Assembly (NCBI GenBank): GCA_963691655.1
Contig: OY829328.1
Location: 10,382,204-10,446,203 of the forward strand
Direction of reading: 5' to 3'
From: Toxonevra muliebris
Lineage: Eukaryota > Arthropoda > Insecta > Diptera > Pallopteridae
Length of the DNA stretch: 64,000 nt
Shown here: positions 1 through 64,000 of the stretch, one piece after another
Position numbering within the stretch: position 1 is the first letter of the stretch
Layout: each line of letters starts with the position of its first letter
Notes under the pieces: model-generated
Database searches by the model: none
The model's input: the letters and a program-made list of their open reading frames with translations, nothing else
Told to the model about the DNA's origin: nothing
Position numbers and translations under genes: made by a program

Positions 1-276
1 AACAATGAAAAATATGTAACTGATAATTTAATCTAAATAATTTAATATGCAAAATATCAATTACTTTGGCAATCAATCAAAAAAATTGAGTTGTCTTGCT
101 ACTATCTATTTATAATCTAAATAAAATAAAGGATATATGCTCTTCCTTCTTAGAGTCACTGCAACTCCACCCTATAATTTTCGTAATTGATGTATCTATG
201 AGTACTGTTAAATGACAGCAAAAAACAGCGGAAATTTCAAAAGAAAGAAAAACTTCCACATAAACTCATATACATA

Positions 277-717
277 CAGTGATCCCCGGTTAATTTGCCT
301 ATGCTTATTTGCTTACTTGCTGACTTACTCATATAATTAGGCATTTTTATCATTTTCCAGTTAGTTATCCTCCGCTTAATTGAGTTCTCCGTTTAATAGC
401 ATTCAAAGCTTTGCTGTTTTATATGACAATTTTACCAAGTTAATTTGAGCTATAAAATTAAATTATCTGGAAATTTCTTTCCTTTGTTAATGCATTAAAA
501 AAATGGCCTGGTAATATTTTTGAAACATCAAAGTAGTTACTTGATAATGCTGTAATTACTTTCCATTTCGATGAAGTAAATGTTTCTTTTACATCAAAAT
601 TGTTTCCCGGATAAAACGATAACATTTATTATTTGTAAAACACAAATAATTCTAGTTCCCCGGTTAATTGAATAAAACATTTTCTTTTTCGCTGATGCAA
701 TTAACCGAGGATTACTA
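277..717. mobile_element. pogo/Tigger-like MITE
   Basis: A non-coding ~440-bp element with inverted ends. The left end reads CAGTGATCCCCGGTTAATTT; the reverse complement of the right end reads AGTAATCCTCGGTTAATTGC. Related ccggttaatt / ccgcttaattga words recur inside at about 371 and 657. A TA lies just before the left end. CAGT-type ends with a TA target are known for pogo/Tigger elements, so that superfamily is inferred. There is no transposase. The right end has lost its exact terminus. Confidence 0.55.
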
Positions 718-1047
718 GACATATTTTCTTATATTCAATTGTATGTATGTATGTTTTCAGTAAATTAAAAAATCGTTAGTGGTCAAATCAAAAAATAATG
801 AGTATGATTTCTGCATATTTCTTTCATTACCTGCATTTGTAGTTTTTTTTTGTACTTTTTTTTGTACATAATAACAGAGTAATTTTTATAATTTTGTGTT
901 AATTTATGTCTTTCTGTTAAATGTTTGCATTATTTATCAATAAAATTCTGTGAAAAAAAGATTGGTATGAACTAGTGGGTGTGACACCTCCCATGCAACG
1001 GTTTATTTTCAAAATTATTCGTAGTACAGCATTGGGAGTTGACACCA

Positions 1048-1227
1048 GGGGGGTTACTCTGTAGTTCGATTAGAAAGGCAGTTCTATTCGAATACCAAAT
1101 TCGATCCGAAAAGGCACAAAATGAAATCTGAACATCAAACAAATATTATTCGAAAATGTTTTCTAGAGTACCAATCGTTAGAATTCTAGTAAATTTTCTT
1201 TCGAATCGAACTACAGAGTAACCCCCC
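1048..1227 (+). mobile_element. 180-bp inverted-repeat element, copy 1
   Basis: Starts GGGGGGTTACTCTGTAGTTC and ends GAACTACAGAGTAACCCCCC, so the ends are perfect inverted repeats of about 20 bases followed by weaker pairing inside. A second copy lies in opposite orientation at 5935-6087, sharing the core that contains gatccg.aaaggcacaaaatgaaatctgaacat. This looks like a MITE family of unknown superfamily. No target duplication is clear. Confidence 0.6.
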
Positions 1228-3552
1228 AGAACTTCGGATGCCAGTGGAATGCTACAAGGAAAATGTGATTGGCTTAGGAAAAGTGAGCGTGATATCCTCA
1301 TAAAAAAAAATGCTTGAAACTGTATACCTAAGAACCTATTATATGTAAGACAGTGACAGTTTATGCATGAATGCGGTGTGTGTGGTAGTTGTTGGAATTT
1401 GACAGGATGTGGTCGTTTTTGAGCCACTCTCCAAATCAATGGAAAACTTGAAATGGGGAACAGGAAACAGGAAAAGACAATCAAATCATTTTCAATTTTT
1501 GAAAATCTGTTGTCAGATTCGGAATCATCGACCTTAAAAGACGCCAATCATAAAATTTTAAGCAAATCGTAGACCATATTGAATCCGCCGTTTTGAATTT
1601 TAAAAATCTGTTGTCAGATTCTCAAAAATGGAGTAAAAAATGGTGATTTTTGGGTCATTCTTTACGATATTGTTTAAACTTTTTATTAATTTTTAAGCTC
1701 AGTTCCAGGTTGCAAATATCAAACGAAAAAGAAATACTTAAAAAAAAAACTGTGAATACATGATTGCTCAACGGCACCTTCTCTTTTATAACCTAAAAAC
1801 AAATCTCATATGAAAAAAAATTATCGCACAGTGCCATTGAGGATAAAGTAAATCATCTAAAGTTCTAAATCTAAAATTCTTTCTAGAGCACACAATGAAA
1901 TAATTGCATATTTTTACAAACAATTTTGATTCACTTTCCAGTGTATTTTAATTTTTTTGATGCAAATTTTAATAGCTTTTTTGGTAGAGATATGCTTTGA
2001 ATTTAACCTTACTTCACATAAAAACTTTTTACTCCCTAAAATCTCAACGCAATTAATACATATACCTAAAGAGAATTTATGTAAAATTGCAAGAAATATA
2101 ACCATGAATATAAAAAAGTTGTTCTACTAAATGATAAATACTGTGAGGACAGTGTGATTCATTTAAAAAAGTATCAGTAAAATATTTTAGAAAAAACCAT
2201 CAATAACATTATAAGAATTGCAAAATCAGTAGGTAGTTCATTTGAGTAGTACGTATGTATCAGAGTAATCATTGGATAGAACTCATTTCTATAATTTTGA
2301 AAAAAGATTTGAAGAGTAGCAGTAGTTATTAATTTATACAAGTTCTAATGTTTCATCAGTTCTGCCTAGGGATCATAGAATTTCCTCAGAGGTGTCTACA
2401 AAGTTCTAATAAAATTTTAAGGAGTTCACTTGATTTTGTGAAAATTTTAAGCAAAAAGTAAGAACTATTTATCAAAATCCTTAAAGAAAACTTTGAAATC
2501 AGACTTCAAAACATCTACAATTCTCAATCAATGCGCTACACTGTATGCACGCATACATATATGCAACAATTTCTTAACGCATACAAACATGGAATTGTTT
2601 GTAAGTACATGTATATAGTCAAAGATTTGTAATACAAAATGAACTCTTTGAAGAAGAAGCAACAATGTTTTCATTCATGTGTATGTATGTGTGTAAATAT
2701 TGTTGAACACACATTTGCATAATATGCTCGATTGCATTTCACACATGCTGAAGGCACAAATATACTTACATACATACGTACATAGATACGTTTGATACAC
2801 TCAACCAAAAAGAAATACTCAAATTCGCAAACTTGTGATACGTGCTGTTAATAATAATGATTTTTTGATCAAAATTTGTTATGCATATCAATATAAAATG
2901 TAAGTTACATAGAATATGTTATTGATTTCTTATACTTAGGTTTACATTTCAGTTCTCTATTTATGTAGTATTTATTTGTAAAGCATGTTGGATAGAGTAC
3001 CTATTTATTTTAAAGTAAAAATTTCAAAACATTTTTTGTTGCTTGTTTAAATTTGAAATTATAGTAAAAAATAGAAAACATTGAAAGCATAAAAACTTGC
3101 AGGCACAGATATAAAGGTATTGAAATAATTTGGTATTACTGTTACGAGTAACTTAAGAGTCTCAAACCAAAGTTCACAAAATTCCAGATTTTTCAAATGC
3201 AAAAAATACATACCTGAATTTACGAAATATTTAGATTAAAAATATTTGTTGTTAATTTAAGATTGGTAATATTTCATTTAAAACTGATCCGAATTCCAAC
3301 AAGATTTTTCCTTCTTGAATTACAACAATATTTATTTTTAATTTTAGATTGAACGTTTTTAATTGAAAGTTGATTCGTATTCATTTTGAAATGATTTTCT
3401 TTTCAGTTTAAAAATGATTATTTTTAATATAAAATTAACACATATTTATTTCAAAGTTGTTTTTCATTTAGCTTAATTTTTTTATTTTTTATTTTTTTTT
3501 TTTTTTTTGAAAAAAGAATTTGTTGCAATTGCTAACATGGCGGTCTGCAGTA
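1228..3552. other. AT-rich unique DNA, no gene seen
   Basis: No supported gene. A phrase aaaatctgttgtcagattc occurs at about 1500 and again at about 1602, which suggests an old local duplication. Short runs of catacatacgtacatagatac-like simple sequence lie at about 2765-2800. A poly(T)-rich stretch precedes the Tc1/mariner-type element that begins at 3553. Confidence 0.5.
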
Positions 3553-4009
3553 AGGACTGTGCCGAATAAAATTGTCCATTACATTTCTTCCCATATTGTG
3601 TTTTTGAAAGATTCAAATTAAAAAAACTTTATCTTATAATAGTTAAGCTCTGAATTAAAAGCCAGAAAATACATATTATGTGTCGTTAATATTCACTAAA
3701 AATTTATTGAACGCAAAATTGCAAGCAAACTGGAAGTGCGAGAAAATATTATGAAAATTTTTCAGAAGCAACCGCAATTCGTCGCCTGAGAATTGATTTG
3801 GCGTATGTGTGTACAAATTCGTATACCTATACGCCAAATCAATTCACAAGCGACGAATTGTTTTTAAAAAAATTGCCAAAGAGGAAGTGTCTAACCCTAA
3901 AACCATTTTTCGCGTTATTAAACGCTTTAGGAAAGAACTGTGCATTGCTGGGAAGTAAAGATCTGGTAAAAAGAAAGGGGCACATGATCGTAAGAAAGCG
4001 AAGAAAGTT

Positions 4010-4680
4010 GTGACCATTTCGAAGATAAACCCAAGCATATCAGGAAGGAAATTGGCAAGGAAGACTGATTGCTTAAAAAAAGTCGTGCGCGGGACTAAGA
4101 AATCAGCTGGGATGAAGACGTACAAGGTGCAAAAAGTTCCGGATAGAAACGCCGCCAAGAATGAAACCCGAAAACAACAAGTTAAAAAGCAGAAACAATA
4201 TTTTGCTAAGAAATTCGAATGCGTTGAGAACTTCAAATTCGACGACGAGACTTACGTTTTAGCTAACTTTTCCCAGCTTTCTGGGTAGGAATTTTATACA
4301 ACCGATTCTCGAGGAAATATCGTGGACAAATTCAAAGCCAAAAAATTGATGAAATTCCCAAAAGAAATTCCTTCTTTGGCAGGCAATTTTCAATTGTGAC
4401 AAAAATAGCAGCTCATTTGTAATATTGGGTATAATCAATGGCAAAATATATGTGAAGGAATGCTTGCAAAAAAAGTTGCTTCCATTTTTACGCCAACATG
4501 AAGTATCCACTGTTTTTTGGGTCTAACCTCACTACGGCAAAGCGGCCTTAGAGTGGTTCCAACGGAATGAAATGATTTTAGTGCCTAGAGAAGCCAATCC
4601 ACCAAACTGTCTAGAACTAAAGCCAATCCACCAAACTGTCTAGAACTAAAGCCGATTGAGAGCTACTAGGCTTAAATAAA
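4010..4680 (+). pseudogene. Broken Tc1/mariner transposase
   Basis: Relic of a transposase that cuts and rejoins element ends. The N-terminal part is open from 4010 to 4288 and contains a helix-turn-helix-like stretch (GRKLARKTDCLKKVVRGTKK). This is followed by FDDETYVLANFSQLSG, which resembles the family's first catalytic Asp region. After a stop at 4286-4288, other frames give GKIYVKECLQKK, a phrase ending in HYGKAALEWFQRN (second catalytic region), and PPNCLELKPIE (third catalytic region). Several frameshifts and stops separate these, so no product is possible. Family assignment rests on motif order and the surrounding inverted repeats. I cannot place it in a named subfamily. Confidence 0.75.
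4592..4649. repeat. 29-bp perfect tandem duplication
   Basis: The 29-base unit beginning agccaatccaccaaactgtc occurs twice in direct tandem (4592-4620 and 4621-4649) inside the dead transposase. It repeats the PPNCLE-coding stretch and is a local replication slip or repair duplication in this copy. Confidence 0.9.
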
Positions 4681-5003
4681 TAGGGAGATGAAGTTAACAA
4701 AAATAAGTGGTCAAAGACTTCCAAGACTTTAAAAGAAAGTGGTCTTCAGCAGCTGTGAGAGTTTCGGGCACTACCATAAAAACATTAAAACACGGGGTTC
4801 CTGAAAAATTAAAACTTTTTATTAAAAAATAATAATTCTTGGTTTCTTATTTTTTTTTTTTTTCAAATCTAAAAATAATTTGCAAAATAAAATTCTTTAA
4901 TTTATAAAAATCGGACTATTGGTTCAAAAGTTTTCTTCATATTTGTAGCGGACAATTTTATTCGGCGCAACCTTTACCAATAAAAGTAGAAAGCGACTAA
5001 TTA

Positions 5004-5471
5004 CACAGTCCAACAGCATTTTTGCAACAGAATAGCCACCCTATAATCCTGAAAGGGTATGTTGTAAAGACCATTTTTATAAAACAAACTTATTGTCCAG
5101 CACGTCTCAGTTTTTTTTACAGTGGGTCAAAGTTTTCTTATTTTAGTCAAAGGGAGCTGAATACTAAGTGCAAAAAGTGTTATAAATTGATGTCTGAGGA
5201 AAATCTTATTGGCAAAGTTGTACAGTAGAATTTTACAAGGGTAATTTCTGTAGAACATTTTAACCCTTTAGTTCCTCTTTTTATAGGACAATTTGACCCC
5301 TTTTTTGATGAAAACCTGAAAAGTCCTTTCAAAAGAGATATTTAAAGATTAAAATATTCCACAAAAATATTTGACAGAAAATTTCTCTAGGGGTCACCCA
5401 AGACATAAAAGTCATATATATATGGGTGGCTATTCTGTTGCAGCAAAAAAGTCTTAATTTGTTGGACTGTG
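5004..5471. mobile_element. 468-bp MITE with long inverted ends
   Basis: The left end CACAGTCCAACAGCATTTTT continues into gcaacagaatagccaccc. The right end contains gggtggctattctgttgcag and finishes in tgttggactgtg. TTA flanks both sides (5001-5003 and 5472-5474), a possible 3-bp target duplication. No transposase motif is present inside. A solitary matching end, cacagtccaacac, occurs at about 5.28 kb past 30 kb, at 35281-35293. Superfamily unknown. Confidence 0.65.
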
Positions 5472-5934
5472 TTATTGGTTCTTGAGCAACCCAAAGCTGT
5501 TGGATAATTTCTAATAATAGATGTGTTTTTTTTTCTACACATTTCAACGAAATGAGTCTGAAAAGCAAAATTTCATTTGACACATTTTGTGTGGCGAAAT
5601 TCTGCATTTCAGACACATTTCAACGAAATGTTAAATTTACCTAAAATGCACTCTCATGTGTCTGTACTTTTACAAAATTTGAAAACGGAGAGACTAGCAA
5701 CTTTTACAAAATCGCAACAGATGATGAAGCTACATTAAAAACAAAAAGATTACCAAGAAAAGATTTTCACTCGTTATAAACAGGTTAGAAGATCTCTTGG
5801 GAAGCGTTTGTTGAGAAATAAGTTTCAAAAACGCAAACAATTAAGCAATTCAGTGCATACCTAACCCCGATTTTAAGGTCCAGATAAGCCAAAAAAAAAA
5901 AAAAATACAAAGATTATTTAAAAACCAATTGAAC

Positions 5935-6087
5935 AGGGGGGATTCGAAAGAAAATTTACTCGAATTCGAACGAAAACATTTTTGAATAATATTAGTTCGA
6001 TGTTCAGATTTCATTTTGTGCCTTTGCGGATCGAATTTGGCATTCGAATAGAACTGCCTTTCGAATCGAACCACAGAGTAACCTCCC
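5935..6087 (-). mobile_element. Inverted-repeat element, copy 2 (reverse)
   Basis: Reverse-complement copy of the element at 1048-1227. It shares the run encoding atttcattttgtgcctttgc and the terminal ccacagagtaacctccc. It is shorter because the other end stops at ggggggattcgaaagaaaat and lacks the final gaactacagagtaacc arm. The two copies in one window indicate a dispersed family. Confidence 0.6.
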
Positions 6088-7240
6088 AGAATTTAAAAAC
6101 TTTAATACTGTTTTAAACTAATCAAATGTTATACATTGAAAAATAAATAAGAATACACCTAGTATTTGAAACTTGAAACTTATGATGTGCATGAGAACTT
6201 CGTATGACTTTGTAAAAGTTCGAAAATCTTAACTTTGGCGAAAAAATAACTAATCTGGATTTGAAACAAGACAACTCATATAAAGTTCTTAAAACTATTT
6301 ATAATTTTTCGCATTCATACAAAATTTTAATGGAGCAAGGGCAGAAATAAAATTTAAAAAATACGAACTTTTGCGACAAAAGTGAAAAGATTTTGTGCTA
6401 AACTTTTAGCATCTTTTAGCACAAACAATCTGAGAAAATAAAATTGAAAAAAAAAAAATACCATTTGTTGAAAATAAAAAGTAAAATCAATTTGAGACTT
6501 GAAAGTGTGTTCATATACATACACATGCGTGTTTTTACGTGTGAGTACGTATGCCTCCATTGCGAGCATCTGTTTTACGCTAAGAGCATTCTGCATTCAT
6601 GCAAATGCAGTAAGGATTCAGCGTCTTTAATTTTTGTTTTTTTTTTTTTTTGTATTGAGCATACTTTTTTGTAGAGTATGATAATGATGACGTTGCGAGT
6701 ACGCTAACTCTACATAATCTTCGTACTTGTATATGTGTTTAATGCACTTAGTTGCTAAGGAAGTTTTTTTTTGGTTTTCGTTTTCTTTTTCATTTCACTC
6801 ACCATAAATTAATTTCAGTTTCCAGTTTTTAACTTTCAATTTTGAGTTCAGTCGTAAGTGAAAGTTTTATTTCTGAATTGAATCTGTCTCTGTTGGATTG
6901 CATGGCATAAGTGTACACTTTTCAAGATTTTGTATTAGAAAGAAATATATCCTAGTTATAGTAGAAATTTATGCAGAAATGTAGCTCTGTGGTCTTCTTC
7001 TGCGCATATTGGAAAACAACAACAAATTATGGGGATATTCCAGTTTAAAACTGGACCTTGAAAACCCTTGAGTAACGATTTTGAAGCCAAATAATTGCTT
7101 TCATTCTCGAAAACTTGTCTTTGAACGTTAAGTCTCTTTTTTAGTACACCAAGATACAATTATAAGCAAGAATGATAGAATACAAGATTAGGCATTGCGC
7201 AGGTTCATCATATATTCAAATTTTGGTTACGTCATACCAG
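6088..7240. other. AT-rich unique DNA, no gene seen
   Basis: No supported gene. Open frames here are short and built on low-complexity A/T sequence, with no recognisable domain. The stretch ends in a poly(T)-rich tract (about 7226-7274) that may be the reverse-complement 3' tail of the LINE relic that follows. Confidence 0.45.
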
Positions 7241-7414
7241 ACCTTTTTTTATATTTTTATTTATTTTTTTTTTAAGTCTAATGGATACAAATCCTTACTG
7301 ACTAGATGACAATGAAATATGTAAAAGGTAGAAAATTATAAATACAATTAATTAATAACTTAGGAGTAAATTGCATCAATATACTTCTTAAAACTATTTC
7401 TATTCAATGAAAAA

Positions 7415-8290
7415 TCAATTATTAAATTCAAGTAATGCCGTAGTAATAGGAGCATTACTTAAATAAATTGTTTTTTGAATACTGACATGAAATAGTGCGT
7501 TAACCCTTAAAGATTTAAACGGAACATTTAACCCAATTTGGCCAAGTAAAAAAGGACAATCAATATTTACACAAAGTGTATCATAAATAAACATAAGTGA
7601 ATGAATGATCCTTCTATTTTCGAGAGATTTTAATGAGTTTACAACGAACAATGTATGTAGGCTTTGGATCAACAAAACGGAAAGGTTGAAGGGCGAAGTG
7701 AAGAAACTTCCTTTGTACTCTTTCAACACGAGTTGAGTGAACATTATAGTATGGACTCCAACTTAATGAAGCATACTCAAGCCTGAACCGAAACAGGCAG
7801 GTATATAATGTTTTGCGGGTTTATGGATGTTTGAAATCCTATACAATAAGATTAATATGGTTGGTGAAAGTAAATCTTGAACCGAATAGAACACCTAATT
7901 CCTGTAACTCATCTACCAATTTAAGAACGATATTGCCAATATGAAATGATGAAAAAAAGATATTAAAAGTCTTAGCGAATCTGAGATGAAAGGATTTGAT
8001 AAATCAGTGGATATCGTATCTATTTGGCATCCGTCATTAAATGAAGACATACAGAATTCTTAAAAACAGCAAGATTAGTCACTGTTGATCTTTCAGGAAC
8101 AAAACCATGCTGGCAAGGGCAAATAATATTGTTGACTATGAAAATTAATTTTTTTTTACTACTTTTTCAAAGAGCTTAGACATTGTAGATAATTTTGATA
8201 TCGGTCTGTAATTGCGAACATCATTTTTGTTACCAGATTTGAAAATTTAAAAATAGGTGTTATATGCGCTATCTTCTATTTATCCGCAAA
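7415..8290 (-). pseudogene. Jockey-like LINE reverse transcriptase relic
   Basis: Remains of a non-LTR retrotransposon pol gene on the minus strand. Reading from high to low coordinates, different frames give NDVRNYRPISKLSTMSKLFE (about 8165-8225), an RT fingers motif. CQHGFVPERSTVTNLAVF follows near 8050-8120, then IDTISTDLSNPF, the region of the first catalytic Asp. LEYASLSW lies near 7765 and SLENRRIIHSLMFIYDTL near 7570-7640, both typical of the C-terminal tail of Jockey-type pol. The YADD box is missing, so the copy is internally deleted as well as frameshifted. Its 3' tail probably runs to the poly(T) near 7250. The clade name is inferred from motif wording. Confidence 0.75.
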
Positions 8291-8433
8291 AACCCAGATA
8301 TTAATGAATTATTAAAAATTAAGGAAATCGGATAACAGATCAGTATAAAGGCTGAAAGTCCATCAGAGTCAATTTTCTTAAAAAACTTAAGATCTAGAAT
8401 GCTTTGCAAAATATCAACCTCTGTTAACAAAAG

Positions 8434-9320
8434 TTAACTACAACAAAAAAAAATAGTTAAAAAATAAGTTATTTGAACTAAATCTATATCGAAAAGGCTA
8501 TTAATAAAATAAATTTTATGGTTACGATTCACATTAGTATTTTTGCTTTGTTTACATTGAGAAAAAGAAATTTGGTGGGAAACTTTTTTATAATTTAGTG
8601 CAACTGCTAATACATGCCTCATGCAAGCGATAGAAAACCCAATCCATGCTGATTACAGATCACAATCACAGACAATTTTTCGAGTTTCGATTTAGATAAT
8701 TTCGCGCCGATTTCGGATATGCTTTCAGCTAAAAGGGACAAGAAATAGAATAACATTGTATTTATTGCAATATGCTGCTGATGTGGCGTGATATCTTAGG
8801 ATTTTTCATGACCCCAAAGCTCTGCGGAAGCACCATCAGCAGCACGATAGGAGTGTACGGATGTCCAAAGCTTTACTTACGGGCACCATAAATTTATGTA
8901 GTGGGATCAAACAGCCTCGCTGGTAATACTGCGTATTAAAAGAGACTGGAAGACAAAACTAATTGTATTGCACAATTTTTACATTTATTTTTTAATTTAT
9001 TAGAAGAAAAAACAATTAATTTCACAATTTATTATATTTCTCGAAGAAAAAACAAACGAATATATTTGAAAACGTCAGGTGGAAATGTAAACAAATATCT
9101 GTCAACACACTGTAACCAATCAGATCACAGTGTGGGATCTGCTGTGACGTACATGCGCAAAATATTTCACTTTCGAATAGACTAGTACGCAATCTTCTAT
9201 TCCATACCCCCAGTAATAAATATAATTCCACACAAAAAAAAGGTAGTAAAAATGTACCCATACTAAAAATGCAACCATGCTTATTATATCTTCTTTATTT
9301 GAACATGTGAACACGTGATA
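8434..9320. other. Unassigned sequence between TE relics
   Basis: No gene supported. The block at about 8780-8930 is less AT-rich than its surroundings and contains ctctgcggaagcaccatcagcagcacgat-type sequence, which suggests another old insertion, but I could not identify it. The block at 9085-9230 is also unassigned. Confidence 0.35.
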
Positions 9321-9555
9321 CCGTTATAGCTAAATCAGCTTAGTTATCGTTTTATTTGTTAATTGGTGGTTATAAATATTTTCATGCCGAAGGAAATAAA
9401 TACACTTCCAAACGCTATTTCGTAAAAAATTTGATTTGTCAATAGTTAATTTTGGATGTGTTAATTAAAGTGAGAATTAGTTGTTTGTTATGTTTCATTT
9501 TGGATGTATGTTTTAGTTATATTTTTTTTTTAAATTTTTTTTTTTTTTTGTAGAA

Positions 9556-10450
9556 ATGCCACGAGAAACGACTTTTTCACAGGAAGAAATGGATAAAAGC
9601 ATTGCCTACAAAGAATGTGGATTGTCGAATCGAAAAATGGTACCACGAATTCGAAGATCACCCATCAGTGTTGCAAATGTATTACACAACTAGTCCCTCT
9701 TTATGAAAAAATGAAAAGACCAGGGCGATCACCCAAAATAACTCCACTTGAAAAAAGCGCAAAATTTTGAGAGCGGCAAACTCTAAAAAATTAAGCTCAA
9801 ATGAAATTCGTCGTGAATTGGATTTGAATGTTTCTTAAAATCTTAAATGAATCATATGATAATCTTATGTGGATTAAAAATTATGGAAACCATGCATTCA
9901 AAGACCATCATAAAAAAGCGCGTCTGAGTTTGCATGGTCGCATCAGTTGTGGAACGACCAGAACGCCATTTTTAGAAGAAGTTCACTTTTGATGGTCCTG
10001 ATGGTTTTAGACGATAATGGCACGACAAAAGAATAGAAAAAGAAATTATCTTACATAGAAATTTTGAAGGAGGTAATATTACGATTTGGGCTGAATTCAG
10101 TTATGAAAGCAAGTCTTCAATAATAACGTAAATGCCAATGGCTACATGGAGCTTTTAGATGAAGTGCTTATCACATTTTTTGACGAAATTGATTAAACTT
10201 AAAGCTATTTTTCAGCAAGATAATGCTCCTATGCATAGACCTAAAGTTGTGTGGCCTGCTTTAAGTCTGAATTTAAATCTCATTGAAAACCTCTGGGGGG
10301 TTATGACAAATCGAATTTATGCTAAAGGATGACAGTACTCGAGCCTCAAGCATCTTCGAGCCGCTATGAACCAAACTTTTACCCATATCTGAGCTTAGAA
10401 ATTTAATCATGTCAATGCCTCAACGTTTAGAAAAAGTATCAAAGTGTCTG
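9556..10450 (+). pseudogene. Dead Tc1-like (DD34E) transposase
   Basis: Relic of a Tc1-like transposase. It starts at an ATG with MPRETTFSQEEMDKSIAYKE, a plausible N-terminal helix-turn-helix region, followed by RPGRSPKITPLEK (linker/GRPR-like box) and SSNEIRRELDLNVS. In shifting frames come KKFTFDGPDGFRR (first Asp), NITIWAEFSYESKSSI, FQQDNAPMHR (second Asp) and NLNLIENLWGVMTN (the Glu). The D-D-E spacing and the wording fit the Tc1 family. There are at least five frameshifts or stops, so it is not functional. I could not find its terminal inverted repeats. Confidence 0.8.
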
Positions 10451-10660
10451 GTGCTCACATTTATTACTAAATAAATTGTCATTCCTAAAGATGCAGTTAC
10501 ATGTTGGAATTCGTTAGCTTTTTTTTATATTTGGAATCAAAAGAAGTTTTTTTAATTTCTGTTTAGTTTGTAAAAAATTAATAAGGCAAATAAAACAGAA
10601 ATAAAAAGTTATAAGAAAAATAAAAATAATAATACAGCTTTTTGTGATGAAAGTATATTT

Positions 10661-10969
10661 GACAGGCTGAGAGGAAAAGCGGGCTAAAATTTATATAAGA
10701 GCAAAAGTGAAATAATTTAGAGTGTCAGTGCAAGAATGGCATAAGTAATACGGTTTAGAGTAAAAATGAAACGCCTTAAAAGTAAGAGCAAAAATGGTAT
10801 AATAATTCTTTCAGAGCAAGAACAGCATAGTTTTTTATTCCGTTTTCGCTCTGAACATTATTCGTTTCACTTTTGCTCTGAACATATTTCGTTTTGCTTT
10901 TGCTCTTAAGTAAAATTATTCCATTTTTTCTGAATGTATAAGTTATACCATTTTTCCTCTCAGCCTCTC
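10661..10969. mobile_element. MITE, tandem copy 1
   Basis: A ~309-bp element starting gacaggctgagaggaaaa and ending ttttcctctcagcctctc, so the ends are inverted repeats of about 17 bases with one mismatch. It is internally self-similar: ttcgttt.acttttgctctgaacat and gagcaaaa(g/a)tg motifs recur in both orientations. Non-coding. It is followed 43 bases later by a near-identical copy in the same orientation. Confidence 0.75.
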
Positions 10970-11012
10970 AAATGAGGACGATACGGTTTCATATTACTTT
11001 CGAATGATAAAT

Positions 11013-11322
11013 GACAGGCTGAGAGGAAAAGCGGGCTAAAATTTATATAAGAGCAAAAGTGAAATAATTTAGAATGTCAGTGCAAGAATGGCATAAGTAA
11101 TACGGTTTAGAGTGAAAATGAAACGCCTTAAAAGTAAGAACAAAAATGGTATAACAATTCTTTCAGAGCAAGAACAGCATAGTTTTTTATTCCGTTTTCA
11201 CTCTGAACATATTTCGTTTCACTTTTGCTCTGAACATATTTCGTTTTGCTTTTGCTCTTAAGTAAAATTATTCCACTTTTTTCTGAATGTATAAGTTATA
11301 CCATTTTTCCTCTCAGCCTCTC
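11013..11322. mobile_element. MITE, tandem copy 2
   Basis: Near-identical direct repeat of 10661-10969 (only a handful of differences by eye), offset by 352 bases. The 43-base spacer (aaatgaggacg...gataaat) occurs once between the copies. The high identity implies a recent tandem duplication or two close insertions. Confidence 0.75.
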
Positions 11323-11513
11323 ATTTATTACCATGGGTGTATCATTTTTGATTTCAACACGACACTTGTAATAGAATTTTTTTTTTTTTTTTGTGAAGGT
11401 AAATGCGTGCCCTCATTTTTTTCTCTAACGCTTCAACACAATAACTCAAGCGATCATACGAAAGAAATGCTTTGTTTTTCTTTTCGTTTCAACACAACCT
11501 TTACAAAAAGAAT

Positions 11514-11890
11514 AGCCCTATTCACTCATTAGAGTAAAGTGCTGAGTAACGGAGTAAAAATGTAATGTATTACCCTAGACCGTGAACGCATCTGAAACTG
11601 AGATAGTGCACTCTTTGCGATCAATGTTCCCAATTGAATGCGCTGGCAACAAACTTTTGTGTTTTATTTTTTGTTTTCATACAAATCAAGAAGTAGGCAA
11701 CACTAATTTTCTCTCTTACTTAGAGTAACAGAGTAATAAATATTTTACTCAAGGGTCAAACCAGAGTAAAAGTGTAAAGTGTGGGTAAAAGCAAATGCCA
11801 TATATTTTGTTATTGTAGAGTAATTTTGTGTTACACTTTTAACCTGTTACTCCGTTAACCAGCACTTTACTCTAAAGCGTGAACAGGGCT
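11514..11890. mobile_element. 377-bp MITE with 4-bp target duplication
   Basis: The left end AGCCCTATTCACTCATTAGA continues gtaaagtgctgagtaacgga. The right end is its imperfect reverse complement, ending ctctaaagcgtgaacagggct. GAAT flanks both sides (11510-11513 and 11891-11894), a plausible 4-bp target duplication. Arms pair over about 50 bases with mismatches. No coding capacity. The superfamily is not identified. Confidence 0.75.
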
Positions 11891-11894
11891 GAAT

Positions 11895-14800
11895 CACAGT
11901 ATACAGTATGCCAGATAGCAGAAAGTAATCTGAAATATTCTCAGGTCTTCTAAGATTTGACAATTATGACATGTATTCGCTCAATAGATTTTGATAAATA
12001 ATTTTGTTTATGCAAGAAAACTCTTGTTATTTTTTTTTTTTTGAAATAAAAGCTCTCAAAATATTTTGTTGAGTGTGATCCTATAAAATATTTAAATAAG
12101 CAAAATACAATACTTTTACAATTATCTTCTTCAAAAATGTCCTCTTTATATTCTAAATAGTTTTACCGATTTCAAAAGAATTTTATTTAAATTTCGGAGA
12201 GGTAGATTTCTTACTTAAATGGCATACATAACAAGAAAACTTTAAGTTTTGGGTTAAATCCTTGGTTCACATTATGCACATGGTTGTTATAAACGCCTTC
12301 GAAGATCTCGTTTATCAATGTCTAAAAAATTTTCTGACTATTCAAAATTTTCTATTTTATTAATATATTGTGCTGGTACCAATCTGTTAATATTTTTTTA
12401 TATTTATCATTTATTTTTATATTTTATAAATATCAAATGTTTTGGGAGAAGTCAGAGAATAATTTTCAAATTTGGCAGACGTCCGTAAACAGAAAAGAGG
12501 GCGCCACTTCTATTTATTTCACTTTATTTATTTCACTATGGGCTGAATATGTTTTTGCTGTATGTGCTCAAAATAAGATCTTAATCTCATTTTTTTCCCC
12601 TCTCAGGAATGTAATCGAAACTCGATCACTGGGCATCCGACTAGTACTAATAAAAATTGCAAACTTCTTTCTAAACTTGAATCAAATAATATTAACAGTT
12701 GCAAGTTAAAGCCCATGAAAATTAAATGGAAAAATAATAGAGAAGAAATGAACGAGTCACACAAAAATCTATTCGATAGCTGCGTCGCGAGTAACTCGCA
12801 AATCGAAATGAGTTTATCATTGCAACTCGAAACATTTAATAAATGAGCGCTTATTACTTTTTTATACAAAAATGACGAAAAAAAAAAAAGAGTCGCTCTT
12901 TTGAGTAGGAGGAGTGTAACATTTCTTCTCAATAACGAGTTTTTTGCCAAATCTAAAAAAATATATACTTAAAATTGCAAAGAAGTATTTGTAAAAAAGT
13001 ATACAAAATTAATTAAAATTAGTTGCGTGCCACAAGTGAAAAGAAAAAAACCACAAAGAAAAGCATAAAATCTTTAATCGCATCGCATAACCTTACAACT
13101 GTTGTGGCAAATAAGGTAATGGAATGGAATGGCTGTCATAAAGGACATTTGTGCAACGACATTTGCACGCTATGGTTAAATGAACCGAGGGTATGAGTAA
13201 GAGCACTTCACTACAAGGTCGTTTAATTTCACTTAATGAATGAATGCTAGCCAGAGTTAATGCTGAATTAACAAATGTTGCGGTTATAGGTTCTGTTAAT
13301 GTTTTTGTTGTTCTTATTGCTATTCATGTTATATGCGACCTACCACTCAACTTACCTAATTCACAACCTATCTAACCATAAATGATATAAAGGTTTTTGG
13401 TATAAGGCTCTCTCTGTCTTTCTCTTTCTTTGTCTTTCGTTCTCACCGACCGTACACAAATCAAACTACAAGGCAAAGCAAAATTTGATTTCATTTTACA
13501 TTTGACACATTGACAGTGGCAGGCAGCCTGTGGATAGAAGTTCCAAAATCGCCTGAATTGCCAATTTTAACAACAATCAACAGACAAGTGTAAATCTACA
13601 CCAGCCGCTAGTCACCAGTTACCGGTCTGGTCGGGTTTGGCCTGAATTTGATATGATTTGGTTTGGTTAGCTGCTTTAATTTGATGGTATGCTGGTGTGG
13701 TAATAAAATTGGTGAGGTAAAGAGCATAAATTCAAAGTTTCACAAAATTCAATTTTGATGTGCTTCAGAGTAAAATTATTTATTATCCTTTTGGTATTTA
13801 CGTGCATTTAACACACCGTTTTCAGTCATTCTCATTCATTGTGGTAAAGTACGGCGATGTTATGAAAGCATAGAAATAAAATAAAAACAAAAGCAACAAA
13901 AAGGGTGTGGTGCCACAAATGGAAATTGAATTTTTTTATTTTTTTGTTGTTGTTTTTTTTATTGTTTTTTTTTTTTTTTTTTGCTTTACTTGTTTTTTAT
14001 GCAATAGGCTACTGTTTCTTCTTCTTTTTATGAGTATTTACGTGAATGATTTACTGCCAGGACTAAAATTTTTATTTTGAGCTTTTAGGTATTCCGCTCA
14101 CGTCTGGATATTTTTTAAATACTTGTTTTTGCTTCTCAATTTAAAAATCAAAATTGGTAGTTTTTTTTTGATTGATTCAGATATAGATGGGAGTCACTTT
14201 TATAACCAACACATAAATCCAAAAATATTGTTGACCCTAAGGAAATGAGATGTAAGTATGAAAATATGTGAATATTTTAGTTTTGTTGTATCTCACATCA
14301 TTGGGTTGATTATTAAGCATTTTCTCTTGAACTATTCCAAACCTACTAAAGACACGCATAATAAATTATGTAAACCCAGTTTGAGAACTTGAAAAGTTTA
14401 GCCAGTATAAGGTTTGAAGAATTTTTATGGTCCACCAAATACATAAAATGTGTTTGAAGCCATTTGATATTTTTCGGTATCAAATCGGCACATCCTGCAA
14501 TGATTTGGCATCAAGAGAATAGAAGGGCCTTCACCTAATACAACCAATAAGCTCATAGCATTCCAAATCACTACATTTTTATAGAATAATATTACATTAC
14601 TTAAATAACATATAACAGGCTAACATATAAGACGGCCAAATCAGACGGCCGTTTCGGAATACGCCAAGAATCCTCGTCAGTGATCTTAGTGATAGTTCGT
14701 AGTCTTTAAATATCCTATATAAGTTTGGTTATATTTGAAATCGTAACCCAGAATTCAAGGTTTTGATATCAAATATCGTAACTGAATAAAGATATTGAAA

Positions 14801-15747
14801 GAAACTACCACGACCGTTCTATATACTTATTTATTGTTGTATTCAAATAGGTAAATACTTTAAAGATAATATGAAAATATACAAATATTTATTTACATAT
14901 AAGCGACAAAAATATATAAATTCATATAAATAAATGATATCACACATATTTTTATATATGCATACATGTATATCTATGTATATTACATGTATGTATAACA
15001 AAAAAAAGAAAAACAAAAACATTTTAAATGTGTTATAAATATAAACGAAAGTGGCAACAGCACATCAACAAAAAATTAAAAGGAAACAAAATTCAATTTA
15101 TTACCAACAAATCAAATTGCATGTTAGTCAAGAGAAACGGAAACTATTATTACGAAATATGAAATATTAATAATTGTTTTTACTATAAACACTGCAAAAT
15201 CATATATATTCATATGTATGTATTGACGACATAGAACCTTGCCGCTAATAGCACCAATCTGAACTCATTATATAAAAATATCGTCAGCAGTAATTGGTTT
15301 TAACCTACATAAAATATGTTATATTTACACTGAAAGAAATTTTCATGGCGCAGTGATGCACAAAAATACCAAAAATGCTCTCGAAATAATACCATTTCGT
15401 AGAATTCTGTGAAATGTAGAAATTATGGAAGAAGTAAATTAAGTTTTGTTCTTAAATTAACACTGGAAAAAGGTTGGCGAGCAGAGATAAACTGCATACT
15501 CAGTTAATCAATGACTGCCATCATATAAATATATCGCTTATTTACTAAAAGACTGTCATAACTCAAAAAACGCGATTTTGCAGAAAACGTATTTAAAGTT
15601 TTCAATTGACTCCTACTTTGCAGAAAAAAGAAGAAATCTTATAATTTATATGAAATTTTTACACATCATTAACTCAAAATTCGTGTTTTTACACACTTGA
15701 TGAGAATTTTTTTAAAAATCACTTTTTTGACGCAAATTTTGTTTATT
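11895..15747. other. Mostly unique non-coding DNA
   Basis: No supported gene. The part at about 13020-13900 is less repetitive, with CG-containing, promoter- or enhancer-like fly sequence and a ctctctctgtctttctctttctttg tract at about 13410-13435. It could be intronic or regulatory DNA of a gene outside the window. The block at 14615-14820 contains a short direct repeat (gacggccaaatcagacggcc) and may be an old LTR-like relic; I cannot confirm that. Confidence 0.4.
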
Positions 15748-16080
15748 TGAATTAGGGAGGGCAGGCCCTTCCCGAAAAACGGATTTTTGGCATTAAAATG
15801 TATTCAATAAATAGTAAAATAACAAATAAAAGAAACTAAATGGATACATGACGCACTAAATTCGGTGGCCATTTTGGTTCTTTTTCGCGCGAATTTTTTA
15901 CTTTTTTTAAATGTGATTTGAATACAAATACCTTGACTTTTTAATTTGCGCGACACAAGTGCAATTTATGCATGATGTATTCATTTATAGTCATATCTTT
16001 TTTTAATTATATTTACTATTTTTTTAAAAAAATTTAGCGACAAGAACCCGAACCAGGAAAGGGCGGCACGCCCCAATTCA
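15748..16080. mobile_element. Foldback/MITE-like element
   Basis: The left arm tgaattagggagggcaggcc is the imperfect inverse of the right arm, which ends ggcggcacgccccaattca. The arms keep partial pairing inward (for example aaaatagtaaa.ata against its complement near 16010). About 333 bp, non-coding, with the GC-rich tips standing out from the AT-rich surroundings. No target duplication is evident. Confidence 0.5.
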
Positions 16081-16179
16081 TATTAACAAAATATAAGTCA
16101 AAAAGTGTTCAGAAGTGTAATCTGAACATTTACCAATAATTTGAAAACAATAGAATAACTTTTTTTCAATACGCCTGCT

Positions 16180-16570
16180 TAATTGAATCCGCCTTGCTGG
16201 CAATGGCTTTGTCAGTAAGTCGGACAGTAAGTGCAACTTTTTATCTACCCATTCCTTTTGAAAACAAACTCGCGCGTCTTTGTGCTTTTATTGGCCAGAA
16301 AACTGAAAACTTCTCTCCTTCAATCAGTCTCAAGCAACTTTGTCTTAGTACAACTTAGTTGGTGCGCTCATTTGTTGATTAAATCCACTCAAAATTCGCC
16401 GAAGTCACACCAAGTCTTTGCATGCTTCTGATAAAAATGTAAACACAGACCCGGTCTATGAAAGAGCATCTCAGTTGCTGACGAAATCTACTTTGGTTTC
16501 GATACTACTGAGTAGTAAAGATTTAGCAACGCCATTCTGTTGAGGAGTATATGGCACTGTTTTTTGGTTT
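16180..16570 (-). pseudogene. Ty1/copia retrotransposon relic, internally deleted
   Basis: Minus-strand relic of a copia polyprotein. Reading from 16570 downward, KTVPYTPQQNGVAKSLLLSS is the copia integrase signature around TPQQNGVAER. Further down come a degraded YTGSVFTF (compare the TSGFVF-type motif of the RNase H region), LSEACKDLVWLRRILSGF-like residues and finally LLTKPLPARR, the canonical C-terminal copia RNase H ending. Integrase and RNase H signatures lie only ~100 codons apart, so the reverse transcriptase has been deleted. Stops and frameshifts are present. No LTR could be delimited. Confidence 0.75.
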
Positions 16571-16794
16571 TGAATACCGTTTTTTTCTAAATTTCGGGGC
16601 TTTCAAGACACATCTTCTTTTTTCTTTGAAATCTGATTTCAAAAATGACTTTCATCTATTAAAGAATATACTTTCTGCCCTGTTATTTTTTGATTTGTCG
16701 GCATACTTGATTTATTTATCGTGTCCCAAAAATTTTCTTCTTTGTATCTGAATTGCTAACCATTTTTTTTTTGTTGTTTTTGGTATTGTTTAAT

Positions 16795-17150
16795 GATTAT
16801 ATATGTTTTTATTATATAACAATCTCTTAAAATATTATAAGTAGTTTTTACACACCTTTTAATACATATGTGCTATATGAACTTGTAAGCACTTCTTTTT
16901 TTGTTTTTTCTGCTAATATATATAATGTGATATACTTATGTTTGTACTATATAATAATCACTTAAAATATTATAAGTAATTTTTATATACCTTTCATTAC
17001 ATATGTGCTATATGAATTTCTGAGCACTTTTTTTTTGTTTTTTTGTTTTAGTTTGATGTGATATATGTATGTATTCTATAGCAATCGCTAAAAAATATTA
17101 TAAAATTCTTATACACATTTTACAATGTGCTATATTTACTTGTTAAATAA
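16795..17150. repeat. ~132-bp tandem repeat, 2.8 units
   Basis: Units begin at about 16796, 16929 and 17061. Each contains tatat...atataa(c/t)aatc.cttaaaatattataa, an (a/t)tacatatgtgctatatgaa-like block and a poly(T) tract. The third unit is more diverged and truncated. It lies just past the copia relic. The repeat is non-coding minisatellite-like DNA. Confidence 0.7.
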
Positions 17151-18000
17151 ATCAAATAATTAAAAAAAAATTTTGTCCATTTTTTTCCATTTTGGTCCTT
17201 TTTGCTTTTGTTTTTGGCCCCAAAAAAAATTTTGGTGTGGCAACCGTGGTTGCCAATTAACTTTTACACGGATGCGTTGGTGATATTATCATTCTTATCA
17301 GAGGAAAATTTAAATGCTCGTTTTCGAATCTCCTCCAAAGAAAACTCAATACAGTAGCTAAATGGTATCTTGAAACTCGGCTAAATTTTAATCCAAAAAA
17401 GTACAACTACAATGCTCACAAAAAAGAGAAAAAGGGTAGGACTTATATAATTATCTCTTTGGTATTAAAGCTATCAGCTTCTCGAAAGCAAATACTTGAG
17501 CTTTACTCTTAAAATAGGACTACATTTCTTCATGTAAAAAATAATAACAATTTTAAGAATTTTTTTCGAAGGTATTTAATACATATTAAAGTTTCAATGA
17601 TACAAAGTGTTTTTCAATTTTTATTTTACAGTTAACCTCCGGATTTACTGAGCCGAGCCAGTAAAAATTCAAATCGATTGACGAAATGGTTCTTGAGAAA
17701 CCTTTCTCACCGCAACGAAACTTCTTGTTCTTCAGCATTTCGAGATAATCGCGTTTAAACTTCCTGCACCATGCTCAGGTAGTCGAAGGTAGCGCGCTAT
17801 TGACAGCTGTAACTTTGACTCTAACACTCAGATCTCTATAAAATTTGAAAATTTCATATGCGATTAAAGCGTACCCAGATAAAACTTCTTTCACAACTTC
17901 ATAATCTCATCTCAAAATACACTAAACTAGAAACAAAAAACACTAAAAATCTCCCTGAGATCATAATGCAAGGTACAGGTGTTTCTGGGTTTAAGACAAA
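17151..18000. other. Unassigned non-coding stretch
   Basis: No gene recognised. The part 17640-17840 has a more balanced base composition than its neighbours, suggesting remains of an inserted coding sequence, but I found no readable domain there. Confidence 0.35.
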
Positions 18001-18600
18001 AAACAAATAGTGTGCCAACATGTGCCAGGGAATCTCAATATTTTTGTATAGATAGAAGAGCTTAAAAACAAGAACATTTGTTTTTTCGAGCAGTTGAGTT
18101 TCTCTTCTTGCACTAAATACTCATAAAATATCCTCCAAACTCGTGTCTGGAGCTAATTATCAATCTTGCCATATATAATAGTGTTTTCCTAATCAGGATA
18201 TCGGAACATAGTGGCTACTTTGGAAACGAAATTGCAGATAACTTAGCCAGAAAAAGATCGTCTAATTTTTTTATCGGCCTGGTACTATTCTTAGATTTAT
18301 CAGCGAGTAACTTCAAACAAAATCAAAAAAAAATTAAAATCATCAACATTACTGGAAAGAATACAAAGGTAACAGACAAGCTTTGTGTATTCTTGCTACT
18401 GGGAATGTCATGTCAAACCACTAGGAAAATTCTGAAAATGCTTCGATTTCTTCTCCTTTTATTTCGAGTTGGTCATGGTGTTTTTAAATATTAAATAAAA
18501 ATATTCCAAAAAGCATATAGATGCAAAACGCATTCTTTAATCTTTTTAAATCAATATATTTGCATCCTTAACTCAGCTCAAAGTACTCCAGTGAATTCCT
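18000..18600 (+). pseudogene. LINE RNase H domain relic
   Basis: Plus-strand remains of a non-LTR retrotransposon C-terminal region. The phrase SEHSGYFGNEIADNLARKRS at about 18205-18265 matches the conserved RNase H signature (PGHSGxxGNExADxLAR), including the catalytic Asp of ADxLAR. Downstream, shifted frames give FIGPGTILRF and KVTDKLCVFLL-like text comparable to the GxRQxKxFI region that follows RNase H in R1/I/Jockey-type pol. Multiple frameshifts. It is too short to classify to clade. Confidence 0.7.
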
Positions 18601-18619
18601 TCTTCTCTTTTTTCCTCAT

Positions 18620-21600
18620 TCTTGTTCTCCTTTTCATCGACAAATGACAGCTAATATTACTATATTAATAAGACTTTTTCCTAAAAATAATAAGATCTTG
18701 AGTTGGATATACATGTATTATATATATTTCTATAAATATGTATATAGAGTCAATGCGAATTTCTTCAGTTAGGGCTGAAACAAATTTTAATTTCATGTAG
18801 ATATTTGCAAAGCCTTCCCACTGATCATCTGGCTGTTGGCCATTCTAAAGGGGAAACTACTATTCTAAGTATACCTTTCTATATTAATACGAATAGTGAA
18901 ATATTAAAAGCTAAACACTACCACAAAAAAAGTGTGAACATTAAGTAAAGAGAAGTGGAAAAATGGCACGGCATAGTGACGAGGAAGAAATTTTTTAAAT
19001 GCAAAGACCTAATATACATGTACAAACATAAATGTGTGTAATTTAATGTTGATAAGTTAACATAAGATAAAATAAACAAAATTTAATAAGTGTAAAAGTT
19101 AAAGATAAATATTTACAATTATTATAATTATAGAGCAACAAACATATAAAATAAATTAATCGATATTATCACAAAAAAAAAAGAAGAAGAAAAATAACAA
19201 TAAAAGACCTGAATATATTTAAAAAATGAAAAAAAAACTTTCGTTTAATCTATCAAATCACTGTCACAGCAGTTGACAGTAAATAAAATACTTTTAAATA
19301 TATGCTATATATGTATGAATATATTTAAAGTATGTGTAGGTGGCATTCTTAAATATGCAGGAAGCATCATCATAAGAATTTCAAATTTTGAATCAAAGAC
19401 AATGACATAAAGTAACAACCAACCAGCAAACAACAACAACAACTTTTATAATGTCTACATTCTGTCAACGAAGCAGACACACACACATCCATGCATACAT
19501 ATGTTTATATTTATATCATATAAAAAAGTTTCTCGTCTCTTTTCTAAAACCGAAACCGCAGCAGTTTCTATGTGTTTATGAAGCTAGTAAAGAATTGAAT
19601 TAAAAAAAAGAAAAAATCATGAAATCTGTGCTTGTATTTGTAAGAAAAGGTTGTCATCATCATTGGTTTGAGGTACGAATTTTGTGGCATTGAATTTCTG
19701 TTGACAGTTGGTTGTATCCAGCATGTGTGTATATAGAAACTTATACATATATGTATGCAGATGCAGGAATGTATATGTGTGTACTCACTCTTTGTACAAC
19801 TACTTAAAAATGTACATATGTATTTGTGCTACTGACAGTTAACCTCCATAGGAAATGTCAAATATGTATTCATGTAAAATCATTTAATTTTTGTGTGCAT
19901 GTATGATAATTTTGTCTCTTTTTTTGTTGCTGTTTTGTTAACAATACATAAGCAGTAATAATACTTTCCTTTTTGGCAATACAAACGCACACATAAGCAA
20001 ACTTATCATTATTGGTAAAAACTTGATTTTAAAGAGAATTACAAATAAAGATTACTTATAAACACTAGCAGATCCAAGAGGGGAGTTTTGGGGTTAACCC
20101 CGGAAGCACAGTGCTGCGAAATTCAAAGCAATCGATGGCTTCTGCATAACATTACAAACATATTTACTGGAAAAATTTCACGGCAACCACATCCGATCGG
20201 AGACAGGCTAGGAAATAGCCTCACCTTGTCAGAAAAAAACCACTGGAATAATGAAAACAGTATTTCTATTACATAATATTATACAACTGACTTACCACCG
20301 TTTATCGGATGCGTCAGCTGCCCTGAGTGCGCACCAGTTACGATCGAAGTGAACGCTGAAACGCTTGAAACTTCCCGCTCATTTCAACCGCTTCAAAACT
20401 AATGATTGTCCCACCGAAAATGAAGTTTGGGAGGCGTAATCACTGCAGACAGAAATACTAGACCATGCAAACATAGTTAACGACAGAAGCACTCCAAGTG
20501 CCCATTCTAGAAATATAGAAGTTCACTGAGGCTCTATGCTCAACTAAGAGCCAAAGATATTGAAGTATCATTTACGTTTTTGATTTTCCAAACAAATTTT
20601 TAATCCATTATCATTTTAAAAAATCAGTATAATTTGGAAGCTAAAAAACGCCTTTAGCACATAAATACTATACTTCCTTAAACACACAGAAACTAACAAC
20701 TTTTTTGTAATTTTTAAATCTTTTGAGGTGTCTTTATCTTTTTAAGGGCTTCCAATTTTACAGCTTCTCAAAACAATTTTGTTTTCATATAACTAAAGAT
20801 AATTTCACAATGCAATTTTACACATTCAATAGATTAAATTTAAGCTCAACATATACAATAAAAGACAATACATTTAGCGGATATGGTAGCAATAAATGAA
20901 AAACTTTTCATTTCAAAACAAAGAAAAAAAAAAAAATTAATGCTAACACAAAAGCGTTTTATATTTGGCTCAATAAATTTATTGATGCTATTATTGTTGC
21001 TGTTTGTTTACTTGTTGTACCGGTTGCTGGCTAAAATGAGTGATTTATGTCAATAAAAAGAGAAGTAGAAGAAAAGCACAGCAAAAATAAATTAATTTAC
21101 AATCGTATCCCTTTCGTTAGTGAATCATCGTCCCCAGTTGCTAACCCTACGATTCCTTTCTCCACTGACTGCTGCCAATGTCATTTATGTACATTACAAT
21201 AACAACATAACAAATATTTATAGCCTCAAGGACATACAGAACAGAAACAGATACTTTAGGAAGAAAGAGGGTGAAAGTGGCTACGGAATACCTTATCAAC
21301 ATATAAACACACAATTTTCGGTTAAACTTTTGTTGTTGTTGTTGTTACTGTATTGTGATATTATTGTTCGCAAAACTAATTTCTTTCCACACTCGATCTC
21401 TTTCTATAACAACACTCGCTCTCTTTCTGTAACAGAGACGACTTCAAAAATTGTATTATCATCAACTGTTGCCCTTTCTCTATTTCTCAGGTTCTCAAGT
21501 TGGCTACATTCACTTCCTCATTTTACTTTCAGCTTTTTTCGGACTTGTGTGAAGCGTTTTACTTCAAAAAAGTTTTATGAAATCCTCATGCTGGCTGCTT

Positions 21601-22460
21601 CTCAATAAAAGGGGGAAACGAATGTTGAATTCTGTTGAATTTTCATCAATTTGATAGAAACTAATGGTAAACGAGAAACAAGATGTGTACATAGATGTAG
21701 TAAAGTAAGTTCATCCTTTTAAGTCATTCACTTTTTACACAGCATAATTCTTAGTAAAGTCGTTTATACCTCAAAATAAAAAGGATTTCGGTTTTGCTAC
21801 AAATTTTGAAACTATAAGAATATAAAGTACTTAAAAATATTTGTTGGCATTTTTTTTTTTCGTATAATGTAGGTAGGTAAATCTGTTGTTATTGTTGTTG
21901 TCTAATGTTTTCTGACGTGACAATAAAAATCCAAAATATCCAATTTTATGATTTATTAGAAACAAAAAAACAACAACAAGATATTTTAAGTAAATATTGT
22001 ATAAAAATGAATTGAAGTAGAAGGAAACAAAATTTATAGGTACATAGTTATATATTTGTATACATCCTTATAAATATAAATGAAATTAGCGTAAATATTT
22101 AAGGAGCGAGTGACTATGCTTTTATTTATTAGTTGTTTATTATAACATAAAATAACTGAAAATTTAGTAATTTTAAAAACGATATATGCATATAAATAAA
22201 TCTAATATTTAGTGAAGTGCTACCTTTTTTTCTCGTCTCATCATTGCTTCAATGTGACGTCATAACTCTGACTGAAATGTGTGCCTCTGGATTTCATAAT
22301 AAAGATGCAATTTTTGACATTTTGCTCTGATCTTTCAAAAACTGGTTGTATACTAATTGCTGATCTTTCTTCTTTTTCTTGCTCCCAAAACGAATTGTTG
22401 TCCGCTTCGTATGCTACAATGTTAAAGACAACATGTTATCAAAGACAATACATAAATAAT
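18620..22460. other. Largely unique non-coding DNA
   Basis: No gene supported. It contains simple sequence such as catacatatgtttatatttata and acaacaacaacaactt, poly-purine runs, and a less AT-rich block at 20060-20540 that I cannot identify. An open frame of 162 codons (21120-21608, plus strand) has no recognisable domain, is leucine/serine/phenylalanine rich and has composition like chance reading of T-rich DNA. I treat it as non-coding. The region may belong to introns or UTRs of a host gene outside the window. Confidence 0.4.
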
Positions 22461-22476
22461 AGAGGTGTTCTTAAAA

Positions 22477-22589
22477 TTCAAAACCTATTCTAGATACTTC
22501 GATTGTGCTATTTTTTTCCTTATCATCTAACAACTCCTATTATAAAATTTGGAGACAATTGGTTGACGGGAAGTCGGCGCGGAAATCGA
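22477..22589 (+). repeat. Left 113-bp inverted repeat
   Basis: Left arm of the unclassified element; pairs base for base with 25210-25322 in reverse complement. It begins ttcaaaacctattctagata and ends cgcggaaatcga. Confidence 0.85.
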
Positions 22590-22839
22590 GTCAAATTAGG
22601 AAAAGTGCTTACAAGGACGAAAAAATATTTTTTATTCATTTTAATTAAACTTAACCCAGTAAATATTATTTTTGTGATCAGTTTCAAATTTAACGAGCTG
22701 TAAAAAATAAAAATTGGTTACAAAATATCTACATTACACACATACATATGTATATCACAGCGCAATATGCCAAATTTTCAATATAGAACGTTTAGTCAAA
22801 GGAAAACTTTTACAAAGCAAAACAAAACTTTACCAATTT

Positions 22840-25020
22840 GAATTCTTATAAATGATTATTATCAAACCATTGATTTTTAGGTGAACCAATGGAATATGTA
22901 GAAGGTGATGATGAAACAGAGTTGTTAATTGGGTGGGTAAATTGGCACAAGACCTTATTGGCGTCACCAAAGTTTTGAGAATTGCAGTTCTGGTTCGAAA
23001 TTCCTTGGGGCACCAAAACTTGTTTCGTCCATTTGAGCAAATATAGCTGAAACAGTTAAAGGCTTACAGATCAAATCGAGGCCGTATTTAGGGGGGGAGG
23101 GGTTTGGGGGTTCTTACCCTGTAAAAAATAAATTCGAAATCTTAGTTACACTATGCGCCCAAATCCGATTTGTTTTCTTCGACATGAGGTTTGACTACGA
23201 ATTCAAAAAGAGAAGGTGATACTGAGCACTCCTGCATTCATAGTTTTTCTGAGTCAGTAACTGTTTTTGATTTAAGGTTTCGTCCTGAATCAGTTTGAAA
23301 AGTTTAAACATTAATAAAAATAGAAAAAACTATCGGATTCTTGTAAAATAAGACTTGCTTGAACCCCATTTTTTTCCTAAAACGTTACGTGATGGGAAGT
23401 TTTTGACCTCAGATTCGTGTTCAACTTGAAAAATTCTTTCGTAAAAACTCCATCTTATTAGCAAAACCCATCTTAAAATTAATTTTATAACGCATTATTG
23501 CTAAGAGCACCACGACTAGAAAGATCTCTTTCAATGCTGTGACTTCACGAATTTAGGGAATATAAGCCAACCTCATCCGGGTTCGTTATCATTGATAATA
23601 GCTCAAATTCTCAATGATGATCATTTGAAAAAAATGAGCCTCTACAATTTTTGGGAATTTTTCTGAGGTTGAGTACATCATCAGTAGTGGGAAGTCAATG
23701 AGTTAATGAAATTATGACCCTCACGATAAAAAAAAAATGCACTAGAATGCACATTGAATAATATTTATTTGAGAAAATTTAATTTGATTATTCTGTGAAT
23801 TTTTTGTCACTTTTGGCCATTTTTGAGGTTAAGATTAAAAAAAATCGGAAAATTTTTCCTCAGATTTTAATTTTATAGGGTCCATCAAATGTATCATCGT
23901 TTTAATTTATTGTATTTAAAAATCAGTTTGATAAAAATTATTTATGAATATTTTCTTCGCATGAAAACCTGCTCCCCCCCCCGAAAAAAATTTCTGGCTA
24001 CGGCCCTGGATCAAATGAATCTACATGATTGAATACAAGTCATGTGTTTTGACACATCAAACAATACGGGTCCTCAAAATGGTGCCTGTGCTCACTTGCA
24101 ACAAATTCTCAATACAAAGCTAATTAATTTGCCACATATTTAAGATCCAAGCACCAGCGGTTTCTATGTTCGAGAGATTTTCAAAAGCTTTCATAAGTTC
24201 GATAAGTTCATTTGCTCCAAAATAAGTGATCAAAATCGGTATACCGTTAAACAATTTTGTCATTCCCAATTGAAAATTAATCCCAGCCGCGCGGACTACG
24301 AAGAGTTTTTGCAACTAATATTACATTTTCTTGATGCTGATGGTGGTAAACTTTGAACGCCTGGCCCAAGCAGCCATGCCCGTTGGAATCCCAAAGGAAT
24401 TTATTCATTAAAAATAGTTTTATTTCGCAAACAATATAATTTAACGAAGACGAAATTGAAGGCCTTGGATGCTCGAATGCAATTGAAGCTCCAAATCAAG
24501 ATTTCAATTTTATAAAAGCAACCATTGCTTATGCAGAAGTTGATTCCTTAGCACCAGCATCTTTCGTATTTGTCAGAAGAAGCAATCACATTGGCATTTT
24601 TCGACTCAACTTCCATAGAAGTTACAAAAAAAAATGACTGTATGCCTAAACTCAACACAACCCGATATAAAACTATTGATAACCGCAAATTTGTCAAACC
24701 AGAAACGTTGTTGCATGACGATGTGAGCGATTTTGCGTCGAAGAAGACTTACAATTTTTTTTTAGCAGTTTCCACATATCTTCAGAACTTTTGAAATTTC
24801 ATCCTTCAACATGGGAAGCAAACGAATATTTCTAAAATGGCTGTCAACTGTGCAGTAATTTATTTGTTACAAATGACACTACCGAAAGTGGAGGTAAATT
24901 TATGAAAGACTTTAACAAAATCCTTACGAATAATGAAGAAGAGAAGCAGCTTTTGCTCCAGATTGTAGAATCTTATAGAAAACAGTATCCCACATATAAA
25001 AAACCTAGTGTAATTTGAAT
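22840..25020 (+). pseudogene. Decayed protein of an uncharacterised insect repeat family
   Basis: Readable fragments on the plus strand in shifting frames, in order: GKLAQDLIGVTKVLRIAV (about 22940-22995); a hAT insertion at 23077-24008; a phrase ending NTGPQNGACAHLQQ (about 24056); HARWNPKGIYSLK (about 24375-24415); YLSEEAITLAFFDSTS (about 24565-24612, in a frame starting at 24570); KPETLLHDDVSDFASKKTYNFF; and KDFNKILTNNEEEKQLLL (about 24905-24960), close to the C-terminus. I recall the same order of phrases in proteins annotated only as uncharacterised in insect genomes, with no assigned function. Its position between 113-bp inverted repeats suggests it was the element's transposase or passenger. 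That is inference. Many frameshifts, so no product. Confidence 0.6.
23077..24008 (+). mobile_element. 932-bp non-autonomous hAT element, copy 1
   Basis: Starts CGAGGCCGTATTTAGGGGGG and ends ctggctacggccctg; the outer ends are imperfect inverted repeats of the hAT type (consensus like CAGGGCCGTA). An exact 8-bp target duplication, GATCAAAT, flanks it (23069-23076 and 24009-24016), and 8 bp is diagnostic of hAT-type integration. No transposase is encoded. It interrupts the decayed protein of the surrounding element, so it is the younger insertion. A second copy in inverse orientation is at 29133-31916. Confidence 0.9.
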
Positions 25021-25209
25021 TGAAAATGTCGTAATTTTTTTAATTTCTAACCAATTTTTATTTTCTATATCTCGTTAGAAAGATAATTTAATGCAAAACC
25101 CGATTAAATTATAAACTTATCAAAAAATTTATATTTACTAAAATAAGTTTAATTTATTAAATAAATAAAAAAGATTTTTCATCCTTATAACAACATTTTC
25201 AAATTTCCA

Positions 25210-25322
25210 TCGATTTCCGCGCCAACTTTCCGTCATGCAATTGTCTCCAAATATTATACTAGCTATTGTTAAATGATAAGGAACAAAATAGCCCAATCGA
25301 ACCATCTAGAACATGTTTTGAA
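25210..25322 (-). repeat. Right 113-bp inverted repeat
   Basis: Right arm of the unclassified element, inverse of 22477-22589. It begins tcgatttccgcgcc and ends near acatgttttgaa. Confidence 0.85.
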
Positions 25323-25629
25323 AAATTCCCTACGTCATAAAACACATCTAATACATATAATATAAGGATGAATTTTTTATAATAAAGTATTCAATTATAA
25401 ACTTTGATAGCGCGCGTGAGTACATAATCTGAACAAATTCTTCATAACAAATTAAATGCATTGCCAAAAAATATTTATATACAAATTTTGAAATGCTCCT
25501 CATTGAAATTGAAATGGCAAGAGTAAAATACTTTTCTTTTTAATCTCAGCCTCTATTGGTCATAGAAATCAGAAATAGTTTATAATACAGAAATAGTTAG
25601 TTTATAATACATATATGTTATCTATAAAA

Positions 25630-26060
25630 AATCTGATCTCTGAAGAACAAGAAATTTATTGACTTGCGAGTTCATTTCGTAACAAAAAATCTAATCAATG
25701 AAACTCAAGAAATCCACTGTCTGGCCAGTTGATTTAGATTCAGTGCATTATGATATATGATGTTCATAAAAAGATTATCTCTGAAATTTAGAAATTCATT
25801 GCCCTCCAAGCAAAGCTTGGATCACCGGAAATGAGTTCAGCAATGTTAAACAAACTTCAGACCATTTTCTGTATGACGTTTACAAAACATTCTTGAGACT
25901 CAAGAAATTCGTTAAATTCCAAGCTCAGCTTCAGTCGGCAATAAATTTTAAAATATATAAATGATATCTTCAGAAAAAAAAACTCAAGAAATTTTTTGCC
26001 TTCCAAGCTCAGCTTCGATCGAAAACAATATTCGGAGCATGCGAAGAAGTTTTCTACGTT
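25630..26060. repeat. Degenerate tandem repeat, about 90-110 bp period
   Basis: The phrase (a)ctcaagaaattc/attgcc.tccaagc(t)cagctt(c/g)gatc recurs about four to five times with variable spacing (about 25645, 25705, 25790, 25900, 25985), linked by atctctgaa/atcttcagaa text. Units are strongly diverged. Non-coding. Could be an old minisatellite or a repeat-rich part of an element. Confidence 0.45.
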
Positions 26061-26512
26061 TCAAGCAGTGCTCAGCAATTGGAAGTGAATTATTATCATA
26101 CACCCAATGTCACAGCTAGTATGTAGAACTAGAATAAGATTTTAACTTTTGTCACATGAACCACTTTTAATATTTTACCCATGAACAAGAATTTACCTAT
26201 TTAATTTTATACTTCGTTAAATTAACTAATCATCCATATAAATTGTATCCCGTTTATTGGATAAATAAATAAACATTTAAACAAAAAAAAAAGTAAAATA
26301 AGAATTGAACTTGGAACTTACGTATGAATAAAGATTTTAGTTGGACTTAACATTTAGCAAATATTACTTGAGTCGACATAGCCATAAATAAATATTGATA
26401 TTAACAAACTGATTTTTTTTCTTGAAAAAAAAAACAAATTAATTAATTAATTCAAACTTTTTTTATATTATAATATTTAAAGTTTTGAGAAAGCAATGCT
26501 TACTTAGTCTGT

Positions 26513-26704
26513 GTGTATGAATTTGTGTATTTGAATATGATTGGTCTGATAGTTAGTGCCTTTTGTGCTTCCTGTGGTTTGGAGGAAGAATGTAAAGAGA
26601 CGGCATACCACTTTCTTAATGTCTGCCCCGCTTTCTGCCAGATCAGAGTAAGCATTTTTGGCACTGGGGTGTTCAAATTCAAAGAAAGATACTGTGGTTT
26701 GTAA
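26513..26704 (+). pseudogene. LINE C-terminal zinc-knuckle relic
   Basis: A short plus-strand open stretch reads CASCGLEEECKETAYHFLN followed by VCPAFCQIR. This Cys-x2-Cys ... His ... Cys pattern followed by Pro-Ala-Phe and an Arg is the C-terminal motif of Jockey/I/R1-type LINE pol proteins. Only about 60 codons survive, with no RT or RNase H domain nearby in frame. It is a fragment, not a gene. Confidence 0.65.
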
Positions 26705-29124
26705 CAGTATATTTTTTACATTTGAACTCTAAATCTATGCTGTCCATAAAATCCTATAAAAATCAAAAGATTTGTTTTAGTAGGGTGGTATCCCCATTTT
26801 TCTAAGATGAAAAAGTATCAATATGTCTTCAGAAAAAACATAAAACAATTACTAGAGCCTCCAAAAACCTGAAGTCCCTCTGATTCCCCGATTAATGTGC
26901 AGAGACCCTATAAATTGAATATAAAAGCAGGCTGATATAAAAAAAAAAATTTTCTCTAATATTTTTCATCATCGCATAATCGTTTATCGAAATATCATCT
27001 CTCTGAGCAAGCTTCGATGAAAAAAATCATTTTCGCACTTAGATATATGTTCGACTTTGTTCATTGAAATATCTCAAAATGTGCTCAGCTGCAGCAAAAT
27101 GTTTCTTATGTGTGAATAACTTTGCAACTTTTACCACGGTATGTGCAATGTCCGGCCTTAAAATAACCGGAAGGTAGACAGTCAGACCTTCAATTAATAA
27201 TTTTTGTCCACAACTAAATAATTTATATCATTGTGTTTTTTTAAAAGGTAGCCACTGATTCGCCCTTACACTCCAGTATATTCCTGCGTTTTAGTAACTC
27301 ATTTGTGTATCGAGCTGGATAGATTGAAATTTTACGTCGCAGCCCAACCTTGTCTATTTCCATACCTAAATAATACTTGATAAGACCACCATCAACTACC
27401 TCTTACTGCATGCTTAATATCTTTTTCTCAGATATCATAGATATCGTCCATTAGTAAACATTACATATGGTTGTATTTTTCTTCGATTTGGAAAGATCAA
27501 ACTCTGCACGTATAGGGGGAAAACGGACAGGAGATTCGGATTCCATATAAAACCATTCAATGAAATCCATGTTCAAGCAAAATAATCGAAATTTGTCGTA
27601 CAGTGTTATTATAAATCAAAATTATAACGATCTTGTTAATTGCTATTTTTTTTTCTTACAATTTCTGATAGCATATAATCAAAATTTATACGATTTTGAA
27701 AAAGTTGTACCAAATGTGGTGTACCCAACGTGGCGTATACGCAACATTTATAAAAAAATACTGTTATTAATAACTTGGAATGTATGTGGCATATCCATGG
27801 TGGTATTTACACAACATTTTATCCAAAAATTAAAAAATACTAAACCAACTAATTAAATTAAGTTTTTTTAACTGTTTATGTTCATGCAATTTTAGAACTG
27901 GTATAGACGGCGAATCCATGAGCAACTATAGCGGATATGCAACATTTATTGGAACAGAATGGGTTTGTATAGGCAGTAAAATGCAGTGAAGATCGTCAGA
28001 GACTATTTTTTATTAAATGTTGCATAGATATAGGCAAAAGTGTCATATGTCGCATTCATGGATAATTTGAAACTTTCCTATGTCATCATACTATTAATTG
28101 AAATACTGTTAAAATTACAAATAATTTAATTAACTTTTGCAATTTATATGAAAACAAATTAAAAGCATCACAGATTACTAAAATTTTTAAACTTTAAATA
28201 CCATTGGTCGATACATTCAAATGAGCTGCACCTGCCTGCGACATAATGCTACATTACGAATACCTGCGAGATACTACTAACTCAAACAATGATAAAAAAA
28301 GAAGCAGAAATATAAAAATCCAAATAATTGTACACAAAAATTGAATATATTTAAGGACATATATAAAAAACACATACATAAATAAAATGCACATACACAA
28401 ATACAATAGCAAATGTGAAAAAGCAAAAACACAAAACCAAAAAAAAACAAAAAAAAAAAAAAAAACAAAGAAGACAACCAACGATATCAAAAAGCACATG
28501 CAAATAAGAAGATTAGCGTATTTGCAATCAATACACAACAGCATTGGTATTGGCATCAGCGTGTATATCCTTATTTATTTGGCAGAAAGCATTGCATTTA
28601 ATAAAAAACATGCATTCAAACACATATACACATATACTATGTACTACAGCAGTTGTATACAGTTGCACGCGTTTCACGTTGATCACGTGCGCACGCAAAT
28701 GAATGAGAAAAACTCATCAGTATCAAATAAAATATTTGCATGTATATGTGGGTAACATAAAAGTGGAGGCTACGTAAATGTTAGTGTGTATGTGTTTTCG
28801 CTTTTCCTACGTGCATAAAATACATAAAATTAATTTAAATAAAACTGATAAATCAATTGGAAAGAGGAAAATTTAAGCGAAATCCGACTTATGATGGGCT
28901 AAGTGGTTTTTTCAGGAGCCCAGGAAAGCTCAATAGAGCAACCCAAAACTTAAACACAACAGAAGCAGACGCTTACAAAAACCAGAAACCTACAAAAAGT
29001 CCAGGTAAAGCACAAAAAAGTCAAGCTTAAACATAGCCCAACTAAAATCTAGCAGAAGTTGAAGCCTAGCAAAGAAGTTCAAAGAAAGTTCAGTGGGAGC
29101 TCAATCCGGAAAAACTCAATAGTG
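26705..29124. other. AT-rich non-coding DNA
   Basis: No gene supported. The 122-codon open frame at 28387-28755 is built on an A-rich low-complexity run (caaaaaccaaaaaaaaac-like, about 28420-28475) and is not credible. Purine-rich text at 28880-29120 (aaagctcaat, aaaaactcaat) directly precedes the second hAT insertion. Confidence 0.4.
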
Positions 29125-30020
29125 GTTCAGTGCAGGACCGTAGCCAGAAATTTTTTCCGGGGGGGGGAGCAGGTTTTCATGCGAAGAAAATATTCATAAA
29201 TAATTTTTATCAAACTGATTTTTAAATACAATAAATTAAATCAATGATACATTTGATGGACCCTATAAAATTAAAATTTTTAGAAAAATTTTCCGATTTT
29301 TTTTAATCTTAACCTCAAAAAAATGGCCAAAAGTGACAAAAAATTCCAAGAATAATCAAATTAAATTTTTTCAAATAAATATTATTCAATGTGCATTCTA
29401 GTGCATTTTTTTTATCGTGAGGGACATAATTTCATTAACTCATTGACTTCCCACATCTGATGATGTACTCAACCTCAGAAAAATTACCAAAAATAGTAGA
29501 GGCTCATTTTTTTCAAATGATCATCATTGGGAATTTAAGCCATTATCAGTGATAAGGAACCCGGATGAAGTTGACTTATATTCCCTAAATTCGTGAAATC
29601 ACAGCATTGAAAGAGATATTTCTAGTCGTGGTGCTCTGACCAATAATGCGTTATAAAATTAATTTTAAGATGGGTTTTGCTAATAAGATGGAGTTTTTGC
29701 GAAAGAATTTTTCACGTTGAACACGAATCTGAGGTCAAAAACTTCCCATCACGTAACGTTTTAGGAAAAAAATGGGGTTCAAGCAAGTCTTATTTTACAA
29801 GAATCCGATAGTTTTTTCTATTTTTATTAATGTTTAAACTTTTCAAACTGATTCAGGACGAAACCTTAAATCAAAAACAGTTACTGACTCAGAAAAACTA
29901 TGAATGCAGGAGTGCTCAGTATCACCTTCTCTTTTTGAATTCGTAGTCAAACCTCATGTCGAAGAAAACAAATCGGATTTGGTCGCATAGTGTAACTAAG
30001 ATTTCGAATTTATTTTTTAC

Positions 30021-31878
30021 ATTTGATGGAAGTAAAAAATATCGTTAAATAGATTTTATTTTGACTTTTTTGGGAAGTATGATTTAGGTTTACCTCAATT
30101 TGATCATCCTTATAGATCTGCGAATTCTATGAAAGCTGATTTGCACATTACTAAGAATTTTATAGCGCCGTCTTTAGATAAATTAAGATTCTTGCATGCG
30201 TTGATGTGGAGTTTTGCTGTAAAGAATTTAATATATATAGGAGCGGCGTCTGGTGAAACACTGAAAATATCATATTTAGGTGTCGAAAGGTTATTACACA
30301 ATAATGGCGTTGCAATACTATATGATCCAGCATTTAGAAAATATACTAATAATAAAATAGCACTAAAAACTATAGGGTGGATGGTCAATGCAAGAGCGTT
30401 TAATTATGCTTCAGATTTGGATAATTTAATAAACTTAGATGGTCATTTATGTATTAATGATGATGCTTATAAATTAGGTGATCAATGGAACTTTACTTTA
30501 AATAAGTTGGAAAGTTATTATCATTTAATTCGCTCTAGAAACGCTTTATCTTTAAATACTATAATAATATTAAAATTTCAACCTAAATTTGTCACAACTA
30601 AAGGTAAGAGAGTAGATAAAATCATAATAAGCTTCTTTAAAGATATAGTTTTTCAACCTGGAGTCGGTGATAGTACTGAAGTGAGAATAATATTAGACAC
30701 TGACGGTCTTGACAGAATCATATTATTAGATGATTTTAATTATTCCATCAACTTATGGAGATCGAGAGCTATAGGTGAACAATTTGCTTTATCCAGTGTA
30801 TATTTTAAACATTTGATTTTAACCGAAAACATACTTAATACTATGCCTGAAGGACATTTATGCTGTTCATTTGCTATGACCACAAAGACACATGAGAGAT
30901 CAAAGCAATTCAAAATTTGGAACGAATATTTTAAGAAAATTGAAAAGTCTAATATGTTTGGTATAATAGTCATCATTCCAAATGATGTTATTATAACTGA
31001 AGAGATGGAAAGTAGTTTACGTGTTATTAAAAAGGTTCATGGCAATAGGACTTACTTAGACTGGTCAATAACTTTAAATGAGATTTTTGATTTAAATTTA
31101 TATTCATATAATGTTTTAGCTCCTAAATTGTTTTATAATACTAAGTACAAAATACAACTTCAAAATTTAATTTGGGGTTCGTCAGATTTAACTGAAATCC
31201 CAAGATGTTTTATTGGTGGAATATTATTGAAATCCTTTTGTCCGCAATCGATTTATAGTTCACCAGGACCTATGATAAAAGCATTTACGTTGAATTATAG
31301 GTTAGTTAATTCGTTATCTTCTGATTTCACTTATTCGACTAGATTTGCAATACTAATGGAAATTATAAACATAAATTCAATGGATATTAATGCCATTGGC
31401 GGTCCTGACGTAACATTTATAAGCTTGAAGTCCCAAGATGTTTTAGTTAAAAAAGGATTCTGGGCAGGGAATAGAATACATTTTAAAAAGGATGAGATTG
31501 TTACGATTAGTGGTCATGTTTTAAATTTATTTATAGCAGCCCAACATGGGCAAGATTTAATTAAGTTATGGTTTAAACAGTGGAAAACACAAGTGAGAGC
31601 TATGGATGATCCAACAATTAAACTTAAGTTAAATTCATATATAAATAAATTAAAATTATTTGATATAATCCTGATGGTACTAATGGTCCTTTTGACGAAT
31701 GGCATTCCGTTATTGATGTACTCCTAGCTATTTTGTGTGCTAATGATTATTTGAAGTTATTTGATTGCAAACCTATGACAACTCATGTACTTGAATCATT
31801 AGTACGGATGACTACTGAATAATTCCATACGCTCTCAATTGGGCGCTTTGATGTTAAATAAAAAAAAAAAAAAAAAAA
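30021..31878 (+). mobile_element. Endogenous viral cDNA insert ending in poly(A)
   Basis: The interval absent from hAT copy 1. The 5' boundary follows the hAT text tattttttac; the 3' boundary is a run of 19 A's (31860-31878). A single long plus-strand reading frame fills it, and only 37 bases separate the inferred original stop (31820-31822) from the A-run. This compactness is typical of a viral genome segment. The poly(A) suggests reverse transcription by LINE machinery. No target duplication is visible. The first 10 bases plus the preceding AC (acatttgatgga) also occur in the hAT arm at 29249-29260, so microhomology may have had a part. Confidence 0.7.
30036..31822 (+). pseudogene. Reovirus-like capping enzyme (2'-O-methyltransferase), endogenised
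   Basis: Virus-derived gene fragment. Open with no stop from 30036 to 31727; the first ATG is at 30129 (532 codons), but similar-looking coding text continues upstream without a start, so the 5' end is truncated. Numbering from that Met: Lys18; glycine-rich SAM loop YIGAASG at 36-42; acidic YDP at 65-67; NDD at 110-112; Lys149 in LKFQP; Glu184 in STEVR. Lys-Asp-Lys-Glu with spacings of about 93, 38 and 35 closely parallels the catalytic tetrad of VP39-type cap 2'-O-methyltransferases (K41, D138, K175, E207 in the poxvirus enzyme), a fold shared by reovirus capping proteins. Residues ~185-530 lack motifs I can name. At 31660-31667 the frame shifts, consistent with a 2-base gain; coding continues in another frame to a stop at 31820-31822. 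Virus family is inference. A host role is possible but not shown. Confidence 0.6.
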
Positions 31879-32289
31879 GTCAGAACCCCCAAAATCCCCC
31901 CCTAAATACGGCCTTGGTACAGTGCTGCATCTTTATTTCTTGTTTTTAACAAATGTTACTTATACGCCACGGTGTATATGAAATCAAACCGAGCGTTGCA
32001 GTTTTTTTCAGAAAGTTCTGCTGTAAGTATCAAAAAGCAGGAATATGAACAAAACAAATTTTGCTGCAAAATTCAGCGGTTCAGCGGTTTTGTTCAAAAA
32101 CTGAGTTCTCCGCACCTTCGAGCCCCTGCACAGTGCATCGTCCCATTGACAAAACCAGCAAATTTAGTAAAAGCAAATTCAAGAAGATAGAAGGTATTGT
32201 CTGTCAATTATGTTTGCCTATAATCTACCTTCGGGAATATTAATTATTCTGTAATCTTAAACTTTTTCAATACTTATGAGCCATTAAAA

Positions 32290-32400
32290 TCATATTTTTG
32301 ACGTGTCGAAAGATGCAGCCACGTGCCTCGGCTTTCCAAAGCGGTGTAAGAAATACTTCACTCCGACTGATATCCACATGATCTACACCACCTATATACG
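32290..32400 (+). pseudogene. LINE pol fragment A, 5' part
   Basis: Plus-strand text reads KDAATCLGFPKRCKKYFTPT then DIHMIYTTYIR, typical of the LINE pol region after the RT domain (AxxCLGFLxRCKKYF ... IYxTYIRPxMEYNSHLW). It is cut at the tract cctatatacgcgccaat by another LINE insertion and resumes at 32991. No start, no intact frame upstream. Confidence 0.75.
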
Positions 32401-32415
32401 CGCCAATAACGTGGA

Positions 32416-32990
32416 AATACAAAATTAATTACAATCGCTGAATGGCGGAGAGATATAGACTTATTCCAAATCTGACAAACTGGCTGAACAGAACACATGG
32501 CGAGGGGAACTTATACTTGACACAACTGCTCAGCGGACACGGTTGTTTCCAGGAGTATATGCATAAATTCGGCCATGAAAATGACCCGGCATGCAATCAT
32601 TGCGGACCAGACTGCATAGAAGATCCAGAACATGTGTTCTTTGGATGCAGAACTTTTACGAATTTGAGAATCGCGCTGAACACTGCTGTTGGAGACACAA
32701 GTACACCAGATAATCTAGTAAGCTATATGTTCAAGTCCCAGGAAACATGGAAAACTGTAAACAAAATGGCCACATAGGCTAGAAGAAGCGAACAGATGAG
32801 ACACGCAGATGAAAGAAGTACAGCTTAAAGCCCGTTCCCCCGCGAAGTAATACTTAACGGTAGTCCCGCGGAGTGAAGTAAACGAGATGAAGGTGGTTTT
32901 AGTCGGTAAGAATCCGACTTAACTGGACAAAAACAGGAGTTCTGCGGTACCTAATGTAAGGTTTACACTTTCCAACGCACAAAAAAAAAA
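32416..32990 (+). pseudogene. R1/I-type LINE 3' fragment inserted in LINE A
   Basis: A 5'-truncated non-LTR element ending in ten A's (32981-32990). Its open part (to 32777) reads YLTQLLSGHGCFQEYMHKFG, then a Cys-x2-Cys at PACNHCGPD, then EDPEHVFFGCRTF, i.e. the TQxLSGHGxF and CCHC motifs at the C-terminus of R1/I-type pol. It ends with ETWKTVNKMAT and a stop at 32775-32777. Imperfect 17-bp target duplications flank it (32391-32407 and 32991-33007, two mismatches). About 200 bases of 3' UTR precede the A-tail. This gives a clear nested insertion. Confidence 0.85.
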
Positions 32991-33330
32991 CCTATATCCG
33001 CCCCAATATGGAGTATAATTCGCACCTATGGTCAAGAGCTTCACGAACGCAACTAGAGTATTCAACATCGGCGATAATGCTAATAGGAGACAGTAGGGTT
33101 TCCAGCTCTATTGACTCCTTGAAACACCGTAGAAACGTGGCTAGTGTGACTCTGTTCTACTGGTATTTGCATGGTAGGTGTTCCCCTGAGATATGCAATT
33201 TGATTACATCAGTTTATGTGTTCAGCAGAACTACACGAACTGCAAGCGGTAGTCAAGCATTCCACGTGGATATGGTACCCCAACGCATCACGGATTACAG
33301 AGATAGTTCTTTTTTTATTTAGAAAGAAAA
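32991..33330 (+). pseudogene. LINE pol fragment A, 3' part
   Basis: Continuation of the fragment at 32290-32400. It reads TYIRPNMEYNSHLWSRASRT, then LKHRRNVASVTLFYWYLHGR with CSPEICNLI, the standard tail of Jockey/CR1-like pol (RRxVxxLxLFYRYxxGxCS.E). It continues to a plausible C-terminus, QRITDYRDSSFF, with a stop at 33320-33322. The open frame of 104 codons is an exon-like relic, not a gene. The frame before the 33008 Met joins the repeated target site, which confirms the interruption. Confidence 0.8.
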
Positions 33331-33676
33331 ATAATATTAATATATATAATATATATACATAAGATAAACATCTTTTCGTACAGTAGTCAAATTAAATAAA
33401 GAGTAATTAATTGATTTAAACTTAACTCTATTTCATGATAAACTTATAACTAAACATAGAATGATATGAAATATATGTACTTAAGTATTTCGTTTTTTTA
33501 TTTTTTTACTTTTTTATCTATTGTCTTTAACGGCTGGAGTAATATTGAAAAATTGAATGCTTAAAATTGCTTCTGTTGGTTATATGATGCAAGTAATTAG
33601 GCAGTGAGTTCCACAGCCTAATAGTGTTAGTGAAAAAAAGCCTTGACGAATTTAAATATTTGAATTTAGGAATAAT

Positions 33677-34310
33677 TTAACAACTTATACGTTTGGACTG
33701 GCTAAATTGCAATTTATCAAACAGATATTTTGGAGTCTCAGTCACCATAAGCTTGTGCAAATAAATGCAGTTTCTAGCTTCAAGATATTCCATTAAATTG
33801 CAACCTAATAATTGTTTTCTCCAGGTTGATATGTGGTCAAATTTTTTAAGGCCGTAAACATAACGAGTAGCATTATTAAGAACAACTTCTAGCTTATACA
33901 TTGACCGAGAGTCCAACTTGCTATACACGAGTTCAGCATAGGTAATTATTGGAAGAATTAATTGTATTACTAGTCTTTTCCTAGTGTCAGCAGGTAAATA
34001 ATCAGCAGTCATTCTAAGATTACGTAAGGTTAAGAAAACCTTTTGTACAACACTATTTATATGATCAACACAACTCAAAGACGAATTTATGTGGATTCCA
34101 AGATTAACAATTTTACTAACATAATCTAAAACAGACACACCAACATATAAAGGCGGGTAAACGATATTAAGTAACGGCCTTTTAGAAATCGGTAAAACAA
34201 AGGATTTGCTTGGGTTCAAGGTTAGGCCATTGTTACTACTCCATTTCCTAAGAGCCTCTAAGTCCAGGTTAATCTTAGAGCACAGATCATTAATACTTTC
34301 CATAGGACTA
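33677..34310 (-). pseudogene. Jockey-like LINE, 5'-truncated 3' half
   Basis: Minus-strand open stretch of about 210 codons. It has LEALRKWSSNNGLTLNPSKS (the post-YADD LNxxKS region of RT), then VSKIVNLGIHINSSLSCVDH (LGxxxDxxLxxxxH), LRMTADYLPADTRKRLV, LILPIITYAELVYSKLDSRS and LNNATRYVYGLKKFDH. These are ordered RT thumb/connection motifs of Jockey-type LINEs. The catalytic RT core is missing upstream because the element is truncated at about 34310. The poly(T)-rich tract near 33490-33520 is its probable 3' tail. The frame is undamaged for its length, so the insertion is relatively young. Confidence 0.8.
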
Positions 34311-34314
34311 GACT

Positions 34315-34523
34315 TTTCTCTGCCGTACCGCGCGTATATGGAATAAACTCCCTGCAACCGTTTTTCCTGACTTCTACGACCTTTTCAAATTTAAAACAAA
34401 CGTTTATAACTTTTTCTCCCTCTTTCCTCCTACCCCTAATCTATCTTCCTTCCTCAATCAACGCAATGCTTTGTATTCATAGGGGTACGCCCTGAGTGTT
34501 GATTGCTGAAATAAAAAAAAAAA
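34315..34523 (+). pseudogene. LINE 3' end with poly(A)
   Basis: Plus-strand text reads CRARIWNKLPATVFPDFYDL followed by FKFKTNVYNF, the common C-terminal motif of non-LTR pol proteins (RxAxLWNxLP). A short 3' UTR and an A-rich tail (about 34508-34523) follow. Its truncated 5' end abuts the truncated 5' end of the minus-strand LINE at about 34310, giving a head-to-head pair. Confidence 0.7.
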
Positions 34524-35460
34524 TAAAAACTTTAAAAAGTGTAGAATGTGTAGAATGAAACTACACACAGTACCACGTATTCATATTATAAACTCATAAC
34601 AAGAATTATTCTCTTATACAATTCATATCGTTTTAAATTAAATTTATTTTAATTATTTTATTAATATATAAGTTAGAAAATGGCATAGACTGTAAGATTG
34701 AAATAAGTAAATAAATAAAATAAAAGCTGGTTTGTTCCAAAATCGGTTTTCATCTTTGCTAAAATATACCATAAATATTACGTAAATGCCATAGTGAATA
34801 ATAGCCCGTTGCTCTTGAGTTGCACCACATGAATGAATCATCTATCAACATGGAAAAACTTCCGGTATCTTACAAACCGAAATTCGCAAATTTCCTCCGT
34901 ACGGAGGTGGAGGGTATAAGGGGATCGGGTGGAAAGTGAACATGATTGGGGACCCTCATGTGATGATGCGTCATCACTTTCATCAGTACTTATGCTCGTC
35001 TTCGCCTGCATCCGGTAAGAACTGTATTATTTTAGGCAAAAATATGCGAATTTTTCCCTCAGGGAAGGAAGTAAGAGGAGTGGAGGAAAGGAGCTAAAAG
35101 TGATCGGCTATACAAAATGCACCACAAAGCTGGAACAATACTGGCATAATTCTACTGTTTTTTTTTGTTAAAATACTTAAAAAAAAAAGTCCGATTCAGA
35201 TCCGATCAAAATAAAAACTTATCAAAAACACCTGGCTAGTGGATATAGAACATTATTCAGTGCATACAAGTTTCTGATAACACAGTCCAACACAAAAAAT
35301 ACCAAGGTTCTGAAAGTGAATTTCAACAAGATAAGAAAAAAAAAATAATTAAACATGCCCCAGCATCTTAGAAGTTTTCATCTGATTTAGATTACAGCCG
35401 GATTAAAATTTAAATGGAAAACCAAAAGAAAAGTATATTTCAAATGGCAAAATAGAAAAT
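34524..35460. other. Unassigned non-coding DNA
   Basis: No gene supported. The block 34860-35110 is less AT-rich and contains two similar purine-rich phrases (cggaggtggagggtataaggg and gtaagaggagtggaggaaagg). I cannot identify it. A solitary end similar to the 5004-5471 MITE lies at 35281-35293. Confidence 0.35.
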
Positions 35461-35469
35461 TGTATAGTG

Positions 35470-36144
35470 TTAAATATGTATCCACGAATCGACCCATTTT
35501 TTGAGTTCTTCGAAAGAACGGAAGTGCTGTTCAGCCAAGCGATGTGTCATCGATCGGAACAAGTGGTAATCAGAAGGAGCAATGTCTGGAGAATACGGCG
35601 GGTGGGGTAGCACTTCCCATTTCAGCGTTTCCAAGTATGTTTTTACTTGCCTTGCAACATGCGGCCGAGCATTGTCGTGCTGAAGAATAACTTCGTCGTG
35701 TCTATTCTCATATTCTGGCCTCACACTCTGGCAGTTCACATGTGAAAAATCGTCGTTCGACGTCTCTCGGCTTCAATTCGTATGGCACCCAATTTCCTTG
35801 CTTTTGAATCTTTCGCAATGCTTTAATCGTTTAGAAATGGTTGATTGATCAACTCCTAAAGATTCTGCAAGTTCTTGTTGCGTTTGACATGAATCTTCTT
35901 CGAGTAATGCCTTCAATTCTTCATCTTCGAACTTTTTCGGGCCGCTTGAACGTTCCCTGTCTTCAACATCAAAATCACCACTTTTGAAACGGGCATACCA
36001 CACCTGACACATTCTAACGTCTATAGCACAGTCACGATAAGCTTCAGTGAGTAAACGATGTGCTTCAGTTGCGTTTTTCTTTAAATGGAAGAAGCAAATT
36101 AAAACTTCCCGCAAATGTTGTTTTGTTGGCACGAAATTCGACAT
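35470..36144 (-). pseudogene. Mariner (DD34D) transposase with internal deletion
   Basis: Minus-strand mariner transposase. The N-terminal 100 codons from Met at 36144 are intact: LKKNATEAHRLLTEAY, VWYARFKSGDFDVED (HTH and GDFDVED linker), then TQQELAESLGVDQSTISKRL. A frameshift near 35800 moves the frame: text coding for NWVPYELKPRDVERRFFTCE is present in another frame. The sequence then jumps to RPEYENRHDEVILQHDNARP (second catalytic Asp), PPYSPDIAPSDYHLF (third Asp, DD34D spacing) and ends in VDSWIHI. The central region with the first Asp (GDE) is deleted, about 100 codons by comparison with typical ~345-residue mariners. It cannot transpose. Most like the mauritiana/Mos1 subfamily. Confidence 0.88.
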
Positions 36145-38290
36145 TTTCAGCTATAGTAAAACACTTTTATAAAATTATGAAAATTATTTGACAGATCAAT
36201 TCTTATAGTATTTTTGGCGCTCTTCGAGATAGAATAGCTGTCAATGTCAAAAAAATGGCGCGTATGATAGATATGAAGTTAGTCACAATTACGAGTTTAT
36301 ACATTCATACTCCCAATACTTAACGGAAGAGCATAAAGGGTTCGTTAATATGTTTCAGGTAAATATTCTGCAGAAAATGTAGCTGTAAGTCGCGTACACG
36401 CAAACCCAAATCCAATATTTTAGTTTTTCTTTTACTAAAACAACAAAAATATGGTAAACTTTAATCGTACGTAAAGTTTCAAAACGCCCAGACTTGTTTA
36501 AGAATAATTTCAGAACGTTGATAAAGCCTAATTTTCTCAAGAAGTGTTTAAGCAGTTTTAAAAAGCCTCAAGTTATATAAAAATGAACCTTAGTTTATTT
36601 TTGCCGATACACAAACAATCTCAGCTCTAGTTATATGCTGTTGTATGCTAACAGAAAATCTAAGTAATCTAAGCTACATTTTTGATTTCAATAAACTGGG
36701 ATACTTGAGATGTATGCAAATTTATTACAGAAACTGGCAACCAATGTTTACGCAGCAGTAAGAATCAAAATAAGAAAAAGCAATTACAAAAGTACATGTA
36801 AATAATATAAAAAATGCTTTCTGTGTTTTCTGAGTTTTATTTAATAACTAACTATATAATAATCAAAAGTGTTGTAAATGTATAAAACCATTCAACTTAA
36901 ATTGCAAGTAAAATAGCTATAATTTTATTATAGTTAAGTGAGTTGCGAATAAAGTAAATAACTGTAATAATAACAATAATAAAAACTACTTCCTAAGTAG
37001 TTATACTCACATCTGCAATAAAAACATAAACATACAGACAGATAATCATGCGGATATGTGTAAGTAAAACAAAGGCAATTTAATTTTATTATTTTTCCAC
37101 ACCAACAAAACTTCTTAATGAAATAATATTTTATTGTATATTCAAATTCATCAGAAAGCACAAAAAAGCATTTACATAGTTATCCATAAGCTCAAAATCA
37201 TGCTTAAGTATAAAAATAAAACATCGACACTATTTATTGGTTTGGATAAAGTGAATGTTAAAGTAAAATTTTTAAAAATAAATCTACTTTCTCTTTTAGA
37301 ATTTTTTTTTCTGTCTCTCTCTTTCTTATACCTTATGAATACTCTCAAGTCAAATGCGTTTGATTTATAAAACTAAAATTGATTGCTTTCAATTTCTTTC
37401 TTTTAGATTTCTTTATTTTCTTGCCTCTCATTTTTAGGTTAATACTTAGCATTATTTTTTTTTTTTTTTTTAAGCAGAATCGGCAAACAACAATAAAACT
37501 GCCATTGTCCTTGATGCTTGTGTGCAATGTTAGTTATGTCCTTGTGCTTATTTTCTTTTCTTTTCCACTTTGTTGTTTGTTGTATATTTTATATGTTTCT
37601 GCTGCAACTGAGGCTGCTGACTGCCTGCATAGAACTTAAGTGCGTAATCCCGCACACAAACAACAAGCGAAGAATTTATATTGTAGTTTTAACATTTGAC
37701 AAAGCAAATAAATTGGTACTCGTATATTTCTGTTATATATTCGTTTTAAATATTTTTTATTTCCAATCTCTGTGAAGAGTAAAAAATCAGATTTTTCCTT
37801 TGTGGCAATGTTGAAGTATTTGTAATGTAATTGCAGACCCTTACTCGTTAGAAGGTCTGCAATTGTACAAGTAGATAGTAGTTACAATTTAAAAAATGTT
37901 TAGTGGGTAAACTATGACCCGTATGTACACTTTGTTTTTATTTACATTAATCTTGCAAACACTCAGTGCTTAGTTGCATTCAATCTGAAAAAGTTTTAGA
38001 AGTAGGAGTTATACAAAGGATTTCAAGTACTCTTAACGTTGATTACTGTCACAGGCTTATACACAAGGAATTGTAAGGCCAACAAATAGTTATTCACATT
38101 GAGTACAGCAGAATATGATTTAAGTCGAGTATGTAGCGAGGAAGATTAAACTGCAGCGCATATCTAATGAGAACCTGACTTCACTTTTAATTAGTTTCTA
38201 TTTTAAAAGAGATAATAAATGTCTTCACAGGAAATAAACATTGAAATGATTTAATTTCTTTGGAGGGCCTAATTGTTTGCAGTAATTTGG
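36145..38290. other. Unique AT-rich DNA
   Basis: No gene supported. Open frames are T- or A-rich chance readings. Several cytosine/thymine-rich tracts (for example cttttttctgtctctctctttctta near 37305-37330) and scattered tttctttcttttag-like acceptor-looking sites occur. This may be intronic DNA, but no exon was identified. Confidence 0.4.
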
Positions 38291-38299
38291 TATCAACAC

Positions 38300-39592
38300 C
38301 CACCCACCTCCTTGGTTGGTTCGTTACGGTTGCCGATCTACAACAAACCTTTTGAGATCATAATTAAAGCCATGGTTCCGTTTTAAAACCACTTCCTCAC
38401 CCAACACTTAAGTATGTAGGTTCATTCTAGCAGTCAGACAAGTTGTTGAGGAAAAACCTCCCCAGAAACTTTTGTCTTATCCTTGCCAAAACTGGACGTT
38501 CACAAAGAAAACGGGTAAGTGTTTCATTTTCTCCCAAGTTACCGCAACTTCTGCTAAGAGTGTTAAAGGGTATACGCATATTCTATGTATGGCTACCTAT
38601 ACATCTATCTAGTTATCAGTCTAGTAAGCCTAGGAGTGTTGGTCGGTTATTAGCCGCAAACTGTTTAATTCGTGTTTTTCAAATATTAATCATAGCAGCC
38701 TGCCGCTGCCACTCAAGTGACTTTGTAAGTTTTGAGATGCAGCGTGGTTTACCGTTAGACGTTAGTTTCTACGTTACCTCGGTTATCTGCTATATGTATT
38801 TGTTTGAAAATTGGTATCTCGTTTTTGCGGCGCTCCTTCTCGTGTAATAAAAAAATTTAATTGTATTTTGCAGAAATTTTTTTAAGTTAACGCCTCTGTT
38901 AAGGATGACAATTACACATTTGAAAATAAATACTTAAAATATATTTCAATATCACTAGAAAGCAATCAATTGCTTTATTTTAATGATTTATATGCTATAA
39001 ATAAGGAAAATTGCAGTCACCTTGCAGCTCTATTGCAGCGGCGCGCCCTCTCGGGTAAGTTTTCAGAACGCACCCTCCGAAGGGTTAATAAGCTCGCGGG
39101 GGTGTTATATATAAAGCCATATCGCGCTTGAGGTACTACATGATGTTGAAGCCTTCCTTTTCCGATCAGCCAGTTGACGAAAGCGCAAACATGTGTTCCT
39201 CTTGATGACTTCCAAGAGGATTAAAATAGGTACTGCTATGGATTCGTTAAGAGAAAGCTCCGAGCGTGTCAATTCATCTGTTTACTCATTCTCTTCAATC
39301 TTACTGTGACCTGGAACCAAAAAGAGAATGATGTCAACGTATTGATTTAGTTCCTTCAGTACCGCTCTGCATTTCTTATATAGTGCTGGATTGAAGGACT
39401 TTTATTACTGGCTGAATGGCGATAAAAATAACAAAATTTAATAGCCAGAAATTCAGCCAGAATAACCGTGGTTTTATTAAGTGGCCATAGAGATTGGTTT
39501 ATTGTTGTTTGCGGTGAGTGTACCCCTGCACCCACCCCGCAGTCTTTTTTACATCCAACAATAAGAAAATAAGAATGCCGTCTTCCTAACAT
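38300..39592 (-). pseudogene. LINE pol relic: RNase H and C-terminal tail
   Basis: Minus strand. From 39592 down: IVGCKKDCGVGAGVHSPQTT, a mutated copy of the TDGSK-x-GxGAGV first RNase H motif, then VILAEFLAIKFC (the catalytic Glu motif). Near 39300-39320 comes FLVPGHSKIEENE, the RNase H C-terminal motif. Much further on, LTRFLCERPVLARIRQKFLG at about 38440-38510 is the CCHC-type tail (CxRPxLxxxRxxFLG). Frameshifts and stops interrupt. It is collinear with the RT relic at 40540-41870, so both are parts of one minus-strand R1/I/Jockey-type LINE, split by a plus-strand LINE insertion. Confidence 0.75.
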
Positions 39593-39599
39593 GCTATTA

Positions 39600-40260
39600 A
39601 AGTTTCCACTAAATTTTTAAGGCTTATGGAAAACCAAAGCAATACTAAATGGTCAGTATGAACGGGTGAAGAATTATCAAAGAGTTTCGAAACGGAATCT
39701 GGTTTAAAGCAAGGCTGTCTATTGTCTCCGATATTGTTTTCATTGTATATTAATGACTGGCATAGCTCCCTTGGCGGTGACATTTATAAAGTAAAATTAT
39801 ATCCAAGATTGCTGATATACGCAAATGACTTCGTAATCCATTCTGATAATGTTCAAAATATGCAAAATATGATAAGCAAATTGGAGGAGTATTGTGGTAT
39901 TTGGAATCTGGTGGTTAATCCCATAAAATTAGAAATGATGATATTTTGTTAGAGGTAGAAAAGTGGGTACCCATTAAAAATTGTTCTTTAAAGAACACCC
40001 TATAAAAATTGTACCAAAGTACTATAATCTAGGAGTAAAATTAACTGCAAGGATAAATTTTGGTAAGCACGTTGAAAAAAGAAACAATACAACAAAGAAT
40101 AGCCTAAGTGTAGCCCAATATTCAAAAAATTTCGATGCATATATTTCAATAAATACATAACTGTGGAAACTGTAGTTCAGAATCAGAAGAATAAGTTACA
40201 TTATTGATGCCTTTAAAGATAGACGTAATTTAATAAATGATTTCAATTATTAATAATTCA
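39600..40260 (+). pseudogene. LINE reverse transcriptase fragment, plus strand
   Basis: Reads SGLKQGCLLSPILFSLYIND (39695-39755; the classic GxxQGCxLSPxLFxLYIND motif B), then LLIYANDFVIHSDN, which is the YADD catalytic box with the first Asp changed to Asn. KLEEYCGIWNLVVNPIKLEM follows and the open frame stops at 39950-39952. Another frame continues with KIVPKYYNLGVKLTARINFG (LGxxL). The Asn substitution alone would inactivate it. It lies inside the minus-strand LINE, between that element's RT and RNase H parts, so it is a later nested insertion. Exact borders are uncertain. Confidence 0.75.
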
Positions 40261-40539
40261 TGTATTATACGTTAAATTTATAACGTCAAAATGTCAAGCA
40301 TATTCTTATGCAATTCATTTTTTTTTTTTTTGAAAATATTAAAAATAATAAGAACAAGTAACTAAAAAAAAATTAAAAAATAAATTTAGCCCAATAGCTG
40401 TTTCTGCTGAGCCTCATCGCTCTGTTAAGGAGCTATTTTTAATATGTAGGTAAATATGAAGGAGGTGTAGCAACACATTCCAGCCCTCCATAGAACAACT
40501 AATTATAGCTTCTGTAATGTCTAATCACGCTGCTCTCTA

Positions 40540-41870
40540 AACTCGACAGAGCTTCCGAACATTACATCTTAAATATTAAACGAAGTATTTCGGTAAGTGT
40601 GGTAAGAGGACGTAAGCTCCTGCATTTCCCAAACAAATTATTACAAGAATAAAAAGCCACATATGCCATCCTGACCCATAATTTGATATTGTATTTTCAA
40701 ATATGTTTCGCAATCCATCAAAGTACCAAAGAATTTGGCTTCAACTAAAATGCCAAGTTTTGACCTTTTAATGACGGCAGGTTGATGATTGGAATTTCGG
40801 TCCTAGTAGCGAAATGCATCAGTTCTATCTTACTCGAGTTAAGACCAGGCCCACATTCTATGGTCCATGTGTGGGGTTTAACCAAGATCCCTTGCAAAAT
40901 TTCACTTTTTATGCTTGGGAACCACTCTGATACGTCTAGCAACAAATCTTCGCATATACTAACATCTACATGCCCGTTTTATCTAGTAAAATATATTAAC
41001 CCTCTAGTTTTCAAGACCGCCTCTAGACGGCCTTCATCAAAAGGGATGGAATTGCCACCATAACAGTTTTCTGTTGCTACATTTAATCATATTGTTTAGG
41101 GGATTTCTTAAGCTTTTAAAACAATGTATCAGTTATGAGTTATGATGCCTATTACAGAAGTTAGCGACAGTCAAAGTAAAAAGTTTGTGAAAAATAGGAA
41201 AATTAATTATTTTGATTTTATTTGAGATAAAAGTGAAAAAAATAAAAAAAAAATAAATAAAATACTTTCCGTCATACTATCCAAATAAAAAAACTAGCTA
41301 TGGATAGCTGGGAATTTGAATTTTTTATATAAAATATTTAATTACTTAAAACAAATTGATAAAAAGCTCATTCCCATTAGTTTTATTTTTGGTTATTAAA
41401 TCAGTTTGTGATTTTTATGCCAATATTAACCAATTTTTTTTTAGTCAATCAACAATTTGGGAACTAAACGGTTAAGATTATCTATGACTTGTAGCCACAA
41501 AAGTTATGAAACCACTATCTCTTAAAGTGTTCGTTTACTAACATATTTTTCAAGAGTTGTTTTGCCTAACTCGGAATGAAATATCCTTAATTTTAGTATC
41601 GTTACTATCTTAACCTTAACATCGTCTACTAATCCAACCCTAAAAAGAGAGTTAGAGGTTAGATTTTATACTTACATTGTTAAAGGCTCCCTTAATATCC
41701 AGGAAGACTGACAATTGATATATACTTCCTTAGTCTGCCTAATAAGTAGAATCTAGGCTGAGCACTAAAGCATTATCTCATCCATCATCCGCTTTTATAC
41801 AGTCCATGTTTCTTCGCATATATACTATAATCTCAAATAAAACTCTATGCTCGTATTGCCAAACAAAATA
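40540..41870 (-). pseudogene. LINE pol relic: reverse transcriptase part
   Basis: Minus strand, upstream part of the LINE whose RNase H lies at 38300-39592. At about 41670-41710 a frame reads SVFLDIKGAFNNVS, which is RT motif A with its catalytic Asp (FLDIxGAFDNV). At 40745-40870 WTIECGPGLNSSKIELMHFA resembles the post-YADD region (GLxVNPxKTELxxFTR), followed by INLPSLKGQNLAF. Shifted frames at 40660-40740 give KFFGTLMDCETYLK (KxLGxxLDxxLxWK). YADD itself is not readable. Heavily decayed. Confidence 0.7.
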
Positions 41871-43585
41871 AAAGTGACCATAAATTTTATAAAAATGACA
41901 GCAATTCTGAATTAAACTGAATGCCAACACCCAAAGGGTTTTATTAAAATTTCGCTACAACAAACGTTCTTCCTGAACAGGTTCATGAACCCTTTTCCCG
42001 CCGCAAAATTTTATTTTACATTTGCTATGATTAGCTTCCGCTTTATTTACGCTTCAAATTTTCAAGCCAAAAAAAAAAACCGTAAATTTCAAATAGTCAA
42101 AGTTAAGTAACAAATTAACATTTCTTCAATCAAGTTTCTCGCTCAAACAAGTTTCATTCAATTCCTTCTTTTCTCCCACAAAAATCAAATACTCTTTTCC
42201 TGATATTATAAGTTTGCAAATAGCTATTTTTACGGAAGCCTATTACAGTAGGAAACTTTTTTTATTTTAATTTTTACATTTTTTGTAAATAATTCGTGCG
42301 TAAAATCTTATGCATGCAAAGTAAAAATATTTTCACATTTCACGAATATCTGTAAGCCAAAAAATAAATATGTCATTATATATATACATATAAGTAGATT
42401 TAAGTTTGCATTACGTAAATTTTTTATTGGAATGTAAATAAGTCCTAGGGAATCTTAAGTAAAAGTGCATTAATTTCTCCCTCTTTTTTTTACTTGCAAA
42501 GTACAAGTAAATACTTAATTTATTTATATTTTTCCACGTTTTTTTTTTTTTTAATTTTTCATAATCGTGTTATATTTTTCTTAATGTTTAAATTCAACGT
42601 AGAATAAAAAGGAAATGTATGGATGAATTAAAAGCTACAGTAGATTCGCCGCTGGTGTAAAGTGCTAGTACAATTGAATGCATATGTCCTTGACCTTTTG
42701 CTGATGATGACGGTGCCGCTGCGTATAAATAAAACGTGAAAATGTTGGTATATATACTCATTGGTGAAATATTAAACCTTTACAACAACAAAAATTTGCA
42801 AAAAGGGTGAAATCTAGGTTAACTATATTAAAAACAGAATATCATGAAGAACTTCTAGGCATTAATTTCATAAAATTTATTTTATTCTTTTTTAACTTTT
42901 TCTTATACAAATATCTATAAATAGAATTTTTTTCTTTAGTGTAATTGAGTGCGTATGAAAGAAAACGCGCCACAAGTTTCTGATGAAAATAAGATTTTTT
43001 CGACTACCTTCTCATGTAATATTTTTCATTTAGTTCTGTCTTTAAATGTTCACTTCAAGCAGTTCTTCTTCACGTAGTTCTTTTTCAAATATGAAAGCGT
43101 TTTTAACCCTTTCCGTCGTGATTTTTTGTACGCAGAATAACTAGATACAATTCTACTATTATGCATCTTTTTCAAAAATATAAAAAAACTTCAATTAAAA
43201 TAATATCTACTGTTTTTAAATGGTTTAAATTAAAGTGAGTACTACATAGAGTTGCACTGAAATGCCACATAATGATATTTTATGTTACTTTTTGCATCCT
43301 TTGGTGTGCGAAACGATTCAAAGAGTTAAACAATTCTTTTTAGAGTTCCCGTCTTGCAAAAAGTTCCTTGCATGTCTACTAATTAGAAGAACAGTAGCTA
43401 ATTGACTAAGCTGCAAGTTAATCTGCGAGAATATAGTTCTAATCGTCATGGAGTTGACGAACATCAGGGAGATAAGCACATAATGATCTTGAACGGCTGC
43501 TGAGCCATGCCTAAGATACAAATTAAAACAAATTCTATACTGAGCCCGAACAAGCTCCAGCGAGTTCAGTTTGGTTGCATGTAAT
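41871..43585. other. Unique AT-rich DNA
   Basis: No gene supported. The stretch has poly(T) tracts and no readable domain. It is bounded on the right by the TTAA-flanked element. Confidence 0.4.
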
Positions 43586-43589
43586 TTAA

Positions 43590-44306
43590 GGGGGTATTCT
43601 ACGCGAGATGGTGCGATATATCGATGTTTTCAAATCGTTGTAAATGAAAAGGTTTTCAATATTTGTATTCGATATTCAATATTTGTTTTTTGCAAGTTTT
43701 TCTACAGGTTTTGAACAATAATTTTCGTTTTTAATTTTAAAAATATCTGTGTTAATAATGGTTCATTCGACGCCTCGAACTTGAGCCTGCCGAAAATAAT
43801 TGCTCCATGGTGGACATGATATCTCCGGTTTAAATATTCTGAAACACAAAATGTAACCCATTTTGTAATTGTGAGACTTCCTGCTATCGCCTCATTTAGG
43901 GAATAAGAAAAACAATTTAAATCAGGCGTTTGAAAAAAATGACGATTTTTTGCCCTGTGTTTGTTTATATTTTGCATTAAAAACATTAGTTAAACAAATG
44001 CTTTCGCCATAATCCTAGATAAGGCCATAGCTATACATTTGCTTAGTAGCCTTGTAAAATTTCAAGTCAATTGGACAAGTGGTTTTTTGTGAATCGTGTC
44101 CACCGTCCCGAAAAAAATGGTTTCGAGAAAAATGAGTTTAAAGATTTACAAACATGGTAATTACAAATGATGTAACTTACGGTTAATCAGCGATTCCAGG
44201 ACCATACATTGCCCACTCTTCTTTCTCATAAAACTCGTTGTTTACATCAAAAATATTAAATAAAAAAAAAATCGATTTTTCGGACCATCTCGGGTAGAAT
44301 ACCCCC
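43590..44306. mobile_element. TTAA-flanked (piggyBac-like) MITE, 717 bp
   Basis: Starts GGGGGTATTCTACGCGAGAT and ends atctcgggtagaataccccc; the outer 13 bases are perfect inverted repeats, followed by cgagatggt/accatctcg pairing with small offsets. TTAA lies on both sides (43586-43589 and 44307-44310), the target of piggyBac-type elements. There is no transposase. Non-autonomous. Confidence 0.85.
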
Positions 44307-44899
44307 TTAATATTCCAAAACATAAAACGACGAGTCTCACAAGTGGGAATGAACTGTCAGACCCAGGATCTTAACTTTAACTTTAACAATGTTCCGCAGT
44401 TTGCTCCTGTAAAACTAGAAAGTTCTTTAAAAAACCAATTGCATACTTTTTTATAATTGTCTCTCATTTTTTCTGGCACTTTTGGAACCTCAAAGAGTTA
44501 TCTGATTTCAAAAATTTGCTTCCACTTTTGCTCATGTGTAGAAACTTAATTACCTATGCTGTAATTTTTTAATTTTTACTCCATTTTTGGCTAGTTTTCG
44601 TGTCCTAAAAATTACCGTTTATTTATAAAAAAAAAAAGATGCTTCCACTTCTGACAGGATTTTGAAGCTCAGGAACATCTGAAAAAAGTACGAAAAATTC
44701 TAAATCTATATAAATATGGTTATTGGCTGATATCAGCAATTTTGCATATATAAAAACAAAATGGTGGCAGTTTAAAAAATGTGATTTTACCATTATTTTG
44801 GGATTAAAAATCTAACTTTGGTGTAGTCCATAGTGAACTCTATTGTGACCAAAATCAGCTAATTTGGATGGGTAGATTTAGAGTAATCTTGAATCTTAA

Positions 44900-45096
44900 G
44901 GGGTCGAAAAAAGACATTTTGAGAAAACCGCGTTGAAAGTTATGAATGCATAAAGAGACATTACTGCACTATAATCAATTGCGCGCTAAAAATACGAAAA
45001 GGAAATGAGATATTAAAAAGTGATTCCTGATAAGTATATCTATAAGAAAGTGCAAAAAAAACAAAATGTTTGAAATTTGTGGACTCGTAAGACCCC
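44900..45096. mobile_element. Possible TTAA-flanked short element, 197 bp
   Basis: GGGGTC...GACCCC is bounded by TTAA on both sides (44896-44899 and 45097-45100). Only about six terminal bases pair well, so the case is weaker than for 43590-44306. It may be a relative of the element ends at 52868 and ~53666. Confidence 0.45.
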
Positions 45097-45264
45097 TTAA
45101 GAAGCAACAGTGTAAGCCAAAAAGACTTTAATAACCGTCAGGCTATAGAAAATCGAATTACTTCTCCATCTTTTATTCAGCAACAACTGTGTGGTGACAT
45201 TTGAATAGATATCACCTTGGTTATCCATTAAATAACCATCAGTGTAGAAGGTATTTTACCCTGA

Positions 45265-45765
45265 GTAGAAACTAGGGTAGCCGGATGTACAGATTTGGTC
45301 AGTACATGTCCTGATTTATTTTTTAAATACTGATTTTTTGAAATCTTGAACTCAGTATGAAAATGTACTGATTTTTGTATTTTGTACTGATTTTTTCAAA
45401 TTAATATCCTAAGAATTTTTGTGCTTAACTTTAAAAGTTTTAAAATCGTTTTTGCCGACAGGGTGAGACCCTGTTTCTTTCTTTTTCTGATTGTCCACAA
45501 AATAAAATACTTACGCATTGCTGCTATCGAGAGGAAAAAAGCAATATTTGGTTGAAGAAAAGTCGGTTAACTTAAGATTTTAAATGAGTTTACGGAATTT
45601 GTTATAAATTGGATTTGATTATTGTACCCAGTTCTCACAATCCTCTAAATATGGAAACTGATACGTAATCAACAATATTTACTGACGAAGAAAAAATGTA
45701 CTAATTTGTACTGATTTTTACTGATTTCCAACATCTAATGTACTGATTTTGCGGTTCATGAAACC
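45265..45765. repeat. Repeat-rich block with tactgatttt motif
   Basis: The phrase (g)tactgattttt recurs about nine times, clustered at 45300-45400 and 45700-45750, with some copies in inverse order near the ends. It could be a diverged MITE with TIRs around agggtagccggatgtac and its counterpart near 45755. The borders are not convincing. Confidence 0.35.
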
Positions 45766-45769
45766 AAAA

Positions 45770-47270
45770 AAAGTAATTTATTTCTTATAGTAGTTCTTAC
45801 TCGAATGGAACTCTTTTGGGTTATTTTCAATTATTTCATTTAATAGATGTTAGATTAGGTATTAATAATAGATGCTACTTGGAAATAATTTGAATATTTA
45901 TTTTTTGAAAAAACATTTTTTTTTTGTTATTCCAGTCAGAACATAATTACTAAAAAAAAAGTCCTTATTAATTTTCCAAAACATTTCATTTATTTAATAG
46001 AATTTTTAGAAGAATATTTTATGTCACACCCTCCGTTTGTGTTTTTCAGCCCTCATACTAACGTATCATATTTTGTCTCACTGCGTGCGCGACAAAAATC
46101 TCATCAAATTTATGAAAGTACTAAATTCAGCATAAACACTAACATAAAATTATTATTGTTTCTTTTTTTTTTAGTATCAAACACACATTCATACACACAC
46201 ACACACAATTCCAAGTTTTGTAAAGTTCTGCAACATATACTCATACCAGCTATATCAAGAATATGACAATTTTAGCTTCAGTTGACACATAAAATTTCTG
46301 TTTCATCAAATTCATATAAAATGCATACAGCTGTGATTTTTATAACCTGTCATTCATTATAATGACAACCACCATGCCAAAACAATTGTTGTAGTTTCCA
46401 TTGTCATTGCAAGTAATTGCCAGTAAGTGTTACATCATTATAATATTATTAGCAAATATTTTTGTTGTAAAATTTATATGTTGTTGTTTTTCAAATTTAA
46501 TTATTGGCTTTTATGTTGTGATAAATTTTTTTCCTTATTGTTGTTATTTTAACTTAAAAATGCAGAATAAAGTTTGAATTCAATACTTTTTAGAGGCTTC
46601 AATCATTTCCGTCATTTAAATTGAAAATAATTGGGCAATATCATGGAATGGAAAGTGTTCCTCTTCGTGCCGGTGTGCAATGGACTCTCTAGCCTAAGTG
46701 ATCCTCGCTTTATGCGGACTCTAATCTTATATTACAATACAATGAAAAAGGCTTATCAGCGTTACAAACATTCTAGACAATATCGTCGTCATTTCGGGCA
46801 GAATTCACTTAGTCTATTTTTTTAATTTTGATATGAACTGAGTTAATGCAGAGCACGGTGCTCTATGAACACTGGCAAAACCTAAAAAGTTAACAGATTG
46901 ATACACACATTAGTATACGTTTAACTGACTTAGTGATTTCTGTTTAAATGACAATTAATTTTCTGAAAATTTCATACCGATCCAACAAATATACTTGAAG
47001 TTACATGCATATTTGTAAAAACAAAATCAGTATGTGTAAAGAGTGTTTAAAATTTCGAACCCGTTTTTCTCAAACCTGTGTTTTCAAAGTCGGTGAGCAA
47101 GTTTTCTCGAAAAAAGCTCAAGCGATTACTCTCAAATTTTTACACAAGCTTTACAAAAATATTTTTTAGTAATTGATTGAAGAGTTTATTTTTATATCAT
47201 TTTATAAACAATTTAAAACCAAAATTTTCATCAAAAATCAAATATTTATTTTTTTTATTTTTTTTTGTAA
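45770..47270. other. Unique AT-rich DNA with a short CA tract
   Basis: No gene supported. A short (ac)n simple repeat lies at about 46188-46206. Otherwise no structure was recognised up to the RTE-type LINE. Confidence 0.4.
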
Positions 47271-47274
47271 AGAC

Positions 47275-48312
47275 GCCATTTTGGATTGGTTGGGGGGCCT
47301 TGAGGGCGGAGGACACAAGGTAAAGTCTGTGACAAGCTCAGGAAAGTCCACATTCGATCCTTGCGTCTCTCCGTCTCAAGTCGATACACAGCCTCCTCGT
47401 GGCGCCTCTTGGATAGCGGTCAGTGAGTTAACCAATGCGTGTGGCGGGTTTCTCCGTGACCTTGAATTAACGGTTGCGCTTCGGGCCTAGAACCCACCAC
47501 GTCAAAAACAATCCCCAGTAAATCCCATAAAGAAGCCTCGGCTAACGGACGCCCCTAATGTTGACGCCCAAACGACTACGATTTACAAATATGCACCTGG
47601 AATGTCCGAACCCTTTATGGGGAAAGGGCCTCTATCCAGATGGTAGATGTCCTCGGAAGATACTGAGTTGACATCACCGCTATACAGGAAATGCGATGGA
47701 GCATGATTCGCTACACGAATTTGGTGTCGGGCTTGTGGTTGGGGAGAGCCTGCGCCATCTTGTCTCGACGTTCACGCCCGTGAATCAAGGCAAAACTATT
47801 CAACATCAGCCTGATTTGTGTCCATGCCCCTTGGTGTTACTACGGGCTCAGTAGGCAATTGAGAAGCAGAGTCTCTCATCCTTTCCGTCCTAGTGTATGG
47901 CGCTGAGACGAGGACATTGACCACCAATGATGAGAGGCTGTTGGGAGCGTTTGAGAGGAAGATACTCCGCAAGATCTATAGTCCAGTGTGGGTTGACGAC
48001 ATGTATCGTATAAGATGGAACTATGAGCTGTACGCCGACATTATCGTAGTCAAGCGCTTAAAAATCCAGCGGCTTCGCTGGGTGGGTCATGTTGAGCGAA
48101 TGGAAGAGAATGTTCCGGCTAGAAGGGGAACGCGCAGAAGAGGACAACCAAATCTCCGTTGGAAAGACCAGGTACAGGGGGATCTGACTGCACTTGACCT
48201 TACTAGTTGGCGCCGGTGCGCGCATTTCAGAAACGACCGGCAAAGCTTTACAGAGGCGGCCAAGACCAATCATCGGTTGTAGAGCCAAACTAAGTAAGTA
48301 AGTAAACTATTT
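47275..48312 (+). mobile_element. Internally deleted RTE-type LINE
   Basis: A clearly GC-richer island. 47280-47575 looks like the element's 5' UTR. At 47585-47690 a frame reads TICTWNVRTLYGERASIQMV then VDITAIQEMRWS, the start of an APE-type endonuclease domain. At about 47785-47850 FNISLICVHAPW is a later endonuclease motif. The sequence then jumps directly to the pol C-terminus. The 3' tail is the short repeat taagtaagtaagtaa (48291-48305), as RTE elements often end in simple repeats rather than poly(A). The whole RT core is missing, so a ~2-kb internal deletion is inferred. Confidence 0.8.
47875..48282 (+). pseudogene. RTE-type pol C-terminal region
   Basis: Open frame to the stop at 48280-48282. 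It reads VYGAETRTLTTNDERLLGAF then ERKILRKIYSPV, later RLKIQRLRWVGHVERMEENV (the LQRLRWxGHVxRM motif) and RRGQPNLRWKDQVQGDL (RGRPxxRWxDxVxxDL), finishing WRRCAHFRNDR. This is the typical C-terminal segment after the RT domain of RTE-like LINEs. The first Met at 47893 is not a genuine start, because homology extends upstream. It is fairly well preserved, which implies a young insertion. Confidence 0.85.
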
Positions 48313-48654
48313 TGGATTAATTAGAGGGCTTCCCCTTAAAGGGTAACAAATTAAAATGCCCTATTAGGTAATCTCTAGATCCATTAATGCATACATATTT
48401 ACACATTTATGTACGTGTAATCATTTCTTGTATGTAGAAATTCGTTTTTCTCTCTTTCTTAGCAGAAAGAACAATGTGTAGCGTCGCCATCTTAAAGTTT
48501 ATGACAGTTATACATTTCACATACAGATGGCGCAAATGTCCAAGGTATTACATGAAGATGTCGCACACAAACAGAGTTCGTCTACAATTATCATCGAAAT
48601 TACCGGTATAGAGTTGCAATTTTTGTTCTAGCATTAATCGCAAAAAAAATTGTT

Positions 48655-48832
48655 TGTGTATTAACGAACACAAGGCAGAAGTGAAACTTCTTGTAAACTA
48701 AACGAAACACAAGCAAATAACAAGCAAATGAATTTAAAAAACACAAGCCAATGAAGTAAAAAATTTAGTGATTGAAAAATTTCATTTACTTGTGTTTAGT
48801 TCCACTTCTGCCTTGTATTCGTTAATACACAA
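48655..48832. mobile_element. ~178-bp foldback element
   Basis: The left arm gtgtattaacgaacacaagg continues cagaagtgaaact. The right arm is its near-perfect inverse, agttccacttctgccttgta then ttcgttaatacac. Internal direct repeats of acacaagcaaat(aa/ga) also occur. Arms of about 33 bases differ at only two or three positions. Non-coding. Superfamily unknown. Confidence 0.7.
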
Positions 48833-50600
48833 TTTAAATTTTTCAAATAATAAAATTTCTATCGTCATTGATTTTAACTGTGGTGTCACTTTTTGAGTTG
48901 TTAGTGAGTGTGCAAAAGTTTTTACTTTTATTTTTGTTAGTAATTATTTTGTATTTTATTGATTTGAAGTTGGTTTTTTTTTTTTTTTTTTTTTTGTTAC
49001 AAATGAATTCAATTGCCATAGATTGAAATTCATTTTTGAAATTTAAATAAATATTTGTGGTTTCACACTCATGTTTCCTGTAGTTAGAGCGCGGTGGCGG
49101 TGTATTGCAGTTGTTTGTGGTTTACCATAAAATTTTATGATTTTGATTAGAATAATTAAATTATACATATGCAGATATATTTTGTTTACATTTTTCAACG
49201 ATGTGTGCAAATAAAATCTAATTAATTTTTAAGACGTATGCATTTATTCTTGCAATATTTTTGTTTATTTCATACACTCAGAGAAAAGCATGGGATAAAT
49301 TAGTAAATAAAACAAATTTTGAATCAATATAGCATAGCTATTAAAAAGACTTTTTTATTAATATGGAAATTTTCATTTGTTTTAATAGCAAAATAAAAAC
49401 TACTTGACTTCGAAGAAAATCCAATCAACTTTAGATTATATTTTTCTTTCCGTGTCAGAAGTTTTGTGTTTGAACAGCAAAGTGTGATATTTTTAATTGG
49501 ATGATTTGCATAAACTTAAAAATAAATGTTATAAACAAAAACAATAACAAATAAAACAATTTACAAATTAAAAAAAAAATTCTATGGTAGAGATTCTTTT
49601 ATTTTTCTTTGATGTACTTTGGCCCACTAAACTCGAAAATTGCATCAAAAAAATTGCATTCGAGATATCATTTTTTTATTTTTTCCAAAGGTAGTTTGAC
49701 TGTTTTAACTATATCTCAAGAAGAGAACAACCAATATGATTGGTAAAGATATCAAATTAAAGATAATTAATTTAACAATAAATATTGCAAACTATATTTT
49801 CTTATTAATGCAGTAGTTTAAGTGCAATTGGTCAAAATATGAAACAAAAAACGCTTTTTTGGACCAAAATTAAAGTCGAAAACTCACTTAAAAAATAAGC
49901 AAAACTAGAAGTCGTAAAAATATGCCATTATTCTTACCTTTTACATAGAGTTTGTATTTTTCTCGAAGATAACATGGTATTTATGAAAAAGTTCTATGGA
50001 TAGATACCGAAGCTATGACCAATTATGTACCAAGACCAAAATTCAAAATTTTTCTATATAAGTATTTTTCCTCATTTACTTATAACGTAAATATATTATT
50101 GTTTTATTTCATCTATTTCATAAGTTTTTATAGTAGTATATAAAAGAGTATTCGGTTCCGTTGGTCAACATAAAAGTATGAAATGGGGGAGGTCAAGAAA
50201 GAGGATTATTTTCACCCATTTACGAGCTCTAAATGGTTAAATAATTTGGGCCTTGTTTCAGTCAATTTGCCATAACATCTAAAATTCACTGTAAAGGCTG
50301 CCTTTTTTCAGAAAAGTACACAACATTTTATCGAGAAAAGAAAACGCTTAGCCCATTCATAGAGTGGAGAGTGACTGTTGGAAGTGCCATCCAGCTCCTT
50401 TTTTATGCTCTAGTTGTTCTGATCACCGACGTAGTGAGGACGCTGAGCGAGCGCCGACTGAGCGAGCGCGCCGTGGGGAGAGAGAGGGCACGTAGTTTCA
50501 TTTAGATTTACTGACAATAAGGTGGATTACCTGTGCTCTAATTGGTCAGAAGCAACATGGTTACCGAACGTTTTGCCTCAATGTTTTGTCATATCAAAAT
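48833..50600. other. Unique AT-rich DNA with a CG-rich patch
   Basis: No gene supported. The patch at about 50425-50490 (ctgagcgagcgccgactgagcgagcgcgcc) is unusually CG-rich and contains a short direct repeat of ctgagcgagcgc. It may mark an unrecognised element end or promoter-like sequence. Confidence 0.4.
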
Positions 50601-50601
50601 T

Positions 50602-50645
50602 ACTCATGAATCATGATGAATCAAGATGAATCACGATGAATCAAG
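50602..50645. repeat. gatgaatca(a/c) short tandem repeat
   Basis: Four tandem ~11-base units: catgaatcat-gatgaatcaa-gatgaatcac-gatgaatcaag. It lies just before the mariner fragment. Confidence 0.8.
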
Positions 50646-50719
50646 CTTTGCTTGAATAAATTTTTCCTAATCAGGAAGTTCAGTAAATTTTTGAAAAAAT
50701 AGTTTGAATTTTCGATTGT

Positions 50720-50955
50720 CTATTAGCATATACTTGAACATTGCCTATGGATCCGTCCAAGATATTTTGGTTAATGATTTGGGTTTCCGTCGTGTAGCAG
50801 CAAAGTTGGTGCCAAAAGACCTCAATTTCATGCAAAAAATAGACCGTGTTGACGTCGCAAAAGACATGATTTGCGATGCTGAATCCGATCCCACATTCAT
50901 CAAAAGAATCATTACTGGAGACGAGACGTGGGTTTATGAGTATGACACGCAATTT
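50720..50955 (+). pseudogene. Mariner transposase N-terminal/central fragment
   Basis: Plus-strand text reads SVQDILVNDLGFRRVAAKLV then PKDLNFMQKIDRVDVAKDM and FIKRIITGDETWVYEYDTQ. The ITGDETWV(Y/H)xYDP motif contains the first catalytic Asp of mariner transposases, and RRVAAKxVPxxL is the region just before it. It stops at a T-run (50952 on), where unrelated sequence begins. The wording differs from the mariner at 35470-36144, so it is a second mariner subfamily. Fragment only. Confidence 0.8.
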
Positions 50956-51084
50956 TTTTTTTGTTTTTTGGAATTGAACTCAATTACTTTTTGGGAATCA
51001 TTCCAACTAAATTGGAATTTAATGCCAAGTAAGTAATTGATTACACTTAAATATTAAATTTCTTTCTATTCAATTACATTTTCA

Positions 51085-51330
51085 ATTCCTTTAAAGAACT
51101 GATATATTTTAATTACAAAATACAATTCCTTGTAATGGAATCAAAAATTTTTTCAATTCTATTACCTAGGAATTTAAAAATTTTAATTACCGATTACAAT
51201 TCCTTGTAATGAAATTGAAAGTTTTATCAATTCCATTACTAAGGAATTGAAAACATTAAAGTACCAATTTCAATTCCTTGTAATTGGAATAGAGATGGAA
51301 TTTAATTACTAAAGGAATCATTGCTACCCA
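51085..51330. repeat. ~73-bp tandem repeat, about 3 units
   Basis: Each unit carries caattccttgtaat followed by gaaat/gaatc...tcaattc(t/c)attac(c/t)(t/a)aggaatt. Units begin at about 51105, 51179 and 51254; the last is partial. The AATTCC/GGAATT words give the block many small inverted pairs. Upstream text (50970-51040) has similar ggaattgaa...caattac words, so the array may be part of a longer element. Confidence 0.65.
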
Positions 51331-52863
51331 ACTTTGTTGCTAATTAACACTCAGTTGATTGTGTGTTGATTTGTTTAGTCATTTCCTAAGAATTGATGAA
51401 TAAAATTGCTAGAAGTTATTAATGAGCTGAATAAATAAAGTCATACTAGAGATGTTTTAATGATATCGAAACACTTGTTAAAAATTTCAAAGCGCGATGT
51501 AGACAATCAGAAAGCACTACAAAATATACATACACACGTGTGTTGTTAGTATGAAGCTTTTCTATCAGGCGAGTACGTTCTTGTATGCTATAGTTTTACA
51601 AATACATTGATGCAAATTCGTATGTATTTAAGTACACACAAAATTATTAACAAAAAAAATGTGGCATCATCATATAAAAACAAGACTAAAAGCACTAGAA
51701 ATTGCATAAAAATGAGTTTAAAATAAAAAATTCAAGTGGCACAAAAAATAACTAAAATAGAGCAAAAGCTATGTGCATACACTTATCTAAAAATGTTAGT
51801 TATAAACTGCAGTAACTAAGTAGGCAAATGTTTCTACAGCTTCTATCAACACAACTAACATTTTTTTTTTTAATTTTTCCCTTTTTTCAATCGTTCAAAA
51901 TTTCATGCAATGTTGTTTTTCTTCCTATCTGGCAAAGTAAAAATAAAAATATCATAGTTATGTATAACTTAAATAATTTTATGTGTGCATTTTTCTTGCC
52001 CAGACAAATGTCAGAATATTTTGTAGACAGGATTTTCGGAAATTTCATTATTATTTTTGTTTTCGTTACAGATTTTTTTTTTTATTTAAGATTTTCTTCT
52101 CCAACGAATTCTTCAACTATTTCTATTTGCATTTTCGCATTATTATTTTTGTTTATATACAATAGAAAAGTGGAAATTTTTTAGCATAAACTTATTTGAA
52201 AAACAAAAGTTCAAAAAAGTGAATATTGCTGGCTTTAAGAAACTTTTAAATTTATATTTAAACTTTAGAAAGTTTAGGAAACTTTTGCGCTAGCAATTAT
52301 TGTGCTCAAATGTTATTTTAGTAATAGAACCTTTTAATATTTGTTTTCAAAATATTTATTTGCTATTCTTTCTTCGAATGTCAGCATACTTAATATGATT
52401 GTGATAGTTAATTTGTATGATAGTGTAAACTATTTTTTTTTTTTTTTTTTTTTGCAAAAAATTGTATTATATGTAAAATAGTAGTAACTGAACGTCCATC
52501 ACTTTCTTCCAGCTTCGCATAATTTTTTAAAAACCAAATTATAGCAAAAAAAAAAAATTTAAATATAAAAACTTCTTTCTATAGGTTAATTGAAAAGCAA
52601 AATAAAGTAAAGAAATATTTGTGCTTATTAAATTTATATTAAATTATTCAATATTTTGAAATGTCAATGTTAATTTTTTATGTTGCGGTTTAATCATTTT
52701 GACATTTATTGAGGCATATTTATGAAAACCAAAAAGCCCCCAAAAATAAATTATAATATACATTTCTGTTTATTAAATTACAATTAAATTACAGATATGA
52801 TTGCAAGACAACGGAACTGAAGAGAATTGAAGAAACGGTTCAAATAAGTTATTGGAAGCATTC
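51331..52863. other. Unique AT-rich DNA
   Basis: No gene supported. Long T-runs (for example about 52433-52453) and chance open frames rich in Phe/Ile/Leu occur. Nothing is recognisable. Confidence 0.4.
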
Positions 52864-52867
52864 TTAA

Positions 52868-53666
52868 GGGGTCTTCCTAATTTTTGAGACTGAAAATCGG
52901 CCAATTTTATATATTTTTTTCTCTTTTCTTTTATAAAATATTAATTCAAAACCTTTTACATATACATATATCTTTCACATTTTATGTCTAAAGTTCATTA
53001 TGATATTTTTTTTCCTGCGCTCCGTTTTTCCGGTGAAAGTCGGCATCTAAAAAATTATCCATAGCTCCATTTCGATCAATCTAAAATAAAAAAGTCATTT
53101 TAAAATTTAGTCAGCTTTATTGGCCTGAAAATGCCAAATCAAGGTCAGAAGTTGACCTTGATTTTTTGGAGGCAGAGGCGTGGTCAAAGCCATCTACTAC
53201 TACTACTACTACTATTATGGCACAACAGCCCCTGGAGGGCCAATGTCGAGCTTTTCGCATCCATTCATGTTGTGTGAGTTATATTTATACACGAAAGGAA
53301 GGGACCTACATTTTTTAATTTTTTTGCCGAATCCGGACGGCGAGGTGAAAAGCTTTTCATATGCGTTTTTTTTTTTACTTTTGAAGGTTTGCCATTGCCA
53401 GCTAAGAGGTAGTGCGGTGTAGAGAAATTTTTATTTTCTATTTTTGATTTCTTGAGCGTATCGAGATATAAACCCAGGCACCTCTGCGTAGCAGTCCAAC
53501 ACACTAACCACTAGGCTACGGTGACCAACAAAGTCATCTACTGGTCACCAATGCTTAAAATTTAAAAATTACCCAAAAAAAAAAAATAGAAAAGCTACGC
53601 CTTAAAATATTTTATAATTCTATTACAATAAATTCCTGTTTAGGCCGACAAAGCGGAAGAACCCCT
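52868..53666. mobile_element. Possible TTAA-type element interrupted by a SINE
   Basis: The left end TTAA-ggggtcttcctaattttt (52864 on) pairs with the right end, whose inverse reads ttcaaggggttcttccg (ending about 53670). The TTAA on the right is altered (TTGAA). Inside sits a SINE with its own target duplication. The ends resemble those of the 44900-45096 candidate. Weak support because the arms are short and mismatched. Confidence 0.35.
53197..53529 (-). mobile_element. tRNA-derived SINE
   Basis: On the minus strand it starts near 53525 with gtcaccgtagcctagtggtt, a tRNA-like head holding an A-box-like TAGCCTAGTGG. A B-box-like region follows (ggtgcctgggtttatatctc, near 53465-53490). A non-tRNA body follows, then ccctccaggggctgttgtgc and a (tag)n tail (53197-53212 on the plus strand, ctactactac). 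It is flanked by an 11-bp target duplication with one mismatch: AAAGCCATCTA (53186-53196) and AAAGTCATCTA (53530-53540). The duplication and tail indicate LINE-driven retrotransposition; a simple-repeat tail suggests an RTE-type partner. Confidence 0.85.
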
Positions 53667-56160
53667 TGAACTTATAGACATTTGAAATTTAAAATTTTTA
53701 ATTTGAATATGAATATTAGCGGCGGATAAAAAAATGTATTCTGGTTGAAATTTTAGTTTCTAGCGATAATTCTACAGGAAAATGTAGGTAAATTGCTGCA
53801 ATATGATATACCCGTGATTGGTTCAAAGCAGCCATTCACTGAGCTTGTTCAAAGGTATAAAGAGATCATGCATTTTTGTGTTTTTTTCTTGTGCTCTTGT
53901 CCCTATATAAATAGAAAAACGAGTCCCACCAAATAGTGGTTTAAAACCCATATTCCCTTGATGCATTTACTTGAGTACGCACTGGATATTCATCTCATTT
54001 TAAACATGCATACAAGGTGTCAATTTATCCCTTCCAATAACAACTCCGCATTAAAATTACCAGTTCATTTCATATAAGTAAAAGGGTGAGACCTGGGACC
54101 GGTTTATAAATTAAAGAACCAGTCACGTGACAGGTTCCGAGACCGGGTTTCTGTCCCTTAGGGATGGCGTATGGATGGCGTATCGTAGAGTAACGTAGAA
54201 TATTATTGATGATAGAACTCTACGATTTCAGTAATCACTTTCACGCACTGCTTATATCACAGAATCGATACTTAACAGTTGGCAATATAACGAGACAAGT
54301 TTAAGTTTAAACTTTCAAAGCATATTATTTAATACGAGATCCTAGACTTGATTTGAGTATAAGGTATTTTTATTTCAAGTTAAGTTAAGTTGGTATGCTT
54401 AGAGCTATAACAGATACGAAAAATGATTTCATGGAGCATAAGGAATATTTAACGAAATTCGCCAAAAAAAAAAAAAATACGAAATGAAATGAAGATTAAA
54501 TTGCTGAGAGCTATGTATTCCATATTACACATTCAGTTTTTTTAAAAATTGTTAAAATTAACTGGATTAAATTCCATAAAATATCTTGGTATTCCCCACT
54601 TTGTTGTTCATTTGAGCAATAGCAACACTTTTGTATGTTGGGTAAAATATTTAAATCAACTCGCCATCATGCACACTTGAGACTCACTGCGTAGTAGATA
54701 CTTGCAAAATAAAAATAGAAAAAGCAAATCATTTTATGCAACGTTGAACTGAATATGAAAAAAAATGCGGGTACGACAACTTCATTATTTCATACATTCA
54801 TTGAGAACACTCACAATCGATGATGATACTATTTAGTGCACAGACAGCGCTAAAGAATGCACTACAAGGCAATGAAGTAGAATCTTGCGATTAAGTATGC
54901 TATAGCTGAAGTATTATATTTAGTGTAACTTCTTTTTCTTATAATTAAAATGAATAAATAAAAAAAATCAATTATTCATTGTGCTATATTTTAATAATAT
55001 TTAAAGCACACAAGAATAATAATTTGAATAATATATTCAAATATTATTTTATTATTCTAAAAATTTTCGTATTTTTACTTAAAAATTTTCGTTTGATGGT
55101 TTTTAATTTTTTTTTTTTTACAAATAAGTATCAGAATTATACCCGTTGGCAGGTTAAATTGTGAGCGAGCATTCATCGCAGACTAAACAAAAAACCTTTA
55201 AATGAATTTATACGTTTTGGATTTTTTTTTACTACGAATATTTGCTCACTTACTTGTAGTAGATACATACAACTAACTCTTTGTTTATGTTAACCATATT
55301 TGTATTTGGCATATGAAAATACGTTAAATTAACAGCTGGAATAATGTTCTAAATTTTATGAAAATATACATGCACTTCAAAAAAAAAAAAAAAAAAAAAG
55401 AGCCAAAGCTTTTAGGTTTCCAACTAGTACAAGTATTTTAAAATTTAAGAGCTGGCATTTTTTTTTTTTTTTTGAACTTATTTCTCTTGCTTTATTTGCG
55501 CATGCGTTTTTTTAATTCAGTATTTTAACAGCTTCTATTGACAATTGGAAATATTTACATTCTCTTGAAAATTGTGCTTTTCTGTTGATTCTATTTATTA
55601 CTTCCAGTAAAAGTGAAAAAGGTTTTCATTTCGTTTTATTTGTTAGTACTTATATTAATGAAAGAGAAATTTACATAGTTCACAAGGAGAAAATTAAAGA
55701 GAAACTATGACGGTTAGCGCGAATTTAATTTTCTCTTTGCTGTAGTAATGCATAACTAATTGCATTTATTTGCGATTGTGATTAAAAGCGGATTCATCGA
55801 CCGAGGCCCTCACTCTCTTTTCGTGTTTTTGATATGAAGTTTTTCGCTCTCTAAATTGAGAGCTATATTCGATTGGATCAGTGCGTCTATCAAATCATAT
55901 TGATTAATTTATAATTTCAAATTGTTTTGGAAACATTAAATTATTGTGATTGCTGGAGCGCCAGTGTATAAGAGATTCGCAAACATTCTGTCATTCATTC
56001 ATAAATCTGAAGGAATTCACTGATAAGACTAGAATCAGTCCTTGATCCGAAACTTCAATGGAAATTTTTTGTTTATCAACAAAAAAATTCAGAAAGCCTC
56101 CTGTCTACTGTTGTTTTAGGAGCAAAATGGATCCTCTAAACTCTAATCATATCTTAGCTC
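53545..56160. other. Unique AT-rich DNA
   Basis: No gene supported. It contains long A-runs (55380-55400) and T-runs (55460-55474). A duplicated phrase (ggatggcgtat twice, 54163-54183) is the only local repeat noticed. Confidence 0.4.
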
Positions 56161-56164
56161 TATA

Positions 56165-56235
56165 TATCAGTGGTTGAGTCGCTTCTTCTTTATGGTGCCG
56201 CACACTGGTTTGAATCCACGCAAAAGTTGGAAAAA
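56165..56235 (+). ncRNA. tRNA-like sequence, possible SINE head
   Basis: The run atcagtggttgagtcgcttc followed by tggtttgaatccac resembles a tRNA with an A-box-like TGGTTGAG and a B box GGTTTGAATCC, which is close to the consensus GGTTCGANTCC. I cannot fold a complete cloverleaf with an acceptor stem. A tRNA pseudogene or SINE head is more likely than a functional tRNA. Confidence 0.4.
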
Positions 56236-56384
56236 AATATGTGAATTTGGCACAGTGACTTGAATTTTGGAACACGTCACTATTTTAAATTACCCATATA
56301 GAACAATTTTGTTTTCAAATTCCACGTTCGTTTGTGGATGTTGCCATACAAGATCGACGTTCGATCTTCGCTGGTTATCGAGGA

Positions 56385-56905
56385 AAAGTTCATTTCGGAA
56401 AAAACCGCGCGATTTTTTCTAAATAAACTTTCCCTCACGACTTTTTTTTGTGGAAACAATTTTTGGCTACAAGGGTTTTTGTTCATAATTCCCTTATGAA
56501 TATTTTTGAATTAAAAATGAAAAAATGATTGAGATAATAATAAACAAAAAAACTTTATTTACAAAAAAAGTCGCGAGGGAAGTTTATTTAGGAAAAAATC
56601 GCACGATTTCTTCCTAAATAAACTTTCCCTCGCGACTTTTTTCTTGCGGAAACAATTTTTGGATGCAAGGGTTTTTTGTTCATAATTTTTTTATGAATAT
56701 TTTTGAATCAAAAATGAGAAAATGATAAAGATAATAATGAAAAAAAAAACTTTATTCACAAAAAAAGTTGCGAGGAAAATTTTATTTAGGAAAAATCGCA
56801 CGATTTCTTCCTAAATATCCTTTCCTTCGCGACTTTTGATTTCTGAAACAAATGTTTGGCCGCAAGGGTTCCCGTTCATAATTTCCTTATGAATATTTTT
56901 ACCAC
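56385..56905. repeat. ~195-bp tandem repeat with a long hairpin
   Basis: About 2.6 units; the landmark cgattt(t/c)tt..ctaaata occurs at 56410, 56604 and 56801. Each unit also has aagggttt/ttc.cgttcataatt and ttatgaatatttttgaat. The boundary between units forms an inverted repeat: aaaaagtcgcgagggaagtt at about 56563-56582 pairs with aactttccctcgcgactttt at 56621-56640, with ttatttaggaa inside, a near-perfect arm of about 36 bases and a loop of only 2-4. The third hairpin (56762-56839) is more mutated. Non-coding. Confidence 0.85.
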
Positions 56906-57119
56906 TTTCGTCTTTAAATTGCAGTCCACTTCACTTGCTAATAATATGGAAAGCTACAATTCTCCATTTTGTTAATGTAAGATAGATGATACAATTAATG
57001 TTTTTGTCAATTTTTGGAGGCATTTAAATATAGTTTAAAAGGAAAAAATATTGGGACCTTTTTTCATTTTAGTTTAGGACCATATTTCAATTTGTATGTT
57101 GGGGTAATATACATACAAA

Positions 57120-57482
57120 TTGAAAATTGACCCTCTTTTGGGGTGTTATTTCATCTTTGATTTTGGAGCCACTTTCCCGGGGCCTTATATCATAGAGCCC
57201 AAGAGTCTAAGTGGCTTATTTGCGATGATTTATTTGATCCTAGCACTAATCATGGCCCTTCCAAGTGTTTTCACTACACCAAAGCTTGTTCTTGACTGCC
57301 CATCTTCCCTCAACTTTTTGTCCAGACATTCGCCGGTTCATTTATACTCGGTACTTGGGCAAATGGGTATTTCAAAGAAACTGCGAAACGATTTAACCAT
57401 ACAAAGCTCATTGGTTTCTTCTATTTCATGCTACTGCATCAGTGGTGTTCTTGTCACGTATCTTAAATTGGCCATTAAGTAA
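57120..57482. other. Open frame of 120 codons, unassigned
   Basis: This block is less AT-rich than its surroundings and open on the plus strand from the Met at 57120. I recognise no domain on the plus strand. The minus strand also has LINE-like phrases in broken frames (for example around 57255-57320), and LINE tail motifs follow at 57700. I think it is part of an old LINE rather than a gene, but that is weak. Confidence 0.3.
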
Positions 57483-57699
57483 AAGTACCACGAAGTAGCA
57501 AAAATATCGTGGGTAGCAGAGCATACTTTTATTTATTTATATATTAGTCTGTCGAAACAATTTCTATCACATAAATTAAATTAAAATTAAAAAAGTTAAA
57601 AATTTAAAAAGAAACTTAGTCATACTTATAAAAATTATTAAAAAATATAAAATAAAATTAAATAGAAAAAAAGTACAAGATATTCTGCTAAAATACTCA

Positions 57700-57925
57700 A
57701 CTTCAGCCGTAACTGGAATGATCCTGTACTAACTGCCTACTGGAGAGATATGCTACAAGATTATGGCTGTCATTCCATGACTTCTGTCGAGATTGTTATT
57801 ATGACGAAGAAGAAGAAACATACCTTCATTTCGTATATCAATGCCCATCTCTGGCCAGAAGAAGTTTAAAACTTCGAGGCTCATTAGTCTGACTGAGCTA
57901 TTATCCACGAATATTAAAAACATAG
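57700..57925 (+). pseudogene. LINE C-terminal CCHC relic
   Basis: Plus-strand text reads DFCRDCYDEEEEETYLHFVY followed by QCPSLARRSLKLRG: Cys-x2-Cys, an acidic run, His and Cys-Pro in the order found at the C-terminus of Jockey/R1-type LINE pol. It runs into a stop shortly after. Only the tail remains. Confidence 0.7.
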
Positions 57926-57935
57926 TAATCCTCAT

Positions 57936-60900
57936 GATTCCCTACCCCGTAATGGGAAAAGTCTCGTCATTTTACTGTGGTGTCACAACGGGAGCTTTAA
58001 GTATATTTTAATGGTTTTTCATGCAGAAGGCTGCCACTCCAATTTAAATTTACTTAACCTAAATACTTATGAGAGTCTTGCATATGACTTTGCCGACCTT
58101 TGCATTCAGTTGCCATAGTTTGAGGCAGAACAATTTGATAAGTGGAAACCTAGGGCTGTCAGAGACTGATACCTCTTTTACTGACCTCTTTTACACTCCT
58201 GTTATTTTTCGGTGAAAGTCTCTGAGTAGAACCAATCACAAAGTTATATGTTCTATGCACTCATTATTAGTTCATACATTTTCAAAAGCAAATTTAATTC
58301 TTTGTAAAATACTCTTACCACAAAACCAAAGAATGCTTTGAAATCAATTGCACTAATTAGCAAAATACTACCACAACAGAACCACAATATTAAAAACAGA
58401 AACAAACTGCAACTGTGCTACTGAAGGATTATTTAGTTACATACAGTCATGGGAATTAAAATTGTGTGACTCAGTGAGGCACAAAAAAGTTTTCGGTAGT
58501 AATGCAGCTTTTTTGAAGCGTTACTTTGTAAGAAAACCAAACCCTGTTTTTACTTTCTCGGGTCATTTTAGGACTTTCAGAAATTCGGAAAAATTGATTT
58601 TAAGTTTTATTATTCGAGAATTTTGCAATAAAAAGAAGTCCTAGGCTATGAAGGATATTTTCTAAAATAAACTTAATAGAAGATAATAATCCATTTTGTT
58701 TTTTTGTTCAGTGTTCGGAGATATTCACGAAAATGAACGAATGCTGATAAAACTCATGCATTTTAAATTTTAGACCTATTATATTTTATTATTGATATTT
58801 TTATAAATTGTAAGTGGGTATTTAAAATTGTAGCATTTTAGATCTAATGTTTTTCAGTGGACATTTTTAGTTATGTTTTAGAAAAACTCGTTGAGATTGA
58901 ATTCATTGCAGTCTATTTATTTTGCATAGGTGAAAATTTTCCTGAACTTCTCAGAAATCTGACCTAACCAGAATTTGATTCTTGAAAAGATGTGCTTGAC
59001 GAAAGATTTACCACTATCCAGAGCATTTTAAAAAGTTAAAAGGAAATAAAAAATACAAGCTTTCAACTTGACATATTTTTTTTGGAGAGATCTATTTTCT
59101 GGGTAAAATTGTATACTACGCGTTCAAAAAGAGAGAGAAGAAGCAATAAATGGTTTTAATTTTTTTTTTTAATTCTACTGTCTTTGACATGATAGCATCT
59201 TTGCTCATAGGAATTTCACAAATTTCCAGATCACACGTTTCATGTAATAAATAAATAATTAAATTAGTTTAAGGTTACACTTTTCGTTTTATTTTTTGTG
59301 AACAATTGTATTGTCCAACATATTTTAAGCCCAAAAGTATGCAATACACAATCAATATATCAAAAATGATTGTGCATTATTTTTGTAGTATTGAAAAAAC
59401 TGTGCACACTGTTGCATTTATCAGTATTTTTGCCCATAAATTACAGAAATCGCTGCCTTAGTTTGTTAAAGCTCCAACATCAAATTTTATAAAAATTCAT
59501 TTCCTGCATTCACATTTGAACTCTTTTCAGATAACTTGAGCCAGTTCAGCGATGAACAATAAATGACTACAATTGAAAAGCGCTTCGAATGAAAAAATAA
59601 AATAAAAATGATTTCAGAATATTGTTGGTCACGTTAAACGAGAAGCTGATGATGCCGAATTTAAAAATTAAAAATCACTGTCAAGCAAACATTTTTGAGT
59701 TGAATAGCCGAAAATTGTATTTTAGCAAAAATTTTGTTTTCATAAAAAGTTTAAAAAAACTCAGTCAATTACTTACCATTTAAAAAAAAAAAAACTTGCG
59801 TTTTACTCGTTAATAAACGTGTTTTTTTGAATAAATCCATGAGTAGTATGACTCTTTTATAAAATAGTGTATACAAACATCGCCAAAGTTGAAAAAAGGC
59901 AAAAAAAGTTAAAAAAATTGTGTTTGCTGGACAAATACACATAGATTTCTCAAGTTTTCTTTTAAAATATACATAAAATTGAAAAAGACCTTAGTTTCTT
60001 CTTTCTAAAACCGATCAGAAACTGAAAATCGGTTGATAATTCAACTAAGTTACAGGATTATAAGTGCGCAAAGGTACGCAAAACCGGTTTTTTAACGGTA
60101 AATCAAGATTTTGGGGGTGTTTGGAAAATTTCACACACAGATTCTTGTTTTACTCGACAAGATCTACAAGAAAAATAGTATCACTTCCCAGGTATTTCTA
60201 CTTCACTTAATTTTGTAACACTGTGTAATGCGAAGAGTGCATTAAGGACTCATTTTAGTTATTTTTTTCACTTCTGTAAGATTTGTTCTATTTTTCTATC
60301 CATAACTGTAAAATAACAACTCAATTAGCACAGAAATTTTGGGACAGCAATAACTTTCAAAAGGAAAATTAGAAATTTTTGGTTTATCATTTCGTCAATT
60401 TTTTCTGCAACAATTAAATTCCTCAAAAAAATGCGTTTGTAAAAAAATTTGAAATTGGGCACGATTGAATAACTATGTGACAATATGAGAAATAAAAATG
60501 ACCAAAGAAGTAAGAAGAAAATAATTTTTTATTTTAATAACTTGATTGGTTTTTTTTCTTAATGAATACAACACACATAGAAAGGGTACAGTGCTTTTAT
60601 ATCACACAAAATGAAGTTGATTGAATATCACAAAAAACCTAGTGGATAGATTAAGTAAAAGACATAAAATTTTTTGGAAAAAAAACATTCTAGTGAAGCT
60701 AATAAAAAACGAAAAACGTAAAAATCGAGAACCGCAAGAAAACCCAGACTAACTGAGGAACACTACTTGCTAAATACATGTATTTTCTATTGAAGTCTGT
60801 TCTGAAGAATATAACTTATTACTTACTAATAAATCTTCCTATCCTTATAGAATTTCTCAGTATTTTTCTAAATTCTCTTTCATATATTTTACTATCATAT

Positions 60901-62216
60901 CATTTACTTTAATTAAATCCTCATATGCTAGTACTGCGTGAATGAGCACTTAATATTTCCAGTTTTCACAAATGTATTTCGCTACATTTGCTTCACATAG
61001 TTATACACATGCTCCACGTATATACAAGAAACAGGACGTTGTAAAATCAATGCAAATTTTCTACATCGATTTTGCAATTTTGAATAAAAGGAAATTGGTT
61101 TTTGCATGAACGAATGAGAAAAGCTAACGAAATGAGAACCAAATCAACGATACAATAGAAGATATTATACAAAGTACAAAAGTACACCATTTTCATATGT
61201 ATGGTACATGCATTTTCTAGGTCAAATACGCTACTTATTTACGCATTTTGATTTAGTATTGTGCACACACGCACACATACAATAAAGTTCCAACTATCAT
61301 AATGCAGAAAGTGGAAAAGGGAAAATATTCGAGTTATGTGCAGTCATATGTAAGTATCTGGTTTCAGTTGGCTGAAAAAATTGTTTTCTTTTGTTTCAAA
61401 TGAGTTGAAAGTGAAATAATGAAAAGTATTCTACATCAAACCTAAAAGATAAAACAACAATAAGGGAAAACTGCTTGCCATGATTGTAATATTAGATTGA
61501 CAGACCATTTCCCACAGATTTATATAAGCAGATATATTTAATAATAGCACCCTTAAACAAAATTTACTTTTTGGTTTTACACTTAGACATATAAAAAGTT
61601 ATAAATTCTTTTCACTCCGAACCAATAAAATATTTCGAATGAATCTACTCTTTTATTTTTAATTTTTTAAGATATTCAAGGATAAGTGTCTGGTTTAAAA
61701 TTCTCCATATTTTTTTTTTTTTTGGAAATACTATCGCTAATATTTTCCTAAGAACTTGTGAATTATCCTCTTTCATTTACTGCACATAATCGTAAGCTTC
61801 AAGGCAAGACTGCAGTTCCTCATGTGAAAAGAAAAACAGTTTTAAAGATTTTTTTAAAGTATTTTATACTTTTTATACATATTAAAGTCGGAATTTTTTT
61901 GTAAGTTTTGTAAATTTTTTTCAATTTAAATTTTACTTTTAAATATATTAGAGAGCACCAAAGTCGAGCCTTAACAAGTAAAGTCTCATGGTTGACATGA
62001 ATGGATGCGAAACTAGTTCTAGGCCCTCCATGGGCTGTTCTGCCATAATAATACTAATAGTAGATAAGAATTGCAAAACAATACATTCACTTAATAGTAC
62101 TGTTTCATATACTTATTGCTATTCTCCTTTACTTTTAAAGATTTTTTGGAAAAATATGTTTTTACAAACTTGAAAATCTAACAGTTTAGCTTAGAATAAC
62201 CTACAAAAAAATTTAC
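57936..62216. other. AT-rich non-coding DNA
   Basis: No gene supported across about 4.3 kb. The block 58440-60780 has long A/T-rich text with no readable protein. Its edges (cagtcatgggaattaaaattg at 58446 and cccagactaactgaggaac near 60745) could be the ends of an old TIR element, but they pair too poorly to claim it. 60780-61900 looks unique. Confidence 0.4.
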
Positions 62217-62220
62217 CTAA

Positions 62221-62290
62221 CAAAAACCCCTTTTATTATCACATATTGACCTATCAAAACCCCCTTTTATTATCAGATATGTATGGTCAT
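62221..62290. repeat. Two-unit ~35-bp direct repeat
   Basis: aaaaccccttttattatcac (from about 62222) and aaaacccccttttattatca (from about 62257) share (c)acatattgaccta / gatat-like continuation. A simple local duplication. Confidence 0.75.
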
Positions 62291-62380
62291 GTGTGAAAAG
62301 TGGTGTCACATAGTGTAATCTTATAATTTTCTCTTTTTCGTTTATAAGCAGATAATGTCTGCATACTCTAATGTATGGAA

Positions 62381-63391
62381 CAGCAATGCCAACTTGCGGG
62401 GAATTCCCCGATTTGTGGGGAATTTTCCTCATTACGGGGAATCGGAGAATGAGCTGCTTTTTGCGGGGAATTTTGAAACCTTCCAGCTTTTAGTTAATAA
62501 AGTCTGTAGAATATTTTTTGTCAAATTTGATGTAATGTAAATCGTTTAACTTTTGCAATACTTCATTTTTTGGGTCTTATAATCTTCATCTCTTCTTAAG
62601 AGGGCCCTACACTTTCTTGGTTTGGAGAAATCGATTTTTAAAAAAGTGTGTAATTTCAAAGTATTATATTTCAAAAGTATTTTGTAAAAATTTCAGAGAG
62701 ACTCTCGAAGTGCTTTCGTAGATATAGACGATTATAGCGGCGAGTGTGAGTCAGGCCAAAACAGTCGTACAGCGCTTCGGCATCAATTCGATCAGAATGG
62801 CTTAACTATGCCTTTGTCCAGCATCTCCTGATTAATAATTCCGGACTGCGATTGAATCGGTCACCGACCTGTGCGTTATGCAGATGCGCCTCTCGGTTTT
62901 ACTGAGAGGGAGGAAGGTCTGTTGGGATTCGTCGATATATTTAAAAACCGATAGCCAAAACTTTGAACCCGTTCTTCCCAAAACAAGGTTTTTGTCATTG
63001 GCGCGTACGGTCTAAATTTTAAATATGTTTTTCTATACAACAATGGCCCCAGGACATAATAGAAAAATAGTTTGGTAAATTTTTTCTTCAACTTGCAACG
63101 TTATACCTTCGAAAAAAGTCCAATTTTTGGAAAAACTAATTTTGCCTGTCCGCCAAAATTCGTGCAGTTGGAGGGCGGTAGAATTTATATATTTTGGTCA
63201 AACAGCCCCCGGAGTTAGAAAGTACCTTACTATCAACCGACCAGTTCTGGAACGCATTAAAATAACATTAACCTTGATCAATTTTAAGCGTGTTATAACA
63301 TAAAATTATACCGGTGCGAGGAATTTGATTGAAAATCGGGGAATTCCACGAGGGCTATCGGGGAGACAGAAAAAATGAGTTGACATCCCTG
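62381..63391. mobile_element. hAT-type element, ~1.0 kb, second family
   Basis: The left end cagcaatgccaacttgcggg pairs with the right end, whose inverse reads cagggatgtcaact. Second-level pairing comes from ggggaattccccgattt (62399-62415) and aatcggggaattccacg (about 63335-63351). An 8-bp target duplication with one mismatch flanks it: GTATGGAA (62373-62380) and TTATGGAA (63392-63399). The ggggaatt word occurs four times near the left end. It contains no readable transposase. The block 62745-62900 is GC-richer and may be a further insertion. Confidence 0.75.
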
Positions 63392-63399
63392 TTATGGAA

Positions 63400-64000
63400 C
63401 TTCTTTGCCAATTTAATGACACAACTGTCATTCTATAAAATATCCGTAGGCGACATCATTTTCTTCTTTTGATTTTCTTTGGATGTAAATTAGAATTATG
63501 ATTAATGAAGAAAAATTTGCTACTAGTATTAGTAGCATTAGTAATGCAGTTAGACTCAGGGAGTCAGGCTGGTGGATGGGTAGATCGCTGCATAATTAAT
63601 ATCCTTATAGAATGTGTAATTCCACAGGCAATGCAATTAATCACCTCAAAGCTTTTTAAATTTTTTCATGTAAAAGTTTTTATAAATATTAAGTCTATTC
63701 GGTAATATGGTGGACGGCTTTTTGAAAAATTGATTTGATTCGTTTGAAATTTGTTACTCGGGGTAAACAGAATTTAAAAACTTAAGATGGCAGATCCTGT
63801 TAAAATAGCACTGTACAATTAAATACTTATTCAGAATATATGTTTTATAATCGTAGTAAACTTTATATATACTTTGTATTGTATAAAATATTTTATTATT
63901 TAGTGAATTTTCAAATATTGTATCAGCAACATCAGTTTTGCTTTTTAAATAAAAATTCATTCATTGTTCATCGAAATCGTTTATTTTATCTGATCCAATA
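63400..64000. other. Window end, no supported gene
   Basis: A 66-codon plus-strand open frame (63505-63705) starts MKKNLLLVLVALVMQLDSGS, which looks like a signal peptide followed by a possible cleavage after SQA. The rest (WVDRC...) has two Cys and no known fold. Such a start can arise by chance. With no splice or promoter evidence I do not call it a gene. Confidence 0.3.

Follow-up and report, generated by a model that had tools for sequence, protein, structure and literature searches.

We found that the window, the whole 64-kb stretch of DNA analysed, carries a foreign insert with a terminal run of 19 adenines inside a resident hAT-like transposon, and that this insert is very probably an endogenous viral element, namely the A-tailed cDNA of a capping-enzyme mRNA from an undescribed phytoreovirus-like virus. 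The open frame that it carries is foreign to the host transposon. As a capping-enzyme fossil with both junctions fixed by empty copies of the transposon, the insert would record an unknown reovirus lineage in a form that can be dated. The features are collected in Table 1.

Table 1. Positions in the window of the insert, its parts and the transposon copies (positions of residues are counted from the ATG of the long frame)
Feature	Positions	Strand	Remarks
Foreign insert, very probably reovirus-like capping-enzyme cDNA, probably 5'-truncated, with A19	30072..31878	+	1807 bp; transposon flanks
Open frame, very probably viral	30072..31727	+	551 stop-free codons, stop 31725-31727
2'-O-methyltransferase-like region	30129..30740	+	K18, YIGAASG 36-42, D111/112, K149, E184
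P5-matching region (P5 residues 607-732)	31197..31592	+	phmmer E 0.034, 28% identity
Open stretch in another frame, probably the original C-terminal end	31664..31822	+	stop 31820-31822
37 nt between stop 31820-31822 and tail	31823..31859	+	would be the 3' untranslated end, should the frameshift be real
19-A tail	31860..31878	+	directly adjoins transposon sequence
Copy A, hAT-like non-autonomous transposon with the insert	29133..31916	+	ends CAGGACCGTA / TACGGCCTTG
Copy B, same transposon family, without the insert, internally deleted	23078..24008	-	duplication ATTTGATC, 8/8

Boundaries of the insert in a hAT-like transposon

Copy A is bordered by an 8-bp target-site duplication (GTTCAGTG / GTACAGTG) that matches at 7 of 8 positions, and that of copy B matches at all 8. 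With its typical ends, the element thus shows the traits of the hAT class, an 8-bp duplication and ends of the form CA.GG..CGTA / TACGGCC.G. The left flank of the insert (29133-30021) recurs in inverted orientation 5 kb away, as 24008-23120, with 96% identity.

A genome search with 322 bp of this flank (29700-30021) gave 2650 first-look candidates, of which 40 were scored and 30 fetched; all 40 scored copies were at least 96% identical over the query, and the fetched set minus the window's own copy left 29 copies for comparison. Twenty-seven of these match further into 30022-30140, whereas copy B with its deletion (L005) and one other copy (L012) do not, and none of the 29 extends past 30071. 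Both flanks are clean in 13 of the 29 (left match ending at most 1 base from 30071, right match at most 3 bases from 31879), with 14 to 69 bp between the flanks and a median of 63; the low value of 14 bp comes from L019, which is matched on the right side, as are L014 and L025, over only 14 to 22 bases. The sequence up to 30071 and from 31879 to the end of the element is therefore transposon sequence present in other copies. Since this holds for 30025-30071, the foreign part begins at 30072 and the ATG at 30129 is internal to it, and the start at 30021 given in the earlier note was too early.

Compared with the other copies, the insertion site in copy A lacks both a target-site duplication and about 60 bp of the transposon; these empty sites are paralogous copies and not the orthologous locus, and the ~60 bp may have been lost at the insertion or before it. 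A reading in which copy B is the empty site, and in which 2 bp were lost and a templated filler was added at 30022, was ruled out by the 30 fetched copies; because 30025-30071 is ordinary transposon sequence and copy B is an internal-deletion derivative, chance estimates for such a filler are void. A protein search of the 491-Mb genome (96 contigs), whose transposons point to an animal and probably to an insect, found the frame of the insert at one place only. The endogenisation proposed earlier is thus a real insertion, with host transposon on both sides and empty counterparts in other copies.

The long open frame

A single long frame runs on the plus strand from the ATG at 30129 to the stop at 31725-31727 (532 codons). 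Measured from stop to stop it has 563 codons from 30036, the first 12 of which are transposon sequence, and 551 codons are free of stops between the start of the insert at 30072 and 31727; the length of 543 codons given earlier could not be reproduced. Its outstanding length is evident all the same, for the longest stop-free frame outside the insert in the window has 235 codons and the maximum in 60 simulated windows (first-order Markov) was 195.

Relationship to reovirus capping enzymes

When the 532-aa frame was compared with the 177,635 PDB sequences, the better of two matches was the mRNA capping enzyme P5 of rice dwarf virus (Phytoreovirus; PDB 5x6x) with E 0.034, and with the C-terminal 208 aa as query P5 was the sole match, again with E 0.034. 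The aligned region, 28% identical, includes a near-identical ISGH-L-L-IAA block. Moreover, the Smith-Waterman score of the frame against P5 was 90. Two rounds of shuffling, each with 3000 sequences, gave at most 55 and 56; the reversed frame scored 25, and the next best among the window's 613 stop-free stretches scored 45. P5 was absent from the match list when the 563-aa sequence, whose first 12 aa are transposon, served as query. A PDB profile search re-found P5 alone, a circular result in that P5 is itself in the profile. Weak PDB matches to glucosamine-6-phosphate deaminase, ribosomal protein S4, EXTL2 and cubilin (E 0.13 or worse) were rejected, as no other feature supported them.

The identity as a reovirus capping enzyme, as proposed before the search, therefore stands in so far as P5 ranks first among the PDB sequences; this match is marginal when taken alone and aligns only residues 607-732 of P5. 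We nevertheless regard the assignment as likely, because the class of protein had been named before the search and few such sequences are to be expected among 177,635. Cellular or transposon proteins, a best match to which the earlier note had set against its own reading, gave no convincing match. The frame resembles P5 detectably in 607-732 only, and it may be divergent enough to represent a separate genus or a reo-like lineage of insects. By offset, the insert starts near P5 residue 230, which suggests that it is truncated at its 5' end and that about 230 N-terminal codons are absent.

At the other end, the stop at 31820-31822, which had been assigned to the long frame, does exist, but it ends another frame, while the long frame ends at 31727. 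Past the P5 match, about 76 residues lead to the stop at 31820 in that other frame and 44 to the stop at 31725, whereas P5 has 72 (in a chain of 804 residues). Because 76 is close to 72, the original C-terminus probably continued in the other frame to 31820-31822, which would imply a frameshift and give the frame a C-terminal distance similar to that of P5; the last 20 or so codons of the stop-free frame may then lie outside the original one. The 52-aa piece in the other frame, searched alone against Pfam and the PDB sequences, gave no convincing match.

The K-D-K-E tetrad and the YIGAASG loop that had been described in the N-terminal part are present at all of the residues claimed. When the loop was defined a little less strictly than it is in the frame, a pattern so spaced occurred in 16 of 20,000 residue shuffles. 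The contexts of the motifs (SLDKLRFLHAL, NLIYIGAASGE, HLCINDD, TIIILKFQ, GDSTEVRIIL) were compared by eye with the descriptions in an excerpt of PMC9496149, and, judged from these residues and their positions, the frame fits an RrmJ/FtsJ-type 2'-O-methyltransferase with a P5-like C-terminal region behind it. According to the same excerpt, Reoviridae encode two methyltransferases. The Pfam scan of the frame gave no profile match to an N7 methyltransferase domain, and N-terminal pieces of the frame matched no methyltransferase among the PDB sequences.

The A-tail and the route of integration

The run of 19 adenines that had been noted 37 bases past 31822 was confirmed at 31860-31878. No such A-run stands at this position in six other transposon copies examined, and a search for 10 polyadenylation hexamers in the ~80 bases before the tail found none except an AATAAA that overlaps the tail itself. 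Therefore, the tail arrived as part of the insert, and it is probably not a product of ordinary nuclear polyadenylation. To our knowledge, reovirus mRNAs lack poly(A), so that the tail cannot be read, as it was in the earlier note, as the plain end of a dsRNA-virus segment; it needs an extra step which the donor alone leaves unexplained. From the donor and the tail, we infer that the insert derives from RNA.

As to the route, we tentatively propose, with somewhat less than even confidence, that a reovirus mRNA left the core, was A-tailed in the animal cell, was reverse transcribed from its tail and was captured in the germ line by break repair. In the preferred reading as a whole, which we hold with more confidence, the viral plus-strand RNA would have acquired or received its 3' A-tail, the reverse transcriptase of a host retroelement would have started on that tail and, judged by the offset to P5, stopped some 230 codons before the 5' end was reached, and the cDNA would have been joined into a break inside the resident hAT-like transposon; one frameshift near the C-terminus would have followed later. 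If the tentative proposal is true, the fossil records a polyadenylated reovirus transcript and an endogenisation without LINE, in a lineage to which nothing in the databases covered is closely related.

A less probable route, which concerns the mechanism only and leaves the viral identity as it stands, is a target-primed insertion of the viral RNA by a LINE. Truncation at the 5' end fits LINE-mediated insertion, and the insert is probably truncated there; in addition, relics of reverse transcriptase lie nearby. The A19 of the insert agrees with the poly-A tail that is given, in an excerpt of PMC2987831, among the usual marks of such insertions and that is shared by the mammalian EVEs retrotransposed in this way. 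Unlike those EVEs, however, the insert lacks a target-site duplication, some 60 bp of its target are missing, and the target at the tail junction is GTCAG, which is unsuited to priming on an A-tail. As a canonical LINE insertion predicts a duplication, capture of the cDNA at a break would fit better. An A-tail from a virus group that is held not to polyadenylate, joined without duplication, makes the route by which dsRNA-virus RNA is reverse transcribed and integrated testable at base resolution.

Other possible sources of the frame

That the frame belongs to a divergent cellular or transposon-encoded methyltransferase, and not to a virus, we consider improbable. FtsJ-type families are present in Pfam, and the Pfam scan of the frame gave no family even at E 10; moreover, the protein search placed the frame at a single site in the genome, the insert lies inside one transposon copy and is not part of the element in the others, and the C-terminal region matches P5. 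In favour of a non-viral source, the family assignment depends on a marginal match and on motifs, and K-D-K-E methyltransferases of the FtsJ/RrmJ-like kind also occur outside viruses, as described in the excerpt of PMC9496149. A segmented +ssRNA virus of the vivivirus kind was rejected as donor, as the methyltransferases of viviviruses have been likened to alphavirus nsP1 (PMC12282112, in excerpt).

No relative of the insert protein was found in PHROGs, among 5.8 billion proteins or in IMG/VR, and the P5 fragment itself was likewise without a match in IMG/VR. The reovirus polymerase families PF05788 and PF07925 had no match in the genome; the control was also silent, so that this result is no evidence of absence. 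The donor virus is far from anything in the collections searched, but insect RNA viruses are probably sparse in these, and real isolation is thus only weakly indicated.

Quite improbable, in our view, is a processed retrocopy, in which the viral gene first entered the genome at another place, the host transcribed and polyadenylated it there, and the insert is the pseudogene that was retrotransposed from it. Such a history accounts directly for the A-tail, and mRNA-like transcripts resembling viruses are reported from a tick (PMC11237458, in excerpt). However, no source copy was found by the protein search of the 491-Mb assembly, no standard polyadenylation hexamer precedes the tail and there is no target-site duplication.

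Age and present state of the insert

When 927 sites were compared with the majority state of 17 other copies, copy A deviated at 26. Copy B shares 11 of these derived sites; of the 15 that it does not share, 2 border a small deletion. Copies A and B differ by 30 substitutions, of which 29 lie in the left two thirds and 1 in the last ~300 bp. This suggests gene conversion or a mosaic copy, and possible conversion between the two makes the dating rough.

On the assumption that the insert is no older than the divergence of copy A (1.6 to 2.8%), neutral evolution predicts 1.05 stops in the frame at 1.6% and 1.83 at 2.8%, with probabilities of 0.35 and 0.16, respectively, that none has arisen, so that an intact frame needs no selection. 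The earlier description of the frame as uninterrupted holds for the 551 stop-free codons; a frameshift near the C-terminus is probable, however, and the youth of the insert accounts for its intactness. A gene that is probably truncated and frameshifted is unlikely to give a working enzyme, and most likely, as far as the sequence indicates, the insert now makes none and decays neutrally. Domestication of the viral enzyme under host selection, for which the 551 stop-free codons might speak, is very improbable in view of this neutral expectation, the probable C-terminal frameshift and the N-terminal truncation, which probably took away about 230 codons. A putative role of the insert as a source of small RNAs is possible.

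Comparison with known Reovirales fossils

Excerpts of previous studies report one Reoviridae EVE in Aedes aegypti that is close to Liaoning virus segment 5 (PMC2987831), VP5- and VP1-like integrations in the same mosquito (PMC5497376), a reovirus RdRp EVE in a leafhopper (PMC7150801) and, in a survey that sought RdRps, RdRp EVEs in a butterfly, a wasp, a beetle, a psyllid and filarial nematodes (PMC12548735). Fossils of Reovirales are thus already on record for mosquitoes, for five other kinds of insect and for nematodes, and the rarity that the earlier note ascribed to dsRNA-virus fossils has to be corrected. Like the insert, these are reovirus genes fixed in the genomes of invertebrates; as far as the excerpts go, however, they are RdRp, VP5 or VP1 genes, whereas the insert is very probably a capping gene and has an A19 and exact boundaries. 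Further, the insect EVEs screened in PMC2987831 have, in the excerpt, neither a poly-A tail nor a target-site duplication. No endogenous reovirus capping-enzyme gene appeared in the titles or abstract openings among the matches listed for the open-licence PMC literature. As far as the literature covered shows, what is new here is a capping gene as the fossil, its A-tail and the precision of its boundaries.

Other features of the window

Neither the Rfam scan nor the tRNA scan of the window gave a match, and a Pfam scan of ten other frames in it was likewise empty. A broken mariner-type transposase lies at 35473-36150 on the minus strand, with Mos1 HTH and DDE_3 matches in neighbouring frames. 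Two retrotransposon relics are on the plus strand, one at 32442-32774 with a weak match to a reverse-transcriptase zinc-binding region, below the cut-off of Pfam, and one at 39662-39949 with a reverse transcriptase domain. The 235-codon stop-free frame at 33680-34384 (minus strand) has no Pfam match and looks by eye like a C-terminal piece of a retrotransposon. In addition, a tandem array with a 197-bp unit in 2.7 copies occupies 56379-56900, and part of the unit looks self-complementary by eye.
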